Positions 1 to 64,000 of a DNA stretch of 64,000 nt are shown here, in pieces. Source of the stretch: Treponema sp. Marseille-Q3903 (GTDB taxonomy: Bacteria; Spirochaetota; Spirochaetia; Treponematales; Treponemataceae); NCBI RefSeq assembly GCF_014334335.1, contig NZ_JACSEU010000001.1, positions 1,302,001-1,366,000 of the forward strand, given 5' to 3'. Both the position numbers and the translations under genes were made by a program. The notes beneath the pieces were generated by a model, which had not been told where the DNA came from, did not search any database, and saw only the letters and a program-made list of their open reading frames with translations. The stretch's first letter is position 1. Every line of letters starts with the position of its first letter.

Positions 1-858
1 CAGTGTGTAACTCGTTTTGATTATGATAACGATGGGCTTGATGAATATATCTGCCGAATGGAACATTATTTTTCATATATTTCATTGATAAGCGGTGCCG
101 TGCGAGAACTTGATTTGATAAAAAATACTGGAAACTATCTCAACAATTTACGCCGTGATAAAGATTTTGACGGCTGCTGTGATGATTATGACAGAGGACT
201 GTTTGTAGACCATCTGTTTACAAAAGAACAGTTCAATCTTTATATAAAAAATGAACGTTCTGGAGATGGCGTTTTTTCCAGAATTCAATATTCAGAAGTG
301 AAATTTTCGCAAATACATCACGAAATCCAGCTTGCGGCTCACGCTGTCTGGAAGCCTACGAATCAAGCTGTATATTTGAGAAAAAAATATGAGATTACCG
401 CTGTAGGAATGACTGTTCAGTATATCATCAAAAATGAAAGCGACAAAAAACTATGTGCAAAATTTGCAGTAGAGTCGAGCATCGTAAATCCATCTTTTAA
501 TCCCCTTGATGTTGTCTATTTCAGTGATGAAGTTGTAGACAATGAAGCGATTGTAAACCTAGATACTTCTGAAAACACTTATCAGCTTAATTCAAAAGGA
601 AAATTAAATGATGTTCAAATTGCGCGTTTAACCGATACCGCAAATGGAATCTCTTTTGTGTTTGAGCCGAACGAAAAATGCGGATACTTTTTCAGTCCAA
701 TCACTTTCCACCGTCCAAGTTTTGATTATAAAATTATTGAGCCTGTCAGCATGTCTTTTGTTTCGACTTTGTTCTGGGATTTAAATATCGAGCCGGGAAT
801 GGAAACGGAAAAATATATCAATTTTACAATTGTGCCTGTGAAAAAATCTTCAAAGTAG
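1..858 (+). CDS. C-terminal part of a GH57-type alpha-amylase/4-alpha-glucanotransferase (DUF1926-like domain), 5' truncated
   Basis: The frame is open from base 1, so the gene starts outside the window; the first internal ATG at 58 is not a credible start because the residues before it (reading DYDNDGLDEYIC) fit the family. That stretch plus a following all-beta region resembles the C-terminal beta-sandwich (DUF1926) of family-57 glucan-processing enzymes, which begins with a similar D-x-D-x-D-G segment. No catalytic residues lie in the visible part. Role would be cytoplasmic alpha-glucan breakdown or transfer, which fits the glycogen synthase at 17.5 kb. Family assignment rests on recalled sequence character, so it is moderate. 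Confidence 0.6.
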   Translation, partial: QCVTRFDYDNDGLDEYICRMEHYFSYISLISGAVRELDLIKNTGNYLNNLRRDKDFDGCCDDYDRGLFVDHLFTKEQFNLYIKNERSGDGVFSRIQYSEVKFSQIHHEIQLAAHAVWKPTNQAVYLRKKYEITAVGMTVQYIIKNESDKKLCAKFAVESSIVNPSFNPLDVVYFSDEVVDNEAIVNLDTSENTYQLNSKGKLNDVQIARLTDTANGISFVFEPNEKCGYFFSPITFHRPSFDYKIIEPVSMSFVSTLFWDLNIEPGMETEKYINFTIVPVKKSSK

Positions 859-943
859 AATGCCGGCAGAGCGTTTTAAATAAGGCTTTGTATAATGCGA
901 CAAGAGCGTCTGTGCAAACAACTTTTCAATAGATTACAAAATA

Positions 944-2392
944 TTACAAAACAGCTAGTTTTTTTATTAAATCTTTCAATTGATCCAATTTTTTTTGCGT
1001 GATAAGCGGATTTAAAAGCGTAAATTTTAGATAAGTTTTTTCGTCGCTGACAGTTTGTCCTATTACAATTCCATTGTCGTGAATCAAGCTGCGGCGAACG
1101 CGTTTGTTTACTCTGTCTGCTGTTTTATCGTCTTTGCAATTTGAATACCTGAATACTACGGAACTTATCTCCGGTTCAGTGAGCACTTCAAAGTCGCTGT
1201 CTGATTTTAACATTTTGTAAAAATATTGAGCATTTTCCATGCTTGTGTTTATCAATTTTGCCCAGCCGTCTTTTCCACGCATTTGAAAGCTCATCCAAAC
1301 TTTCAGTGCATCAAAACGCCTTGTTGTCTGAATCGATTTATCTACAAGGTTTGTGTAGCCGTCTTCTTCATCTTCTTTACGGTTTAAATAATCTGCGTGA
1401 ATTGTGAGTGCACTAAAGTTTTTACCGTTTTTGAGTAAGATTGCGCTGCATGAAATTGGCATCACAAACATTTTGTGGAAATCGAGTGTGATTGAATCAC
1501 ACATCTCTATCCCAGAAATTCTGGCAGCGTATTTGTCAGACATTATCACCCCTGACCCGTAAGCTGCATCTGCGTGAAACCACATATTGTTTTTGCAAGC
1601 GATTTCAGATATTTTTTTCAGAGAATCTATGCTTCCAAAATCTGTTGTCCCGACTGTTCCAACTACTAAAAAAGGAATGTTTCCCATTTTTTTATCTTTT
1701 TCTATAAGGGATTTTAGTGCATCTATATCCATTCTCTTATTCGAATCAACTGGTACTTTTACAACAGCCTGATAGCCGAGCCCAAGTATGTGAGCAGACT
1801 TTTCCATAGAGAAATGAGAAATCTCGCTCGTGTACATTCTGAGCTTTAGGCATTTCTCATTTATTCCAATTTTTTTTACATCGTATTTTAGAATGTCATT
1901 GCAGAACATGTCACGCGCTATGATGATTGCGGTCTGGTTAGACTGGCTTCCACCGCTTGTAAAAACTCCATCTGCTTTTTCATCATATCTGAACAAACGG
2001 CACAGATGTTCTATTACTTCAACCTCTATTTCTGTTGCAACAGGAGATTGATCCCAGCTGTCCATTGACTGATTGAATGTTGAGATGATAGATTCTGCGG
2101 CAATTGTCTCTACAAGCGATGGTCCGTGAAGGTGCGCCATATAATCTGTTGAAGATGTACGCAAAAGATTTGGAAGAATTTTTTCTTTTGTCAATTCGAG
2201 TGTCTTTTCCCAGCCAATCCCTTTTTCCGGCAAAATAGAGTCTTGGTGAATAATCTTTTTGAGTTCTTCCGGTGTTGGACCTGCGTATGCACGCTCATCA
2301 GCAAATGTATCTGCAATTGATGATGTGACTTCTCCGATGATTTTTTTATATTCGTCTTTATCAGATTGTATGTTTGTCAAAAAAGATGTCAT
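944..2392 (-). CDS. ddc: PLP-dependent decarboxylase, probably L-2,4-diaminobutyrate decarboxylase
   Basis: 482 residues of the group II PLP decarboxylase family (glutamate/DABA/aromatic amino acid decarboxylases). Visible marks are an HFS motif before the cofactor pocket, a VGTVGTTDFGS segment, HADAAYGSG, and DFHKMF near residue 306, whose lysine would bind PLP. The gene starts 5 bp after the stop of the upstream aminotransferase, so the two are co-transcribed. In other bacteria the dat-ddc pair converts aspartate semialdehyde to 2,4-diaminobutyrate and then 1,3-diaminopropane. Substrate is inferred from that pairing; a glutamate or other amino acid decarboxylase is the alternative. Confidence 0.8.
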   Translation of the reverse strand: MTSFLTNIQSDKDEYKKIIGEVTSSIADTFADERAYAGPTPEELKKIIHQDSILPEKGIGWEKTLELTKEKILPNLLRTSSTDYMAHLHGPSLVETIAAESIISTFNQSMDSWDQSPVATEIEVEVIEHLCRLFRYDEKADGVFTSGGSQSNQTAIIIARDMFCNDILKYDVKKIGINEKCLKLRMYTSEISHFSMEKSAHILGLGYQAVVKVPVDSNKRMDIDALKSLIEKDKKMGNIPFLVVGTVGTTDFGSIDSLKKISEIACKNNMWFHADAAYGSGVIMSDKYAARISGIEMCDSITLDFHKMFVMPISCSAILLKNGKNFSALTIHADYLNRKEDEEDGYTNLVDKSIQTTRRFDALKVWMSFQMRGKDGWAKLINTSMENAQYFYKMLKSDSDFEVLTEPEISSVVFRYSNCKDDKTADRVNKRVRRSLIHDNGIVIGQTVSDEKTYLKFTLLNPLITQKKLDQLKDLIKKLAVL

Positions 2393-2397
2393 ATCAC

Positions 2398-3750
2398 TTA
2401 TTTTCTGTATTCTTCATCGACAGAAATGACGGCTTTTTCAAATATTGCAAATGCTTTTTTCAAATCTTCATCTGTGATATTCAATGCACAAAGGCAACGC
2501 ATAACACAACCGTTTCGTCCGCCTTTCTCAATTATAAGTCCATTTTCAAAACACATTTTCTGCACTTTGCCTGCGATTTCTCCGCTTGGCGGAAGTGAGC
2601 CTATGCAGTCCGGAGTCGCATTCGGATCTACAAATTCTGTTCCAATCATAAGGCCTTTGCCACGTATATCACCTATGATCCGAACTTTTTTCTGTAACTC
2701 TCTGATTCTATTTTGAATCATTTCACCTTTTCTGATAACGTCATCAAGAAATTCAGGTTTTGATACTGTATTTAAAACAACTGTGCCAGCTTTCATCGCA
2801 AGCTGATTTCCGCGAAATGTGCCTGCATGTGCACCGGAAGTCCATTTGTCGAGTTCTTTGTTGTAAACAACAACTGCAAGTGGCTGAGAACCGCCGACAG
2901 CTTTAGAAATCAAAACGACATCAGGAACAATATCAGCATATTCAAATGCGAACATCTTTCCGCTTCTGCCCATGCCGCACTGAATTTCATCAAGGATGAG
3001 AGGAATGTCAAGTTCTTTTGTCACTCGTCTCACAGTTTTTAAAAATTCGATTGGGGCAGGGATAACGCCGCCTTCCCCTTGAATAGTTTCAAGTACGATG
3101 CACGCTGGGTGAGTGATTCCACTTTCGGGATCTTTTAATGTGCGTTCAAAAAAATTACATGCAGCTTTTGTACATGTATCGCCGCCAAGTCCAAATGGAT
3201 CTCTGTACATATAAGGATAAGGGAATGAGTGTACATCAGGCATAAGTCCGTTTACATGTGTCTTTGCATGTAAATTTCCCATGCATGCGAGTGGACCTTG
3301 TCCCATTCCGTGATAACCGCCGGCAAAAGAAATTACACTCGAACGACCGGTTGCCGTTTTACAGAGTTTGATCGCTGCATCAGTTGCGTCAGTGCCGCTA
3401 GGTGAGCAAAATTGAATTTTGGCATTATTTCCTAATTCTGGTGGGAGTAAACTGAAAAGAGTCTGTACAAATTCGTCTTTTACAGGTGTTGTTAAATCAA
3501 GAGTGTGCAACGGGGCATCTGAACTTATAAGTTCTATCATTGCCCGATTTATTTCGTCATAATTGTGGCCCAGTGCTAAAGATCCGGCTCCACACAAAAA
3601 ATCCAGATATTTGTTTCCCTCTACGTCCTCAACCCATGAGCCTTTGGCTTTCGCAAGCGCGAATGGGAATTTTCGCGGATAGCTACGGGCATTAGATTCT
3701 GTGGAATCCTGTCTGGTAATGTAATACTGATTTGTGTCTTTTTCTGACAT
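2398..3750 (-). CDS. dat: Diaminobutyrate--2-oxoglutarate aminotransferase (class III)
   Basis: 450 residues, the usual length for DABA aminotransferases of the EctB/Dat type. Class III aminotransferase marks include GGYHGMGQGPLACMGN, LDEIQCGMGRSGK and the PLP-lysine segment LISKAVGGSQPLAVV near residue 283. It would transfer the amino group of glutamate to aspartate semialdehyde. It is the first gene of a two-gene minus-strand operon with the decarboxylase, 5 bp apart. A GGAGAA ribosome site lies just before the ATG. The 193 bp between this gene and the divergent LUD gene is A/T-rich and must hold both promoters. Ectoine synthesis is unlikely because no ectA or ectC neighbour is present. Confidence 0.85.
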   Translation of the reverse strand: MSEKDTNQYYITRQDSTESNARSYPRKFPFALAKAKGSWVEDVEGNKYLDFLCGAGSLALGHNYDEINRAMIELISSDAPLHTLDLTTPVKDEFVQTLFSLLPPELGNNAKIQFCSPSGTDATDAAIKLCKTATGRSSVISFAGGYHGMGQGPLACMGNLHAKTHVNGLMPDVHSFPYPYMYRDPFGLGGDTCTKAACNFFERTLKDPESGITHPACIVLETIQGEGGVIPAPIEFLKTVRRVTKELDIPLILDEIQCGMGRSGKMFAFEYADIVPDVVLISKAVGGSQPLAVVVYNKELDKWTSGAHAGTFRGNQLAMKAGTVVLNTVSKPEFLDDVIRKGEMIQNRIRELQKKVRIIGDIRGKGLMIGTEFVDPNATPDCIGSLPPSGEIAGKVQKMCFENGLIIEKGGRNGCVMRCLCALNITDEDLKKAFAIFEKAVISVDEEYRK

Positions 3751-3943
3751 AAACGTTCTCCATTACAAACAGCATTTCGCTGTGTATAAAAATATTATAG
3801 GCTATTACTCTACATCAAAAAGTTATTCTTAACAATAGATATATCTATATCATTATAGATAAAAACGCTTTTTTTAATTATTATTAACTAGTCAGAAGTT
3901 ATTATTCCACGTGAATCTATTTTATTCTAAAAGGGGTATTGTT

Positions 3944-4582
3944 ATGATTGAACCGCTCATCAAAAGAAACAATTTACTTGGTCCAAAAGTTGTCGAAGCA
4001 TTGAAGAGACGTCAGTTTGATGCGTATTATGTTGCAAACAAAAAAAATGTCGCAGAAAAAGTTTTGGAGCTCATTCCTCAAAATGATGTTGTTTCTTGGG
4101 GAGGCACGACGACTGTCGAACAGCTTGGAATAAAAAAACTTCTAAAAGACAATGGATACTCAGTTATCGACCGCGACAGTGCAAAAAGTCTTGAAGAGAA
4201 ATTAGAGAAGATGCGCAACTCTCTGAACTGCGATACATTTCTTATGAGCAGCAATGCGATCACAGAAAAAGGAGAATTGTTCAATATCGACCGCGTCGGA
4301 AACAGAGTTGCCGCCCTTTGTTTTGGTCCTAAAAGCGTGATCATAATAGCCGGTATGAATAAAATTGTTCCTGATATGGAAGCCGCTTATTCTAAAGTTA
4401 GACATTATACATCTCCAATAAATGCGCAGAGATTTTGCGATTCAACGCCGTGCTCAAAAACAGGAGAATGTGCTGATTGCTTAAGTCCGCAGTGTTGTTG
4501 TGCCCAAATGGTCGCAACTCGTTTTTGCTTCCCTGCAGGCAAAATAAAAATCGTTCTTGTAAACGATGAACTTGGAATCTGA
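3944..4582 (+). CDS. LUD-domain protein (LutC/YkgG-like, DUF162)
   Basis: 212 residues beginning MIEPLIKRN. This ATG is preferred to an in-frame ATG at 3911 because an AAAAGGGG ribosome site sits just upstream of it. The protein has the single-domain LUD fold signature: SWGGTTTVEQLGI, a mid-section ending VIIIAGMNKIVPD, and a cysteine-rich C-terminus (CADCLSPQCCCAQM) typical of stand-alone LUD proteins of anaerobes. LutC itself supports lactate oxidation with the iron-sulfur proteins LutA and LutB; neither is nearby, so a role in lactate use is not supported. It is divergent from the dat-ddc operon and precedes an HD-domain gene. Confidence 0.75.
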   Translation: MIEPLIKRNNLLGPKVVEALKRRQFDAYYVANKKNVAEKVLELIPQNDVVSWGGTTTVEQLGIKKLLKDNGYSVIDRDSAKSLEEKLEKMRNSLNCDTFLMSSNAITEKGELFNIDRVGNRVAALCFGPKSVIIIAGMNKIVPDMEAAYSKVRHYTSPINAQRFCDSTPCSKTGECADCLSPQCCCAQMVATRFCFPAGKIKIVLVNDELGI

Positions 4583-4644
4583 TTGAGTTTCAACAAGACG
4601 TAAAAGGCGTGAAGATCTACAATACTTTGTAAAAAGGATTCTAT

Positions 4645-5352
4645 ATGACTGATTTGGAAAAAAACACTTTGTTCACAGAAGTTTACGAACTTCTCGATAT
4701 TTTTAATGAATACACACCGATTCAGCGGGACGGCGTTTTTATTGTTGACGCAGTAAAGCTCTGCTATACACAGATGATTGACTATATTGTAAAAGATTTA
4801 TCTGAAGCTGCAAACTTAAAAGATTGGCTAGATAAGACAGATTTTTGGACTGCTCCCGCTTCAACTAAGTTTCATGGAAATTTTAAAGGAGGATTAAGCA
4901 TTCATACGCTGATGGTAATAAAACAGTCTCTTGTGTTTGCAAAACCGATGCTAGAAAATTTCTTTGCATCTCCTGAAGGTGAAAAATACACAATCACCGC
5001 TAAAGATATTTTTATATCGGCTCTTTGCCACGACTTTTGCAAAACTGGATTTTACAGCATTGAATATCGCAATACTAAAGATATCACCGGCAATTGGGTA
5101 AAACAGCCGTTTTACAAAACTAAGAGCGACAACCGTAATCTTGGGCACGGAAATGAATCTGTTTTGATGATGCTTGAGATTATGCCTTCGATAATTCACA
5201 ACAGAATGGTGATTGAAGCTGTCAGCCGCCACATGGGATTTTCTGACTTATCGGAGAGCGAATCATACAATTATTCAAATTTTTTGATGAATCCGCTTGT
5301 AATTTTACTCCAAACAGCAGACCAGACAGCATCTCAATGGTACGGACTTTGA
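4645..5352 (+). CDS. HD-domain hydrolase of unknown substrate
   Basis: 235 residues. A histidine in the GGLSIHT segment, the HD doublet in LCHDFCK near residue 130, a later GHGNES and a SRHMGF histidine match the metal-binding pattern of HD-superfamily phosphohydrolases. Similar proteins in clostridia and Treponema are uncharacterised. It follows the LUD gene by 62 bp and may share its transcript. The AAAGGA ribosome site 8 bp before the ATG supports the start. No membrane segment is evident. Function beyond metal-dependent hydrolysis cannot be told. Confidence 0.65.
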   Translation: MTDLEKNTLFTEVYELLDIFNEYTPIQRDGVFIVDAVKLCYTQMIDYIVKDLSEAANLKDWLDKTDFWTAPASTKFHGNFKGGLSIHTLMVIKQSLVFAKPMLENFFASPEGEKYTITAKDIFISALCHDFCKTGFYSIEYRNTKDITGNWVKQPFYKTKSDNRNLGHGNESVLMMLEIMPSIIHNRMVIEAVSRHMGFSDLSESESYNYSNFLMNPLVILLQTADQTASQWYGL

Positions 5353-5413
5353 TTATATCAAAAACTTTAATTTTTAAACTTTAATAATATTGCATTTATT
5401 TAGTGAAACTGTA

Positions 5414-5442
5414 TTGTCTATTTTTTTTTTTTGATTTATTAT
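5414..5442 (+). promoter_or_regulatory. Probable sigma-70 promoter of the 2-oxoacid oxidoreductase operon
   Basis: TTGTCT (5414-5419), a 17-bp spacer containing a long T tract, and TATTAT (5437-5442). It lies about 70 bp before the TTG start of the ferredoxin subunit, and no other good -10 box is present in this gap. Confidence 0.5.
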
Positions 5443-5454
5443 ATTGACATCAAC

Positions 5455-5474
5455 TGGTACAAAACAGCGTACCA
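5455..5474. promoter_or_regulatory. Inverted repeat, candidate operator just downstream of the operon promoter
   Basis: TGGTAC-N8-GTACCA is a perfect 6-bp inverted repeat that begins about 12 bp after the -10 box, that is just past the expected transcription start. This position suits a repressor. The nearby XRE-cupin regulators are natural candidates to bind it, but I see no second clear copy in the cluster. Confidence 0.35.
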
Positions 5475-5509
5475 TTGTTGTTGTGACTAAATTGTCAGGA
5501 GGTCATATT

Positions 5510-5725
5510 TTGGCTAAAGGAAGACCTTTAATCAATGTTGAACGTTGTAAGGGCTGCGGATTGTGTATTCGCGTATGTCCAAAAAAAATTTTGGAAATGT
5601 CAGAGCAGACAAACGGGCAGGGAGTTTCATACCCAGTGTGCATAAATGAAGATTTATGTATCGCATGTTCATTTTGTGCAACAATGTGTCCTGATACGGT
5701 GATCGAAATAGAGCTTAATGATTGA
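5510..5725 (+). CDS. 2-oxoacid:ferredoxin oxidoreductase delta subunit, 2[4Fe-4S] ferredoxin
   Basis: 71 residues starting MAKGRPLINVERC from a TTG codon, chosen because AGGAGG lies 7 bp upstream; the in-frame upstream ATG at 5444 overlaps promoter sequence and has no ribosome site. Two ferredoxin motifs are visible, CKGCGLCIRVCP and CIACSFCATMCP. It carries electrons from the TPP site of the following subunits to a soluble ferredoxin. It is the first gene of a four-gene operon (delta, alpha, beta, gamma) and lies 69 bp before the alpha subunit. Confidence 0.9.
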   Translation: MAKGRPLINVERCKGCGLCIRVCPKKILEMSEQTNGQGVSYPVCINEDLCIACSFCATMCPDTVIEIELND

Positions 5726-5794
5726 AATCAGTCAAAACAAACCGAATAAACAGTTTGTTCTTGATTTTACACATTAATTAATAAGAGGTTTTCA

Positions 5795-6859
5795 ATGACA
5801 AATACAAATAAAGTTTTAATGAAAGGAAACGAAGCGATTGGAGAAGCTGCTGTCAGAGCCGGTTGTCGTTATTACTTTGCTTATCCAATCACACCGCAAA
5901 ATGAGATTCCTGCATATATGGCAAAAAGACTTCCTGAAGTCGGTGGTACATTTCTTCAGGCAGAATCAGAGCTCGCCGCAATCAACATGGTGATGGGAGC
6001 TTCTGCCGCCGGTGCAAGAACTATGACTTCATCATCTTCTCCCGGAATTTCTTTAAAACAGGAAGGAATCTCTTATATTTCCGGTGCGCAGCTGCCGGCA
6101 GTTGTCGTAAACATGATGAGAGGTGGACCCGGACTTGGCAATATCGCCGGCGCTCAGGGAGACTATTTTCAGGCGACACGCGGCGGTGGAAACGGAGATT
6201 ATCATGTAGTTGTAATTGCTCCGGGAACCGTTCAGGAAATGGCAGACTTGACTGTAAAATCGTTTGAAATTGCAGATAAATATCGTGTTCTTTGTATGAT
6301 TTTAGGGGACGGTTACCTTGGGCAGATGTCTGAACAGTGTATCCTTCCGGAGTTTGTAAAAGATTTTCCCGAAAAGCCATGGGCGTTGACAGGGAAGACT
6401 CCCGAACGCAAGCAAAATAAAATCATGTCGCTGAAACTTTCGGGAATCGACGGTGAATTGAACAAACATACAAAAGCGCTTTTTGAAAACTATCAGAATA
6501 TTCAGGACAATGAAACTTTATCTGAAACATTTATGTGTGACGATGCTGATTTTGTCCTCACCGGATATGGAACTTGTGCTCGCGTATGTAAAAAAGCGGT
6601 GAAGTTGCTTCGCGAGCAAGGGATAAAAGTAGGTCTTTTTCGTCCAATAACACTGTGGCCGTTCCCTCAAAAAGAAATTGAAGCGGCTTGTGCAAATTCA
6701 AAAAAAATATTAACTGTTGAAATGTCTATGGGGCAGATGGTTCAAGATGTAAAACTTTATTGTGGTCATAAGCCAGGCGATGTTGATTTCTATGGAGAGC
6801 CGGGCGGAGTTATACCGTCTGTTGATGTAATTATAGAGAGGATAAAGAGCTATGTCTAA
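5795..6859 (+). CDS. vorB: 2-oxoacid:ferredoxin oxidoreductase alpha subunit (VorB type, branched-chain 2-oxoacids)
   Basis: 354 residues, the usual size of the VorB-type alpha subunit. Visible family segments are GNEAIGEAAVRAGCRYYFAYP near the N-terminus (residues 10-30), AESELAAINMVMGAS and SSSSPGISLKQEGIS, followed by the transketolase C-terminal-like domain from about residue 250. With the beta subunit it forms the site that decarboxylates 2-oxoacids oxidatively to acyl-CoA, or runs in reverse to carboxylate acyl-CoA. The substrate call (3-methyl-2-oxobutanoate) rests on resemblance to VorB rather than pyruvate or 2-oxoglutarate enzymes and is not certain. It overlaps the beta gene by 8 bp. 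Confidence 0.85.
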   Translation: MTNTNKVLMKGNEAIGEAAVRAGCRYYFAYPITPQNEIPAYMAKRLPEVGGTFLQAESELAAINMVMGASAAGARTMTSSSSPGISLKQEGISYISGAQLPAVVVNMMRGGPGLGNIAGAQGDYFQATRGGGNGDYHVVVIAPGTVQEMADLTVKSFEIADKYRVLCMILGDGYLGQMSEQCILPEFVKDFPEKPWALTGKTPERKQNKIMSLKLSGIDGELNKHTKALFENYQNIQDNETLSETFMCDDADFVLTGYGTCARVCKKAVKLLREQGIKVGLFRPITLWPFPQKEIEAACANSKKILTVEMSMGQMVQDVKLYCGHKPGDVDFYGEPGGVIPSVDVIIERIKSYV

Positions 6860-7640
6860 AAAATATGAATTTCCAAAATCAATGATAGATGTCCCAACTC
6901 ATTACTGTGGCGGTTGCGGTCATGGAATTGTACATAAACTAATTTGTCAGGTGATTGACGAGATGTGTATCCAACATGATGTCCTTTTAGTCGCTCCTGT
7001 CGGATGTGCGGTTTACGCTTACAATTATATAGACGTAGACGCTTGCGAAGCCGCTCACGGTAGAGCGCCTGCTGTTGCGACAGGCATGAAACGCGTTCAC
7101 CCTGACAAACTTGTGATAAGCTACCAGGGGGATGGAGACCTTCTTGCTATTGGAACAGGGGAGACAATTCACGCTGCAAACCGCGGAGAAAATATCACAG
7201 TGATTTTTATCAACAATGCAATTTATGGTATGACAGGCGGGCAGATGGCTCCAACGTCGTTAGTCGGTCAAGTGACAAAAACAACTCCATTCGGACGCAA
7301 TTCTGATGAAGTCGGATATCCGATAAGAGCATGTGAACTTTTGAATACACTTGTTGAACCAAAATATATAGAAAGGTGTGCAGTTTACGATGTAAAGCAC
7401 ATCAATCAGACTAAAGCCGCAATAAAAAAAGCTCTTACATATCAAAAAGATAAAAAAGGCTACAGTTTTGTTGAAGTGCTTTCCATGTGTCCTACAAATT
7501 GGGGCGTTTCTCCGACAGTTGCAGCAGACTGGGTAAAAGAGCAGATGGAACCTTATTATCCTCTTGGGGTGTTCCGCGACGTTCCATCAGGGGTTGTGCC
7601 TGAATTCGCAGCACCAAAATCAGGAGTTGTAAAAAAATGA
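6852..7640 (+). CDS. 2-oxoacid:ferredoxin oxidoreductase beta subunit, TPP-binding
   Basis: 262 residues. The N-terminus has CGGCGHG, and the TPP-binding stretch runs from GDGDLLAIGTGE to NNAIYGMTGGQMAPT (about residues 95-135), the GDG...NN pattern of the family. It catalyses the thiamine-dependent half of the reaction together with VorB. It is translationally coupled to both neighbours: an 8-bp overlap with the alpha gene and a 4-bp ATGA overlap with the gamma gene. Confidence 0.9.
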   Translation: MSKKYEFPKSMIDVPTHYCGGCGHGIVHKLICQVIDEMCIQHDVLLVAPVGCAVYAYNYIDVDACEAAHGRAPAVATGMKRVHPDKLVISYQGDGDLLAIGTGETIHAANRGENITVIFINNAIYGMTGGQMAPTSLVGQVTKTTPFGRNSDEVGYPIRACELLNTLVEPKYIERCAVYDVKHINQTKAAIKKALTYQKDKKGYSFVEVLSMCPTNWGVSPTVAADWVKEQMEPYYPLGVFRDVPSGVVPEFAAPKSGVVKK

Positions 7641-8188
7641 CAACAGAAATAATTTTTGCCGGATTCGGCGGGCAAGGTGTTATTCTTGCCGGTAAAATTC
7701 TTGCTCTCGCAGGAATGAATGAAGATAAATATGTTTCTCACATCCCATCTTACGGTGCCGAAATGCGCGGCGGAACTGCTAACTGCTCTGTTATCGTAAG
7801 TGATGATGAAGTAGCTTCCCCTGTAATTGAAAAGCCTGATGTAGTTGTAGCTTTGAACAAACCTTCGATGACAAAGTTTGAAAAATGGCTGAAACCAGGC
7901 GGACTTTTGATATACAATTCGTCTTTGATCGACATAAAGCCTGTCCGCACCGATATAAAAACTATTGCACTCCCTGCAAACGAAATTGCAGCAGAGACAG
8001 ACAATCCTCGAGGTTCAAACATGGTCGCACTTGGCTGCCTTGCAAAAGTCTGTAAAGGAATGATAAGTGGAGTTAAGCCGTTTGAGTACGCATTGGATGA
8101 AGCTATTTCTGCAAGAAATAAAAAATTTAATCCAATAAACATCAAGACAATTGAAACTGCGTACAATAAAGATTACAAGATAAATTAG
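7637..8188 (+). CDS. 2-oxoacid:ferredoxin oxidoreductase gamma subunit
   Basis: 183 residues. It opens with FAGFGGQGVILAGKILALAG, the nucleotide/CoA-binding start of gamma subunits, followed by SYGAEMRGGTANCSVI. It helps bind coenzyme A in the assembled enzyme. The gene starts inside the beta stop codon (ATGA). It ends the operon: the next 310 bp hold no conventional gene but contain the first copy of the 218-bp repeat. Confidence 0.9.
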   Translation: MTTEIIFAGFGGQGVILAGKILALAGMNEDKYVSHIPSYGAEMRGGTANCSVIVSDDEVASPVIEKPDVVVALNKPSMTKFEKWLKPGGLLIYNSSLIDIKPVRTDIKTIALPANEIAAETDNPRGSNMVALGCLAKVCKGMISGVKPFEYALDEAISARNKKFNPINIKTIETAYNKDYKIN

Positions 8189-8267
8189 CAGTGCGGATAA
8201 AAGCTGATACTTTCAAATAAAGTCAGGAATCTATAATCAGCAATCAAGCAATCTGCGCAATAACAAA

Positions 8268-8485
8268 AAAGGAGGTGTGATAAAAAGTGTCGTCTGAAAT
8301 ATCGCCGATACTTTTTATTTCGAGTTTGCCTGGATGTTTGCAGAAGACGTGTATACGTGTCGTTTCGATAAAAATCAAATGAATACGATACGCTTTATTT
8401 TGCAAACTCGACTATTGAACGTGTGCGCTCTTGCGCACGGCTAAAAACTTTTTCGGAAATTGCTATTTCCTGCAAAAGTTTTTAT
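8268..8485 (+). repeat. 218-bp perfect repeat, copy 1: structured leader element
   Basis: This stretch is identical, without a mismatch in my base-by-base reading, to 35763-35980. It begins with AAAGGAGGTG, a near-ideal complement of 16S rRNA, and ends one base before the ribosome site of the downstream XRE-cupin gene. Perfect stems visible are: CGAGTTTGC (8321-8329) with GCAAACTCG (8402-8410); GTGCGC-tctt-GCGCAC (8423-8438); and a long hairpin in which AAAAACTTTT (8443-8452) pairs with AAAAGTTTTT (8474-8483) around GGAAAT/ATTTCC. A shorter stem joins 8282-8292 with 8306-8316 with one mismatch-like position. I read it as a cis-acting RNA leader or a mobile repeat used as one. Confidence 0.85.
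8287..8382 (+). CDS. Possible 31-codon leader peptide inside repeat copy 1
   Basis: A GTG-initiated frame of 31 codons ends in TGA at 8380-8382. It sits 11 bp after the strong GGAGG of the repeat, a little further than ideal. The peptide begins MSSEISPILF. Its reading would pass through the first stem and one arm of the 9-bp stem, so translation could change the folding, as in leader-peptide attenuation. There is no conservation evidence beyond the identical second copy. Confidence 0.3.
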   Translation: MSSEISPILFISSLPGCLQKTCIRVVSIKIK

Positions 8486-8498
8486 GGGAGGTTTTAGG

Positions 8499-9074
8499 AT
8501 GAGTGAAAAAAATAAAATCGGTGCTAAAGTAAAATTAGTGCGGGAAAACAGAAAACTCAGTGTTGAAGATGTATCGGAGCGCACGAATTTAAGCGTTGAA
8601 CAAATTTTAAGCATTGAAAGCGGAGCGCTCGTGCCGAATCTAACTCCTTTGATAAAAATCGCCCGAGTTCTCGGTGTTCGGCTCGGAACTTTCATGGATG
8701 ATGATGAAAACCTTGGACCTGTTGTCGCACATTCTAAAGATAAAAAAGAAGTTACACGATTCAGTGACCGCGGAAATGCCGTTAACTCTGACCTTGATTT
8801 TTATACGCTTGCGCAAAATAAAGCCGGTCGTCACATGGATCCTTTTATAATAGATATTTTCCCTTCATCAGAGGAAGATATTAAACTTTCAACACACGAA
8901 GGCGAAGAGTTTATTTATGTCCTTGAAGGCGAAGTAGAAATTCTATACGGAAAAGATAAATATGAATTAAAACAGGGCGACTCAATATATTACGAATCGA
9001 TTGTAGCTCATCATGTTCACAGCCATGGCAACTGCAATGCTAAAATTCTCGCCGTTGTATATACGCCTGTTTGA
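8499..9074 (+). CDS. XRE-family regulator with C-terminal cupin domain
   Basis: 191 residues starting MSEKNKIGAKVK; GGGAGG lies 7 bp upstream. An in-frame TTG at 8460 would add 13 residues encoded by the repeat's hairpin and is rejected as the main start. Residues 8-65 form a helix-turn-helix of the Cro/C1 type (LSVEDVSERTNLSVEQILSIE). The C-terminal half is a cupin barrel with HEGEEFIYVLEGEVEILYG and a later HHVHSHGNCN. Such proteins usually bind a small acid or CoA-linked ligand and control neighbouring metabolic genes. It follows the 2-oxoacid oxidoreductase operon and has a paralogue at 12242. Its leader is the 218-bp repeat. Confidence 0.85.
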   Translation: MSEKNKIGAKVKLVRENRKLSVEDVSERTNLSVEQILSIESGALVPNLTPLIKIARVLGVRLGTFMDDDENLGPVVAHSKDKKEVTRFSDRGNAVNSDLDFYTLAQNKAGRHMDPFIIDIFPSSEEDIKLSTHEGEEFIYVLEGEVEILYGKDKYELKQGDSIYYESIVAHHVHSHGNCNAKILAVVYTPV

Positions 9075-9093
9075 TGAAAATACGTAAAAAAAT

Positions 9094-9780
9094 ATGACAG
9101 ATATTCAAAAAAAATTATTTTCACGCCAAGACTCGAAATACGCCGATTTTGTCGCTAAGTTAGTCCCAACAGAACCTCGAGAATCTTTTATCGGTGTTCG
9201 TGCAGCCGAGTATAGTAAAATCCTAAAAGAAATCGGTTGTTTTTCTGAACAAGCTAAAACATTTATGAATGAGGTTCCACATCAATATCAGGAGGAAAAT
9301 ATTCTTCATATCCAGCTGATAAATAGACTAAAAGACTTTGAACAGTGCATTTTTGAAATCAACAAGTTTTTGCCATTTGTGACTAACTGGGCTGTAAGCG
9401 ACGGACTAAATCCAAAAGTATTAAATAAAAATCATGGAAAATTGCTTTCTCACGTAAAAAACTGGATTGAAAGCGACAAGCCTTATACAAAGCGAATAGG
9501 AATGATTTTGTTTATGAAAAACTTCTTGGGAAGCGATTTTGATCAGGAATACCTTGAGTGGCCTGCAAAAGTTAGAACAGACGAATATTATGTCAATATG
9601 ATGACTGCGTGGCTTTTTGCCGAAGCGCTTGCAAAGCAGTGGAACAGCGCAATTAAATTTGTTGAGCAAAGACGACTCGACACTTGGACGCACAATAAAA
9701 CTATCCAAAAGGCGCTCGAGAGTTTTAGAATTACACCGGAACAAAAAGAATATTTACGGAATCTGAAAATAAAATCATAG
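9094..9780 (+). CDS. DNA alkylation repair protein, AlkD-like
   Basis: 228 residues, the usual length of AlkD-family HEAT-repeat glycosylases. The N-terminus (SKYADFVAKLVPTEPRESFIG) and the alpha-helical remainder with WAVSDGLNPKVL and TKRIGMILFMKNFL match the AlkD-like group common in Firmicutes and spirochaetes. AlkD removes N3- and N7-alkylpurines. The start is 19 bp after the regulator's stop, so it is probably read with it. No ribosome site is obvious. Many AlkD-like proteins are untested, so the activity is inferred. Confidence 0.7.
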   Translation: MTDIQKKLFSRQDSKYADFVAKLVPTEPRESFIGVRAAEYSKILKEIGCFSEQAKTFMNEVPHQYQEENILHIQLINRLKDFEQCIFEINKFLPFVTNWAVSDGLNPKVLNKNHGKLLSHVKNWIESDKPYTKRIGMILFMKNFLGSDFDQEYLEWPAKVRTDEYYVNMMTAWLFAEALAKQWNSAIKFVEQRRLDTWTHNKTIQKALESFRITPEQKEYLRNLKIKS

Positions 9781-9784
9781 AAAG

Positions 9785-10384
9785 ATGTTTAAGTTTGAAC
9801 TGTTTGACATAAAAAATATTCCACAAATTGTAGATATTGTTTTTCCTCTTTGGAGCGATTTTGATGCCCCGGAAACTTATCGCCGTCTTTATTCGGAATT
9901 GATAATCCGCAGTAACCTTTTTGAAAACGATAAACGCTTCCAGCTTACAGATAATAAAACAGGTGAGTTCCTTGTGAGTTCATTTTTTATGTGCAAGGGA
10001 GATTTGTGTACTGTAAATAGCTGGGTTCGACAAATAAACAAAGATTTCACGCTTCAACAAAAACAGGCGTTTGATAGATGTCGTTCATATATAGAACTGA
10101 TGGATTATAAAACTCAAAAATTGATGAATGATGATGATATTCAATTGACACTTTATGTCAGCAATAAAAAAGGCTGCGGTTCTCAAATGCTAAAAAAGTC
10201 TGCAAAATTGCTTCTTTCAAAAGGGTATAAAACGCTTTATCTTTGGACAGATTGTGAATGCGACTGGAAATGGTACGCAGAGCACGGTTTTGAGATGATT
10301 TACAACGGTGTTTGCGATATGTTTACATACAAAAAACAGGAATTCAAAACGTTTATATTTAAGAAAAATCTTTTAGAAATATGA
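9785..10384 (+). CDS. GNAT-like acetyltransferase
   Basis: 199 residues. The central part shows a beta-strand (LTLYVSNKKGCGSQMLKKSAKLL) that resembles the acetyl-CoA loop and helix of GNAT enzymes, followed by YKTLYLWTDCECDWKWYAEHGFEMI, a typical GNAT C-terminal stretch. It starts 4 bp after the AlkD-like gene and is likely in the same operon. Substrate unknown. The gap after it (10385-10558) holds the promoter of the acyl-CoA ligase. Confidence 0.65.
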   Translation: MFKFELFDIKNIPQIVDIVFPLWSDFDAPETYRRLYSELIIRSNLFENDKRFQLTDNKTGEFLVSSFFMCKGDLCTVNSWVRQINKDFTLQQKQAFDRCRSYIELMDYKTQKLMNDDDIQLTLYVSNKKGCGSQMLKKSAKLLLSKGYKTLYLWTDCECDWKWYAEHGFEMIYNGVCDMFTYKKQEFKTFIFKKNLLEI

Positions 10385-10485
10385 TTTTGATATTGCAAAT
10401 CGTTATGATGAGCGATGGTGCCGACTTTTACCGCAGATTTAGCAGCCAAGTTATAAAAATAATTTAATTATATTAAAGAGTTTTA

Positions 10486-10514
10486 TTGATATTAAATTAA
10501 TTTTAAGATAATAT
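10486..10514 (+). promoter_or_regulatory. Probable promoter of the acyl-CoA ligase gene
   Basis: TTGATA (10486-10491), 17-bp spacer and TAATAT (10509-10514) in an A/T-rich gap. The predicted start of transcription falls at the edge of the tandem repeat at 10520. Confidence 0.4.
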
Positions 10515-10519
10515 ACCAG

Positions 10520-10541
10520 ACATAAACAATACATAAACAAT
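10520..10541 (+). repeat. Two tandem copies of an 11-bp repeat over the likely transcription start
   Basis: ACATAAACAAT occurs twice back to back (10520-10530 and 10531-10541), immediately before the AGAGG ribosome site of the ligase gene. One helical turn per repeat and the position just after the promoter fit a repressor site; an XRE-cupin regulator is encoded just upstream and another just downstream. Function is inferred. Confidence 0.4.
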
Positions 10542-10558
10542 AGATGAAAGAGGTATAT

Positions 10559-12205
10559 ATGTTCGATATTACTTTAAATCAGTTGTTGAGAGAAAAAGTT
10601 AGCGCTAATCCGTCTCACGAATTTATGGTTTATGCAGATCGTGATTTGCGTTTTTCTTATGCTCAATTTGACAAACGGGTCGATGATTTAGCTTGCGGAC
10701 TGTATGCCATCGGCGTTCGTAAAGGTCAAAATGTCGGAATATGGGCGACTAACATTCCCGACTGGCTTACGTATATGTTTGCCTGCGCTCGACTTGGAGC
10801 TGTAGCAGTTACCGTAAACACGTCTTATAAAACTCACGAACTTGAATATCTTATAAAACAGTCGGATTTGACCACACTTTGTCTTTCAGATGGAATAAAA
10901 GATTCCGACTATGTCTCAATGATAAAAGTGCTGATTCCTGAACTTGACAGTTATGAGCGAGGTTGTCTAAAATCGGCAAAATTCCCATGCTTAAAAAATG
11001 TTGTCTTTATGGGACCAGAAAAATTTCGAGGACTTTATTCAACTCCCGAATTGCTTTTGCTTGGTCAACATGTCGATATCGAAATTATCCATAAGATTGA
11101 ATCTGAAGTCACTCCTGAAGACGTTGTAAACATGCAGTATACATCAGGAACAACAGGTTTTCCAAAAGGCGTGATGCTGACAAGCAACAACATCATAAAC
11201 AATGGGTTTATAATCGGTGAACGCATGCGTTATACAGAAAATGATCGACTTTGCCTTCTTGTTCCATTATTCCATTGTTTTGGAATTGTACTTGGAGTTA
11301 TGGCAGTCCTTACACACGGAGGAACTCTTGTCCTTCTTGAAAATTTTGATCCGTTAGTTGCACTCGCTTCAATTCAAAAAGAAAAGTGTACTTCTTTGTA
11401 CGGAGTTCCGACAATGTTTATTTCGGAATTGAACCATCCGATGTTCAGCATGTTTGATTTGTCTTCTCTGCGCACCGGAATCATGGCCGGGGCCGGTGTC
11501 CCTGTCGAATTGATGAAAAAAGTGATCGAAAAAATGCACATGCCTGAGATAACATCAGTTTATGGACTTACTGAAACAAGCCCTGGAATGACACAGAGCC
11601 ATTGGGATGACAGCGTTGAAGTTAAAACCACTACGGTAGGCGATGCTTTTGATGGAATTGAAGTGAAAGTTATCGACCCTGAAAGCGGCAAAGAGTGTCC
11701 TGTAGGCGTTCAAGGTGAAATGTGCTGCAAAGGTTGGAATGTCATGAAAGGTTATTACAAAATGCCGGAAGCGACTGCTCAAGCGATAGATAAAGATGGA
11801 TTTTTGCATTCCGGCGATCTTGGTGTAAAAGACGAAAATGGGAATTTCAGAATTACAGGACGCATTAAAGATATGATTATTCGTGGCGGCGAAAATATCT
11901 ATCCGCGAGAAATAGAAGAATTTTTGATTAAAATGCCCGAGATTAAAGACATTCAAGTTGCCGCTGTAAAATCGGAACATTATGGCGAGATAACAGGTGC
12001 ATTCATAATTTTGCACGATGATGCTAAACTTACAGAACAAGATGTGATTGAATTTTGTCGAGGAAAACTTTCAAAATACAAATGGCCGCAGTTAGTCATG
12101 TTTTTGAAAGAATTCCCGATGACTGGTTCAGGAAAAATTCAGAAATTTAAGCTCACAGAGATTGGCACAAAGTATCGCCGTGAGAAATTAAAGATCGATG
12201 ATTGA
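10559..12205 (+). CDS. AMP-forming acyl-CoA ligase (ANL superfamily)
   Basis: 548 residues from ATG 10559, which has AGAGG 6 bp upstream; an in-frame ATG at 10544 lies before that site. The AMP-binding motif [14 protein letters not shown] is at about residues 198-211. GLTETSPG follows, then [38 protein letters not shown] (hinge and C-terminal domain) and the catalytic lysine in [11 protein letters not shown]. It activates a carboxylic acid with ATP and joins it to CoA; chain preference cannot be told. Its position beside a branched-chain oxoacid oxidoreductase suggests short or branched acids. Confidence 0.85.
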
Positions 12206-12241
12206 TTTCATCGTAATCAAAAAAAATAAAAGAGGTTGGCT

Positions 12242-12793
12242 ATGAACGAAGATATAAAGGCTGTTGCAGACCGTCTTATAGGTTTGCGTGAAATCATGGA
12301 TGTTTCTGTAGAGGAAGCTGCCGGTGTTTGCGGCATTTCTATAGAGCAGTATCAAAAATATGAAACTGGAACTGTTGATATTCCGGTCGGTGTGCTTCAG
12401 TCAATGTCGAGAAAATACGGGATCGATCTTGGAACTCTGATATCAGGCAAAGAGCCTCACATGCATTCTTACTGTCTAACAAAAAAGGACAAAGGGCTTT
12501 CTGTAGAACGTAGGAGTGACTATAAATATCAGGCGCTTGCGTCGGGGTTTCAAAACCGCAAAGCCGATCCTTTTATTGTTTCTATTACGCCGGAAGAAAC
12601 AAAAGAGATTCACTTTAACTCTCACCCCGGTCATGAATTTGAATACATGATTGAAGGCAGCATGAAACTTGTAATCGACGGTAAGGAACTTATACTTGAA
12701 GAAGGTGATTCAGTTTATTTTGATGCGACATGCAAACACGGCATGCAGGCATTGAACAACAAAAATGCTAAATTTTTGGCAATAATAATCTAA
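12242..12793 (+). CDS. XRE-family regulator with cupin domain (second paralogue)
   Basis: 183 residues from ATG 12242, which has AGAGG 6 bp upstream; an in-frame TTG six bases earlier is weaker. The N-terminal helix-turn-helix reads VEEAAGVCGISIEQYQKYETG; the cupin half has FNSHPGHEFEYMIEGSMKLVIDGKE and a late CKHGMQ. It is related to the protein at 8499 but clearly diverged. It sits 36 bp after one acyl-CoA ligase and 9 bp before another, a common arrangement in clostridia and Treponema, so it likely senses the substrate or CoA product of these enzymes. Confidence 0.85.
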   Translation: MNEDIKAVADRLIGLREIMDVSVEEAAGVCGISIEQYQKYETGTVDIPVGVLQSMSRKYGIDLGTLISGKEPHMHSYCLTKKDKGLSVERRSDYKYQALASGFQNRKADPFIVSITPEETKEIHFNSHPGHEFEYMIEGSMKLVIDGKELILEEGDSVYFDATCKHGMQALNNKNAKFLAIII

Positions 12794-12802
12794 GGGAAAA
12801 TT

Positions 12803-14497
12803 ATGTTAGAGAAATTTCTAGAGCGGACAGAGTTTACTGATTATGATGACTTCTTTAAAAATTATAAAATCAACGTGCCTGAGAATTTCAACTTTGGGTA
12901 TGATGTTGTAGATTATCTTGGGAAAAATAACCCTGATGCAAAAGCTTTTGTGTGGTGCAATGATGAGGGTGAAGAACTCACTCTGACTTTCAAGGAAGTT
13001 TCAGAGAGAACAGACAAAGCTGCCGCATTTTTTAGAAAGCAGGGAATTAAAAAAGGTGACTTTGTGATGCTGATTTTACAGCGTCGGTACGAATTTTGGA
13101 TTTCTATTGTTGCCCTTCACAAAATAGGTGCTGCCGTGATTCCTGCAACTCACATGCTTACAAAAGACGATATAATATTTCGTTGCAATGCCGCTTATAT
13201 AAAAGCGATCGTCGCTGTAGATGACCGCGATGTTTTTAAATTTTGTCAACAGGCAAAAGCAGAATCTCCTTCTTTAAAAACTTTGATTGGCGTTGCACCT
13301 TTTGGGATAGACAAAGGTTTTAATGAAGAACAAAAGTCCGCAAATCCTGACTGGATAGATTTTACATCAGGCGTATCATCTGTCACAGAAAAAGAAATAG
13401 AAGAGCTTCATTCCCTTAATCGCCGTGATATAAACACAAACATGGACATCATGCTTGCATATTTTACATCAGGCACTACAAGCCATCCAAAACTTGTTGC
13501 ACATAACTTCATGTATCCGCTTGGACACATTGTCACAGCTTCTTACTGGCAGCAGGTTCGGAAGGGAGGTCTTCATCTTACTGTTGCGGACACAGGTTGG
13601 GGTAAGGCAGTATGGGGCAAACTGTACGGTCAGTGGATTGCAGAATGCTGTGTATTTATCTACGACTATCATGATAAATTTAAACCGATTGATTTGATGG
13701 ATCAGATTCAAAAGCATCACATAACTTCTTTTTGTGCTCCACCTACAATATATCGATTTTTGATTCAAGAAGATTTAAAAAAATACAATTTTTCAAGCTG
13801 CGAACACTGGTCTACAGCCGGCGAACCTCTTTCAGAAGAAGTGTTCAACAAATGGAAATCTGTTACCGGAAAAGAAATTCATGAAGGTTTTGGTCAGACA
13901 GAAACAACTCTTTCTCTCTTTAATTACGGAAATGAAAAGATTAAACCAGGCAGCCTCGGAAAACCTGCCCCTTACTACAATGTAACTCTTGTAGATGAAG
14001 ACGGCAACGAGGTAGAAGATGGTGAAATAGGCGAAATCGTTGTCGAAATGAAAAATGGCGTATTTCCGGGACTTTTTATGAGTTACTTTGGTGACGAAGC
14101 GAAGACAAAGTCTGTGATGCACGACGGCTGGTACCATACAAGCGACAATGCATGGCGTGATGAAGACGGATATTTCTGGTTTACAGGACGCAATGATGAC
14201 GTTATAAAATGTTCAGGGTATAGGATTGGAACATTCGAGGTTGAATCTGTTTTGATGCAGCATCCTGCCGTAGTTGAATGTGCAGTTACAGCCGCTCCTG
14301 ACCCTGTCCGCTGTCAGATTGTAAAGGCGACTATTGTGCTTGCAAAAGGGTATTCACCATCTGATGAACTTGTAAAAGATATTCAAAATTTTGTAAAAAA
14401 GACAACAGCTCCTTACAAATATCCGCGAATTGTACAGTTTGCAGATTCTTTGCCAAAGACTATAAGCGGAAAAATCAAGCGCAAAGATATAAAATAA
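12803..14497 (+). CDS. AMP-forming acyl-CoA synthetase, medium-chain (MACS/ACSM-like) type
   Basis: 564 residues. AMP-binding motif YFTSGTTSHPKLVAHN at about residues 221-236, then GFGQTETTLS, DGWYHTSDNAWRDEDGYFWFTGRNDDVIKCSGYRIG and the C-terminal catalytic lysine in KTISGKIKRKD. The SHPK form of the nucleotide loop and the GYRIG hinge place it in the acetyl/propionyl/medium-chain synthetase group rather than the FadD group of the gene at 10559. It starts 9 bp after the cupin regulator and is co-transcribed with it. Confidence 0.85.
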   Translation: MLEKFLERTEFTDYDDFFKNYKINVPENFNFGYDVVDYLGKNNPDAKAFVWCNDEGEELTLTFKEVSERTDKAAAFFRKQGIKKGDFVMLILQRRYEFWISIVALHKIGAAVIPATHMLTKDDIIFRCNAAYIKAIVAVDDRDVFKFCQQAKAESPSLKTLIGVAPFGIDKGFNEEQKSANPDWIDFTSGVSSVTEKEIEELHSLNRRDINTNMDIMLAYFTSGTTSHPKLVAHNFMYPLGHIVTASYWQQVRKGGLHLTVADTGWGKAVWGKLYGQWIAECCVFIYDYHDKFKPIDLMDQIQKHHITSFCAPPTIYRFLIQEDLKKYNFSSCEHWSTAGEPLSEEVFNKWKSVTGKEIHEGFGQTETTLSLFNYGNEKIKPGSLGKPAPYYNVTLVDEDGNEVEDGEIGEIVVEMKNGVFPGLFMSYFGDEAKTKSVMHDGWYHTSDNAWRDEDGYFWFTGRNDDVIKCSGYRIGTFEVESVLMQHPAVVECAVTAAPDPVRCQIVKATIVLAKGYSPSDELVKDIQNFVKKTTAPYKYPRIVQFADSLPKTISGKIKRKDIK

Positions 14498-14585
14498 ATT
14501 GTAGGCGCAAATAAACACGCGCCACTGTACTGCTTACAGATTTCCGTCATCTAACCCATCTAACAGCCGGGTAAATATTGCAACT

Positions 14586-16007
14586 CTAATTGTTTTTATT
14601 TTTGTTGTATATTTTATTTGCAACGTCAATCAGTTTGCTTTTTTCATTCATTGACGGATCTTCGATGACGCAGTCTAAAAGTTCATTTAAAATTATTCCG
14701 AGTTGTTTGCCGGCAGGAATCCCTTCTTTTATTAAATCTTTGCCGTTTACAGCAAGTGCTTTCAACGATAGAACATTTTGTTTTGCCATGATGTCTGCAA
14801 TTCTGTTTTTAAGTTCAATTAAAAGAGAGACTGCCTGACTTTTAGAATCTACTGGAGTGTTATACATTCCGTACATATCGGCAAGACGTAAATCAAATAA
14901 ATCTTCGAGCGATTGTGGCGTTGCTCTTATTATAAAACGGCGCACTGCGGCATCTGTCCACGTTTGCTCATAATGAAACATGTGCTGTTCTACAAGATGG
15001 CATACATTGTTTGTCATTTCGTTGCTGAATTTTAAACGGATCATAATATGTCGTGTGACTTTTTCACCGATTTTTTCATGGTTGTAAAAAGTAAGCGTTT
15101 CGACTCCGTTTTCCACGCTTATCTGTTTTGCTAAAGGTTTTCCGATGTCGTGAAAAAGGGCAGCTAGGCGCACATTTTCTTTAGAAGGAGGAGCTCCGTC
15201 GCACGCATAAAATAAGTGGTCGAGCACGTCAAATTTGTGAAACCCGCGGTAATCAGACTGAATACATCCTCGGCATGCTGATAATTCAGGAATGAAAAGT
15301 TTTAATATTCCTGTCTCTTCCATAAGTTTTAGACCTACAGAAGGTTTTTCTGTTTTTATAATCTTTTCAAATTCGTCATGAAACCTTTCGATCGAAATTG
15401 AAATCACTTTTTTTTGAATTTCACTTTTGAATATCTCTGAATATGTATTTTTTTCTATACTAAAATTGAGTTTTGCAGCGAATCTCAATGCTCGAATTGG
15501 GCGCAGTCCGTCTTCCATAAATCTGTCGTACGCATCACCGACTGTACGGATCAATTTTCGTTTTATATCTTTTTGACCGCCGTATGGATCAACAATTTTG
15601 CCGTCTTTTAAATCAACTGCGATTGAATTCATCGTAAAATCACGGCGGCTTAAGTCTTCTTTGATTGTGGCTGCATAATTTACTTTGTCGGGATGCCTTC
15701 CATCAGAATAAGTTGTTTCAGTTCTGAAAGTTGTGACTTCAATTTCTGTTTTCATAAAGTGCACGGTCACAGTTCCGTGCTCAATTCCTGTCGGCACGAC
15801 AAATTTAAAAATGCGGATCACATCTTGAGGAAAAGCGTTTGTCGCAACATCCCAATCAGAAGCTTTTTGACCAAGAAATATATCGCGTACAGCTCCACCG
15901 ACAAGGTATGCTTTAAAACCGTTTTTTTCAAAGACTTTGTAAAATTCTTTAAGAACATGAGGAATCTGAATTTTCTTTTTTAATCCGAAATTGAAAAGTG
16001 AAATCAT
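14586..16007 (-). CDS. cca: CCA tRNA nucleotidyltransferase with HD domain
   Basis: 473 residues. The nucleotidyltransferase motif GGAVRDIFLGQKASDWDVATNA is near residues 37-58, followed by RDFTMNSIA and RFMEDGLRPIRALRFAAKLNF, all hallmarks of class II CCA enzymes. An HD domain (LAALFHDIGKPLAK, near residue 280) lies in the C-terminal half. The enzyme adds CCA to tRNA 3' ends; the tRNA-Thr at 19.2 kb does not encode CCA, so it is needed. The gene overlaps nothing and is read together with the small membrane protein upstream of it (2 bp apart). Confidence 0.9.
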   Translation of the reverse strand: MISLFNFGLKKKIQIPHVLKEFYKVFEKNGFKAYLVGGAVRDIFLGQKASDWDVATNAFPQDVIRIFKFVVPTGIEHGTVTVHFMKTEIEVTTFRTETTYSDGRHPDKVNYAATIKEDLSRRDFTMNSIAVDLKDGKIVDPYGGQKDIKRKLIRTVGDAYDRFMEDGLRPIRALRFAAKLNFSIEKNTYSEIFKSEIQKKVISISIERFHDEFEKIIKTEKPSVGLKLMEETGILKLFIPELSACRGCIQSDYRGFHKFDVLDHLFYACDGAPPSKENVRLAALFHDIGKPLAKQISVENGVETLTFYNHEKIGEKVTRHIMIRLKFSNEMTNNVCHLVEQHMFHYEQTWTDAAVRRFIIRATPQSLEDLFDLRLADMYGMYNTPVDSKSQAVSLLIELKNRIADIMAKQNVLSLKALAVNGKDLIKEGIPAGKQLGIILNELLDCVIEDPSMNEKSKLIDVANKIYNKNKNN

Positions 16008-16009
16008 AG

Positions 16010-16381
16010 TTAATTAATTCCCATCGAAATAAAATTGACTACGTTTGAGACAATCAAAAAAATAAAACTCAATATGATAAAAAAAGTCAGCATAACCATA
16101 TTCACGATGTTTTTAAATTTGTATTTTTCAGTGACGATTTTAATTATAGTCTCGGCCAAAAGAACGATAGAAAGCAACATGTTGAAAATCGAGGTATAAG
16201 ATAAAACTGAAAGAAGTAAATTCTGGCTTTCGTCAAGAAAATTTTGATAATTCCCAATGATGTAAAGAGTTACAATGAGGAGGCAAAACAGCGTCAGAGC
16301 CATTGTGATTATCATTGGCAGTTTGTATGCAAGCGTATTTGAAACCTTTTTTTCGTATTTGAAAGTTATTTTATTTTTCAT
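16010..16381 (-). CDS. Small membrane protein, four predicted helices, unknown function
   Basis: 123 residues with about three to four hydrophobic segments (roughly 20-45, 55-80, 95-120), the N-terminal 18 residues being basic and cytoplasmic. It precedes cca by 2 bp on the same strand. I recognise no family. The 77 bp between it and the divergent gene at 16459 must hold both promoters. Confidence 0.55.
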   Translation of the reverse strand: MKNKITFKYEKKVSNTLAYKLPMIITMALTLFCLLIVTLYIIGNYQNFLDESQNLLLSVLSYTSIFNMLLSIVLLAETIIKIVTEKYKFKNIVNMVMLTFFIILSFIFLIVSNVVNFISMGIN

Positions 16382-16458
16382 TACTTGAAGCAGACCGCTG
16401 TGTACTGTTATACTCTTAAAATATATTCATATTTTATTGAATTTTTCGGTTATAGTCT

Positions 16459-17136
16459 ATGAAGAAATTTTTTATAAGTGTTTTGATTTTAGCTGTTTTT
16501 GGCGGCATAATTTTTTATCTAGGCTGGACTCAAATAAAAGTAAAGCCCGGACAGTTCGGAGTTGTAATTTCTAAAACAAGCGGAATAAATGAAAAACCTG
16601 TCATCAATGGGAAATATTCGTGGCATTGGCAATTCCTTCTCCCGACTAACGCAAAAATTGAAAGTTTCACGATTGAACCTGCAAACTTGAATAAAGAAAT
16701 TACAGGTGAACTTCCTTCGGGTTCAGTTTATTCTGCGGTTTACAATTCTTCTGATAATTTCAGTTACAAAATTTGCTACTCAATTTCTTTGACAGTTTCG
16801 CCTGAAGCTGTGATTCGCCTGCTTAAAGAAAACAAGATTTCAGATAATCAAAACCTTTATGAGTATTTAGAAAAAGCGGGTGATGTTATTGCACAGTCTG
16901 CCACAGATTTTATTCTGGCAAAAGTACAGGAAAAATCTAATTTTCGCCCCGAGTCTATTCGCCGTGAAGAGCTTATAAAATCTATTCGATTTTATAAAGA
17001 TTTTCCTGATGTAGATATTTCTGCCTTTGCAATTACAAGTTCAAGCCTTCCCGACTATGCGCTTTACAAAAAAATTCAGGAAAAAGTGAGCAGAGAACTG
17101 GAACTGAACAGTAAATCAGAAGAGGAAAATTTATGA
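16459..17136 (+). CDS. Membrane-anchored protein, SPFH/band-7-like, unknown function
   Basis: 225 residues. One N-terminal transmembrane segment (about residues 5-24) is followed by an extracytoplasmic domain. The start of that domain (VKPGQFGVVISKTSG) resembles the opening strand of SPFH/band-7 proteins, and a helical C-terminus ends in a charged tail. Family assignment is tentative. It overlaps the chorismate mutase gene by 4 bp (ATGA), so the two are translationally coupled, although no functional link is evident. Confidence 0.5.
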   Translation: MKKFFISVLILAVFGGIIFYLGWTQIKVKPGQFGVVISKTSGINEKPVINGKYSWHWQFLLPTNAKIESFTIEPANLNKEITGELPSGSVYSAVYNSSDNFSYKICYSISLTVSPEAVIRLLKENKISDNQNLYEYLEKAGDVIAQSATDFILAKVQEKSNFRPESIRREELIKSIRFYKDFPDVDISAFAITSSSLPDYALYKKIQEKVSRELELNSKSEEENL

Positions 17137-17507
17137 AAAAGTTAGCATCGATTCGTGGGGCAGTCTGTGTTGAAAATGCAAGAGAGAGCATTGAAAAATG
17201 GGTTTGTACAATGTGTTCTCAAATTATCAACCAAAATAAATTAGTTTCGGAAGATATTGTTTCAATTCAGTTTTCGCTCACTGATGATGTCACCGCCTTT
17301 AATCCGGCAACTGCACTGCGACTTGGTAATATAGGTTGCGATATTACACAGACTTCGCTGTTTTGCTGCCAAGAACCTAAAATCGAAGGTTCAATGAAAT
17401 CTTGCATACGTACAATGATTACGGCTTACATTGATTCTTCTCTCGAAAAGAAAAATATTTATCTAAATGGTGCGGAAAAATTACGTTCTGATTATTCAAC
17501 GATGTGA
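17133..17507 (+). CDS. aroH: Chorismate mutase, AroH type
   Basis: 124 residues, typical for the monofunctional AroH trimer. SIRGAVCVENARESI at the N-terminus, SIQFSLTDDVTAFNPATALR in the middle and a C-terminal half with CCQEPKIEGSM match the family; the arginine in IRGA is the expected active-site residue. It converts chorismate to prephenate for phenylalanine and tyrosine. It starts inside the stop of the preceding membrane protein and lies 21 bp before glycogen synthase, an unusual set of neighbours. Confidence 0.85.
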   Translation: MKKLASIRGAVCVENARESIEKWVCTMCSQIINQNKLVSEDIVSIQFSLTDDVTAFNPATALRLGNIGCDITQTSLFCCQEPKIEGSMKSCIRTMITAYIDSSLEKKNIYLNGAEKLRSDYSTM

Positions 17508-17528
17508 TCAAAAAGAGGTAGTTTAATT

Positions 17529-19103
17529 ATGAAACTCTGGGTTGTAAGCATGGAATGCGCTGGAATTGCAGAAGCCGGCGGCGTAAAAAATGTCACATAT
17601 TCGCTTTGCAAAGAATTTGCGGGATTGAAAAACAAAGTTACGCTATTCATCCCCATTTTTAAATGCAACCAGTGGGATATCCTCTCTGAAATTAAAGATT
17701 TAAACTTATCTACGGAAATTGAGCTTTGCGGTAAAAAAGAAAAAGTATCATATACAACGGCAAAATGCATAAAAGGAAACTTTGATGTAGTTTTTATAAA
17801 CAATCATCGCTTTGCTGATAAAGAAGCAGTTTATACATACACGGAAAATGAAGAAAAACAAAACCCAAATCATAGACGAGGCACAGGGCATGAAGATCTT
17901 CTTTATAAAGATATTCTGTTTCAAAAAGCTGTCGCCGAATACGGAACTTTAGTCTTGCGTTCCGAGATTCCTGATATTCTTCACTGCCAAGATGCGCCAG
18001 TTGCGTGTCTTCCGGCTTTTATTTCACTTAAAAAATGCTTTAAAAAAACTCAGACAGTTGTGACAATTCACAATGCAGGACCTTGTTATCATCATCAGTT
18101 TTCATGTCTTGGAGAAGCGGCGTGGTATACAGGTTTGCACACAGAACTCCTCGAAAAATCTATGAACGGAAAATCTGTAGAACCTTTTTTGATTTCGGCA
18201 AACTGCGGTGCAAATCTTACAACTGTCTCAGAAACTTATGCGCAAGAACTGTTGAACCCTGAAAATTCAAAACAGACGGAAGGGCTAGCTCCAATATTTG
18301 CGGAAAAAGGAATTCAGATTAAGGGGATTACAAACGGTTTTGATTTCGACCGTTATAATCCTTCCGACCGTGCGGCTTCAAAACTTCCTTTTGAGTTTAA
18401 TCCTGAAAAAAATGACCTCGATGGAAAACTCAAATGCCGAAAATTCTTTATTCAAAATATCGTAAATACAGACAACTATGATACGGCTGGAATAAATAAG
18501 TTTGGAAAACTAGAATGTTCAACCGAGTTTATAAAAGAAACATATATCTTTTACCACGGTCGCATTACAAGCCAAAAAGGTATATCTGTTTTGACAGCAG
18601 CGATCCCAGCTATCATTGAAAATTATCAAAATGTGCGTTTTGTAATTGCAGGGCATGGAGAATCTGTTCTTGAACTTGAAATCATTGCCCTTACTGAAAA
18701 ATATCCTGGAAAGATTACTTTTATGTGCGGATATAATCAAGCTGTCGTCCGCATTGCAACTGCAGCGTGCGATTTTATCGTTCTCCCAAGTTTTTTTGAA
18801 CCTTGCGGCCTTGAAGACTTTATAGGTCAGTGTTATGGAACTATTCCTGTAGCTCACAGAACAGGAGGGCTGAACAAAATTGAAGATGGCAAAACAGGTT
18901 TTCTTTATCAAAATAATACACCCGAAGGATTAGCAGCGGCACTTTCTGAAATTATCACGATAAAAGAATTAAAACCCGGTGTGATCAACAAGATGATAAA
19001 AGCTGCCGCTCTCAGTGTTCATCAAAAGTATTATTGGAAAAATGTTATACAAAAAAAATATCTGCCGTTTTTTAAAGATATTTTAAAAAATAGCAAAAAC
19101 TAG
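17529..19103 (+). CDS. glgA: Glycogen/starch synthase, GT5
   Basis: 524 residues, close to family length. The N-terminal domain starts WVVSMECAGIAEAGGVKNVTYSL, which corresponds to the KTGGL region of GlgA but with glutamate where the nucleotide-sugar-contacting lysine is usual. The C-terminal domain carries YHGRITSQKGI and FIVLPSFFEPCGLEDFIGQCYGTIPVAHRTGGL, the conserved donor-binding and catalytic segment. It extends alpha-1,4-glucan in the cytoplasm, probably from ADP-glucose. AGAGG lies upstream of the ATG. The tRNA genes follow 58 bp downstream. Confidence 0.85.
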   Translation: MKLWVVSMECAGIAEAGGVKNVTYSLCKEFAGLKNKVTLFIPIFKCNQWDILSEIKDLNLSTEIELCGKKEKVSYTTAKCIKGNFDVVFINNHRFADKEAVYTYTENEEKQNPNHRRGTGHEDLLYKDILFQKAVAEYGTLVLRSEIPDILHCQDAPVACLPAFISLKKCFKKTQTVVTIHNAGPCYHHQFSCLGEAAWYTGLHTELLEKSMNGKSVEPFLISANCGANLTTVSETYAQELLNPENSKQTEGLAPIFAEKGIQIKGITNGFDFDRYNPSDRAASKLPFEFNPEKNDLDGKLKCRKFFIQNIVNTDNYDTAGINKFGKLECSTEFIKETYIFYHGRITSQKGISVLTAAIPAIIENYQNVRFVIAGHGESVLELEIIALTEKYPGKITFMCGYNQAVVRIATAACDFIVLPSFFEPCGLEDFIGQCYGTIPVAHRTGGLNKIEDGKTGFLYQNNTPEGLAAALSEIITIKELKPGVINKMIKAAALSVHQKYYWKNVIQKKYLPFFKDILKNSKN

Positions 19104-19161
19104 TATTGACTATTTTTTCAAAGATATATATATTCAAAAATGTTCAAATAAAACAAAATTT

Positions 19162-19234
19162 GCTGCCTTAGCTCAGCTGGTAGAGCACGTGATTTGTAAT
19201 CTCGGGGTCGTGGGTCCAAATCCTACAGGCAGCT
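19162..19234 (+). tRNA. tRNA-Thr (anticodon TGT)
   Basis: A complete cloverleaf: acceptor GCTGCCT/AGGCAGC, D-arm with GCTCAGCTGGTAGAGC, and anticodon loop TTTGTAA giving TGT, which reads ACA. The anticodon stem has one T-T opposition. The T-loop reads TCCAAAT, with C at position 55 where pseudouridine is nearly universal. The discriminator base is T and CCA is not encoded. Confidence 0.92.
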
Positions 19235-19243
19235 TTCCCAAAA

Positions 19244-19326
19244 GGGGAGTTTCTAGAGTGGTCAAATAGGACAGACTGTAAATCTGTTGGCTTTCGCCTT
19301 CTGAGGTTCGAATCCTCAACTCCCCA
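19244..19326 (+). tRNA. tRNA-Tyr (anticodon GTA)
   Basis: An 83-nt class II tRNA with a long variable arm: acceptor GGGGAGT/ACTCCCC, anticodon loop CTGTAAA giving GTA, T-arm TGAGGTTCGAATCCTCA with the standard TTC, discriminator A. It lies 9 bp after tRNA-Thr, so both probably come from one transcript. Confidence 0.95.
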
Positions 19327-19342
19327 AGTAAAGAATTAGAAA

Positions 19343-19383
19343 GAGTTAGAAAGATTTAGATTGGTCTCTAGCTCTTTTTTTTT
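19343..19383 (+). terminator. Rho-independent terminator after the tRNA pair
   Basis: GAGTTAGA (19343-19350) pairs with TCTAGCTC (19367-19374) with one G-U pair, and is followed by nine T residues. The loop is 16 nt. Confidence 0.7.
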
Positions 19384-19535
19384 ATTTAAGATTTTTTTTG
19401 ACTTTTATATATACATTGTGCTTTCCAAAATCAACATGGTTTGGCTTATTGAATTTATATCGATTTGATTTGTGCAAAAAAAACAGCGAGACCTGAAAGT
19501 GATTGTTGGTCAAGTGTTTGTTGTCTGTCGTTTGT

Positions 19536-19564
19536 TTGACAAATTATTTTATATGGTTTAAACT
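19536..19564 (+). promoter_or_regulatory. Possible promoter of the metallo-hydrolase operon
   Basis: A perfect TTGACA at 19536-19541 is followed after 17 bp by TAAACT (19559-19564), a weak -10 box. The ribosome site AGAGGGG follows about 13 bp later, giving a very short leader. Confidence 0.35.
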
Positions 19565-19588
19565 TAAAGACTTGAAAGAGGGGAAAAG

Positions 19589-20521
19589 TTGAAAATCACA
19601 TTTTGGGGAGTTCGAGGGTCTGTTCCAACTCCTTTATCTCCACAGCAGATTCAATCAAAAATAATGGCAGCGATTCAGCGCGCAAAACCTGAAGATCTTG
19701 AAAATTCAGAGACACGTGCGAAATTTATTTCAACACTTCCTCAATGGATTTTTGGAACTACAGGTGGAAATACATCATGTGTAGAGCTCGTTCATAATAA
19801 AACTCATATTATCCTCGATGCAGGAACTGGAATCCGGGCTTTAGGCAAAGCTCGAAAATGCCCTGATAAATATTACCTTTTTTTTTCACATCTTCATTGG
19901 GATCACATACATGGGCTTCCTTTTTTTGATCACTGCTTTAATCAAGACTGCCAGTTTGAAGTGTATTCCCATTATGAGCAAGCTGAACAGTATTTAAGAG
20001 ATCAGGTAAAAGTTCCGTATAGCCCACCGGATGTAGTTCAGGCGCTTTCTAAAAAGTTCAATTTTCATACTGTTGAAGAAGGCAAGCAATTTGAAATCGA
20101 AGGAATCAAAGTCAATTCACACAGGATGCGTCATCCCGGCGGATGTTCTGCATTTTCTTTTGAAATAGACGGAAAGAAATTTGTATATGCGACAGACGTG
20201 GAGCTTAAATCTACCGATTATTCAAAACCTCAAAAAGGCGGAGAAGTTTTTAAAAATGCGAACGCAATTGTGATTGATTCTCAATATACAGTCGAAGAAG
20301 TTTACCGTAAAGAAAATTGGGGGCATTCGGCATTTTGCTATGCGATCGATTTTGCTGTTTACTGGAATATAAAAAAAGTATATCTTTTTCATCACGAGCC
20401 GGCTTATGATGACAAAAAACTTAATTCGATTCTTCAGGCTGCAAGATGGTATGCTCAGTATATCAACCATTCCGATGTTGAAGTCAATCTTGCAAAAGAA
20501 ACTCAAGAGATAACTCTATGA
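19589..20521 (+). CDS. Metallo-beta-lactamase-fold hydrolase
   Basis: 310 residues from a TTG codon with AGAGGGG upstream. The N-terminus FWGVRGSVPTP and the metal-binding motif SHLHWDHIHGLPF (from about residue 100) mark the subgroup of MBL-fold phosphodiesterase/hydrolases that begin WGxRGS. Later metal ligands are supplied by the HPGG region and the final histidines. Some relatives are cyclic-nucleotide or phosphonate-type phosphodiesterases; the substrate here is unknown. The stop overlaps the next ATG (ATGA), coupling it to the small gene that follows and then mltG. Confidence 0.8.
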   Translation: MKITFWGVRGSVPTPLSPQQIQSKIMAAIQRAKPEDLENSETRAKFISTLPQWIFGTTGGNTSCVELVHNKTHIILDAGTGIRALGKARKCPDKYYLFFSHLHWDHIHGLPFFDHCFNQDCQFEVYSHYEQAEQYLRDQVKVPYSPPDVVQALSKKFNFHTVEEGKQFEIEGIKVNSHRMRHPGGCSAFSFEIDGKKFVYATDVELKSTDYSKPQKGGEVFKNANAIVIDSQYTVEEVYRKENWGHSAFCYAIDFAVYWNIKKVYLFHHEPAYDDKKLNSILQAARWYAQYINHSDVEVNLAKETQEITL

Positions 20522-20709
20522 TTTTAGATAATGAAGATGATAGCGTGCTTGATTATTCTTTTTCAAAAAAGGAATTGTTTTTGATGGCAAAATTCTTGCG
20601 TCAAAAGCAGGAAGAAATCCCTTCCGGGCTTGAATCGTTTTGCAGAGCACTCGAAGATTCAATTTACAACAACATGTCGCTTGATGAGGTAAAAAAGTTT
20701 TATTCATGA
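20518..20709 (+). CDS. 63-residue conserved-looking small protein, unknown function
   Basis: Soluble, acidic N-terminus followed by a helical stretch (SKKELFLMAKFLRQKQEEIP...). It is stitched into the operon by 4-bp ATGA overlaps at both ends, with the metallo-hydrolase before and mltG after. That is the main evidence that it is real. I recognise no family. Confidence 0.6.
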   Translation: MILDNEDDSVLDYSFSKKELFLMAKFLRQKQEEIPSGLESFCRALEDSIYNNMSLDEVKKFYS

Positions 20710-21770
20710 AAAATAAATTTAGGAATCTTATATTATCTTTTTTTGTATTGGGTGCGCTTTTAATCGGGCTCTTTGGTTTGTATTTATATGCAAAAAATCA
20801 AGTCAGCGCTGTAAATAAAACGGAAACAGAAAGAAAAGTCAGAATTGAAGTGCCTTCGGGGATGTCTGTTTACAAAGTTGCGGAAGTTCTTAAAAATAAA
20901 AAATTGATAAAAAACGAAAAAATATTTTACTATATTGCTCGCTATGATTTTCTAAAAAAAATTTTATTTCCAAATGCTGATAATTTTACATTCGTCCTAA
21001 AAAGCGGAATCTATTATATAAGCGATAATATGAATGTCATTGAAATTCAAAAAGAGCTGACATCAGGTATGCAAGAATATATAAAGATATCTTTTCCTGA
21101 AGGTTTTACAATCACAAAAATTGCAGCTATCCTCGATGAAAATAAAATTTGCTCAAAAGATGATTTTGTTTCAATATGCAAAAATCCTGCAACTGCCGAA
21201 AAATACAATATACCGGCTCAATCGGTTGAAGGATATCTTTTTCCCGATACATATTTTCTTACAGGCGGAATGTCTGCTATTTCAGTCGTTGACATAATGA
21301 TTAAAAATTTCTATGAAAAAATTAAAGAAGTTCCAAACCTTTCACAGATGAATGCACTTGATTTATTCCAGACTGTGATTCTTTCCTCAATCGTTGAGCG
21401 GGAATACAGGGTTTCTGACGAAGCTCCCTTGATTGCCAGCGTCTTTAAAAACAGAATCAGGCATAATATAGGTTTGTATTCTTGTGCAACAATTGTGTAT
21501 ATTATTACAGAAATTGAAGGGCGCCCTCATCCTGATAGAGTTTTACTGAGCGATACGAAAATAGATAATCCTTACAACACATATAAGTGGGCGGGACTTC
21601 CGCCGGGACCAATTTCAAATCCCGGTTTAGTTGCGCTTAACGCTTGCACAAATACACCGAATACTGATTTCTATTTTTTTCAGTTGACAGATGCAACTGC
21701 CGGTCGTCACAGTTTTACAGAGACTTTTGATGAGCACAAAGCAAGCCACAATCTTTCAACAAAAAAATAG
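20706..21770 (+). CDS. mltG: Endolytic murein transglycosylase MltG (YceG family)
   Basis: 354 residues with one N-terminal membrane anchor (about 8-29), a LysM-like subdomain (VPSGMSVYKVAEVLK), then the YceG catalytic domain with SSIVEREYRVSDEAPLIASVFKNRI; the first glutamate of that segment is the expected catalytic residue. The closing YKWAGLPPGPISNPGLVAL is a family signature. MltG cuts nascent glycan strands in the periplasm and acts with cell-elongation enzymes. It lies upstream of dnaG by 27 bp. Confidence 0.9.
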   Translation: MKNKFRNLILSFFVLGALLIGLFGLYLYAKNQVSAVNKTETERKVRIEVPSGMSVYKVAEVLKNKKLIKNEKIFYYIARYDFLKKILFPNADNFTFVLKSGIYYISDNMNVIEIQKELTSGMQEYIKISFPEGFTITKIAAILDENKICSKDDFVSICKNPATAEKYNIPAQSVEGYLFPDTYFLTGGMSAISVVDIMIKNFYEKIKEVPNLSQMNALDLFQTVILSSIVEREYRVSDEAPLIASVFKNRIRHNIGLYSCATIVYIITEIEGRPHPDRVLLSDTKIDNPYNTYKWAGLPPGPISNPGLVALNACTNTPNTDFYFFQLTDATAGRHSFTETFDEHKASHNLSTKK

Positions 21771-21797
21771 GAATAAGATAGATATAAAGGAAACATT

Positions 21798-23606
21798 TTG
21801 GCCGGATATATATTACAGGAAACTATAGATGCAGTTCTCAATACGACGGATATCATCTCGACTGTAGGTGAATACACAAAACTCGAACGGCGCAGCGGAA
21901 ACGACTATTGGGGCTGTTGTCCTTTTCACGGCGAAAAAACGGCATCTTTCCATGTTGATGGTGATAAAAAGTTTTATCATTGTTTTGGGTGCCATAAAGG
22001 CGGGAATGTAATCAACTTTGTGATGGAGATGGAAAAGCTATCTTATGCCGATACTATCCGTTCATTAGCTAAAAAAAGCGGGATTGAAGTAAAATATCAA
22101 GACGGTTTTATTCCACCAAAAGACTATAAGAAAAATAACGATATTGACCAGCTTATAGAACTTTACGAAAGAACAGCTTCAATGTTTCATTATTTTTTGA
22201 TGGAAACAGAGCAGGGGCGCGTTGCACTTGAATATATAAAAAAGCGCGGACTTACAAAGGAAACTCTCGAAAAGTTTAAAATCGGTTATGCCCCGGCAGA
22301 CAGACGTTGGCTTAAAGATTTTTTGCACAAAAAAAACTTCAGCGATGAATTTCTTGCAAAATCAGGGTTGTTCAGCAAAAAGTACCCTGATATCTCTTTT
22401 TTTTCCGACAGACTTATGTTTCCAATCTTCAACAGAGATGGGAAAGTTGTCGCATTTGGCGGGCGCATTCTCCATCCACAGGGTTCCGATGATAGAAAAT
22501 ATTTGAATTCGGGCGAACTTATTCAGTATAAAAAACGAGAAACTTTATTTGCATTCAACTTTGCCAAAAACACAATCAGAGAGAAAAAAGCTGTGATTTT
22601 TTGTGAAGGCTATATGGACTGCATCGCTTATCATCAGTGCGGAATAACTTATGCAGTTGCGCCGCTTGGAACCGCCCTTACAGAAGAGCAGGTAAAGATG
22701 ATACGAGGTTTTGCAGACACAGTTCTCCTGTCATTTGATTCGGACGCTGCTGGTCAAAACGCTACAATGCGCGCAATTTTGATGTGCCGCCATTTTGATT
22801 TAACAGTAAAAGTTATCAGTTTGAAAGGCGGAAAAGATCCTGCTGAAATTATGATAAAATTTGGCGCCGATAACTTGACAGCACAGGTAAATAATGCTAT
22901 ATTAGATAGCGACTATCTTATATCTATACTAGGTGAAAAATACCCTGTGGAGACTCCTGAGGGTAAAACAAAAGCAGCACTGGATTTTTTCCAGTATGTT
23001 GATGCGCTTAAGTCTGATATACAGAAAGAATCTTGTCTGGAACAGTTGTGCCAGTCATTTAATTTAAAACCGGAGGCTGTTAAAAGGGATTTTAATAATC
23101 GAAACTACGCCAGCGAACGTGCAAATATCCGGCAAAATAATAATCAAATCCAACAAAATACACAAGTTAAATTAGACGCAGAATTGCGTGGTTTAATTGC
23201 TGTTACAGCCGATTTAGACCAATTAAAGGTTCTTCGCACAAAACTGACCGAGAATGATTTTAAAAACCCGTCTGCCAGAAAGTTATTTAAAATACTGGAA
23301 GAGTGTTTTAATCAAAATCGCTTTACTATCAGAGATATTTTAGACCGTTGTGATGATGAAAAACTGGTGCAGCTTATAACTGAATCGATTTCGTCTGGTG
23401 TTTATCAAAGTGAAAAAATAAGTACAATTGTTGAAGATACTGTAAATTATGTAAATAAAAATAAACTTGATGACCGGAGAAATAATTTATTGCATAGGAT
23501 TAGAGAATACACTGTAGTGACGCAGGAAGATCAAAAACAATTAAACAAACTTCTAGTCGAAAAACTTGAACTTGATAAAGAAGTTCAAAGTCTAGGTAAA
23601 AAATAG
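21798..23606 (+). CDS. dnaG: DNA primase
   Basis: 602 residues from a TTG start with AAAGGAAA upstream. The N-terminal zinc-binding domain has CCPFHGEKTASFHV and FYHCFGCHKGG (ligands C, H, C, C). The TOPRIM core has FCEGYMDCIA (near residue 268) and LSFDSDAAGQNA. The C-terminal region would bind DnaB helicase. It makes RNA primers at the replication fork. The stop is directly next to the rpoD reading frame, the classical dnaG-rpoD arrangement. Confidence 0.95.
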   Translation: MAGYILQETIDAVLNTTDIISTVGEYTKLERRSGNDYWGCCPFHGEKTASFHVDGDKKFYHCFGCHKGGNVINFVMEMEKLSYADTIRSLAKKSGIEVKYQDGFIPPKDYKKNNDIDQLIELYERTASMFHYFLMETEQGRVALEYIKKRGLTKETLEKFKIGYAPADRRWLKDFLHKKNFSDEFLAKSGLFSKKYPDISFFSDRLMFPIFNRDGKVVAFGGRILHPQGSDDRKYLNSGELIQYKKRETLFAFNFAKNTIREKKAVIFCEGYMDCIAYHQCGITYAVAPLGTALTEEQVKMIRGFADTVLLSFDSDAAGQNATMRAILMCRHFDLTVKVISLKGGKDPAEIMIKFGADNLTAQVNNAILDSDYLISILGEKYPVETPEGKTKAALDFFQYVDALKSDIQKESCLEQLCQSFNLKPEAVKRDFNNRNYASERANIRQNNNQIQQNTQVKLDAELRGLIAVTADLDQLKVLRTKLTENDFKNPSARKLFKILEECFNQNRFTIRDILDRCDDEKLVQLITESISSGVYQSEKISTIVEDTVNYVNKNKLDDRRNNLLHRIREYTVVTQEDQKQLNKLLVEKLELDKEVQSLGKK

Positions 23607-23618
23607 GTGAGCATTTTT

Positions 23619-25490
23619 ATGGATGAAAAAAGCGACGAAGCTTTACCCGTTAATCCTGCAGTTGAAAGACTTGTGGAATTTGCAAAAACCAAACGTGTGA
23701 TTACATGGGACGATGTGATTGAGTATCTTGGGCAGGAATTTGTTAATTCTGATGAATTGATGGAGCCTGTATTAAAAATACTGAAAGATATAGGTTGCGA
23801 ACCTATAGAAACCGGAATAATCGGTCAAGATGAAATAACCGAAGATGAAATTACTCCTGAAGATGAAGAAGAAGACGACGACATAATGCTTGAGCAAGAC
23901 GATGATGTTGCTGCTTTGCCTCAGGAAGATGAATCGATTTCTGAACTTGAACAGGAAGAAAAAAAACTCACAGCTTCAAAAAACAAGCTTGTAAACAGCG
24001 ATAAAGATTCAAGTGTCGATGATCCGATAAGGCTATATCTTCGTGAAATCGGTAAAGAAAATCTCCTTACTGCGGAGCAGGAAGTTGAGCTTTCAAAAAC
24101 AATGGAAGACGGGAACAATATCATAAAAGATGTCATCAAGCAATCTGGCATAATGATTCCCGAATTTTTTTCAATTGCACAAAAAGCTTTTACTCGCATC
24201 GATATTCATGAGACAGGAAAAACACGCAAAGAGATCAACGAAGAGATGGCTGATAAGCGTCGTCTTAAAAGTTTTTATGGCGAAAATATAAAACCTGTTC
24301 TTTCGGAAATGAAACAGTATATGGCTTTGAAAAAGCAACTTTTTGAAGCAGAGCAGTCGAGCGCGATTTTTGAGAATCCTAAGCTGGCTGAGCTCCGTGA
24401 AAAAATTTTGCCGGAATTGCACAACATCGATATTCAGACTGAAGAACTCGACAAATTTACACAAAAATATCGCGATGCCACAGAGAAAATAGACGAATAT
24501 CATCAAAAACAAGAAAAGAAGATGAAAGAACTGAAAATTTCCAATTCTTCTGAACTTCGCAACCTTGGTCGTAAAATTTCAATTCGTTCTCAGGCAGCAA
24601 GTCTTGAGCAAGATTTGAATATGAGTGCAGATGAGATCCGAGATATCTATACTCAGATTCAAAAAATTGAACGTAAACTTCACAGGCTTGAATATGAATT
24701 TGAAAATGATGTTGAAAAGATTTTGAAAATGGCAAAAGACATCGAGCACGGTCGTGTTATGATGGAAAAAGCTAAGAATCGCCTTATCAATGCAAACTTG
24801 CGACTTGTAGTTTCAATTGCAAAAAAATATACAAACCGCGGGCTTCATTTCTTTGACCTCGTCCAGGAAGGAAACATCGGTTTGATTAAAGCTGTAGAAA
24901 AATTTGAATACCGAAAAGGTTTTAAATTTTCAACATATGCTACGTGGTGGATTCGTCAGGCAATCACTCGTTCTATATCTGACCAAGCTCGTACAATCCG
25001 CGTTCCTGTTCACATGATTGAACAGATAAATAAAGTTGTCCGCGAAAGCCGTCAGCTTATGCAAAAATTAGGTCGCGAGCCTACTGATGATGAGATCGCA
25101 CAGCAGCTTGGTTGGCCGTTGGCACGTGTAAAACAGGTGAAAAATGTTGCTAGAGAACCAATTTCTCTTGAAACTCCAATCGGTGAAGAAGAAGATTCTA
25201 TTCTCGGAGACTTTATCGAAGATAAAGAAGTTGAAAATCCAGCAAATCAGACTGCGTTTACTTTACTTCAGGAACAGTTGCGTTCTGTTCTAAACACTTT
25301 GCCACCGCGCGAGCAGGAAGTCCTCAAAATGCGTTTTGGGCTTGAAGACGGCTATTCACTCACTCTGGAAGAAGTTGGACTTTACTTCGATGTAACTCGC
25401 GAACGTATTCGTCAGATTGAAGCAAAAGCTTTGCGGCGTCTCAGACACCCGAGAAGAGCAAACGGTTTGCGTGACTATATTGAAACGTAA
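23619..25490 (+). CDS. rpoD: Primary sigma factor RpoD (sigma-70)
   Basis: 623 residues from ATG 23619, with AGGTGA 8 bp upstream; an in-frame GTG at 23607 is adjacent to the dnaG stop and lacks a ribosome site. Region 1.1 is followed by an acidic linker. Region 1.2 reads [22 protein letters not shown]. Region 2 ([21 protein letters not shown]... with the -10 contact segment [12 protein letters not shown]) starts near residue 393. Region 4 ends with [19 protein letters not shown] for -35 recognition. A long helical non-conserved insertion lies between regions 1.2 and 2. It is the housekeeping sigma factor. Confidence 0.95.
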
Positions 25491-25604
25491 TTGCAGTTTA
25501 GATTCTGCATATAAGCGTTTCAAGTTTAATTCGGCATTAAACATAGCAATAGACAATTGTAGTAAATTATTATACAATAGCAAAATATTTTTAGAGGAAC
25601 CATA

Positions 25605-26588
25605 ATGGTAACAACAGAAGTTTTTGAAAATTTAAAGTCTTTGCAAGATATTCTTGTAAAAAAATACGAACTTGAAAAAAAAGTCAGCGATGCTCCAAAG
25701 CAGTTGAGTAATCAGGAAGATTTACTTGCAAAAACTCAGAAAGAATACATTGAGCAAAAAGAAACATTTGACGCAACTCAGGCTACTGTTACAGAGCTTA
25801 AAGAAAAGCTTTCTGAAGCTGTAAAAATGAGAGAAGAAGGCGAAAAGGGAATAGCAAACAGCGTCACTCACAAAGAATACGAAGCTCTTGAAAAACAGAT
25901 AACAGAAGCAAAGTTTCAGGAAGATGACCTTAGAAAAGAACTTCAGCAGAAAGAAAAAGAACTCGCCGGCATAAACGACGATTTAAAAACTTCGGAAGAT
26001 TCAATAAAATTTCAGCAAGATGAACTCAATGCCAACAAAGATTCTTTAAACAAAGAACTTGATTCATTTAATGCAGAACTTAAAGCTCTAAATTCCAAAG
26101 AAGAAAAAATTACAAACAATATAAAAGAAATCTATAAAGATGAAGAAAATGCAGAACTTAAAGTTCAGGAAATTCTCTTTAAGTTCCAGAGAATTATTCA
26201 GAGAAACTCGGAAGGTATTGTTTCTGTGAAAAACGGAGTTTGTTCCGGATGTCACATGATTCTTCCTGCAAATTTTGCAAATGAAGTTCGCGAAGGTGCA
26301 GACATCAACTTCTGTCCATATTGTTCGCGCATCCTTTATTACGAAGAAGTCAATGAAAACGAAGAAGAAAATTACTTTACAATGGGCATCGCTGGCTCAC
26401 TTGCCGGTCTTAATTTTGACGATGAACCTGATGAAGAAGATGAAGATCTAAACGAAACAGATGAAGATTCAGACGAATTGGACGATGAAGAAATTTCTGA
26501 TGAAAATGAAGACGGTGACTATGAAGATGATGATTCAGACGAATCTGAAGATTCTGATGATTCTGATGAAGAAAACGACGACGAATAA
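25605..26588 (+). CDS. Coiled-coil protein with C4 zinc ribbon and acidic tail
   Basis: 327 residues. Residues 1-195 are one long coiled coil rich in K, E and Q. A zinc ribbon follows (CSGCHMILP near 213 and CPYCSRILYY near 237), the architecture of the CT398/zf-RING_7 proteins found in chlamydiae and spirochaetes. The last 70 residues are almost wholly D, E and S. Known relatives have been linked to flagellar secretion and sigma-54 partners in chlamydiae, but the function here is open. AGAGG precedes the ATG. It lies between rpoD and the RNase P RNA gene. Confidence 0.75.
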   Translation: MVTTEVFENLKSLQDILVKKYELEKKVSDAPKQLSNQEDLLAKTQKEYIEQKETFDATQATVTELKEKLSEAVKMREEGEKGIANSVTHKEYEALEKQITEAKFQEDDLRKELQQKEKELAGINDDLKTSEDSIKFQQDELNANKDSLNKELDSFNAELKALNSKEEKITNNIKEIYKDEENAELKVQEILFKFQRIIQRNSEGIVSVKNGVCSGCHMILPANFANEVREGADINFCPYCSRILYYEEVNENEEENYFTMGIAGSLAGLNFDDEPDEEDEDLNETDEDSDELDDEEISDENEDGDYEDDDSDESEDSDDSDEENDDE

Positions 26589-26615
26589 TTTATTTTTTTA
26601 AACTTTAATTAATAG

Positions 26616-27010
26616 CAGACGGGATATAACCGCGTTGTTGTATCTTGATGATAAGATATAAAAATGAGATAAAGTCCGGGCTCCTTCGGAAAAAATGCCG
26701 GGTAACCACCGGGCATAATCTGGTAGTTGCATAATTTCTTGCATAACCCGGATTGTGACAGATAGTGCAACAGAAATTGTACCGCCTGAAAAGGTAAGGG
26801 TGAAAAGGCAGTGTAAGAGACTACCGCGTAAATGGTAACATTTACGGCTTGAAAACCTCATTTGGAGCAAGATTAAGCAGCAGTTATGTTATTCCGAGCA
26901 ATACTGTGGGTAAATCGCTAGAGTCAGCTGGCAACAGTTGATGCGGATAGATGGTTATTGTGAATACCTTTCGGTGTTCATAGACAGAACCCGGCTTACA
27001 ATCCCGTCTG
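26616..27010 (+). ncRNA. rnpB: RNase P RNA, bacterial class A
   Basis: The P1 stem pairs CAGACGGGAT (26616-26625) with ATCCCGTCTG (27001-27010). Between them lie the conserved blocks GATAAAGTCCGGGCTCC, GTGCAACAGAAA, GGTAAGGGTGAAA, GTAAGAGACTACCG and, near the 3' end, AGACAGAACCCGGCTTACA. Eight T residues follow directly and act with P1 as terminator. It matures tRNA 5' ends. Confidence 0.95.
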
Positions 27011-27027
27011 TTTTTTTTGTGACTGCA

Positions 27028-27984
27028 ATGAAAAACAAATTTGATATTAAAAACAATAATTATGCAAAAAAACATATTCATTTTCTGCCTGTATTGATAA
27101 AAGTTTCAGTTGTTGCAGTCGTAGTGACAGGAATTGTTTTACTTGGAATACATTTTATAAAAAAATATGAAGCAAGTCGGATCTCAATCAAAGATGTAAA
27201 ACATGCATGGTCAGAATACGATTATAAAAAAGTTTACGAACATAGTAAAATTCTTTTGCAAGACAATGCGTACAACAATACAGTTTTGACATATTACGGT
27301 TATGCTTGTTTTTTCCTTTCTCAGGCGCAAACCGATACACAGCAGGCTCAAGCTTATCTTGACGAGTGTATCAACAGTTTGAGAATTGCCCTTTACAATT
27401 CGAAAAAAACTTTACAGCCACAGCTTCAGTACATGCTTGGGCGTGCGTATTTTTATAAAAACACAATCACTACTCATTATTATGCAGATTTAGCTGTAAA
27501 ATACCTTTTACTTGCAAAGGAAAACGGATACAAAGCAGATGACATCGCTGAATATCTCGGTTTAAGTTATGCATCTCTTGGAATGACAATGGAGAGCATA
27601 TCCGCATTCACAGAGGCATTGCTCGTAAGAGAATCAGATGCACTTTTACTATCAATCGCAGAACAGTATAATAATGCAAAAGAATTCAGTGCTGCAGAAC
27701 AGTATTTGTTCCGAATCATAAATAACAGCGAAAACGAAGAAATTATAATAAAAGCTGAAAATCTTCTTGGAAATATATATATAGAAAAAGAAGATTATGA
27801 TGGAGCAATGCGAGAATTTGAAGATGTTTTGAAAAAAAATCAAAATTCTGCTGACGCACATTATGGAATTGGTGTAATATATGAAAAACAAGGTAATATT
27901 GTGAAAGCCAGAGCAGAGTGGCGTAAAGCGCTAAAAAGCCAGGCAAATCATCAAGGTGCCTTACAAAAAATAACAGATAATTAA
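27028..27984 (+). CDS. Membrane-anchored TPR protein
   Basis: 318 residues from ATG 27028. A frame open further upstream would run 30 codons into the RNase P RNA and is rejected. One transmembrane helix lies at about residues 17-40, then four to six tetratricopeptide repeats, the last ([37 protein letters not shown]) being canonical. It is probably a protein-protein scaffold at the membrane, and it precedes mreB by 17 bp, so a link with the rod-shape machinery is plausible. No ribosome site is visible between the rnpB T tract and the ATG. Confidence 0.75.
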
Positions 27985-28001
27985 AAATTGAGAGGAATAT
28001 A

Positions 28002-29039
28002 ATGGGATTTTTCGATAGATTTTCTACTGATATTGGTATTGATTTAGGAACATGCAACACTCTTATTTATGTTAGAGATAAAGGAATCATCATCGATGAG
28101 CCTTCTGTAATTGCAGTAGAAAAAGGTACAAAGCGCATTGTCGCTGTCGGGGCAGATGCAAAACGCATGCTTGATAAAACACCCGGAAACATCATGGCAA
28201 TACGTCCTCTTGCGGACGGTGTGATAGCCGATATAGACAGCACTGAAAAAATGATAAAGTATTTCATTTCGAAGATAATTCCACGCCATCAGTTTTTTAA
28301 ATCTGTAAGGATGAAAATAGGAATTCCTTCATGTATCACTGATGTTGAAAAACGTGCAGTGATTGAAGCTGCCCTTAAAGCCGGTGCAAAAGAAGTTGAA
28401 GTAATTGAAGAAAGCCGTGCAGCTGCAATCGGTGCTGATATTCCTATTTTTGAACCTGCAGGTCACATGATATGCGATATAGGCGGCGGTACAGCAGAAA
28501 TATCTGTAATTTCACTAGGTGGCATGGTTGTAACTCACTCAATTCGTGTTGGCGGAGACAAATTTGACGAAGCGATTGTAAAACACGTGCGCAGTGTACA
28601 TAATCTTATAATCGGACAGCCTGCGGCAGAACGACTTAAGATTCAAATTGGAAATGCGGCTCCTGAAAAAACTATTGAAAAAATGGAACTCAAAGGAACC
28701 GACGCAATTACAGGTCTTCCACGACGCCTTGAAATAGACAGCGTAGAAGTTCGTGAAGCGCTAAAAGATCCAATCACAAAAATTGTTGAAGAAATAAAAT
28801 CTGTTTTAAGCGAAACTCCTCCTGAACTTGCATCGGATATCATCGAAAGAGGCATTGTAATGACTGGTGGCGGTTCAATGCTGCGTGAACTTCCAAGACT
28901 GATTTCCAAAGAGACTGGTGTTCCTGTTATTCTTGTTGAAAAACCACTCGAATGCGTTGCACTCGGTTCAGGAAAAGCATTCAGCCTGTTCAAAGATATG
29001 TACTCAGAGCGTACAGTTTATGACAGCCTCAATGACTAA
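28002..29039 (+). CDS. mreB: Rod-shape actin MreB
   Basis: 345 residues, standard MreB length. The actin-fold phosphate motifs are visible: [15 protein letters not shown] (10-24), [18 protein letters not shown] (near 155) and [15 protein letters not shown] (near 287). The amphipathic start MGFFDRF is typical for membrane binding. It forms filaments that steer the elongation complex. First gene of mreB-mreC-mreD-PBP2-rodA; AGAGG precedes the ATG. Confidence 0.96.
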
Positions 29040-29047
29040 TTTCAGTT

Positions 29048-29965
29048 ATGTCTAGAAAACAACGTTTTTCGTTTCGTATAAAATTTTCAGAATTTCTTTT
29101 TATCTTGTATGTAACTATCGCAGGTGTGATGCTTGCATTTAGTTCTGGGAGTTTTGTCCTAAACTTTAAAAAAATAGGATTTTCAATTTTCACAACTTTA
29201 GACAAGGGCGTCCACGCAGTTGTAAGCGGAACAAAAAATACAGTTCTTGCTGTAGATAAACTGAGAAAGTTGAAGAAAGATTACAATGAACTTGTTATAA
29301 AACTTGAAAAATACGAGCAGATGCAGAGGACAAATGCCGATATCCGAAAAGAAAATCAGCGGCTTCGTGAGCAGTTAGATTTTGTAATCTCCATGGACGA
29401 AAAAAATATCCCTGCTCAGATTATATCCAGAGAGCTTGACAATGCTTTTTCGTATTTGACTATTGATAAAGGAAGTATCAATGGAATTAAAAAGAATATG
29501 CCTGTAATTGCGATGCAAAACGGTAACCGAGGTCTTGTCGGGAAAGTGATTCAAGTCGGTACGTTCACAAGCCAGATTATGCCTGTATACAATATTAATA
29601 ACATTGTCTCTGCACGTGTTCAAAATACGCGCGATTTAGGACTTGTAAACGGGCTTGGAAGTCAGGAACAGCCGCTTCAGATGCAATATATTCGAAAAAG
29701 TGTTGCAAGCCAACTAAAATACGGCGATATAATCGTGACTTCTGGTGAAAATGACAATTATATGCGAGATATCACTATCGGAAGTATTTCTAAAATCGTA
29801 GCACTAGATTATAACTCTACGTTGAATATAGAGGTAAAGCCGATCATAGATTTTTCGCGACTTGAAACTGTCATAGTCGTAAATCAAAAGGAATTGAATG
29901 ATAGAAAACAGGAGCACCCCGACGGTAGTGCAAACTCAGATTCTGAAAGAGGTTCAAAAAAATGA
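29048..29965 (+). CDS. mreC: Rod-shape protein MreC
   Basis: 305 residues: one transmembrane helix (about 15-37), a periplasmic coiled coil (LRKLKKDYNELVIKLEKYEQM...) and the two beta-barrel domains with YLTIDKGSINGIKKNMPVI and VGKVIQVGTFTSQIMPVYN. It links MreB to PBP2. It overlaps mreD by 4 bp. Confidence 0.92.
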   Translation: MSRKQRFSFRIKFSEFLFILYVTIAGVMLAFSSGSFVLNFKKIGFSIFTTLDKGVHAVVSGTKNTVLAVDKLRKLKKDYNELVIKLEKYEQMQRTNADIRKENQRLREQLDFVISMDEKNIPAQIISRELDNAFSYLTIDKGSINGIKKNMPVIAMQNGNRGLVGKVIQVGTFTSQIMPVYNINNIVSARVQNTRDLGLVNGLGSQEQPLQMQYIRKSVASQLKYGDIIVTSGENDNYMRDITIGSISKIVALDYNSTLNIEVKPIIDFSRLETVIVVNQKELNDRKQEHPDGSANSDSERGSKK

Positions 29966-30486
29966 CAAAATCTCTAGTTATAAGTTCAATCATTTTATTG
30001 TGTGCCGCGATTATAGAATCATCAATATTGTCTAATATTTCATTTTTTCTTGTAGTCCCTGATTTGGTTTTGATATGCTCAATTTATTTTGCTCTCGTAA
30101 ATGGAAAAGTTGCCGGTGAAACGACAGGTTTTATATCGGGGCTGATATTAGATTTTATCACAGGGATTCCTTTTGGATTTAACTGTCTGTACAGGACGAT
30201 TATCGGTTATCTATACGGATTATTGCATGAAAAAATTATCATTTCTTCTTTAGTTATTCCAATTTTTTGTGTTGGGGTAGGAACTCTGATAAAAGCTGTT
30301 TTAATTCATCTTATCGCTTTGCTTTTTCCGAATGTCAACATTTATGTCACAGGATTTATTTCGTACGAATTTTTATTTGAATTTGTTGAAAACATCGTCA
30401 TCGCTCCGTTTATTTTCCGATTTTTAAAATTTTTTAACAAAGCTATATCGATCAGAAATTCTGAGGATAATATAGAAAATGTATAA
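29962..30486 (+). CDS. mreD: Rod-shape protein MreD
   Basis: 174 residues, with about five hydrophobic helices. The first part (IESSILSNISFFLVVPDLVLICSIYFALVNGKVAGETTGFISG) is the recognisable MreD core. It overlaps mreC by 4 bp and the PBP2 gene by 8 bp, so the block is translationally coupled. Confidence 0.9.
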   Translation: MTKSLVISSIILLCAAIIESSILSNISFFLVVPDLVLICSIYFALVNGKVAGETTGFISGLILDFITGIPFGFNCLYRTIIGYLYGLLHEKIIISSLVIPIFCVGVGTLIKAVLIHLIALLFPNVNIYVTGFISYEFLFEFVENIVIAPFIFRFLKFFNKAISIRNSEDNIENV

Positions 30487-32374
30487 AATTACAGAAGACA
30501 AGATAAGCAAAGTCTCTAAAGTTATGATATTGACGATTATGATTGCTTTCGGATTTGCAGTGTATCTGTACAGGCTTTTTTCTATGCAGATAGTGCAAGG
30601 CGAACATTATCGCTCTCAATCGCAGAGAATCTCGAGCCAGATAAGTATTATTTCTGCACAGCGCGGAGAAATATTTGATCGTAAAGCAAATCTTCCAATC
30701 GTGACAAATGAAAATTCTTTTGCTGTCGAAGTCACTCCCGGCGAGATTCCTTCTGGGCGATATGATACAGTAATTTTAAAACTTGCAAATTATCTTGGTA
30801 TAAGCAAAGCCGAAATAGATAAAAAAATTCCAAAAAATATACGCCGTTCATATACAGCAATTCAAATTAAATCAAACGTGCCGTTTACAGTTATTTCAAA
30901 TATTGCAGAAAATAAAACAGATTTACCCGGCGTTTCGTGGATTTCAAAACCTATCAGGCGATATCTTCATACAGGTTCTCTTTCTCACATTGTAGGTTAT
31001 GTCGGTGATATAAATAAAACTGAAATCACCGTACTTTATAATCAAGGTTATACCCAAAATAGTATCATAGGTAAAACAGGTATTGAAAAGCAGTATGATT
31101 CTCTTTTGCAGGGAAAGCCCGGTCGTGAACTTTCAACAGTAGATGTTCACGGTAGAATTATATCTAATACTCCTACAATTGAACCGCCGACGATGGGAAA
31201 CAGTCTTGTTCTTACAATCGATTCAGACATTCAAAAACTTGTAGAAGATGCTTTGGGAGCGCGTGTCGGCGCTTCTATCGTATTAAAACCTTCAACAGGC
31301 GAAGTCCTTGCAATGGTTTCATATCCTTATTTTGATTCAAATATCTTTAGCTCTGACGATTCTGCTGTTGAATATGCAAAACTTACCCGTGATCCATTGA
31401 ATCCGCTTTTAAACCGTGCGGTTCAAGTCTCTTATCCTCCTGCATCTACTTTTAAGATAATCATGACTGCTGCAATGCTTCAGGAAAAAGCTTTCCCGTC
31501 TTCGAAAGCGATTGAATGCAAAGGAAAAATGGTTTACGGAGGGCGAGTTTTCCATTGTCACGTAAAAGATCCGGGTCATGGCTGGCTCGATATGAAAAAC
31601 GGTCTTGCACAATCTTGCGACGTTTATTTTTGGACAATTGGTCGTGACTATCTTGGCATTGAAAAAATCGCTTCGTATGCACGGGAATTCGGCTTTGGAA
31701 AGAGTACACAAATCGATCTTCCGAGTCAGGCTAACGGGCTTGTTCCGACTGCTGAATGGAAAGAGAAAAAATTCCACGAAAAATGGCTTGGAGGCGACAC
31801 AATGTCATGCTCAATTGGGCAAGGCTACATGGAAGCGACTCCTTTGCAGCTTGCAAATATGGTAGCGATGGTTTCCAACGAAGGGACAATCTATAAGCCG
31901 CATATTCTAAAAGAAGTTCGAGACTCTGTGACAAATGAAGTTATTCAAGAAATTAAACCTACCGTTCTGACTCAGTCAACAATCGATAACGATGTCTGGA
32001 AAGAAGTTCAAGATGCTATGAGATATACGGTGACTGATGGAACGATAGAGTGGGTTTTTCATAGACAAAAAATTCAAGTTGCTGCAAAGACGGGAACTGC
32101 CGAAGTCGATCAATATAAAAACTCTTCAGATAACAAACATTGGCATTCATGGCTTGTAGCGTACGCACCATACGATGCCCCTCCTGAAGATAGAATTTGT
32201 GTTGCCACGATTGTAGAAGCTATCAACAATTGGGAATGGTGGGCTCCATATTGTACTAACATTATCATCCAAGGGTACTTCAACAATCAAAATTATGATG
32301 AAGCGGTAAACGCTCTGAGATATCAGTCAGTGATTGAAGAGTTGCGCAAAAACTCAGGTGCAAGGCGAGAATAG
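30479..32374 (+). CDS. mrdA: Penicillin-binding protein 2, elongation transpeptidase
   Basis: 631 residues. N-terminal membrane anchor (about 15-37), a dimerisation domain with AQRGEIFDRKANLP, and the transpeptidase domain with active-site serine in PASTFK (near residue 324), the SCD form of the SxN motif in AQSCDVYFW, and KTGTAE near residue 539. It crosslinks peptidoglycan during side-wall growth with RodA, encoded next. Confidence 0.94.
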   Translation: MYKITEDKISKVSKVMILTIMIAFGFAVYLYRLFSMQIVQGEHYRSQSQRISSQISIISAQRGEIFDRKANLPIVTNENSFAVEVTPGEIPSGRYDTVILKLANYLGISKAEIDKKIPKNIRRSYTAIQIKSNVPFTVISNIAENKTDLPGVSWISKPIRRYLHTGSLSHIVGYVGDINKTEITVLYNQGYTQNSIIGKTGIEKQYDSLLQGKPGRELSTVDVHGRIISNTPTIEPPTMGNSLVLTIDSDIQKLVEDALGARVGASIVLKPSTGEVLAMVSYPYFDSNIFSSDDSAVEYAKLTRDPLNPLLNRAVQVSYPPASTFKIIMTAAMLQEKAFPSSKAIECKGKMVYGGRVFHCHVKDPGHGWLDMKNGLAQSCDVYFWTIGRDYLGIEKIASYAREFGFGKSTQIDLPSQANGLVPTAEWKEKKFHEKWLGGDTMSCSIGQGYMEATPLQLANMVAMVSNEGTIYKPHILKEVRDSVTNEVIQEIKPTVLTQSTIDNDVWKEVQDAMRYTVTDGTIEWVFHRQKIQVAAKTGTAEVDQYKNSSDNKHWHSWLVAYAPYDAPPEDRICVATIVEAINNWEWWAPYCTNIIIQGYFNNQNYDEAVNALRYQSVIEELRKNSGARRE

Positions 32375-32384
32375 GAGAGTTTTA

Positions 32385-33698
32385 ATGAAAAATAAATTTT
32401 TTGCCATGTTCGACTATCTCTTGATTTTAATTATACTCGTACTTGTTTCTATGAGTGTAATGTTTATCTATTCTTCAAGCATCAACTCGAAAGGCGTTTC
32501 TGTCACAAACGAATATATAAAACAGATAATATGGGCTTCAATCGGGTTTATAATCATGATTGGAATCACTGTTTATGATTACAGAAAATTTGAATCGATT
32601 TCTCTTTATCTGTATGCCTTTTTGATTTTGCTGTTGATATATACGCGTATTTTTGGACGTTTTGTAAACGGCGCAAAAAGCTGGATCGGAATAGGGGAGT
32701 TTGGGATTCAGCCATCGGAATTCGGGAAAGTTTTCTTTATCGTTTTTTTAGCCCGTGTTTTTGTACAGACGCAAAATTTTACTCCTTTTAAGAGATTTGC
32801 ATATGCTACCGCCGCTTTAATAGTTCCAATGGGATTGATTTTGATTCAGCCTGATTTAGGGACAGCGAGCGTTTATATTCCAATTTATCTTGTTATGTGT
32901 TTTATCGCAGGAGTGCCGCTTACATATATAATGTATGTGTTTTCACTTGGTATGCTGACTATTTTATTTGCAATTCTGCCTGTTTGGAACAATGAGATTG
33001 CAGTTTCGCCACATATTTTTATCTCTATTTTTACGAATATGAAACTTCGCATAGTTTTGACCGGTGCGATTTTGATTATCACCTTAGTCGGATACATAAT
33101 CAGAAGGTATTTGCACGGTCAAAAATATATTTTCTGGATTTCATACGCATTTTCTATTATAGCTTTTGCTCTTATTTTTTCACTTGTGCTCGGAAAGGTG
33201 CTAAAAGATTATCAGATAAAGCGCCTGATAATTTTTATGGATCCAAACAAAGATCCACTCGGAGCTGGATGGAATATAATTCAGTCAAAAGTTGCAATTG
33301 GAGCGGGTGGTCTTTTAGGTCAGGGGTATTTGATGGGAACGCAGAGCCATTACCGTTTTCTTCCTCAACAAAGCACTGACTTTATATTCAGTATTCTTTC
33401 AGAAGAATTCGGATTCCTTGGTGGGTGTGTAGTTTTTATATTGTATTTTTTAATTCTGCTGAAGATATTGTATATAATTCGTAAATGTTCAAACAAATAC
33501 GGCATGTATATATGCGCAGGTATTTTTGGAATGTTTTCGTTTCATTTCTTTATAAATGTCGGAATGGTTATGGGAATAATGCCTATAACCGGTATTCCTC
33601 TATTGTTTTTGTCTTACGGCGGTTCTTCTTTGTTGACTGCAATGTCATGCATAGGTCTTTTGATGAATATAAACTACCGTAAGGCTGATTTGAAGTAA
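32385..33698 (+). CDS. rodA: RodA peptidoglycan glycosyltransferase (SEDS family)
   Basis: 437 residues from ATG 32385, with GGAGAG 8 bp upstream; an in-frame ATG at 32334 lies inside the PBP2 gene. About ten to eleven membrane helices. SEDS motifs are visible: GAKSWIGIGEFGIQPSEFGKV, LIQPDLGTA, and near the end QSTDFIFSILSEEFGFLGG and GIPLLFLSYGGSS. It polymerises lipid II with PBP2. A large middle insertion between helices (about 185-280) carries two extra hydrophobic stretches. Confidence 0.92.
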   Translation: MKNKFFAMFDYLLILIILVLVSMSVMFIYSSSINSKGVSVTNEYIKQIIWASIGFIIMIGITVYDYRKFESISLYLYAFLILLLIYTRIFGRFVNGAKSWIGIGEFGIQPSEFGKVFFIVFLARVFVQTQNFTPFKRFAYATAALIVPMGLILIQPDLGTASVYIPIYLVMCFIAGVPLTYIMYVFSLGMLTILFAILPVWNNEIAVSPHIFISIFTNMKLRIVLTGAILIITLVGYIIRRYLHGQKYIFWISYAFSIIAFALIFSLVLGKVLKDYQIKRLIIFMDPNKDPLGAGWNIIQSKVAIGAGGLLGQGYLMGTQSHYRFLPQQSTDFIFSILSEEFGFLGGCVVFILYFLILLKILYIIRKCSNKYGMYICAGIFGMFSFHFFINVGMVMGIMPITGIPLLFLSYGGSSLLTAMSCIGLLMNINYRKADLK

Positions 33699-33718
33699 TT
33701 GCGGCACAATTAAAATTA

Positions 33719-35608
33719 TCAATTACAGCCGCATTCACTTTTTTTACCCATCATTTTTTTCAAATCAGAGTAATGTCCTTTTTCATCTGTGTGTGCTGAA
33801 CTATGGGGCTGCGTTTGTGCAATTCCACGCATTTCTTCAAGATTTTTGTATCCATGCGACTTCATAAAGCTACGCAATCCGTTTACAATGTCGATTGCAA
33901 CATTTGGATTGGTAAACTTTGCCTGTCCTATTTCAATAGCACTTGCGCCTGCCATAATAAACTCGACTGCATCTTGCCACGTGCATATTCCGCCGATTCC
34001 GACAACAGGGACACGTTGCTCTTGTGGAAGCTTGTTTATTTCTTGAACAACATCGTAAACCATGCGAAGGGCTACTGGTTTTAGTCCCGGTCCTGAGTAG
34101 CCTGCATGGACGTTGTTGAAAAATGGTTTACCTGTATCGATGTTGATTGCAACGCCGTGAATCATATTAATAAGACTTATAGCATTTGCACCGGCTTTTA
34201 TACACGCAATTGCAATAGGTCTATTGTCGGGAGCGTTTGGAGATAATTTTACCATAAGAGGCTTTTTTGTAGCTGCTCGCACTGCTGATACGCAGTAAAA
34301 TGCAGTTTCTGCGGACATTCCCCAAGCAAGCCCAGCAGCTTTTACGTTCGGACAACTTATATTCAATTCGATCATTGCGACATCTGTTTTGTCTAAAAGT
34401 TTTGCACCTTCTACATAAGATTCAACATCACTTCCTGCAAGGTTTGCGATCACTTTTGGACCAAGTGTCATCATCTGTGGCAAAAGGTTTTCAATAAAAT
34501 ATGGAACTCCAGGATTGTTCAGCCCGATAGAATTCATATTTCCGCCGGCAACTTCGAGACATCTCTCTCCATGATTGCCTTCACGCGGTTCTAATGTAAT
34601 TCCTTTTGAACAGATTCCGCCCCATGCGTTTACATCGCTTACTCCGCGATAATTTTGTCCAAATGAAAAAGTACCTCCGCTAGCGATTACAGGATTTTTA
34701 AAATCGACTCCTGCAATTTTTACGCTTAAATCAGGTTCAGTTTCAGGGGCCAAAGGTTTTCTGCGTTGCTGAGGAGGGTCAAACTTTATGATTTTGCCAT
34801 CAAACACAGGACCGTCTTTACAGCAGCGTTTAAGACCTTCTGTAGTTTCAATAGTACAGCCAAGACATGCCCCAAGTCCGCATAGCATTCTGTGTTCCAT
34901 GCTTATCCAGCTTTTAATCCCAAGTTCGTCCGAAAGTTTTTTTATGTATGCAAGCGCAGGTGTCGGACCGCATGCATATATCACTTTGTATCCGGCTTTT
35001 TGTACGGCTTCTTTTGTTAGAGCGACAGGTAAAATGCCTTTTATTCCGACACTTCCGTCATCAGTCGTGATTACAAGATTTTTTGCATGAACATTTTCAA
35101 GACCGTATGAACCGCTTTTAAAACTGGCATAAAAATCATAAGAATTGTCGGGGAGGGTAGATGCAAAGTTCGCAACTGGGGCAACTCCGATTCCTGCTCC
35201 TACAATCAGAATTTTATCGACACCTTTCTCCGGTTCCGGCCACTGTGTTCCAAGCGGACCGATAACAGTCATCATATCTTTTTTTGAAAGATTGCAAAGT
35301 TCATCGGTTCCACGTCCTTTTTTTAAAATCAAAAATTGAACTTCAACATCTTTTGAGCCATCAGAATTGAAGAGTGTTTTTGAATGATAAACGCTTATAG
35401 GTCTGTTATAATTTACACAAGAGTGTTTTGCGCGGATCAGATAAAATTGTCCCGGTTTGGGTTCAGATTGAGAATTTCGCTCAAGGTGAATTGAAGTCTG
35501 TAAAAGATATACATTAGGCTGTCCCTCTACAATTTCACATTTTTCAACAACTGTATCTCCAAAAAACTGAAGCCCCTTTCCTGCTGCGTCAATTTCTGCT
35601 GCATCCAT
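33719..35608 (-). CDS. pyrD: Fused PyrK-PyrD: NAD-dependent dihydroorotate dehydrogenase (electron-transfer plus catalytic parts)
   Basis: 629 residues from ATG 35608, preceded by GGAGG; a GTG 36 bp upstream lies before that site. Residues 1-275 are a PyrK-like module: RPISVYHSK (FAD), IVGAGIGVAPVANFAS (NAD), YACGPTPAL, and the 2Fe-2S ligands in CGLGACLGCTIE plus CCKDGPVF. Residues 290-600 are a class 1B PyrD: NPVIASGGTFSFG, ISCPNVKAAG with the catalytic cysteine, VKLSPNA and VGIGGICTWQDAVEFIMAGASAIEIG. It oxidises dihydroorotate to orotate in pyrimidine synthesis. The two parts are usually separate genes. The tail ends CGCN. Confidence 0.92.
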   Translation of the reverse strand: MDAAEIDAAGKGLQFFGDTVVEKCEIVEGQPNVYLLQTSIHLERNSQSEPKPGQFYLIRAKHSCVNYNRPISVYHSKTLFNSDGSKDVEVQFLILKKGRGTDELCNLSKKDMMTVIGPLGTQWPEPEKGVDKILIVGAGIGVAPVANFASTLPDNSYDFYASFKSGSYGLENVHAKNLVITTDDGSVGIKGILPVALTKEAVQKAGYKVIYACGPTPALAYIKKLSDELGIKSWISMEHRMLCGLGACLGCTIETTEGLKRCCKDGPVFDGKIIKFDPPQQRRKPLAPETEPDLSVKIAGVDFKNPVIASGGTFSFGQNYRGVSDVNAWGGICSKGITLEPREGNHGERCLEVAGGNMNSIGLNNPGVPYFIENLLPQMMTLGPKVIANLAGSDVESYVEGAKLLDKTDVAMIELNISCPNVKAAGLAWGMSAETAFYCVSAVRAATKKPLMVKLSPNAPDNRPIAIACIKAGANAISLINMIHGVAINIDTGKPFFNNVHAGYSGPGLKPVALRMVYDVVQEINKLPQEQRVPVVGIGGICTWQDAVEFIMAGASAIEIGQAKFTNPNVAIDIVNGLRSFMKSHGYKNLEEMRGIAQTQPHSSAHTDEKGHYSDLKKMMGKKSECGCN

Positions 35609-35709
35609 CCTAAAACCTCCAAAGTGCGATGTAAAATATGTCACACAATCTTTTTTTTATATTTATATTGTCTCATAATAGAATATAATCAATTAATATA
35701 CAAGAAAGT

Positions 35710-35725
35710 TGTTGCACAGGTAACA
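35710..35725. promoter_or_regulatory. 16-bp palindrome, candidate Crp/Fnr-family operator (site 1)
   Basis: TGTTGC-acag-GTAACA, with five of six half-site positions symmetrical. The same architecture occurs at 38936-38951. It lies about 51 bp before the likely transcription start of the nitroreductase-regulator operon (counted from the TATAAT at 35757), an activator-type position. Confidence 0.6.
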
Positions 35726-35756
35726 AGTAGAAAAATAATTTGAAGTATGATAGATA

Positions 35757-35762
35757 TATAAT
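35757..35762 (+). promoter_or_regulatory. -10 box of the nitroreductase-regulator operon
   Basis: A consensus TATAAT ends directly where repeat copy 2 begins. No good -35 box is found at the right distance, which fits dependence on an activator bound at 35710-35725. Confidence 0.5.
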
Positions 35763-35980
35763 AAAGGAGGTGTGATAAAAAGTGTCGTCTGAAATATCGC
35801 CGATACTTTTTATTTCGAGTTTGCCTGGATGTTTGCAGAAGACGTGTATACGTGTCGTTTCGATAAAAATCAAATGAATACGATACGCTTTATTTTGCAA
35901 ACTCGACTATTGAACGTGTGCGCTCTTGCGCACGGCTAAAAACTTTTTCGGAAATTGCTATTTCCTGCAAAAGTTTTTAT
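35763..35980 (+). repeat. 218-bp perfect repeat, copy 2: structured leader element
   Basis: Identical to 8268-8485 and in the same relation to its gene: 13 bp separate its end from the ATG in both copies, and those 13 bp differ (AGGAGGAAAGAAT here) apart from carrying the ribosome site. All stems of copy 1 recur at +27495. The unrelated sequence on both sides shows that only these 218 bp have been copied. Here the element would form nearly the whole 5' untranslated region of the nitroreductase transcript. Confidence 0.85.
35782..35877 (+). CDS. Possible 31-codon leader peptide inside repeat copy 2
   Basis: Same GTG-to-TGA frame as at 8287-8382, 11 bp after GGAGG. Here a promoter lies just before the repeat, so the frame would be the first open frame on the transcript. 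Confidence 0.3.
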   Translation: MSSEISPILFISSLPGCLQKTCIRVVSIKIK

Positions 35981-35993
35981 AGGAGGAAAGAAT

Positions 35994-36755
35994 ATGCCAA
36001 GCATAAACGAAAACAGAAGATTTTTAAAAACTTATTTCAGCGATTTAGATGGAATCACAACCGATTCAAAAAAAGGTTTGCCAAAACCGTCTGCTGAAAA
36101 AAATTGGTCAGAAAATTATGTGCTGATCGATTTACCTGAACCCGATCCGAAAATCATCAAAAATGACAGCCTTTATAATTCGTTCAAAAATAGGAGAAGC
36201 GTAAGAAAATATGCAGAACAAGCATTATCGCTTTCAGAACTTTCCTACCTTTTGTGGGCAAGTAATGGTGTAAACCAGAGGGGAGAGGGTGGAATTGTAA
36301 AGCGAACAACTCCTTCCGGCGGCGCTTCTTACAGCATAGAATCATATATCATTGTTCAAAATGTAGATGGACTCGAAAGAGGCGTTTACAATTATCTTCC
36401 GATCGAGAACAAACTTGTTTTTATCAAAAAAATTGAAAACATTTCAGACATAATAGATAGTTTTATGCTTGATTCAAAACAACCGTTCCTTCCGTATTTT
36501 GCAAGAAAAGCTGCCGCAATTTTTGTCTGGACAACAATCCCATACAGAAGCGAATATAGATTTGACATCATGGCTCACAAGAAGATTTTAATTGATGTCG
36601 GTCATATATGCCAAAACCTGTATATTGCATGCGAAGGAATTGATGCAGGCTGCTGTGCAATCGGTGTTTATGAGCAGGACGTAGTTGACAAACTGCTTCA
36701 AGTTGACGGCAAAGACGAATTTACAGTTTATCTCGCAGCTGCCGGTAAAAAATAA
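35994..36755 (+). CDS. Nitroreductase-family flavoprotein, SagB/ThcOx-like
   Basis: 253 residues from ATG 35994 with AGGAGG 8 bp upstream. NSFKNRRSVRKYAEQALSLSELSYLLWASNGVN is the FMN-binding start of the family, TTPSGGASYSIESYIIVQNV the second conserved part, and GHICQNLYIACEGIDAGCCAIGVYE the third. Relatives are FMN oxidoreductases; substrates are seldom known. It is the first gene of an operon with the Crp/Fnr regulator 42 bp downstream and is preceded by the 218-bp leader. Confidence 0.85.
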   Translation: MPSINENRRFLKTYFSDLDGITTDSKKGLPKPSAEKNWSENYVLIDLPEPDPKIIKNDSLYNSFKNRRSVRKYAEQALSLSELSYLLWASNGVNQRGEGGIVKRTTPSGGASYSIESYIIVQNVDGLERGVYNYLPIENKLVFIKKIENISDIIDSFMLDSKQPFLPYFARKAAAIFVWTTIPYRSEYRFDIMAHKKILIDVGHICQNLYIACEGIDAGCCAIGVYEQDVVDKLLQVDGKDEFTVYLAAAGKK

Positions 36756-36797
36756 AACTCAAAACAAAGCGGGGAACGCTGCAGAGGAAATTTTAAA

Positions 36798-37460
36798 ATG
36801 AGTGAAAGCGTCATTCCATATAATCAAATTCCTCTTTTTGAAGGACTCAATGACAGAGAGTTGAACGAACTTTTTCATTGCATGCATACTTTTGTCCGCA
36901 AGTATCAGAAAGGACAGGTGATAATAATCGAAGATGAAAATATTATAAATGTCGGCATTGTCCTTTGTGGGACTGTCCACATGCTCAAATATGATTACTG
37001 GGGAAATCAAACTATGCTTGCTTATATGAATGAAGGCGAGCTGTTCGGCGAAACGTTTGCTGTCCAAAAACTGAATAATTCTCACGTATCTTTTGTCGCT
37101 GCGAGCAACTGTCAGGTGTTGTTTTTCAGGGCTGCAAACATAATTCACACATGTGAAAGAGGATGCCCGTTCCATCATAAACTTGCTGAAAACATGTTCA
37201 ATTTGCTCGGTAAACAAAGTGTAAAACTCATGGAACGAATTGAAGTTGCATCAAAATCGACATTGAGGGAAAAAATCCTCGCATATCTTTCTATGCAGGC
37301 TCAAAGGAAAAACAAAAACAGGTTTGTAATTCCTTTAAACCGCAGCGAACTTGCGGATTTTCTTGACGCAAACCGCAGCTCAATGACTCGAGAGCTCTCT
37401 GCAATGAAAGACGAAGGGCTCATCGATTTTGAAAAAAATGAGTTTATTTTGAAGTCTTGA
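36798..37460 (+). CDS. Crp/Fnr-family transcription regulator
   Basis: 220 residues. A cyclic-nucleotide-binding-type beta-barrel (about 10-120, with GELFGETFAV) is followed by a winged helix (LNRSELADFLDANRSSMTRELSAMKDEG). The cysteine set of true Fnr is absent from the N-terminus, so it probably does not carry an N-terminal 4Fe-4S cluster; a haem or other redox/NO sensor is possible, as in HcpR- or NnrR-like proteins. It ends 17 bp inside the convergent hemerythrin gene. The palindromes at 35710 and 38936 flank its cluster and are its likely targets. Confidence 0.85.
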   Translation: MSESVIPYNQIPLFEGLNDRELNELFHCMHTFVRKYQKGQVIIIEDENIINVGIVLCGTVHMLKYDYWGNQTMLAYMNEGELFGETFAVQKLNNSHVSFVAASNCQVLFFRAANIIHTCERGCPFHHKLAENMFNLLGKQSVKLMERIEVASKSTLREKILAYLSMQAQRKNKNRFVIPLNRSELADFLDANRSSMTRELSAMKDEGLIDFEKNEFILKS

Positions 37461-38037
37461 CTGTGAAATCTTCAAGCATTTCAAGATACTTTTTTTGAAC
37501 TCCGAGTTTTTCTTGTTCTTCTTCAAACTCTCTGCATTCCAAATCGATTTTATCTTTAAGTTCCTGACTTAGCATGCGTTCCGCATAAGTGTATACAACA
37601 GAGTTTTCCTTTTCTGTATGCAAAAGCAAAAGGTTTGCATATCCCATTGTTTCTGTAAGAATCGAAAGTTTTTGTTCGGTTTTCGGCTCTTCCTGATACA
37701 TTTTAAGTGAAGTTTCCAATGCACGGATATGCGCTCTTCCTAAATCATGCTCAACAAGCATTCCGTGAGTGATAAGATTTTCTGCAATTTTGCCAAGATG
37801 CAAAGTCATCTGAGGAAAAAGAATTTTTTCTTCTTTCCCATGATGGTGATGGTCTGCATAGTTTCTTGTAAAATCTATGAAATTGTAAAATTCCTTAATT
37901 GTTGCGGGTAAGATATTATTGTTTGCATCACAAACTTTGTCATCATTGTCTAAAATCTGACAACATCGCTTGTGAATACAACTTATCATCTTTTGGATGT
38001 CGGAATGTTCTTTTACCATCAAATCAATTGAGTACAT
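37444..38037 (-). CDS. Hemerythrin-domain protein
   Basis: 197 residues. The di-iron ligands of a hemerythrin four-helix bundle are visible: an early histidine (VKEHSDIQKMI), YADHHHHGKEEKILFP near residue 60, HDLGRAHI near 95-105 and HTEKENSVVY near 145. Such proteins bind O2, NO or repair di-iron/Fe-S sites in anaerobes. It is the last gene of a three-gene minus-strand operon (DUF1858, the 202-residue protein, hemerythrin). Confidence 0.88.
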   Translation of the reverse strand: MYSIDLMVKEHSDIQKMISCIHKRCCQILDNDDKVCDANNNILPATIKEFYNFIDFTRNYADHHHHGKEEKILFPQMTLHLGKIAENLITHGMLVEHDLGRAHIRALETSLKMYQEEPKTEQKLSILTETMGYANLLLLHTEKENSVVYTYAERMLSQELKDKIDLECREFEEEQEKLGVQKKYLEMLEDFTVKTSK

Positions 38038-38048
38038 CAGTAACTCTC

Positions 38049-38657
38049 CTAAAATACTTTTTTGTTTGAAATAATCGAGTAGTGTAAATAGTCATGGCTT
38101 TCCAATGATAATCCTGAGTCTTCAAGCATGCCAAGCATCACTTGTTTTCTAAGATTGTAATAAAGTTCAGGAGAACCTCCGGCATTGTTCCAATATGAGC
38201 CGTGAATATCTTGAGTTTGTTCCCAACTGATGCGAAAATCATCTTGATCTGTAATCACGTTCACTCTGTCACAAGGCATTCCGTTTAAAAAAGAATCATC
38301 AAAAATCCTGTAAGCGTCTCGCACAGAAACTTGTCCGACATTGTGGAGTTTTCCAAACTTAAATGCAGCCTTTTCAAACTCTGGAAAGTTATCATTCTTA
38401 TCTGTAAGTTTTACGATAAGTTTTGCGTAACGGTTTTCAGCATCGTGAATACAATCTTGAAGCCAGCTGTGAATATTCATCGCATCGATCAATTCATCGA
38501 GCGGGCGAAGTTGTTTCTTTACAAGAGAACTGATTTCTGCGTCGTCGGCAACAATGTTGTTATCTACTGCGAAAGTATAAAGGTAAAAGGTGAGCTCTTC
38601 TTGAAATTTGACTTTGTTGTACAGCCAGAAGTGAATCGGCCCAAGAAAAGAACTCAT
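38049..38657 (-). CDS. 202-residue protein of the hemerythrin/DUF1858 operon, unknown function
   Basis: Opens MSSFLGPIHFWLYNKVKFQEEL and is mostly helical and soluble; HIHGSYWNN-like (DIHGSYWNNAGG) and LESHDYLHY segments near the C-terminus contain histidines that could bind metal or haem. Similar proteins occur in clostridia beside hemerythrin or DUF1858 genes as I recall, without a known role. It overlaps the DUF1858 gene by 4 bp and lies 11 bp before the hemerythrin gene, so a joint function in NO or oxygen defence is a reasonable inference. Confidence 0.6.
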   Translation of the reverse strand: MSSFLGPIHFWLYNKVKFQEELTFYLYTFAVDNNIVADDAEISSLVKKQLRPLDELIDAMNIHSWLQDCIHDAENRYAKLIVKLTDKNDNFPEFEKAAFKFGKLHNVGQVSVRDAYRIFDDSFLNGMPCDRVNVITDQDDFRISWEQTQDIHGSYWNNAGGSPELYYNLRKQVMLGMLEDSGLSLESHDYLHYSIISNKKVF

Positions 38658-38875
38658 GCAACTCCTCCGTCGATTTTTTTATTTACAGCATCGACAACCA
38701 TTTGAGGATCAAGACCGTGAACATAAGCTGCATCAGCGAGGCTTTCCATCTGTGCAGAAGGGCACCCAAGACAGTGCATTCCAATTCCCATCAAAGTGTC
38801 AATTACTTCTGGATGTTCGTTTACAATCTGTCCTACAAGCATGTCTCCAGATACGTGTTTTTCCAAATCTGCCAT
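38654..38875 (-). CDS. DUF1858-domain small protein
   Basis: 73 residues. VSGDMLVGQIVNEHPEVIDTLMGIGMHCLGCPSAQMESLADAA is the DUF1858 core with the CxxC-type pair in HCLGCP. The domain is related to the N-terminal part of the Fe-S repair protein ScdA/RIC, whose other domain is a hemerythrin; here the two parts are encoded separately in one operon. It is the promoter-proximal gene, and GGAG precedes the ATG. Confidence 0.85.
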   Translation of the reverse strand: MADLEKHVSGDMLVGQIVNEHPEVIDTLMGIGMHCLGCPSAQMESLADAAYVHGLDPQMVVDAVNKKIDGGVA

Positions 38876-38935
38876 AAAATAACTCCTTATTCTATAAAAA
38901 CTAACATGATAATATCAGATGTGAAAATAAATGTT

Positions 38936-38951
38936 TGTTGCATACGCAACA
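38936..38951. promoter_or_regulatory. 16-bp perfect palindrome, candidate Crp/Fnr-family operator (site 2)
   Basis: TGTTGC-atac-GCAACA, perfect in all six pairs, in the gap between the divergent DUF1858 and NimA-like genes. Its centre is about 41 bp before the start expected from a minus-strand TATTAT at 38914-38909, the class II activator distance, and about 55 bp before that of the plus-strand promoter. Confidence 0.65.
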
Positions 38952-38962
38952 TAAAAATTATA

Positions 38963-38992
38963 TTGATAAAAAATACGCTTTATCTATATAAT
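38963..38992 (+). promoter_or_regulatory. Promoter of the NimA-like gene
   Basis: TTGATA (38963-38968), 18-bp spacer, TATAAT (38987-38992). GGAGG follows at 39012. Confidence 0.6.
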
Positions 38993-39025
38993 AAAAAATA
39001 TTATATATCGTGGAGGCACGCATTT

Positions 39026-39502
39026 ATGTTCCGAGAAATGAGAAGAATTAAACAACAAATTCCATTTGAAGAGTGCATTGCGATTTTAAAAAGTGAGCCT
39101 AGAGGTGTTCTTTCAATGCTTGGCGATGATGGCTATCCGTATGGAATTCCGCTTACTCATTGGTATTGTGAAGAAGATGATAGAATCTATTTTCACTGTG
39201 CAAAAGTTGGTCATAAAATTGATGCAATCACAAAATGCAATAAAGTTAGTTTTTGTGTTTACGATAAAGGATTTCGCAAAGAAGGTGAATGGTCTTTGAA
39301 TATAAACAGTGTAGTTGTGTTTGGGATAATAAAACCTGTAACAAATATGATTTTAGCTCGTAAAATCTGTGAAAAGCTTTGTCGTAAATTTTATGATAAT
39401 GATGAATACATTGAAAAAGAAATGGAAAAATCATTTTCAAGAGTTTTGTGTTTGGAATTAATACCGGAACATATTACAGGAAAACTTGTAAATGAATCAT
39501 AA
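39026..39502 (+). CDS. NimA-like pyridoxamine-5'-phosphate-oxidase-family flavoprotein
   Basis: 158 residues from ATG 39026, with GGAGG 9 bp upstream. FREMRRIKQQIPFEECIAILKSEPRGVLSMLGDDGYPYGIPLTHWYCEEDDRIYFHCAKVGHKID matches the FMN-binding split-barrel proteins related to 5-nitroimidazole reductase NimA and to general reductases of anaerobes. Substrate unknown. It is divergent from the DUF1858 operon and shares the palindromic operator region with it. Confidence 0.82.
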   Translation: MFREMRRIKQQIPFEECIAILKSEPRGVLSMLGDDGYPYGIPLTHWYCEEDDRIYFHCAKVGHKIDAITKCNKVSFCVYDKGFRKEGEWSLNINSVVVFGIIKPVTNMILARKICEKLCRKFYDNDEYIEKEMEKSFSRVLCLELIPEHITGKLVNES

Positions 39503-39687
39503 AATCAATGTGAAAATAGTGGTGGTTGACAGAACGTGCATTATAAAATGTTGAGTTTTACTATTTATTAGCTTTTTGGTCAGAACCCCGTTAACGTTGC
39601 TATTTTTAATCGGTGAACCCCAAATAAGGTTACGGTCAAAAAAGTACTGAACCCAATTACAGGTGACGCTTTTTGCAAGGTGTTTTT

Positions 39688-40158
39688 ATGTTACCAAGTC
39701 CTGCAACAAAAGCGGCAGCAATTTCTGATTATCTGGCTGGTAAAGGCGGATATTTCAAGATTGCAAATGAGTATGGTATCAGTCCATTTACATTAAAAAA
39801 ATGGGTTGAATCACCGGAAAAAGCCTTAAATCAATCGTCTCAAAAAGGTATAATCGAATTAGAAAGTTCTAAAAGCGATTATACAGGACTTATTGAGAGA
39901 AATGAATTGGAAAGCGAAGAACCTGAGTTTAAAACGAAAGATGCTGAAATTCGATATCTCAGAGATAAAGTTGCTTATCTGGAAACGTTGTCTGAACTGA
40001 TGGGATATAACCCTAATCAGGTTGCTAAAAAAAAAGATTCGAATGCATTTTCCATCTTCTCAGCTCAGGACGATGTTCCAACGTCACCCGTCTCTGCTCA
40101 ATCGCCGGAGTCTCAAAGAAGTGCTACTACGAATACCTCAGCGGACGAGAAAAAGTAA
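39688..40158 (+). CDS. IS3-family transposase OrfA
   Basis: 156 residues from ATG 39688 (AAGGTG upstream). The N-terminal half is a helix-turn-helix (AAISDYLAGKGGYFKIANEYGISPFTLKKWV), and a leucine-rich helix follows (TKDAEIRYLRDKVAYLETLSELMGY), as in IS3 OrfA proteins. The frame continues past a run of nine A residues; a -1 slip there joins OrfB, so the tail after about residue 116 is probably the non-shifted end product. The element is otherwise broken. Confidence 0.85.
   Translation: MLPSPATKAAAISDYLAGKGGYFKIANEYGISPFTLKKWVESPEKALNQSSQKGIIELESSKSDYTGLIERNELESEEPEFKTKDAEIRYLRDKVAYLETLSELMGYNPNQVAKKKDSNAFSIFSAQDDVPTSPVSAQSPESQRSATTNTSADEKK
40027..40035 (+). promoter_or_regulatory. Programmed -1 frameshift site of the IS3 element
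   Basis: Nine consecutive A residues in the OrfA frame as AAA-AAA-AAA-G. The OrfB frame is exactly -1 to OrfA and opens just before this run (stop at 40026-40028), so slippage would give the OrfAB transposase as is known for IS3 elements. Confidence 0.65.
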
Positions 40159-40553
40159 ATCCGGATGCAGAATTGATACAGCTTATTGGATCAATTCAAA
40201 TACAGCTCGATTATACTCTTGGCTATAGAGCAATGACCAGAAAGCTTATTTCTATGGGATATACGATAAATCATAAGAAAGTAGCTCGAATAATGCGTGA
40301 AAACAGCCTTAATTCAGTTGTTAGACGCAAAAAATATAGTCCAGAAGTATATGCAAGACGTAAAGCATTAAAAGAGACTGTACCAGCAAATGTGCTGAAC
40401 AGAAACTTTTACAGTCCGATTCCAAGAACAATTTTTGTAACGGATATTACATATCTTTATACGAGTGATGGCGTTTATTATCTAAACATCATTGAAGACC
40501 TGTATAATCGTGAAGTTGTTGCATGGAAAATTGGAGCAAGTCCGGACTCATAT
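40029..40553 (+). pseudogene. IS3 transposase OrfB, N-terminal remnant
   Basis: Reads in the -1 frame from the A9 run: SIAGVSKKCYYEYLSGR, then LGYRAMTRKLISMGYTINHKKVARIMRENSL (the HTH_21-like region) and FVTDITYLYTSDGVYYLNIIEDLYNREVVAWKIG, the start of the DDE domain with its first aspartate. The second aspartate and the glutamate are missing because sequence changes to metN after about 40553. Confidence 0.85.
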
Positions 40554-41228
40554 CTAGGAATGATTTTTCAGCATTTCAACCTTATGCCAAGCCGCAACGT
40601 TTTTGATAATGTCGCTTTTCCTCTCAAGTATTCATGTTTGTCAAAAAAACTGATATCCGAAAAAGTTCATCAACTTTTGGAACTTGTAGAAATTGATGAA
40701 AAAGCAAAAAACTATCCGGATCAGCTCAGCGGCGGTCAAAAGCAGCGCGTTGCAATTGCGCGAGTTCTTGCCAATGACCCTGATATTCTTTTATGCGATG
40801 AAGCAACTTCCGCATTGGACACTACAACGACTCGTTCAATCCTTAAACTGTTAAAAAATTTGAACAAAGAGTTGAATCTTACAATTGTGATTATCACTCA
40901 TCAGATGGAAGTTATAAAAGATATCTGTCAACACGTTGCTGTTATGGAAAACGGTGTTATTGTTGAACAAAACTCGGTTTTTAATATTTTTGCAAATCCT
41001 CATAGCGAAGTTATAAAACGCTTTATCCGGGCAACTTCAAATCTCACAAAAATCGATCAGATGATTGCAGAAGATTCTCCGGTTATTCATCTTCAACATG
41101 GCGAAATGATTGTCCGTTTTAGTTACGTCAAAAAAGATGTTTTGGAGCCGCTTATCAGTGCTACAAGCAGACTTTACGACATAACTATGAACATAATTTT
41201 TTTAGCAGCATGCGAAAAAATTACTTAG
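40554..41228 (+). pseudogene. metN: MetN-type ABC transporter ATPase remnant, fused in frame to the IS3 OrfB remnant
   Basis: From LGMIFQHFNLM onward the translation matches the methionine importer ATPase MetN: Q-loop, signature LSGGQKQRVAIARVL, Walker B ILLCDEATSALD, H-loop IITHQMEV, and part of the C-terminal NIL domain (GEMIVRFSYVKKDVLEPLI). The Walker A region, about the first 95 residues, is gone, and the NIL domain ends abruptly after MNIIF with a short unrelated tail. It cannot bind ATP normally. No metI or metQ gene is near. The chimeric frame is continuous for 351 codons from TTG 40173. Confidence 0.88.
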
Positions 41229-41290
41229 TGACATCTGATACTGTTTGTGATATTATTTTTCGTATACAAAAATAGATGGAGGATTTCATT

Positions 41291-41500
41291 ATGACTAAAT
41301 GGGGTGCTTTTGCAATTGGTGCTGTGGCAGGAATCGCTGCCGTTCAGCTTTTTAAAACTCCGGGTTTTAAAAAAGCATGTGCAGCAGTTGTAGGTAGAGG
41401 TATGCAGTTGAAAGAAGATGCTGCATCATTTGCTGAATCTGTAAAAGAAGATGCGCAAGATATCGCAGCAGAAGCAAAATACAACAAAGAAAATGCATAG
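41291..41500 (+). CDS. DUF6110-like small membrane protein
   Basis: 69 residues from ATG 41291 with GGAGG upstream. One N-terminal hydrophobic segment (TKWGAFAIGAVAGIAAVQLF), then an amphipathic helix rich in D, E and K. Such proteins sit beside heavy-metal P-type ATPases in clostridia; here the ATPase follows 71 bp later after a terminator. Role unknown. Confidence 0.65.
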   Translation: MTKWGAFAIGAVAGIAAVQLFKTPGFKKACAAVVGRGMQLKEDAASFAESVKEDAQDIAAEAKYNKENA

Positions 41501-41505
41501 TTTGA

Positions 41506-41557
41506 AAACAGCGGTTATCTATTAATAGTTAATAGTCCAATAACCGCTGTTTTTTTT
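41506..41557 (+). terminator. Strong rho-independent terminator between DUF6110 and the P-type ATPase
   Basis: AAACAGCGGTTAT (41506-41518) pairs perfectly with ATAACCGCTGTTT (41540-41552), and the T run extends to 41557. It would limit read-through into the ATPase, so the downstream genes are attenuated or have their own promoter. Confidence 0.85.
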
Positions 41558-41571
41558 AGGAATATTTTTTT

Positions 41572-43692
41572 ATGAAAGTAGAAATCCATCACTATTTGCC
41601 AGGTCGAATCAGACTTCATTACAATAAAAATAAATACACATCTAAACAAGCAATTTTAGCGACAACGTTGATCGCAGTTCAGGAAGGAATTATAGATATA
41701 GATGTAAACACTCACATCGGTTCTTTTTTGGTGTGCTTTGAAGAAAGCGTTATTTCAAAACAGGAACTGATAAACCTTTTTAAAGCATTGACTGGAAAAT
41801 ATCTGAATGATAAAAAACTTCTGGCAGAAGTTCAAGATATTCCTGAAAGTGAAAGTATTTTCGGCGTGATTGTGCAGACACTCGCCATTCACTATTTTAA
41901 AAAATGGTTTTTACCCATCCCTCTCCGTCACTGTATTTTATTTGTAAAAATCATGCCACGAGTATTAAAAGCAATTTATTCAAGTCTTACAGAAAACTTT
42001 TTCAATACGGATTTACTCGATGCGACTGCGCTCATAGTCGCATCTGTTATAGGAGATAGGCAGACGGCGTCAAACATCAACATGCTTTTAGGCATGGGTG
42101 AAGAGATCGAAGAAATAACAAAAAAACGCTCATACGATAATCTGGCACACCAACTTTTAAACATGGATGACAAGATTCAGAAAATTGAAGGCGATGAGGA
42201 AAAAACAGTTTCAATCTCGTCTGTCAAAGTTGGGAATCTTGTCGCATTCCGAGCTGGAACTCAGATTCTTGTAGACGGAATTGTTGAACGTGGTGAAGGA
42301 ATGGTCAATCAGGCTAGTATAACAGGTGAATCTATGCCTGTTGAAAAAAAACAAGGAGCACCTGTCTTTGCTGGAACTATTGTAGAAGAAGGAGAGATTT
42401 TTGTTACAGTAAAATCTATCGGCAACGATACAAAAGTGAACAACATCATTCAGATGATAGATAGTTCTCAAAATCTTAAGGCAGCTGCTCAAAAGCGTTC
42501 CGAAGAGTTTGCGCAAAAGATTGTTCCGTTCAATTTTTTGTTGACAGCTTTGACATGGTTTGTCACAAGAAATATTAGGAAAACTGTCTCTACGCTTATG
42601 GTAGACTATTCGTGCGCTATGAAATTATCCGCTCCGATTTCTGTTCTCTCCGCAATGCAGGAAGCTGCAAAAATGGGAATCAGCGTAAAAGGCGGAAAAT
42701 ATCTTGAAGCTGTTGCAAGTGCAGATACAGTTATATTTGATAAAACTGGAACTCTCACTTATGCAAACCCGACAGTAAATATGATATATACTTTTGAAAA
42801 AGAGTCAAAAGATAAAGTGCTTACTCTGGCTGCTTGTCTTGAAGAACACTACCCTCATCCGCTTGGTCGCGCAGTAGTTGAAGCTGCAAAAAAGAAAAAT
42901 CTGATTCATCCTGAACATCATACAAAAGTTGAATATATTGTCGCTCATGGAATTGTATCTAAACTGAACGATAAAAAAACATGCATCGGCAGCGCCCATT
43001 TTATTTTTGAAGATGAAAAAATCCCTCTCACTGAGCAAGTAAAAGAAATTCAGAGAAAAGAAATGGATATAGGAAATTCACTTTTATATCTTTCTTATGA
43101 TGGAAAACTGATTGGAATTATTGCGATTGGAGATCCTGTACGCCCAGATGCAAAAGATGCTATATGTAGTTTGAAAAGACTTGGCATAAAGCAGACAATA
43201 ATGATAACTGGCGATACGGAAGGTGCTGCAAAGAAAATCGCAAAACAGACAGGAATCGATAAATTTCATGCACATGCATTGCCCGAAGATAAAGTAAAGT
43301 TCGTTGAAAAAGAAAAAAAAGCCGGACATCAAGTTATCATGATTGGAGATGGAATAAACGACGCTCCAGCCCTTTCCGCTGCCGACATCGGGATTTCAAT
43401 AGACGGAGCAACTCCAATTGCTGGAGACACTGCAGATATAAATTTGAGCAATGACGGATTACAAAATCTGGTAACTGTGCGGCTGCTTGGGCAAGAACTT
43501 CTTAAGCGGATGTATTTTAACGACAGAATAATCATCGGGATAAATTCATTTCTTTTGGCAGGCGGCATTATCGGTTTTATTCCGCCAACTTTAGCTGCAA
43601 TTTTCCACAACACAGCGACGATTGGCATTTCGCTTTCATCGATGAGACCGCTTTTACCTGAAAACTCGGGAAATTTAGGAGAATTAAGATGA
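41572..43692 (+). CDS. Heavy-metal-translocating P-type ATPase (P1B)
   Basis: 706 residues. The N-terminus (HHYLPGRIRLHYNKNKYTSKQA) is an HMA_2-type domain lacking the CxxC of copper-binding HMA domains. TGES in QASITGESMPVEKK is the actuator loop; the membrane motif is SCAMKLSAP near residue 347 instead of the common CPC or SPC; DKTGTLT with the phosphorylated aspartate at 390; HP motif in EEHYPHPLGRAV; GDGINDAPALSAADIG at 592. It exports or imports a transition metal; which one cannot be told from this variant motif. It overlaps the HMA gene by 4 bp. Confidence 0.88.
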   Translation: MKVEIHHYLPGRIRLHYNKNKYTSKQAILATTLIAVQEGIIDIDVNTHIGSFLVCFEESVISKQELINLFKALTGKYLNDKKLLAEVQDIPESESIFGVIVQTLAIHYFKKWFLPIPLRHCILFVKIMPRVLKAIYSSLTENFFNTDLLDATALIVASVIGDRQTASNINMLLGMGEEIEEITKKRSYDNLAHQLLNMDDKIQKIEGDEEKTVSISSVKVGNLVAFRAGTQILVDGIVERGEGMVNQASITGESMPVEKKQGAPVFAGTIVEEGEIFVTVKSIGNDTKVNNIIQMIDSSQNLKAAAQKRSEEFAQKIVPFNFLLTALTWFVTRNIRKTVSTLMVDYSCAMKLSAPISVLSAMQEAAKMGISVKGGKYLEAVASADTVIFDKTGTLTYANPTVNMIYTFEKESKDKVLTLAACLEEHYPHPLGRAVVEAAKKKNLIHPEHHTKVEYIVAHGIVSKLNDKKTCIGSAHFIFEDEKIPLTEQVKEIQRKEMDIGNSLLYLSYDGKLIGIIAIGDPVRPDAKDAICSLKRLGIKQTIMITGDTEGAAKKIAKQTGIDKFHAHALPEDKVKFVEKEKKAGHQVIMIGDGINDAPALSAADIGISIDGATPIAGDTADINLSNDGLQNLVTVRLLGQELLKRMYFNDRIIIGINSFLLAGGIIGFIPPTLAAIFHNTATIGISLSSMRPLLPENSGNLGELR

Positions 43693-43997
43693 TTGTAACA
43701 AGTTTTTTCCCGGGAAGAATAAGGCTTAGAGAAAAAGTATTTAAAGATTCTGTGATTGTAGAAGAATGCATCAAGATACTAAAAAGCTGTGATGCAATTA
43801 AAAACGTCCAGAATAATTATATAAACGGGAGCGTTTTGCTTGAGTATGAGCCTTCTAAAGTCCCGATGGAAAAACTTGAGCCGCTTGTTCCGTTTTTTAA
43901 AGATTTGGAAAAACTTGCTCACAATTACAGCGCTGAAAAACGCACTGCGATAATGGAAAAACTTCAAGAACTAAAAAAAATTATTGAAAAATGGTAG
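43689..43997 (+). CDS. HMA_2-type small metal-binding-domain protein
   Basis: 102 residues. TSFFPGRIRLREKVFKDSVIVEECIKILKSCDAIKNVQNNYINGSVLLEYEP has the same fold pattern and PGRIRL start as the N-terminal domain of the ATPase just upstream, again without a CxxC pair. It is coupled to that gene by an ATGA overlap and probably serves as an accessory or regulatory domain in trans. Confidence 0.7.
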   Translation: MIVTSFFPGRIRLREKVFKDSVIVEECIKILKSCDAIKNVQNNYINGSVLLEYEPSKVPMEKLEPLVPFFKDLEKLAHNYSAEKRTAIMEKLQELKKIIEKW

Positions 43998-44059
43998 TTT
44001 TTAGAATCTTTTTTTGCGTTTCAAAACTTTGCCAATCATAATTTTATCCAATCATAGTT

Positions 44060-47000
44060 CTATCCCAACTGACTTAGTTTTTCCCTGATAAATTCAGATT
44101 TTTCTTTTAAGCCAATCTTGCCGAGTTTTATGAAGATGACGTTCGGCAGTTGCGGATTGAGGTTCACTGTTTCTGGATTCTCTTTGATCAGTTTTAAAAT
44201 TTTATCGATAGAAAGATTTGAAACCTGCATAAACTCGATTTTTACTTCTCCTTGCCGTTCTTTTATTGAACTGATTGAAAGTTTTCGGCAGATTATCCTG
44301 ATTTCAGCGAGTGCAAGCAAACTTGAAACTTCATCAGGAATCGGACCGAAGCGATCTGAAAGCTCAGCGAGCACAGAATCAAATTCATCTTCGTTCGTGA
44401 TGCCTGCAATTTTTTTGTAAATCTCCATTTTAATCTGTGGATTGATTATATATGAGTCAGGGATGAAGCCTGTGTATTCGAGTTCCATAAGGACTTCTGC
44501 CGGCTCTTTGTAATCATTTTGCATTGCGAGTTTATTTACAGCTTCGTTTAGCAGACGAACGTACATATCAAATCCAACAGAATATACATCGCCGGACTGG
44601 TCACGACCGAGAAGATTCCCTGCCCCTCTTATTTCCATATCTTTCATCGCAATCTTAAAACCGCTTCCAAGTTCAGTAAAGTCTGAAATTACCTGCAACC
44701 TTTTCATCGCAACTTCCGAAAGCGCTTTATTTTCAGGATAGAGTAAATATGCGTATGCCTGCCTGTCGCTGCGCCCTACACGTCCTCTAAGCTGATAAAG
44801 TTGAGAAATTCCGTACATATCTGCTCGGTCTATTATGATTGTGTTTACATTGGGAATATCGATTCCGTTTTCAATGATAGTCGTAGATATTAAGACATGG
44901 AATCCGCCGAGCTTGAATTTCTGAAAAATATCATCGAGCTGCGTGCCTGACATCTGACCGTGAGCGACTTCGACTAAAACTTCAGGAACGATTGTTTCAA
45001 TCTTTTTTTTAACTTCCATAAGAGTTTCTACTCTGTTGTGCAGATAAAAAACTTGTCCGCCCCGCTCTATTTCCTGTCTGATTGCCAACACGACTCTTTC
45101 ATCAGTGTATTCGTCTACCACAGTTTCAATCGGCTGTCGGTTTTGTGGAGGCGTTGTCAAAAGGCTCATATCTCGAATTTTTAATAGGCTCATGTGCAGT
45201 GTACGAGGGATTGGCGTTGCAGACATTGTCAAACAGTCGATATTATTTTTCATGACTTTGAGTTTTTCTTTGTCTTTTACGCCAAATCTCTGTTCCTCAT
45301 CTATAATCATAAGACCGAGATTTTTAAATTTTACATCTTTTTGAATAATTCTGTGAGTCCCGATTAAAATATCTAATTGCCCTTCTTCGAGCCGCTGTAA
45401 AATCTTTTTTTGTTGTGCAGGAGTGACAAACCGCGACATGTGTTCGATTTTTACAGGAAAGTTTTTAAAACGCTGCGTACATGTTTCGTAATGCTGCTCT
45501 GCAAGAATTGTCGTCGGGGCTAAAAAAGCAACTTGTTTTCCGCCCATAACTGCCTTAAACGCTGCCCTCATCGCAATCTCAGTTTTACCGTATCCTACAT
45601 CTCCACAAAGCAAACGATCCATCGGAACAGGTTTTTCCATATCTTGTTTTATTTCTTCTGTAACTGTGATTTGGTCAGGCGTATCTTCATACGGAAATGC
45701 TGCCTCAAATGCGGACTGCCATTCTTTTTCCTTAGGAAACGCATATCCTGTAGAAGCCTGACGGCGAGAGTACAAATCGATCAATTTTTGTGCAATATCT
45801 TCAACTGCTTTTTTTACTTTGTTTTTACGATTTTCCCAAGATTTGCTTCCGATTCTGTCTAATTTAGGTTTATCACCCTCATTTCCAATATAACGTTGTA
45901 CAAGGTTTACTTGTTCAATAGGGACAAAAGCATACTCTTGGTCTGCGTATTCGAGTTTGATGTAGTCTCTTTCATTGCCAAGAGCTTTTATGCGCTCAAT
46001 CCCGTGAAATAGCCCTATTCCCCAGTTTACATGGACAATATAATCTCCGGGGTTTAATTCAACAAATGTGTCGATAGCTTTAGATTTTGCTTTATTTACA
46101 GATTTAGGGATATATTTTCGCCTTCCAAAAATCTCGTTTTCTTGAATTACAAGCAGTTTGAGTTCCGGCATGCTGAATCCTGATGAAAGCGGTTTTGGAA
46201 TCAATGTTACTGCAATTTTTGATTTCTCATTTTCCGGCAAATCTGTATAATCTTTAAAAATTTCATGAATGCGAAGCTGCTGATTTTCGTTATCTGTAAA
46301 AATAAAGATTTTCCACTTGTCTTCTTGAAGTCTGCCAAGTTCCTCCTTCATAAAATTGATGTTGCCAAAGAAACTCCTGGATGGTTCTGAAGAAATTTTT
46401 ATAAACTCTTTATTATCATGCTCTTCCTGTGTTAAAAGTGTCCTAAAAAATATACATCGTGAGATATTTTTTAATAATTTCTGAAAGCAAAATAAAACAT
46501 CATCGGGAGGAAGAATCGGTAAGTTTTCTCGTGACGTTCTATAGAGTTTGTCGTATTCGCGACCGATTGTTAGCTCGGCATTTATCTGTTTGTCGTAATT
46601 GTAGATGAAAACAAAGCAATTTTCGTCTATGAAATCTGCAACCGAATATTGTCTATCCCACAAAAGTTGATAAAAAAATTCTTCACCTTCTGCTTCATGG
46701 CTTATCGAGAGTTCTGTCAGCATGTTTTCCATTCGTTCCAAAGCGGCATCTGTGAATGGAAGATGCACGTTTTTCTTTAGAGTAATGTCAGTTTCATCAT
46801 TTACTTTTGGTCCTTCATCGATTTTTATAGCAGATTGCTGATATTCGATAAGTTTCTCATGAACCGTTTCAACAAGTTCATCGCTCCATAAAACTTCTTT
46901 CATAGGATATATCAAGACATCATCTCTGACTGCAACTGTCGCCTGCGAATCTGCCTCGAAAAATTTTAAAGAGCTTATTTCATCAAAATCAAAAATGATT

Positions 47001-47686
47001 CGAGTTGCATGCTCATCGCACGGCAAAAAAATATCTAAAACTTCACCGCGCAGGCTAAATTCGCCGCAAACAGATACTTTTGGGACTCTTATATATCCCA
47101 TCGCCGCAAGTTTTTCTGCAATTTTTGTCGTATCAAGTTTATCGCCTTTTTTTAGCTTAAATGACAGATTTTTTAGATATTCAGGATTCGGAAGCTTTGT
47201 GATAAATGAACGCTGAGTAAAAATAAAAATCCGTGCTCTGCCTTTAAAAGTGATTTTTTTTTCTTTGTGCAAAAGCTCTGAAAGCACTCCGCAGCGGCGT
47301 CCGAACGTTATAGAGCCTCTTGCAGCAGGTCTGTATGGAACTGTTCCCCATTCAGGAAAAATAAAAACGCTTGCTTCTTCGTAAACTGTTTTAATATCGT
47401 TTGAAATTTCCTGAGCTTCAGCGTATGTCGGTGCAATTATGATGAGGTCGGAAGAAAATGATTTGTATGCGGGAGTGTTTTTGCTGCTTGAAGAATATTG
47501 TGCAGTTTGCAACGAACGAAAATGATTTGTAGCGCTCGTTTCTGCCACAAAGTAAGAAAACAAACTGCCGTTGATTCCAGAGATATTTTGCGGAAATATT
47601 GTTTTATCTGAAAAAAACTTTTCTATGCTGGCGTTGATTTCAGGGCATTTATGCAATATTTCATTTATAGTGATTAATGATTTCAT
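44060..47686 (-). CDS. mfd: Transcription-repair coupling factor
   Basis: 1208 residues, near the usual length. UvrB-like N-terminal domains with GRARIFIFTQRSFITKLP, the RNA-polymerase interaction domain (LNPGDYIVHVNWGIGLFHGIERIK, near 545-570), a RecG-like helicase core with Walker A GDVGYGKTEIA near 695 and IIDEEQRFGV near 795, and the TRCF C-terminal domain. It removes stalled polymerase from DNA lesions and recruits UvrA. Transcribed away from the gene at 47739. Confidence 0.95.
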   Translation of the reverse strand: MKSLITINEILHKCPEINASIEKFFSDKTIFPQNISGINGSLFSYFVAETSATNHFRSLQTAQYSSSSKNTPAYKSFSSDLIIIAPTYAEAQEISNDIKTVYEEASVFIFPEWGTVPYRPAARGSITFGRRCGVLSELLHKEKKITFKGRARIFIFTQRSFITKLPNPEYLKNLSFKLKKGDKLDTTKIAEKLAAMGYIRVPKVSVCGEFSLRGEVLDIFLPCDEHATRIIFDFDEISSLKFFEADSQATVAVRDDVLIYPMKEVLWSDELVETVHEKLIEYQQSAIKIDEGPKVNDETDITLKKNVHLPFTDAALERMENMLTELSISHEAEGEEFFYQLLWDRQYSVADFIDENCFVFIYNYDKQINAELTIGREYDKLYRTSRENLPILPPDDVLFCFQKLLKNISRCIFFRTLLTQEEHDNKEFIKISSEPSRSFFGNINFMKEELGRLQEDKWKIFIFTDNENQQLRIHEIFKDYTDLPENEKSKIAVTLIPKPLSSGFSMPELKLLVIQENEIFGRRKYIPKSVNKAKSKAIDTFVELNPGDYIVHVNWGIGLFHGIERIKALGNERDYIKLEYADQEYAFVPIEQVNLVQRYIGNEGDKPKLDRIGSKSWENRKNKVKKAVEDIAQKLIDLYSRRQASTGYAFPKEKEWQSAFEAAFPYEDTPDQITVTEEIKQDMEKPVPMDRLLCGDVGYGKTEIAMRAAFKAVMGGKQVAFLAPTTILAEQHYETCTQRFKNFPVKIEHMSRFVTPAQQKKILQRLEEGQLDILIGTHRIIQKDVKFKNLGLMIIDEEQRFGVKDKEKLKVMKNNIDCLTMSATPIPRTLHMSLLKIRDMSLLTTPPQNRQPIETVVDEYTDERVVLAIRQEIERGGQVFYLHNRVETLMEVKKKIETIVPEVLVEVAHGQMSGTQLDDIFQKFKLGGFHVLISTTIIENGIDIPNVNTIIIDRADMYGISQLYQLRGRVGRSDRQAYAYLLYPENKALSEVAMKRLQVISDFTELGSGFKIAMKDMEIRGAGNLLGRDQSGDVYSVGFDMYVRLLNEAVNKLAMQNDYKEPAEVLMELEYTGFIPDSYIINPQIKMEIYKKIAGITNEDEFDSVLAELSDRFGPIPDEVSSLLALAEIRIICRKLSISSIKERQGEVKIEFMQVSNLSIDKILKLIKENPETVNLNPQLPNVIFIKLGKIGLKEKSEFIREKLSQLG

Positions 47687-47738
47687 TTTATTTTACCGAT
47701 GATATAATAGTATAACTAAAGATTCACAGGAGAATACG

Positions 47739-48713
47739 TTGAAAATTCGTAAACTTTTTTTAATTATATCAGTTCTCTGTATGTTTGGACAGGTGGGGTT
47801 TGCACAGGAAACTCAAGTTCAGGATTTCAGCAATGTTCAAGTTTCAATAAAATATTACAACAGAACTGTTTATTACCCAGGCAATGCAGACGACTTGCCT
47901 ATTTTTGTTCATATATCAGTAAAAAACAACGGTACGGAAACGCTTCGTTTTAAACTCGCCGATGACAGAGCATTCAGCATGGATTTTAATGCATATACAG
48001 TAAAAAACAAACGGCTTGAGCAGACTGAAAGTCTTATTGAGAAACGCACGACAAATCAGACTGTCTATTTCCGTGAGATTGCAATTGAACAAGGCGAAGA
48101 ATATTCTTTCGTAGAAAATGTAAAAAACTTTTTGAAAATTGAAGAACCTTCAGTTTATTATCTAGAGCTTCAGTTTTATCCTGAATTATATAAATCAAAA
48201 TACCTTTCAATAAAATCAAAAAGGCTTACGCTTGAAGTTAGACCCGCTCCATCATCTGCTGCTGATGTGTTGCCTGTAAAAGAAACTTCAGTCGAGTTAC
48301 TAAAACCGCTAGACCTTTCTCCTGATAAAGTCGTTGAACAGACAATTATAGCGCGTCAAAAATCTCTTTGGGATCAGTATTTCCTCTACATGGACGTTGA
48401 ATCTTTATTGCAAAAAAATCCTTCATTGAAAAAGAAATATATCACAGTCAGCGCCGAAGAACGTACAAGAATGCTAACATCTTTTAAAACAGATTTAATG
48501 CAGTCGAGAATTGAAAACGACATCGTATCAGTCCCTGAATCTTTCCAGATTGAAAAAACTACTTACACTCCTTCTGAGGGGCAGGTTGTCGTGACAGAAT
48601 GGTTTAAATATCCGAACTTCAGCGAAAAGAAACGCTATACATACAAAGTTAGACAGCGTGAAGGAATCTGGCAGATTTATGATTACACAGTTGTAAATCT
48701 TGGGACAGAATAA
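47739..48713 (+). CDS. Exported protein, unknown function
   Basis: 324 residues from a TTG with CAGGAGAA upstream. A clear signal peptide (KIRKLFLIISVLCMFGQVGFAQ) is followed by an immunoglobulin-like beta region up to about residue 175 and a mixed second half containing an ILL-type helical part. I recognise no named family; it looks like a Treponema periplasmic protein. TATAAT at 47703-47708 may be its -10 box. Confidence 0.6.
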   Translation: MKIRKLFLIISVLCMFGQVGFAQETQVQDFSNVQVSIKYYNRTVYYPGNADDLPIFVHISVKNNGTETLRFKLADDRAFSMDFNAYTVKNKRLEQTESLIEKRTTNQTVYFREIAIEQGEEYSFVENVKNFLKIEEPSVYYLELQFYPELYKSKYLSIKSKRLTLEVRPAPSSAADVLPVKETSVELLKPLDLSPDKVVEQTIIARQKSLWDQYFLYMDVESLLQKNPSLKKKYITVSAEERTRMLTSFKTDLMQSRIENDIVSVPESFQIEKTTYTPSEGQVVVTEWFKYPNFSEKKRYTYKVRQREGIWQIYDYTVVNLGTE

Positions 48714-48754
48714 TTTTTATTGATAAAAAATCATAAAAGCAAAATATCAGAAGA

Positions 48755-49315
48755 ATGAAAGCATTGTTAATTTCAGACAACAAGGAAATAATCGAGAATG
48801 TAAAGCCTGTTTTGGTTAAAAAAGGCTTCGATATTATCTCTTACAGATGGATTATCAAAGCTCTCGACAATATTGAAGAAATAAGCCCTGATTTAATCGT
48901 ATTGTCACCTTCTGAATTTCCTCGTCATTGGAAAACTCTCGCATCTTTTGTAAAAAGCGGAATAGGCGGTAGAAATGTAAAAATTTATCTCTACCAAAAC
49001 GAAAAAATGACTCAGGAAGAAAAGAAAAAAGCGGAAGAACTCTGTATTTTCGATTTTTTTGAACTTACAAAAGAATACACAAATTGCACAGTTGTTTTTA
49101 CGAATCCTGACTCAAAAAGATTTGTAACCGAAAAAGCAAAGCACTATCATGATAAAAATTTGATAGAATTTTCTCTGCCATATTCTTATCTTGAAAAAAA
49201 TAAAATTGTCAAACACCTTACGATTTATGAAAATGGAAATATTTCATCATTCAGTGCAAAAGTTGTTGATGGAATATTTAATAACCTTACTTTTGAATTG
49301 AAAAGTTTGCTATGA
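48755..49315 (+). CDS. Protein with receiver-like N-terminus and possible PilZ-like C-terminus
   Basis: 186 residues. MKALLISDNKEIIENVKPVLVKKGFDIISYRWIIKALDNIEEISPDLIVLSPSEFPRH resembles a two-component receiver domain but with D9 and no clear phosphorylatable aspartate at the third strand (VLSP replaces the usual acceptor). The last 90 residues form beta strands that could be a PilZ or related fold. The assignment is weak. It overlaps the zinc-ribbon gene by 4 bp. Confidence 0.45.
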   Translation: MKALLISDNKEIIENVKPVLVKKGFDIISYRWIIKALDNIEEISPDLIVLSPSEFPRHWKTLASFVKSGIGGRNVKIYLYQNEKMTQEEKKKAEELCIFDFFELTKEYTNCTVVFTNPDSKRFVTEKAKHYHDKNLIEFSLPYSYLEKNKIVKHLTIYENGNISSFSAKVVDGIFNNLTFELKSLL

Positions 49316-49731
49316 GACGGTCAAAAAAAGAAGCAAAGTTTTTTTGTGAATGCTGCGGAGCTGAAGTTACAAGAAATTCAAAATCCTGCCCTAAATGCGG
49401 CAAATTTTTTGCATCTGTACGATGCCCACAGTGCGGAAGAATCGGCTCCAACGAAGAATTTGTAAATGGCTGCCCTTCATGCGGATATGCAGTCTCTGAC
49501 CCTCTAAGAGTAAAACAAAATAAAAATGTTTTTATTCCATCGAATTTTAAAAATAGTAGCGGTAGCGTCGGACGCGGGCACGGCATCTTTGGCGATTCAA
49601 ACAGATTTCTTTTTGATCAAAAAAAATCGAAAAATGACAGATACGTTGATTCAGGTCTTCCAATCTGGGTATATATCGTCTCTATTGTAATCCTTGCCGC
49701 ACTTGTAATCGTACTTTATAGCTGTTTATAA
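49312..49731 (+). CDS. Double zinc-ribbon protein with C-terminal membrane anchor
   Basis: 139 residues. Two CxxC pairs form the first ribbon (CECCGAEV ... CPKCGKFF) and two more the second (CPQCGRIG ... CPSCGYAV) within residues 10-65; a low-complexity linker leads to one transmembrane helix (WVYIVSIVILAALVIVLYSCL) at the C-terminus. The zinc part faces the cytoplasm. Function unknown; coupled to the preceding receiver-like gene. Confidence 0.65.
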   Translation: MRRSKKEAKFFCECCGAEVTRNSKSCPKCGKFFASVRCPQCGRIGSNEEFVNGCPSCGYAVSDPLRVKQNKNVFIPSNFKNSSGSVGRGHGIFGDSNRFLFDQKKSKNDRYVDSGLPIWVYIVSIVILAALVIVLYSCL

Positions 49732-49737
49732 TAAGCC

Positions 49738-50517
49738 ATGAACAACATCGAAGTTATTTCAGAACCTACAGAAGAAAAGCCATTTTTAATCATAAATAAA
49801 CCTAAAGGACTTCCCTCTGCCCCTCTTTCTTGCGATGACAAAGAAAATGTAATTTCTTATGCAATCAAGATGTTTCCCCAGATTGAAAATGTCGTTGGAC
49901 ACAAAAAGATAGAATATGGGTTGGTTCATCGCCTCGATACAGTTACAGATGGTTTGCTTGTCATAGCGACAAGTCAAAAGTGCTATGATTTTTTTATGGA
50001 AGAACAGAAAAACAAAAGATTTTTTAAATACTATACGGCGAGATGTGCAGATTTACCTTTAAATGCTAAAGAACTCGGTGGATTTCCTTTTTGTAAAGAA
50101 TGTTTACGAGATACACAATCGGCTGTCTTGTCTTCATATTTTAGACCGTTCGGCTCCGGTTCAAAAGAAGTTCGTCCCGTAACAGAAGATTCAGGAAAAG
50201 CTGCCTTAAAAAAAATCTGCAAACAAAAAACATATTTTACTGATGTAAACATAATTGACAGCGGTGGGAAAAATAAATTCGGTCGTGAATGCAAAATCAT
50301 TAAGTGCAAAATTGCAGAAGGATACAGGCATCAAGTCAGATGTCATCTTGCATGGGCAGGCTGGCCTGTAAACGGAGACGTTTTATACAATGCTGATTTA
50401 AAAAATGAAGAGAAAAAAAATACAGAACAACCGATTGAGTTTTCTGCAACAAAAATTGAATTTGAGTACCCGAGAGGAGACTTGAACTCCTATGAAATTG
50501 CTCTCACTTGGACCTGA
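49738..50517 (+). CDS. Pseudouridine synthase, RluA family
   Basis: 259 residues. The catalytic segment GLVHRLDTVTDGLLVIATS (aspartate near residue 67) and the later YRHQVRCHLAWAGWPVNGDVLY are family marks. It isomerises uridine in rRNA or tRNA. It has no S4 domain. Its last 17 codons lie on the opposite strand of the tRNA-Leu gene, so the natural C-terminus is encoded by antisense tRNA sequence; the conserved domain ends before it. It starts 6 bp after the zinc-ribbon gene. Confidence 0.85.
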   Translation: MNNIEVISEPTEEKPFLIINKPKGLPSAPLSCDDKENVISYAIKMFPQIENVVGHKKIEYGLVHRLDTVTDGLLVIATSQKCYDFFMEEQKNKRFFKYYTARCADLPLNAKELGGFPFCKECLRDTQSAVLSSYFRPFGSGSKEVRPVTEDSGKAALKKICKQKTYFTDVNIIDSGGKNKFGRECKIIKCKIAEGYRHQVRCHLAWAGWPVNGDVLYNADLKNEEKKNTEQPIEFSATKIEFEYPRGDLNSYEIALTWT

Positions 50518-50550
50518 ACCAAGCGCGTCTACCAGTTCCGCCACCCGGGC
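50467..50550 (-). tRNA. tRNA-Leu (anticodon CAG)
   Basis: 84-nt class II tRNA: acceptor GCCCGGG/CTCGGGT with G-U pairs at the ends, D-arm GCGGAACTGGTAGACGC, anticodon stem-loop CTTGG-TTCAGGT-CCAAG giving CAG, variable arm GAGAGCAATTTCAT, T-arm AGGAGTTCAAGTCTCCT, discriminator A, no encoded CCA. It marks the boundary between the housekeeping region and the accessory region. Confidence 0.93.
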
Positions 50551-50693
50551 TAAAATGTACAGTTATACTACAGAAAAAAGGGTGTTTAGTCAATATTTTG
50601 TGATTCTCGTGTGACCGTTTTGTGATATTTTCGTTATATAGGCAGTTCGTTATTTTTTCGGATTGTCCAAAAAGAACGACTATCAATCTTATT

Positions 50694-50760
50694 GAAACGG
50701 GGAGATAAATAGTCGCTTTTGCAACTGAAAACGACTTCCTTTAGATAACTACCCGTTTTC
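50694..50760 (+). promoter_or_regulatory. Structured leader with alternative stems before parA
   Basis: GAAACGGG (50694-50701) can pair with CCCGTTTTC (50752-50760), and AGTCG (50711-50715) with CGACT (50732-50736). A second pairing, GAAAACG (50727-50733) with CGTTTTC (50754-50760), competes. All of these overlap the loop and 5' arm of the terminator at 50733-50778, so the folds exclude each other. Confidence 0.45.
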
Positions 50761-50778
50761 CAAAGGAAGTCTTTTTTT
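50733..50778 (+). terminator. Rho-independent terminator or attenuator upstream of parA
   Basis: GACTTCCTTT (50733-50742) pairs perfectly with AAAGGAAGTC (50762-50771), followed by seven T residues. It lies 111 bp before parA with no gene on the plus strand before it, so it either ends a small RNA or attenuates the parA transcript. Confidence 0.7.
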
Positions 50779-50888
50779 ATTTAAACTTCAATTTTCAGCA
50801 GGGAAAAATCCACTATTGGGCAGGCGGACTTTCCTTGTTGGAAATTGTTTACTTTGAACAAAGCCCTGTGTTCAAAAAAGGAAGTATT

Positions 50889-51683
50889 ATGGTTATCACA
50901 TTTTCATCAATGAAAGGTGGTGTCGGAAAATCGACAGACGCAGTTTTGCTTGCCAACAATTTGGCGGCTCGTGGTTTCAAAGTTCTATTCTTTGATATGG
51001 ATACAAACAATTCATCAACAATTTATTATTGTATGGGAATTGCAGATGAGTTTCCAACTCAAAATGTAGCGGAAGCTCTAACGCATAGAACAACAGAAGG
51101 CTATACAGTAAAGTCAAGGATTGAAAACGTTGATATAGTTCCTTCAAGTCTTAGGCTATTCGACATTCGTTCTATCGACTATCACGCATTAAAAAAGTGT
51201 CTTCCAACAGACAAATACGATTACATCATAATCGACACAGCACCGACTTATGACAACCTTGTGATGAACGCTCTTTATGCAGCGGATTATATTTTTACTC
51301 CAGTTCAACTTGACTTTTTCAATCTTACAACTTCAAGATTCTTGCGTTCTCATCTTTATGACGAACTGAATGAGCAAGTAGAGAAATGGTATATCTATTA
51401 TACATTCTGGCAGGAAAATCTTGCCATGTTCGCTGATTCAATCCAGTCCCAGTTCGCTAATCTCTTTGAACAGGAATTTGACAACATCCTTGACATTCAG
51501 ATTCCAAGCACGCCGGCAACACGCAAATACACTCAGACCGATGAAAAAGTTTCCGTCCATTCTCGTATGCTCGGAAGTCAGAGACTAGCCGTTGCGTTTA
51601 ACAGACTTGCAAACTTGATTACTGGAACAGAGACCCAGAAAGACGAAAACGGCAACGAAATATTTTCTGTGGAGAGGTTTTAG
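50889..51683 (+). CDS. parA: ParA-family partition ATPase
   Basis: 264 residues from ATG 50889 with AAGGAAG upstream. The deviant Walker A FSSMKGGVGKSTDAVLLANNL is at residues 4-24; Walker A-prime/B segments YDYIIIDTAPTYDNL and a TPVQLDFFNL stretch follow. The C-terminus is longer than in minimal ParA proteins. With ParB it would segregate or stabilise the mobile element. First gene of a plus-strand block. Confidence 0.88.
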   Translation: MVITFSSMKGGVGKSTDAVLLANNLAARGFKVLFFDMDTNNSSTIYYCMGIADEFPTQNVAEALTHRTTEGYTVKSRIENVDIVPSSLRLFDIRSIDYHALKKCLPTDKYDYIIIDTAPTYDNLVMNALYAADYIFTPVQLDFFNLTTSRFLRSHLYDELNEQVEKWYIYYTFWQENLAMFADSIQSQFANLFEQEFDNILDIQIPSTPATRKYTQTDEKVSVHSRMLGSQRLAVAFNRLANLITGTETQKDENGNEIFSVERF

Positions 51684-51685
51684 TT

Positions 51686-52711
51686 ATGTCAAAACAAATA
51701 ACATTGAATAAACTTGGTGGAAAAGCACCTTTTGCAGACGGTGGATTAAAACTTTCAAAGTCAATCCGCATAGATGAAATCGAAATGCACCCAGACTTTC
51801 AATCTTTATTTCCAATAAAAGATGAAGTATTGAATCACATTGCAGATTCAATGGAAGAAAAAGGTTTCAAAGGAAATCACCCTGTAGATATTTGGTTCAA
51901 GACTGACGCAAACGGAACTTTGCATAAATATCTTATGGATGGATATACAAGAGTAAAGGCTGCCAAAATAGCAAAACTAGAAACTGTTCCGTATTACGAG
52001 TTTCATTTTGAAACTTTTGACGAAGCGTTAAAAGAAGCGTTGAGTGAACAGGTAGACCGCAGAAATCTTGAAGGAGCTGATTTGCTTAATGCCGTTGCAA
52101 AACTCTACGGAACTGATTTTATTCAGAATGCGAAAGGTAAAAAATCAGAAGCGATTGCGGAGGTTCTTGGAGTTTCAACACGAACAGCAGAAAAAGCGAT
52201 AGCCGTTATGAAAGACGCTGATGAAGAAACTTTGCAGCAGATTGAAAACAACAAAATTTCCGTACACAAGGCTTACGAAAAGAAGCATCCCAAAAAATCA
52301 AAATCTGAAGAGCGCAACATTGCGGCTGGCGAAGATACCTCCGATATGGACAAAGGACTAGACGATATTGATGACCTCTCGGATTCCCTTGACGACAGTG
52401 ATGGTAATCCAAGAGGAATTACAGTCAGAAGCCGTGATATGTCAGAACGTTTTGAAACGCCGGAAGAAAGTGAAATCGACCGCCGCCTTATCGAACGGTA
52501 TACAGACGGTTTCTATGATGGCTTTGGCAAAGGCTTTGGGGAAGGCAGCTTTCAAGTTTTTGATAAAATTTCATCGCTCTTTAGCGAGGGCAAGACTTGG
52601 GATGAAATACAGAAAGACGATGTATTTTCCGATTTCACCTTCTATATAATCGCAAAGAAACTTGAGATTGAATCCGACAAGGACAGTATTCTCAAGGAAT
52701 TCAACAAATAA
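51686..52711 (+). CDS. parB: ParB-like DNA-binding partner of ParA
   Basis: 341 residues. A ParB/Srx domain (about 27-130: IDEIEMHPDFQSLFPIKDEVLNHIADSMEEKG ... YLMDGYTRVKAAKIAKLETVPY) is followed by a helix-turn-helix (KSEAIAEVLGVSTRTAEKAIAVM), an acidic linker and a C-terminal part. It starts 2 bp after the ParA stop. A general nucleoid ParB is less likely given the divergent N-terminus and the surroundings. Confidence 0.82.
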   Translation: MSKQITLNKLGGKAPFADGGLKLSKSIRIDEIEMHPDFQSLFPIKDEVLNHIADSMEEKGFKGNHPVDIWFKTDANGTLHKYLMDGYTRVKAAKIAKLETVPYYEFHFETFDEALKEALSEQVDRRNLEGADLLNAVAKLYGTDFIQNAKGKKSEAIAEVLGVSTRTAEKAIAVMKDADEETLQQIENNKISVHKAYEKKHPKKSKSEERNIAAGEDTSDMDKGLDDIDDLSDSLDDSDGNPRGITVRSRDMSERFETPEESEIDRRLIERYTDGFYDGFGKGFGEGSFQVFDKISSLFSEGKTWDEIQKDDVFSDFTFYIIAKKLEIESDKDSILKEFNK

Positions 52712-52721
52712 GGAAAAAACT

Positions 52722-52907
52722 ATGGAAGCAATTAAAAATAATCAATGTGAAAAAAAAGGAAACAGGATTATTTACTGCTCCAAAATGGCAGAAGACTTGG
52801 CTTTGAAAATACGATTTGAGGAAATATCACCTGGGAACATTTTGAGTATTCCAGATGATAAATTTATCAACTACTGTCCGTTCTGCGGATTTAATTTAAG
52901 GAAATAA
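52722..52907 (+). CDS. Mini zinc-ribbon protein A (paralogue pair)
   Basis: 61 residues from ATG 52722 (AAGGAAA upstream). Two cysteines near the N-terminus (NQCEKKGNRIIYC) and CPFCG near the C-terminus suggest one zinc site. The middle, LALKIRFEEISPGNILSIPDDKFINY, is nearly the same as in the protein at 53268. It starts 10 bp after parB. No known family. Confidence 0.6.
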   Translation: MEAIKNNQCEKKGNRIIYCSKMAEDLALKIRFEEISPGNILSIPDDKFINYCPFCGFNLRK

Positions 52908-52911
52908 AAAA

Positions 52912-53052
52912 ATGATTTTAATTCTATGCGGAATATTTTTTTCACTGTTAACAACAATGCTTGCACTTACTAGACGAAAAGATGGAATAAGCCTGATACC
53001 GTTTGTTATGTATATATATTTATTGGTTCTAGCTGCATTGGATATTTTGTAA
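52912..53052 (+). CDS. 46-residue membrane protein
   Basis: Begins MILILCGIFFSLLTTMLALTRR and has a second hydrophobic half (IPFVMYIYLLVLAALDIL), so two membrane helices with a short basic turn. It starts 4 bp after the mini zinc-ribbon gene. The frame following its stop in +1 reads like a protein (see findings), so this may be the 5' part of a frameshifted gene. Confidence 0.4.
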   Translation: MILILCGIFFSLLTTMLALTRRKDGISLIPFVMYIYLLVLAALDIL

Positions 53053-53280
53053 CACATGGCAAACCTGCTTCAACACAGAGTTATCTCTTGCCAGAAAATT
53101 ATGCTTATTCGCAAGAGACTGATGGAAGACAGTCACCTAATGTTGACTTAAGGCTAAAAGAAATGTAACGGCATTAAATAAAATTGCAGAGTCAATAATT
53201 GAACTATCAGAAAGCTGTACAAAAACGCTGCAAGAATTATCAAGTTTTAATGAAAAGGAGAATATGTGTGAAAAATGAAC
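53052..53280 (+). other. Segment with decayed coding character in two frames
   Basis: Frame A (53052-53166) reads THGKPASTQSYLLPENYAYS and on to DLRLKEM before a stop, without a start of its own. Frame B (53147-53281) reads NVTALNKIAESIIELSESC and on to NEKENMCEK. Both have normal amino acid composition, and neither has a good start. The sequence looks like the remains of one or two genes broken by small indels. Confidence 0.35.
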
Positions 53281-53462
53281 TATCCATGATTCATAAAAAA
53301 TGTACAAAAAACGGCAAAGCCTTCAAGTACTGTACTTTATTACAGAAAGAACTTGAAGCAAAGATTCTGTTTGTAGAAATTTCGGAAGGCAATATTTTAA
53401 GCATTCCTGACAATGATTTTATAAAATACTGTTCGTTCTGCGGCAAAAACATACGCTTATGA
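53268..53462 (+). CDS. Mini zinc-ribbon protein B (paralogue pair)
   Basis: 64 residues from a GTG that follows AAGGAG by about 8 bp. KKCTKNGKAFKYC and CSFCGKN supply the cysteines; LEAKILFVEISEGNILSIPDNDFIKYCSFCG aligns closely with protein A at 52722. It ends in a 4-bp overlap with the next small gene. The pair probably arose by duplication within the element. Confidence 0.6.
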   Translation: MKNELSMIHKKCTKNGKAFKYCTLLQKELEAKILFVEISEGNILSIPDNDFIKYCSFCGKNIRL

Positions 53463-53569
53463 TAGAAATTGTTCTTACTTCAATTGCAATAATATTTATT
53501 TTTTTTGTTTCTATTGGTGGAATTGTAATAAATATTTTTGAAAAAGAAAAACGAAAAAAGAGAAATTAA
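53459..53569 (+). CDS. 36-residue single-helix membrane protein
   Basis: MIEIVLTSIAIIFIFFVSIG is one transmembrane helix, followed by a strongly basic end (EKEKRKKRN). It overlaps the zinc-ribbon gene by ATGA and ends 3 bp before the next ATG, which supports real translation. Function unknown. Confidence 0.5.
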   Translation: MIEIVLTSIAIIFIFFVSIGGIVINIFEKEKRKKRN

Positions 53570-53572
53570 ATT

Positions 53573-54784
53573 ATGCGTTTCAGTATCTTTGAATATTCGC
53601 AGGAAAAATTAGTATCTCTAGGACTTGATGTTTCAGACGCTCTGCTTTTGAACTGGTTCGCAAACTTTTTTGCTGGCAAGATGGAAAAGAGGACATTCAA
53701 GGATGCAAACGGCAACAACAAGATTTTCGGATGGGTGAAAATCTCGAAAGTCCAGGAAGATCTTCCTGTATTGGGTATATCTACAGAAAGAGGAATTAGA
53801 CGAAAGTTCGACAATTTTGTTGAAAAAGGAATTCTTGAGCGAGAGACAATAATCAGCCAAGCCGGAAAGAAGTCATACTACAAACCGACAGATTTATACG
53901 AAACTCTTATAAACACAGACGCTATCCAGAAGGAAGATTCTTCAAAAAGTTCGCAAAGGAACTCCAGTTCCTATGCGGAAGAAACCACTATACAAAACGA
54001 AGAGAAAATTCCGCAAAGGACAAAAATGACCTATGCGAAAAATGAAGACAAAAATCAGACTTCAAAAAGTTCACAAAGGAACTCCAGTTCCTATGCGGAA
54101 AGGAACTCTAAGACCTATGCGCAAGGGAACTCCAGTTCCTATGCTTTAAACAATTCTTTAAATAAAGATTATGTAATTAAAGATACTACTGCTATGCTGT
54201 CCTTGTCTGAAAGATTTTTCGGAAAAAATGCCTTTGATTCAGGCTTTGCAGAAAAAGCAGCAGCATTTCTTTCATCACAAAATATCAAAGAATATGCCTG
54301 TTATTTTGAGTTTATAAAAAACAAAGTTACTGAAAAATCTAAGACACAAAATACTGTAAATAATCCAAGAGGATTGGCATACAAATTATTTTTTCAAGTT
54401 GATGTCGTTCAAGAATACAAGGATAAAGAGCAGCAGCTTATTCTTCAAAAACAAAAAGCAAAGGAAAAACTTATGGCAGAAGAGAAACGAAAACTAACTT
54501 GTCCTGTCTGCGGAGAACATTTTCTTCCGGATTACAAAGAAAACTGTCCTTCGTGCAACTTTGAAATACTGAAATTTTCAAGTCAAAAAGACATAGCGGT
54601 TCACAAGCGTTTTATCAGTTTGCCTGAAAGTAAACGCAAAGAATATGAATCAAAATTAAACGAAATTTATCAGATTGATTTTTTTGATTTTATAAAACTC
54701 AACCCAGCCCAAAAAGCCGAAAAACAAAAACAACGGGAAATAAAACTTCATAAATTGTATGCAGAATTTGGTTTAATAGGGTAA
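53573..54784 (+). CDS. Replication-initiator-like protein with internal repeats
   Basis: 403 residues. Residues 1-95 look like a winged helix of plasmid or phage initiators (LLLNWFANFFAG ... FGWVKISKVQEDLPVLGISTERGIRRKFDNFVEKGILERE). Residues 120-195 are low-complexity, with repeated SQRNSSSYAE-like units. A helical C-terminal part follows (DnaD-like position), then a zinc ribbon (CPVCGEHFLPDYKENCPSC) near 310. The repeat region matches DNA repeats at 53943-54150. This layout recalls RepA_N-type initiators, whose origin lies inside the gene. Family membership is inferred. Confidence 0.55.
   Translation: MRFSIFEYSQEKLVSLGLDVSDALLLNWFANFFAGKMEKRTFKDANGNNKIFGWVKISKVQEDLPVLGISTERGIRRKFDNFVEKGILERETIISQAGKKSYYKPTDLYETLINTDAIQKEDSSKSSQRNSSSYAEETTIQNEEKIPQRTKMTYAKNEDKNQTSKSSQRNSSSYAERNSKTYAQGNSSSYALNNSLNKDYVIKDTTAMLSLSERFFGKNAFDSGFAEKAAAFLSSQNIKEYACYFEFIKNKVTEKSKTQNTVNNPRGLAYKLFFQVDVVQEYKDKEQQLILQKQKAKEKLMAEEKRKLTCPVCGEHFLPDYKENCPSCNFEILKFSSQKDIAVHKRFISLPESKRKEYESKLNEIYQIDFFDFIKLNPAQKAEKQKQREIKLHKLYAEFGLIG
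53943..54150 (+). repeat. Five-copy iteron-like repeat inside the initiator-like gene
   Basis: The core AAGGAACTCCAGTTCCTATG, itself holding the palindrome GGAACT-cc-AGTTCC, occurs at about 53956, 54076 and 54124, with diverged copies at 54014 and 54100. 53941-53980 and 54061-54100 differ at one base and are exactly 120 bp apart. Copies are in frame, giving the SQRNSSSYA protein repeats. Confidence 0.75.
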
Positions 54785-54829
54785 AAAGCGCAAGGTTGCG
54801 CTAAAAAATATACACAAGGAGGACATAAA

Positions 54830-55282
54830 ATGTCAGATTTAAACGATTTAAAACTTCAAGGAAGAATCGTCAGGGATGCGGTTATTAAGACTGCAAAAAA
54901 CGGAAAGCAGGTTGCTCTGTTCACTTTGGCCGTAAACCAGACGCACAAGGATGCAGAAGGAAATTATGTGGAGACTGTAAACTATTTTCCAATCTCTACT
55001 TTTGTGAACTCTGAAAAGTTTGCATCTCATCTAAAAAAAGGACAGCCTTTGATTTTGGAAGGTTATCTTAAACAGAAAACAAACGACTTGGGCGAAGGTT
55101 CTGACGGAAAGCATAAGTATGATTCCAGAACTTATATCTGTCCTACAAAAATTCACCTTATATGGACCGGCAAAAAAGAAAATGCTCAACCGCAGAATAT
55201 TCCAGAAGTTAATGAGGAAGATTTTATTATCGAAGCTGAAAACTCACAGGATGATGTTTTCCTCAGTGATGATTTTGTCTAA
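54830..55282 (+). CDS. ssb: Single-stranded DNA-binding protein, element-encoded
   Basis: 150 residues. One OB fold (LNDLKLQGRIVRDAVIKTAKNGKQVALFTLAVNQTH ... KKGQPLILEGYLKQKT ... ) fills residues 3-115, followed by an acidic flexible tail ending DDDFV-like (SDDFV) rather than the usual DDDIPF tip. GGAGG precedes the ATG. It would protect single strands during replication or transfer. A second, shorter OB protein lies at 55576. Confidence 0.85.
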   Translation: MSDLNDLKLQGRIVRDAVIKTAKNGKQVALFTLAVNQTHKDAEGNYVETVNYFPISTFVNSEKFASHLKKGQPLILEGYLKQKTNDLGEGSDGKHKYDSRTYICPTKIHLIWTGKKENAQPQNIPEVNEEDFIIEAENSQDDVFLSDDFV

Positions 55283-55297
55283 TTTTTGGAAACAGAA

Positions 55298-55579
55298 ATG
55301 TCAGGTATTATCCACAGATTCAGTCCTGCATTAAGAAAACTTTCTGGTTCTGTTGAACGAATAATTTATGGTTGTTTATATTTTTTAGACAATCATTTTA
55401 CCTGGCTTTCAGTTCTTGTTTTGGCGATAACCGGAACAGCCTTGTATTATATATTTGGTTATATGTTCCGCTATTCAAGACCTGACTGGTGGAACTGGAA
55501 AAGGAAAGCCTTTTTTAAAAGCATTTTGCTTTTGGCTTTCCTTATTATGATTAAAGGAGTTTTTCAAATAGTGGTATGA
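55298..55579 (+). CDS. Small membrane protein, unknown function
   Basis: 93 residues from ATG 55298. Two hydrophobic helices (WLSVLVLAITGTALYYIFGYMF and FKSILLLAFLIMIKGVFQIVV) separated by an aromatic, basic loop (RYSRPDWWNWKRK). It overlaps the next gene by 4 bp. Conjugation or membrane-coupling roles are possible but not shown. Confidence 0.55.
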   Translation: MSGIIHRFSPALRKLSGSVERIIYGCLYFLDNHFTWLSVLVLAITGTALYYIFGYMFRYSRPDWWNWKRKAFFKSILLLAFLIMIKGVFQIVV

Positions 55580-55902
55580 ATATAATTACATTGCATGGAA
55601 AAGTTGTAAAAGACGCAGAATCAATTCTTGTTAATAATGAAGGAATAGAAACTCCGCTTGTAGTTTTCTCTTTTGTTGACAACGGAACTCCGTATCAGAA
55701 AAACAAAGACCCGATGTTTATTGAAGTTCATTTTATGAAAGAAGCTGCAATGCACATTTTCAAATATCTTAAAAAAGGTAAAGAAGTGATTGTCCTTGGT
55801 TGTTTAAGAATGAAATCATATACAACAAAAGAAGGAGAACCAAGGCAGAAATATTATATTTCCGCAGATTCAATAACTTTTACAGGAACTTCAAGCAGAT
55901 AG
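55576..55902 (+). CDS. Second SSB-like OB-fold protein
   Basis: 108 residues. MNIITLHGKVVKDAESI, ETPLVVFSFVDNG and HIFKYLKKGKEVIVLGCLRMKSYTTKEGEPRQKYYISADSITF follow the strand pattern of SSB/PriB OB folds, but there is no acidic tail, so it would not recruit SSB partners. Likely a single-strand-binding accessory of the element. GGAG-poor start, coupled by overlap to the membrane-protein gene. Confidence 0.7.
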   Translation: MNIITLHGKVVKDAESILVNNEGIETPLVVFSFVDNGTPYQKNKDPMFIEVHFMKEAAMHIFKYLKKGKEVIVLGCLRMKSYTTKEGEPRQKYYISADSITFTGTSSR

Positions 55903-55914
55903 GAGGTAGGGCTA

Positions 55915-56115
55915 ATGACTTTCAGAATTACTTTAAGAGATATAGATATGGATAAAGTTGCAAAAATTGCCGAAGAATCGGAAAACAATGAAAGTTCATT
56001 TATCCAGAATCTTTGCAAGGAACTATTAAGTGCTATCGCTAAAGAATCTCAAAAACTGAGCAATGAAATGAAAGCTATAAACATGGAGAATCCGCATGGA
56101 TTTCCTGGAATATAA
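55915..56115 (+). CDS. 66-residue protein, unknown function
   Basis: Starts MTFRITLRDIDMDKVAKIAEESENNESSFIQ and continues as a helix, a form reminiscent of ribbon-helix-helix or relaxosome accessory proteins, which begin with a short strand. AGGAGG lies 10 bp upstream. Unrecognised. Confidence 0.5.
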   Translation: MTFRITLRDIDMDKVAKIAEESENNESSFIQNLCKELLSAIAKESQKLSNEMKAINMENPHGFPGI

Positions 56116-56135
56116 ATACACGAGGAGATTAAGGT

Positions 56136-56450
56136 ATGAAAGATTTTAGGGAACTGCAACACGTTCGCATTATCACAAGGGAAGGAACAATCGCAAAGGG
56201 TGATATTTGTGAAGATGATGTAATTATCCGTTGTGACGACCATGGATTCTTACATGACAGTATTGATGAAGACGGAGACAGATTACCTGCCATTGAGACA
56301 AGAGACGGTTCACACCGTGAATACTGGACACATGGAGTTTTAAATTGTCCTGTTGACAATGAAGGACACTTCAAGCCAGCCGTTGTAGACAACATAGACA
56401 AGTATGAACTCTGGTTCGTAAACGGAAAGGAATATCCGCCGATGAAATAA
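56136..56450 (+). CDS. 104-residue protein with MORN-like C-terminal repeat, unknown function
   Basis: The middle and end (EYWTHGVLNCPVDNEGHFKPAVVDNIDKYELWFVNGKEYPP) have the spacing of short W-x-N-G-x...G-x-x-P-A-V repeats seen in many phage and conjugative-element proteins. The acidic N-terminal part is not recognised. GAGGAG precedes the ATG. It is followed by two strong RNA hairpins. Confidence 0.5.
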   Translation: MKDFRELQHVRIITREGTIAKGDICEDDVIIRCDDHGFLHDSIDEDGDRLPAIETRDGSHREYWTHGVLNCPVDNEGHFKPAVVDNIDKYELWFVNGKEYPPMK

Positions 56451-56451
56451 A

Positions 56452-56528
56452 GCTTCTGCTTTTTGCCTGCCCAACACACTTTGGCAAAAAGGTGAAGCCG
56501 CAAGAGTTTAGAGAGTGCAAGTCTCTAA
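56452..56528 (+). promoter_or_regulatory. Two adjacent hairpins between the 104-aa and coiled-coil genes
   Basis: Hairpin 1: GCTTC-tg-CTTTTTGCC (56452-56467) pairs with GGCAAAAAG-gt-GAAGC (56483-56498) around a 15-nt loop. Hairpin 2: TTAGAGA (56508-56514) pairs with TCTCTAA (56522-56528). No T run follows hairpin 1, so it is not a standard terminator; processing site, RNA regulator site or part of oriT are options. Confidence 0.5.
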
Positions 56529-56553
56529 TTTATATTCAAAAAGGAAAGAAGAA

Positions 56554-57417
56554 ATGGAAACACAAACAAACGATAAAACAACAGAAAATCAGAATACACA
56601 GATAGCACTAGAAGAAAATAAAATCGACCAGACAGACAAGGGAAAACTTCCGGTAAAGAAAAATCTGATAGCAGATGTAAAACTTCCAGTAAAACCGCAG
56701 CAAGAATTGATCCCCTATGAAAAGGAAAACTATTCGACGATTGAAAAAGCGATTATTGAACTTCGAGAAGAACTTTCCAATATTACTGAATTGAAAGAAG
56801 CTATTGCACAGTCTTTTGAAGATAAAAGTTCTGCAGAAGACAAGTTCCAGGAAAACGTTACATCATCATTCAATTCGCTCCGTCAGCAGCTTCAAGAATT
56901 TAATGAAAAGTTTAACCGTGAAATTGATTATACACGAGAACTTAATCTTAAAATCAAGAAAAACGAACTTGAAGGTCAGGTCTATTTGTTGCAAAGGGAA
57001 CTTACCGAAGAACGCGCATCAATTACTAAAACTCTCGATGAAATCAGCAAGCTTACAAAAACGACCTTGCAGTCAGTAGATGACAAGTGCAAGGAATTGA
57101 AAACCGCAGACAACATTATTCAGGAAGCAATCACCAAGTTCAGAATTGATTCAAGTTCTGCTTCTGAAAATGAATACAAAGCGTTGAAGGCAAATACTTT
57201 GGAAATGCTCAAAGATTTTACCGACAATGCCCAGAAAACTCTAGAAGTTGTAAAAAAATTGTCAAAGGATTTTATCAGCCAGTGTGAAAAAGAGAACAAA
57301 AATCTTATAAGCAAAGTTCCTGGCATCAAGGGGAAACTTTCTGTAGAAAACTGGATTGTCCTGATTTTTGGCAGCCTTGGAATTGCAAGCATGATAATCA
57401 AACTGATTATAAAATAA
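56554..57417 (+). CDS. Coiled-coil protein with C-terminal membrane anchor
   Basis: 287 residues from ATG 56554 (AAAGGAAAG upstream; an in-frame ATG at 56515 lies within the second hairpin). A disordered Q/N/T-rich N-terminus (1-50) precedes a long coiled coil (about 70-240) and one C-terminal helix (WIVLIFGSLGIASMIIKLIIK). Probably a cytoplasmic protein tethered by its tail; function unknown. Confidence 0.6.
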   Translation: METQTNDKTTENQNTQIALEENKIDQTDKGKLPVKKNLIADVKLPVKPQQELIPYEKENYSTIEKAIIELREELSNITELKEAIAQSFEDKSSAEDKFQENVTSSFNSLRQQLQEFNEKFNREIDYTRELNLKIKKNELEGQVYLLQRELTEERASITKTLDEISKLTKTTLQSVDDKCKELKTADNIIQEAITKFRIDSSSASENEYKALKANTLEMLKDFTDNAQKTLEVVKKLSKDFISQCEKENKNLISKVPGIKGKLSVENWIVLIFGSLGIASMIIKLIIK

Positions 57418-57425
57418 AAAAAGAT

Positions 57426-58763
57426 TTGATTGAGAAATTCAATTATCTAAAAGAAATTTTCAGTGATGGCTCTTACTTTAATTATGTAACGGAATTTTCT
57501 GAAAACAATTTCTTCGCAGTTCATACCTACATTCCCAATGATATTTTAAGAACCTTAAAGGACTTAAAAAAAAATATCAATATAGACTATGAATTAATAA
57601 CACTCGCCTTGTCCTATAGAATGAGCAAGGATTATGGAGATTCTATAAAGGTAACTGTAAAAATCTACAGAGAAACGAGCATTGAATATACAAGAAATGG
57701 AAATTATAGTATTAAAGGAAATGGACCTTGTTTTAATTACTTCGACTTGTATTTTATGTATGACAAAAATAAGAAAAAAATAAAACTGATGCAATCGAGC
57801 CTTGCAAAGTGCTTCTTTATTCCATTCAATTTAAAAAAGTTCCAGCGAGTATATCTCAATGCCCTCAATAATAAAGATGAAAAAATGCAGGGGTTTTTAG
57901 ACGAACTAATTTTTTCCGATTTCAATAATTACTTTGCGAATGACATAAAAAGCGATTTAATAAAAGGTCTGGCAGGAATCTCATACGATTTTAATAAAAT
58001 GAAGGAATTCCACAACAGAAAAGAGTTGTTAATGCAAATTGGAAAAATAGAAGAGAACGAGAATGTAAATTATTTGAACAAAATGTCTTTGCAAAAAGGC
58101 TGTGCGCTGATACTCTTAAAAAAATATGTGGAAGAAAGACACTTTGATTATCTGAAAAAAATGCCTGAAGAATTCTTTAATGAATACATAAGACACCCCT
58201 ATATTCTATCCAAAGTAAAATCTCTTTTGTCAAAATATTATATTGAAAGGCTCAGTATTCACGTCTATTTATTAGAATGCGATAAAAAGACACTCAAAGA
58301 TTACATTGACATGAAGATTCAATTAAAACAGAAGATTCCGCTAAATATATGCAGCATTAAAAAACTGGAGTCTCTGCATAATCAGGCAGCATTGGACATA
58401 ATAAACAAACAGAAACGAACTGAAAAAGAGAAACTAAACATCGGCGATAAATTCAAGAATTTGATTGCACGGCTTCCAGAAGAATATGAGGTAATCGATG
58501 ACTCGGCAAGATTGAAGGCAGAATCCATCATGCAGAATAATTGTGTAGCGTCTTATAAAGAGAGGATTAACAAAGGCCGCTCCCTTATTGTCAGCTATTT
58601 GAATTCAAGTTGCAGATATACAATAGAAGTTATTGTATCGAGAAAAAAATACCAACTAGCTCAGTTTCTTGGAAAGTGCAACAGGCAAGCCCCCCGAGAA
58701 TTGATAGATAATTTCGAGAAAATACTGGTTGAAGCAAATACATCTCATCCAAAAAGCGATTAA
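57426..58763 (+). CDS. PcfJ-like protein
   Basis: 445 residues from a TTG 8 bp after the preceding stop, without a clear ribosome site, so the start may be further downstream or coupled. The C-terminal segment (about 355-430: LKAESIMQNNCVASYKERINKGRSLIVSYLNSS ... YTIEVIVSRKKYQLAQFLGKCNRQA) matches the PcfJ-like domain found in conjugative plasmids and elements of Firmicutes; it contains an NCV..Y and a GxxN type pair. Role in transfer is not understood. It is convergent with the polyvalent gene, 1 bp apart. Confidence 0.7.
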   Translation: MIEKFNYLKEIFSDGSYFNYVTEFSENNFFAVHTYIPNDILRTLKDLKKNINIDYELITLALSYRMSKDYGDSIKVTVKIYRETSIEYTRNGNYSIKGNGPCFNYFDLYFMYDKNKKKIKLMQSSLAKCFFIPFNLKKFQRVYLNALNNKDEKMQGFLDELIFSDFNNYFANDIKSDLIKGLAGISYDFNKMKEFHNRKELLMQIGKIEENENVNYLNKMSLQKGCALILLKKYVEERHFDYLKKMPEEFFNEYIRHPYILSKVKSLLSKYYIERLSIHVYLLECDKKTLKDYIDMKIQLKQKIPLNICSIKKLESLHNQAALDIINKQKRTEKEKLNIGDKFKNLIARLPEEYEVIDDSARLKAESIMQNNCVASYKERINKGRSLIVSYLNSSCRYTIEVIVSRKKYQLAQFLGKCNRQAPRELIDNFEKILVEANTSHPKSD

Positions 58764-58764
58764 A

Positions 58765-61700
58765 TCATCTTCCGATTTCCATTCGCATCGAATGATGTTT
58801 GAATTCTTTAGCCTGTGCCTTGCGCTCTTTGATTTCCTGATGTGCGTATTCTTTTAAGAAGGTATCTCTTGGAACATCGTAGAAAGATTTTTTGCCGTCC
58901 ATAAGAGTTACAAGGTTTCCTTCTTTTGAAGAAGAAATAATTGTAACTTCTGATGATACGCTTTCTTTTCCTTTGCCAAAAACTTTATCGGCTTTGAATT
59001 GGATTTTCACACTGTCGCCGATTCTGAGGTCAAAATCTCTGTCTATTTTTTCGCCTTTGCTGGAAAACGTATCATACATAGGTCGGGCAATCATCTTGTC
59101 ATATCTTTTGTTGTTCAAATATTCTTCATTAAGAGGAACTTCTTTTACAGCTCCGTTATATGTTTCAATAAGAACTTCGTTAATTGACTGTCCTTCTTTG
59201 CGAAGAGTTTTTAAAAGTTCCTTCGTCTTATGTTTTTCTTCCTTGGACATTTGCTTGATAAGAGAGTTTGCGATTTTGAGAGAATCCAAAGGAGAATTCG
59301 CTTCCTTGCGGCAGTAGACAGAAAGATTGTGGCGGAAGTTGTTTGCACAGTTGCTTCTTTGCTTGAAAAAGTCCTGATACTGTGATTCAATCATTTTATC
59401 TTGAATCTTCATCTCATCGTTATAAGACTTTGCCTTCGCCTGGTATGGTTCGCTCATAAGTTCCTTCAGTGTAGCGGCAGTAACTCGGACACTATTTTTC
59501 CCATCTTCTGATTTTAAAAGATATGAATTAGAACTTTCTTCACGACTGTCTACAATCATATTTTTGAAGTTCTCAAAACCGTGATTTGTCATCATTGCAA
59601 ATTCCGGAACTTTTGTCTTGCCATAAATTATCACATCTTTATCAGTTTTTGATTTGTCTTGTTCTTTGTTTTCAGGCTCTGTCTTTTTCTCAATTTTCTG
59701 AGGTTCTTCAAGAGATGAGACATGATAATACTTTGTGCCTACAAAACGCTTTATGCCGTCAACCTCTACTGGAGTTGTAAGCATAACATAAGGCTGATTC
59801 TCTTTTACTTTTGTTCCGTTTACATTTGCTTCCAGCTCATTTACAAGAATGAATTCATCTTCCGCCTTTACAAGACCTTTTTCAATAAGTTCATCTTGAA
59901 AGTCCTGCGTAGCCTTAACATTGCCGCCAGTAAAAACGTTTCCTATGATTGATTTTATTTCGCCCTTCTTTTCAGGAATTTCTACAGTCTTTAGTTCTTG
60001 TTCTTTTATTTCGTCTGTTGAAAAGGCAAAATCAAAATTTTTGTTTTCCTGATTGTAGCTTAGCAGAACTGGAGTAAGGATTTTTGCATAGCTAGATTCT
60101 TCACGATTGTATTCTTCAGAAAGAAGATAATTGTTCAAATTTTCGATAGTTTTGTCTTTGTCATTGCCTTTGATTTGGCTAACATCAATAAGATGTACGA
60201 CTGCTACTTTGTCTTCTGGAGACAGATTCCATTTTTCACTTTCGATTTTTGAGAAGTTTTCAATGACTTCATAAAGCTCTATTGGGTCGTGCGGATTGTT
60301 GTAGGTGTCATAGAAAAACGGCACTACTTCTTGCTGTGGCTCTTCCTCGTCATACCAGTGCGGATTTCCGTCTGCGTCAATGTAGTCCGCTCTTGCGTTT
60401 TCTTGAGCAGCAATGTCCGCTTCGATTGCAGTGTCCGACATTCCGCCGTTTGCTTGTAGTTGTTCCACTGTTTTGTCTAACTCGCGTTGAATGTATGCTT
60501 CGTGGGCTTCTTTTTCTGCTTGGATTTTTTCAGCTGTAGGCGGTGTGTAGAAAGGATTATTGTTATGGAAGTCTTCAAGTGCTTCTATTGGGTCTAGATG
60601 TTCCAAGTCATAATCTTTAGCAAGTTCCTTGATTTTTTCTTTCAATTCTCTTGTGGTTTCATTGTCCGGTAACTTTGTGGTCTGGATTTTTTCCGTAGGA
60701 GAAATGCTTTTCACCATTTCATATTCGTCACCGTTCCGCTGCATTATGGAAGCAAAGAAATCATATTCTGATTCTTCTGTGTTAGTCCACTTCCTGTATT
60801 CGACAACAAGACTTTCGCCCGGATTCAAATTGCGGAGTTCTGAAGCGATTTGATTTTTTAGCTCGCTTGAAACAAGAACATAGTAATGGTCTCCGCTTTT
60901 TTTATCGCTATTAGCGTAAACTGGTTCTGTATGGTCAATGATTTTTGGAAAAATAGGCTCAACTTGTTTTTGAATATTTCCGCTTGACATATTTTCAGAG
61001 TATGGTATATTTTGATTAACCGTTGTTGGTGATGGGTTCAAACGAGTAGAACCGAGCGATTCAGGATTTCTGAGAGTTGTTATTGTAGGTGCAACTCCTA
61101 CCGCTACAACGGCATTTTCAAATCCTGACTTTGTTTTTACAGAAAAAGATTTGACATTCCCTGCCGAATCTGTTATATTGATTTCATCAGGCTTGGTTAG
61201 CGTCAGCAGAAATTGTATCTGTCTATCTTCTAACCAGCCTGATATTTTTTTATCGTCAACATACTTCATAAGTCCTTTTTCAGTCCATTTTTGAAGCATA
61301 TTTTCACCTTTGCTATTTATGAGCGTAGAACGTGTGTGAATACTATGGATTTGATTTATTGTATGCTCAAATCTATCACCTTTCTTTTGAGTTGACATCT
61401 CAAAGCCTATGACAAGCGGATTGTTGTTTTTATCAATTGCTTCAGTAAAAATAAGAACACTGTTATTTTTAGCTTCGCTTCTATCTTTATCTGAATTAAA
61501 AATAACAATCGGGTCGAAAATTCCTTTCAAGGCATTTAAAATTTCTTCATCGGTTAGATTATGATTCTCGTTTTTTGCTTTGTTTATGACCTTAGTGGTC
61601 ATAAGAATTTCATTGTTGTCTATTCCAGCAAATTGCAAAAGTTTTGGAGTTTCTGAAATAAGGAATTCATTATGTCTCGGTGATACACCGTTTTTCATAT

Positions 61701-63747
61701 AGTTTTCTACAGAGTTGAAGAAATCTTTATTTTCTTGCCGTTCGGTCTCAATCATACTTTGAATGTTTTTACTTCGCACATTTTCCGTTATCTTTACACC
61801 ATCAGTTAAATCCTTCATCGGTTGAGCCAAAAACTCTTTCAAATATTCGGACTTTACAGAATCTGAAATGTAATTCTCGCTGCCAAGTTCCGGATTTATA
61901 TTGAGTGTTTCTAAAAGCTCATTTGCGATGTATTCCTGGCACTCCTTGTCCCAGTCAATCACCTGGTCTTTCTTCAGTCCGCCGTCTTTTTCTGCGATTT
62001 TGTTTAGAACCGCTTCCGCCATTTTGCCTACAATTCTTGCATGGCATTCGGATAGAATCTCGTCATCGTTGGAAAGGTTACGGTAGTTCTCGTCTGCAAG
62101 AACTTCTTCCCAAAGACTTGTTCCTTTGAATATGTCCTTGCCCTTCTGCCAAAGTTCCGGATTTTTGTTTTGCGTGTATGAATCCCAAAGGTGTGTGAAT
62201 TCGTGTGCGTAGGTGTTGCTTGTGGCAATTTCTGGGTCTGCGTAGATTTTTCCGTCATAGGCAAAGCCGTAGATGTTATTTTCACCATCAATCATATATT
62301 GAACACGGTTAGAAATGCTCATATCGCGGTCGTTGAATACGATGTAATTAGAACTGTCCATCTGCATACCGACATAGCCGCAGTTCTTCAAGAATTCGCT
62401 AGTCTGCTTCTGGTTGCCCTTGAAAACATTTTTTGCAAGGACATCAAAATAAATATTCTTGCCGATGTCGTTTCTTGAAACTCGCCAATCGACATTCAAC
62501 TTTTCAAGCTGTTCGTTTATGCGGTTAGCGTTTTCTATTCCAATCGGATTGTTGTATAAAAGATAGTTCGTATTGTCGTTGTCCGGAATATCGACAGAAT
62601 AGAGGAATGTCTGCTCTCTTTTGTATTCAATCAAATCCAGAGAGAAAAGCGTTGTTATTGCTTCGTGTTCTTTTTGCAGTGCGGCATTGCCTTTTACATC
62701 TGCGTTGATGAAATCGCTTGTAAGGCTGTCTATATCGTTACCTTTGAACTGCTCCAAGCGTTTTGTCCAGTATGGAGAGAAATTCTTTTCCTGCAAGAAT
62801 TCATTGAACGGCTGATCGTTTATATAGAAAGTTCCGCCGTATTTTCTCGCTGCAATTTTGATTCCAAGCTGTTTTGCATTTTCTTCATTCACAGAAACAA
62901 CATAAGTTCCAAAACCGTTGAAAGACTCTTCATTTTGAATGTCTTGATTAGTTCCGTATTTGACCGCCATCTTCTGGACATTCTTTCCGGCATCAAGAAT
63001 TGAACGCATAATGCTCGTATCTTCAATTACTTCTATATCAGCCCTGGCACAAAGGTTCTTCAAGAACTGTTCGGGGGTGAGTAGTTCTTCGTTTGTGTTT
63101 TCCATAGCCTGTGTGTTTTCGTTTGCCATAGTTTTTTCTCCTTGGATTGAGTTTATTTGGAATTGGATTTTTTCAGTTGATATTTTTTCTGATTGTGATA
63201 CAATGTTGTCGTAGTCATTAGTTGCCACTGTCGGATTAGCTATCGACTGTTCTTTTTGAATACGCTGACTAATCAATTGCCCGATTTCAGAGCTTTTATA
63301 AAGTATCTGTTCGGGCATTTTTATTTTATTAACCAAATTGTTTATATCTTTTTCGTGTGTTGATATAGAAACATTATCGTTTCCAATTACAACTACTACA
63401 GATTGAATTCCTTTTGATTTGTTTGCAATCAAATAACTTTTTGCATAAATATGAGATTTTTCTTCAGTTCCAAAAACATTTTTGCGCAGCTCATCAATAA
63501 TCAAATCTGGAGTATGTAATACTTCATGAACAGCACCAAGAATAAATTGCCTTTTCTTTGCATCCAGTTTTTCAAATTGATGACTTCCAAGTTTTACATT
63601 TTCTATAGGTGTCTGAATTCTACCGCGAGGGAAAAGAGCATCATAACTTTTTTGCGAAAACTCTATTCTTGGAAGTTCTTCAGCTTTTTCTTTAAGAACT
63701 TCTTTAAGAATATCTTTTAATTTTTCTAGGTCTCGTTCATTAACCAT
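58765..63747 (-). CDS. Giant polyvalent protein (nuclease-like N-terminus, zincin and MuF-C-like domains)
   Basis: 1660 residues. Residues 20-165 (QFILGAVHEVLHTPDLIIDEL ... SVVVVIGNDNVSISTHEKD) resemble the PBECR-type small nuclease domains seen in phage and conjugative polyvalent proteins. Near 514, YAHEFTHLWDS with a later ILSECHARI is a zincin-type metalloprotease motif (HExxH form HEFTH). About 740-850 (DPIVIFNSDKDR ... IHSIHTRSTLINSKGENMLQKW ... SGWLEDRQ) matches the MuF-C-like domain. The rest is repeat-poor helical and acidic sequence with a basic end. A strong internal ribosome site precedes Met207. Such proteins enter recipients with the element and help its establishment; activities here are unproved. 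Confidence 0.65.
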   Translation of the reverse strand: MVNERDLEKLKDILKEVLKEKAEELPRIEFSQKSYDALFPRGRIQTPIENVKLGSHQFEKLDAKKRQFILGAVHEVLHTPDLIIDELRKNVFGTEEKSHIYAKSYLIANKSKGIQSVVVVIGNDNVSISTHEKDINNLVNKIKMPEQILYKSSEIGQLISQRIQKEQSIANPTVATNDYDNIVSQSEKISTEKIQFQINSIQGEKTMANENTQAMENTNEELLTPEQFLKNLCARADIEVIEDTSIMRSILDAGKNVQKMAVKYGTNQDIQNEESFNGFGTYVVSVNEENAKQLGIKIAARKYGGTFYINDQPFNEFLQEKNFSPYWTKRLEQFKGNDIDSLTSDFINADVKGNAALQKEHEAITTLFSLDLIEYKREQTFLYSVDIPDNDNTNYLLYNNPIGIENANRINEQLEKLNVDWRVSRNDIGKNIYFDVLAKNVFKGNQKQTSEFLKNCGYVGMQMDSSNYIVFNDRDMSISNRVQYMIDGENNIYGFAYDGKIYADPEIATSNTYAHEFTHLWDSYTQNKNPELWQKGKDIFKGTSLWEEVLADENYRNLSNDDEILSECHARIVGKMAEAVLNKIAEKDGGLKKDQVIDWDKECQEYIANELLETLNINPELGSENYISDSVKSEYLKEFLAQPMKDLTDGVKITENVRSKNIQSMIETERQENKDFFNSVENYMKNGVSPRHNEFLISETPKLLQFAGIDNNEILMTTKVINKAKNENHNLTDEEILNALKGIFDPIVIFNSDKDRSEAKNNSVLIFTEAIDKNNNPLVIGFEMSTQKKGDRFEHTINQIHSIHTRSTLINSKGENMLQKWTEKGLMKYVDDKKISGWLEDRQIQFLLTLTKPDEINITDSAGNVKSFSVKTKSGFENAVVAVGVAPTITTLRNPESLGSTRLNPSPTTVNQNIPYSENMSSGNIQKQVEPIFPKIIDHTEPVYANSDKKSGDHYYVLVSSELKNQIASELRNLNPGESLVVEYRKWTNTEESEYDFFASIMQRNGDEYEMVKSISPTEKIQTTKLPDNETTRELKEKIKELAKDYDLEHLDPIEALEDFHNNNPFYTPPTAEKIQAEKEAHEAYIQRELDKTVEQLQANGGMSDTAIEADIAAQENARADYIDADGNPHWYDEEEPQQEVVPFFYDTYNNPHDPIELYEVIENFSKIESEKWNLSPEDKVAVVHLIDVSQIKGNDKDKTIENLNNYLLSEEYNREESSYAKILTPVLLSYNQENKNFDFAFSTDEIKEQELKTVEIPEKKGEIKSIIGNVFTGGNVKATQDFQDELIEKGLVKAEDEFILVNELEANVNGTKVKENQPYVMLTTPVEVDGIKRFVGTKYYHVSSLEEPQKIEKKTEPENKEQDKSKTDKDVIIYGKTKVPEFAMMTNHGFENFKNMIVDSREESSNSYLLKSEDGKNSVRVTAATLKELMSEPYQAKAKSYNDEMKIQDKMIESQYQDFFKQRSNCANNFRHNLSVYCRKEANSPLDSLKIANSLIKQMSKEEKHKTKELLKTLRKEGQSINEVLIETYNGAVKEVPLNEEYLNNKRYDKMIARPMYDTFSSKGEKIDRDFDLRIGDSVKIQFKADKVFGKGKESVSSEVTIISSSKEGNLVTLMDGKKSFYDVPRDTFLKEYAHQEIKERKAQAKEFKHHSMRMEIGR
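63129..63143 (-). promoter_or_regulatory. Internal ribosome binding site and ATG inside the polyvalent gene
   Basis: On the minus strand AAGGAG (63143-63138) stands 8 nt before an in-frame ATG (63129) encoding MANENTQAMENTNEELLTPEQFL. Such a strong site in frame in the middle of a gene suggests a second start, giving a 1454-residue product without the nuclease-like domain. Confidence 0.6.
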
Positions 63748-63763
63748 TCGTCAATCTCCGTTT

Positions 63764-64000
63764 CTATCTTTCAATCTCATTACTCTTGTCGTGCTTATAT
63801 TGCTGTGTATGCTCTATATGCAAAGGCTTTTCGTTTGAGAACTGGCACATAAGTCTTGCTGCTTCGTTCAAGTCCTTTATATCGTAATGCCCGTTGTTCA
63901 AAGAATTGGTTTCGGAATTGTAAGATGTCCATACTGTGTAAGTGTGGTTTTTGTTGTTTTGAGCAAGAACTGTATAAAGGTTCTTGTCGTCTGGGTGTCG
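63764..64000 (-). CDS. C-terminal end of an accessory protein, 5' truncated by window edge
   Basis: The minus-strand frame is open to the window end and stops at 63764. The 78 residues seen include NLYTVLAQNNKNHTYTVWTSYNSETNSLNNGHYDI and a charged end. It lies 16 bp before the polyvalent gene on the same strand, so both are probably one operon. Not recognised. Confidence 0.55.
   Translation of the reverse strand, partial: RHPDDKNLYTVLAQNNKNHTYTVWTSYNSETNSLNNGHYDIKDLNEAARLMCQFSNEKPLHIEHTQQYKHDKSNEIER

Follow-up and report, generated by a model that had tools for sequence, protein, structure and literature searches.

A small structured repeat of Treponema that probably inserts at Shine-Dalgarno sites and carries a replacement

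Why should two unrelated genes of Treponema sp. Marseille-Q3903 be preceded by the same 218 bp? In the 64,000-nt stretch analysed here (positions 1,302,001 to 1,366,000 of contig NZ_JACSEU010000001.1, assembly GCF_014334335.1; hereafter the window), positions 8268-8485 and 35763-35980 are the same letter for letter, their flanks are unrelated except for a left-hand AAAGGAG and a right-hand RGGAG, and each copy stops 13 bp short of an ATG (at 8499 and 35994, respectively). The first-pass annotation, which had described this pair, left two readings open: a leader-peptide or RNA-controlled attenuator that has spread, or a MITE-like repeat that inserts next to start sites. Much of its description holds. 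The near-perfect Shine-Dalgarno that it placed in the element is there (AAAGGAGGTG), as is a 31-codon ORF with a GTG start (8287-8382), and Pfam agrees with its naming of the two downstream genes (Table 1). The stems it described are present; not every one of them is perfect, because stem 1 contains G-U pairs. The better supported of its two readings is the MITE-like repeat next to start sites, and we consider the element likely to be a small non-autonomous repeat that is mobile, inserts at Shine-Dalgarno sites and carries a replacement Shine-Dalgarno. The Shine-Dalgarno at the insertion point, the restored one at the 3' end and the kinship with the Rfam TD-1 RNA are absent from that earlier account.

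Table 1. The two window copies, their parts and the genes behind them (window positions; the exact left boundary of the inserted segments is inferred from tpiA and fba in named Treponema).
Feature	Position	Strand	Remarks
Copy 1, 5' flank AAAGGAG	8268..8274	+	read as the gene's original Shine-Dalgarno from empty sites elsewhere
Copy 1, inserted segment	8275..8490	+	216 bp, including its own terminal GGGAG
Copy 1, hairpin 1	8279..8319	+	
Copy 1, hairpin A	8320..8411	+	arms 8320-8329 and 8402-8411
Copy 1, hairpin B	8422..8439	+	covariation in relatives
Copy 1, hairpin C	8442..8484	+	ends 2 nt before the new Shine-Dalgarno
Copy 1, new Shine-Dalgarno GGGAG	8486..8490	+	supplied by the element
Gene 1, HTH (XRE-type) and cupin regulator	8499..9074	+	191 aa; Pfam HTH_3, Cupin_2
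Copy 2, 5' flank AAAGGAG	35763..35769	+	read as original Shine-Dalgarno
Copy 2, inserted segment	35770..35985	+	216 bp, including its own terminal AGGAG
Copy 2, hairpins	35774-35814, 35815-35906, 35917-35934, 35937-35979	+	
Copy 2, new Shine-Dalgarno AGGAG	35981..35985	+	at the 3' end
Gene 2, nitroreductase family protein	35994..36755	+	253 aa; Pfam Nitroreductase

The pair belongs to a larger family. A BLAST search of the whole genome (2.51 Mb, 4 contigs) with the 218 bp gave 22 rows, made up of 11 full copies, not just two, and 11 rows in which the last hairpin matches its own complement. The 11 copies are 98-100% identical, which is consistent with the recent copying proposed from the window pair. 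Each stands in sense orientation with an ORF start 8-16 nt past the 218 bp, and the products behind them belong to unrelated Pfam families: Nitroreductase, HTH_3 with Cupin_2, Mur ligase, Cupin_2, malic enzyme, dCMP/cytidine deaminase, Obg GTPase, thiamine-pyrophosphate enzyme, amino-acid-kinase fold, alpha/beta hydrolase and NMT1-like binding protein. By inspection the Mur ligase is MurD, the thiamine-pyrophosphate enzyme is acetolactate-synthase-like and the protein of amino-acid-kinase fold is UMP kinase. Plasmid and phage collections contain no match to the element.

All 11 copies sit between a 5' AGGAG and a 3' RGGAG; the 3' motif is GGGAG in nine and AGGAG in two, while the base before the 5' GGAG is A in every copy. 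Among 50 two-ended copies, a count that includes orthologues, A precedes the 5' GGAG in 41 and G precedes the 3' GGAG in 33. Comparing the two ends of each copy, the base left of GGAG agrees in 16/50 (12.3 expected; 38/1000 shuffles as high) and the first base right of GGAG in 26/50 (17.9 expected; 1/1000 shuffles as high). What is repeated is thus GGAG, with perhaps slightly more on its right side in some copies.

Orthologous sites with and without the element show where it goes in. The gene fba has it in Treponema sp. Marseille-Q4130 and lacks it in T. socranskii subsp. socranskii (flanks 96-97% identical) and subsp. paredis (92-94%), where the empty site reads ...TTATTTATAGGAGTTG(G/A)TATGG. 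At tpiA the element is present in Marseille-Q4130 and in subsp. paredis but absent from subsp. socranskii (flanks 95-97%), which reads ...TTTTTCTACAGGAGTTTTTATGG; Pfam confirms the identity of both genes. The occupied tpiA site runs ...TTTTTCTACAGGAG, then ATACGATAAAAAG...AAAAGTTTTTATAGGAG, then TTTTTATGG, so that the change can be written as CTACAGGAG/TTTTTATGG becoming CTACAGGAG/(element ...TTTTTATAGGAG)/TTTTTATGG. From these two pairs it follows that the insertion point lies directly behind the native AGGAG, and at both genes the new RGGAG is as far from the ATG as the old AGGAG was. For murD, occupied in the genome of Marseille-Q3903, a match was found in 94/98 genomes; the best 30 loci were read, one being that genome itself, and the roughly 100 nt before the gene are empty in all 29 relatives. 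On this comparison of occupied and empty loci at tpiA, fba and murD, the element is mobile, and the same loci are the reason for reading it as a repeat that enters Shine-Dalgarno sites with a replacement. In the two-genome comparisons, precise deletion as the source of the empty sites is formally possible. One further locus (L304) gave no clean empty site, its upstream DNA being unrelated in two relatives; for another (L297) a 75% orthologue in the genome of Marseille-Q3903 lacks the element.

Related elements occur in other Treponema, as the first-pass annotation had suggested looking for. A search of 97 genomes with the 218 bp matched four, the source genome included: one relative (G048) holds divergent copies, and two (G018, G021) show a short core match only. 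An ORF starts 11-19 nt after the element in all seven G048 copies read (L050-L056), and an eighth, weaker place in that genome (L057) has two tandem relatives. We also scanned named genomes for the right-end pattern with RGGAG and obtained at least 119 stretches. Among the 80 matches listed, 26 are from Treponema (T. vincentii OMZ 806, T. sp. Marseille-Q4130, T. parvum ATCC 700773 and two T. socranskii subspecies); the other 54 were taken as chance because they lack the 5' arm of hairpin C. The 26 stretches contain 27 right ends; after 25 of them an ORF of at least 80 codons begins within 4-7 nt, and after the other two another copy starts. A second set, partly overlapping the first, consisted of 40 stretches from BLAST matches, 20 each in subsp. 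paredis and Marseille-Q4130, and yielded 19 and 18 right ends fitting the pattern, with none in 3/20 loci of each genome. An ORF start follows in 17/19 and 15/18, and after the other five right ends the sequence reads as the 5' end of a next copy (three by script, two by eye). Genomes outside Treponema were covered by the named-genome pattern scan and by the same-order relatives.

At the normal (gathering) threshold Rfam does not report the element in the window; in sensitive mode it is matched to TD-1 RNA (RF03155) with 50 bits (E 4.7e-6) over the whole model (positions 1-120). The 11 copies score 47.3-52.8 bits, below the gathering cut-off of 64.5, and some GGAG-ending copies in two relatives (G048 and G006) exceed that cut-off. 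By this model match the element is a sub-threshold relative of TD-1, a class reportedly from Weinberg et al. in 2017, labelled Cis-reg by Rfam and placed in clan CL00124 together with TD-2. The element and TD-1 share the genus and the order of hairpins. The element differs in having an additional 5' hairpin outside the model and in being mobile and tied to Shine-Dalgarno sites, on both of which the Cis-reg label is silent. In a survey whose strict filters lose weak matches, TD-1 is present in 24/117 genomes (the source genome included), all of one genus, above cut-off in 3/117, and in 0/14 control genomes. We listed 136 TD-1 matches, of which 89 end in GGAG, 29 in GGAA and 18 in neither, and counted a match as lying before an ORF start if an ORF of at least 60 codons (40 if running off the locus) began within about 16 nt after the motif. 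Among the 89 GGAG-ending matches 76 lie before an ORF start, six before a tandem copy, six at neither and one at a contig end; of those without a GGAG end, 9/47 lie before an ORF start. Since the element lies in the sequence neighbourhood of TD-1, the GGAG-ending members of that class are probably such elements and not riboswitches.

The element folds. Against 200 shuffles its stability gives z = -4.95 as RNA and z = -7.56 as DNA, with 0/200 shuffles as stable in either. The compensatory-change check that had been proposed shows strong covariation of the hairpins. In an alignment of 40 GGAG-ending elements, taken from 64 distinct ones with a 5' GGAG, the 21 predicted pairs hold in 98.5% of cells, 16/21 have changed on both sides, and the covariation score reaches 0.530, where shuffles give 0.164 and slid controls no more than 0.116. 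Hairpin 1 is poorly aligned in that set and finds its support in the smaller alignment of the Marseille-Q3903 and G048 copies, where 7/52 pairs have changed on both sides (0/500 shuffles; one slid version reaches 4). A measure of further pair types is not above shuffles in the two alignments, with 52/500 as high for the 40-element set and 173/500 for the other. The loop of hairpin A in copy 1 contains an extra stretch of about 72 nt that is missing from two of the G048 copies (L055 and L056). The first-pass annotation had held that copies at random positions, with no gene polarity and no covariation, would speak for a plain repeat; the outcome of this check is mixed, with perfect gene polarity and strong covariation, yet with mobility seen in the occupied and empty sites.

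These observations suggest the following course of events. An element of about 150-220 bp, longer where it has nested inserts, would insert in one orientation directly 3' of the AGGAG in a gene's Shine-Dalgarno and would become a four-hairpin 5' leader. Because its last bases are RGGAG, a Shine-Dalgarno would again stand a few nt before the start and the gene would stay translatable. On average the insertion leaves the predicted accessibility of the Shine-Dalgarno unchanged, the mean over the 11 sites being 0.52 with the element versus 0.51 without it, with single sites at 0.07-0.82; the values are 0.63 versus 0.55 for tpiA and 0.73 versus 0.72 for fba. Counting against the preferred reading are this wide variation in accessibility, the seven GGAG-ending TD-1 matches that stand at neither a start nor a tandem copy, and the outcome of the enzyme searches given below.

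How much of the pattern needs a targeted insertion is a fair question, since machinery that requires only (A)GGAG, or that lands anywhere, could give the same picture if selection left the copies at Shine-Dalgarno sites. The constant AGGAG to the left of the 11 copies, and the A before the 5' GGAG in most of the 50 two-ended ones, would fit a plain sequence preference, and selection would remove insertions in coding DNA, where 56 of the 74 AGGAG sites of the window lie. A startless intergenic AGGAG should be equally harmless, however, and the window has seven of these (about two being the copies' own left flanks) beside 11 that are Shine-Dalgarno-like by a test of the kind used for the TD-1 matches, with ATG as the start; yet the 11 copies are all at starts. 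TD-1 matches with other 3' ends do sit elsewhere for the most part, some of them beside pieces of ABC-transporter genes. It is because these other-ended copies are mostly elsewhere, and because startless intergenic sites are about as harmless, that we infer the ribosome-binding sequence to be the choice of the integration machinery, and we regard untargeted insertion followed by selection as unlikely. A genuine cis-regulatory RNA, a leader or riboswitch of the TD-1 class kept for its effect on the gene and spread by duplication, would account for the Rfam label, the covariation and the uniform sense orientation. It would not lead one to expect downstream genes that have no function in common, presence that varies between genomes at orthologous sites, tandem arrays, or copies as nearly identical as these. 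The mismatches do not help it either: G-T outnumber A-C by 86 to 56 in all, unevenly between groups and in copies that are not independent, and this count does not tell a folded RNA from a folded single-stranded DNA. We judge this explanation highly improbable.

The remaining alternative, the leader-peptide attenuator of the first-pass annotation, drew on the strong 5' Shine-Dalgarno and the 31-codon open frame of the window copies. It fails because the GTG start is lost in relatives: the start is kept in 11/11 copies of the source genome, in 1/6 of G048 and in 2/43 matches at named Treponema loci (overlapping loci unmerged). Nor did a promoter and terminator scan find any terminator-like site around either window copy; promoter-like matches lie only upstream of copy 2 or overlap its start. 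We give this reading next to no probability. A six-codon micro-ORF whose ATG or GTG lies two bases past the 5' GGAG was considered too and set aside; it is kept in 11/11 and 5/6 copies of the same two genomes, but reads ACG in 33/43 of the named-loci matches.

What might move a repeat of this kind? IS200/IS605 elements are described as having a tetranucleotide of the target beside their left end and one of their own as the last bases of the right end (PMC6006769). The present element resembles non-autonomous derivatives of that family in following this tetranucleotide rule and in having hairpins at both ends: the left tetranucleotide is the target's and the right one the element's, as seen in the tpiA and fba pairs and in the differing 3' base of the Marseille-Q3903 copies, and hairpins 1 and C are subterminal. 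The difference lies in the enzyme. Y1 transposase has no match in the source genome, in G043 or in G048, and is found in 1/8 carriers as a partial match; across the genus it occurs in 25/98 genomes and in 8/24 TD-1 carriers, little above the overall rate. Guide sequences pairing with cleavage sites offered no clear candidate by eye. Examined as a classical MITE, for terminal inverted repeats and a target-site duplication, the element has ends that share only ATAAAAA, as judged by eye, and a GGAG present at either end, perhaps with one further base on the right. REP/BIME sequences with their RAYT enzyme are likewise palindromic and interspersed, with a short tag beside a hairpin; the tags are given as GTAG/GTGG and the size as 21-65 nt in the same source (PMC6006769), whereas our element has GGAG and 150-220 bp, and we rejected this assignment as no Y1-family enzyme was found in the source genome. 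A retroelement or group II intron was rejected as well, reverse transcriptase (RVT_1) being present in 1/8 carriers (T. vincentii) and missing from the source genome. BOX, RUP and SPRITE of Streptococcus pneumoniae are also short, structured, interspersed and partly modular, are judged parasitic and have inserted into one another; the portion consulted describes no ribosome-binding-site target, and its only mention of Shine-Dalgarno sequences concerns ORFs lacking one (PMC3049150).

Within the enzyme families searched, Y1 transposase and reverse transcriptase, these results leave a mobilising enzyme that was lost, is supplied from outside or is of another family. With less weight than the target itself, a single-strand mechanism following IS200/IS605 logic may be proposed. 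We lean slightly toward a wider view as well, in which there is a class of bacterial mobile elements that target and regenerate the Shine-Dalgarno, that can therefore place dozens of low-cost insertions before the genes of one genome, essential genes included, and that make up much of TD-1. Their enzyme would belong to a type with which such repeats have so far not been associated, and might act on single-stranded DNA or on RNA at translation initiation.

Many mobile elements limit the damage they do by settling in safe places, for example tRNA genes or terminators. If our preferred reading of the element as a mobile repeat is true, a repeat that picks the ribosome-binding site and supplies a substitute would have a safe harbour of a new sort, in a part of the gene that is among its most sensitive, and much of an orphan Rfam class would be explained as mobile DNA. 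It would also be a warning that covariation and a fixed place before genes do not prove a riboswitch. What is new is the target and the rereading of TD-1; that small palindromic repeats exist is not. In the open-licence literature we found no report of TD-1 or of Treponema repeats at Shine-Dalgarno sites. The natural pairs of occupied and empty sites in T. socranskii and its close relative make the effect on expression directly testable.

Several further observations concern the wider family. Orthologous or similar copies (L277 versus L256; L230, L236) differ by extra palindromes that lie within hairpin 1 or within the loop of either hairpin B or hairpin C, and hairpin loops seem to be places where further inserts lodge as a second layer. 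Two distant subfamilies stand before tpiA, one in G011 (L185; gene named by eye) and one in Marseille-Q4130 (L301), as if the same site had been used twice independently. Tandem pairs at four loci of G043 (L114, L116, L119 and L120) have units near-identical within each locus, each ending in GGAG, and would reflect either duplication in place or successive insertions into the new Shine-Dalgarno. In the source genome, three tandem copies of another TD-1 subfamily (L095, G000:C1:864445-864939) directly precede an ORF of more than 300 codons that would begin with TTG, and the sequence after the last copy repeats the element's first bases. GGAA-type TD-1 matches adjoin ABC-transporter gene pieces at L092 (G000:C1:2109077-2109191, minus strand) and at L099 and L103 of G048; the flanks of L092 read as two parts of one ATPase gene, which the copy seems to interrupt. 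TD-1 and TD-2 may represent opposite strands, or different parts, of one set of repeats, because a sub-cut-off match to TD-2 (RF03162) lies opposite the tandem TD-1 pair of L057 (1207-1302, minus strand). The window also holds a bacterial RNase P class A RNA gene (26616-27014) and three tRNA genes (19162-19234, 19244-19326 and 50467-50550), all ordinary.
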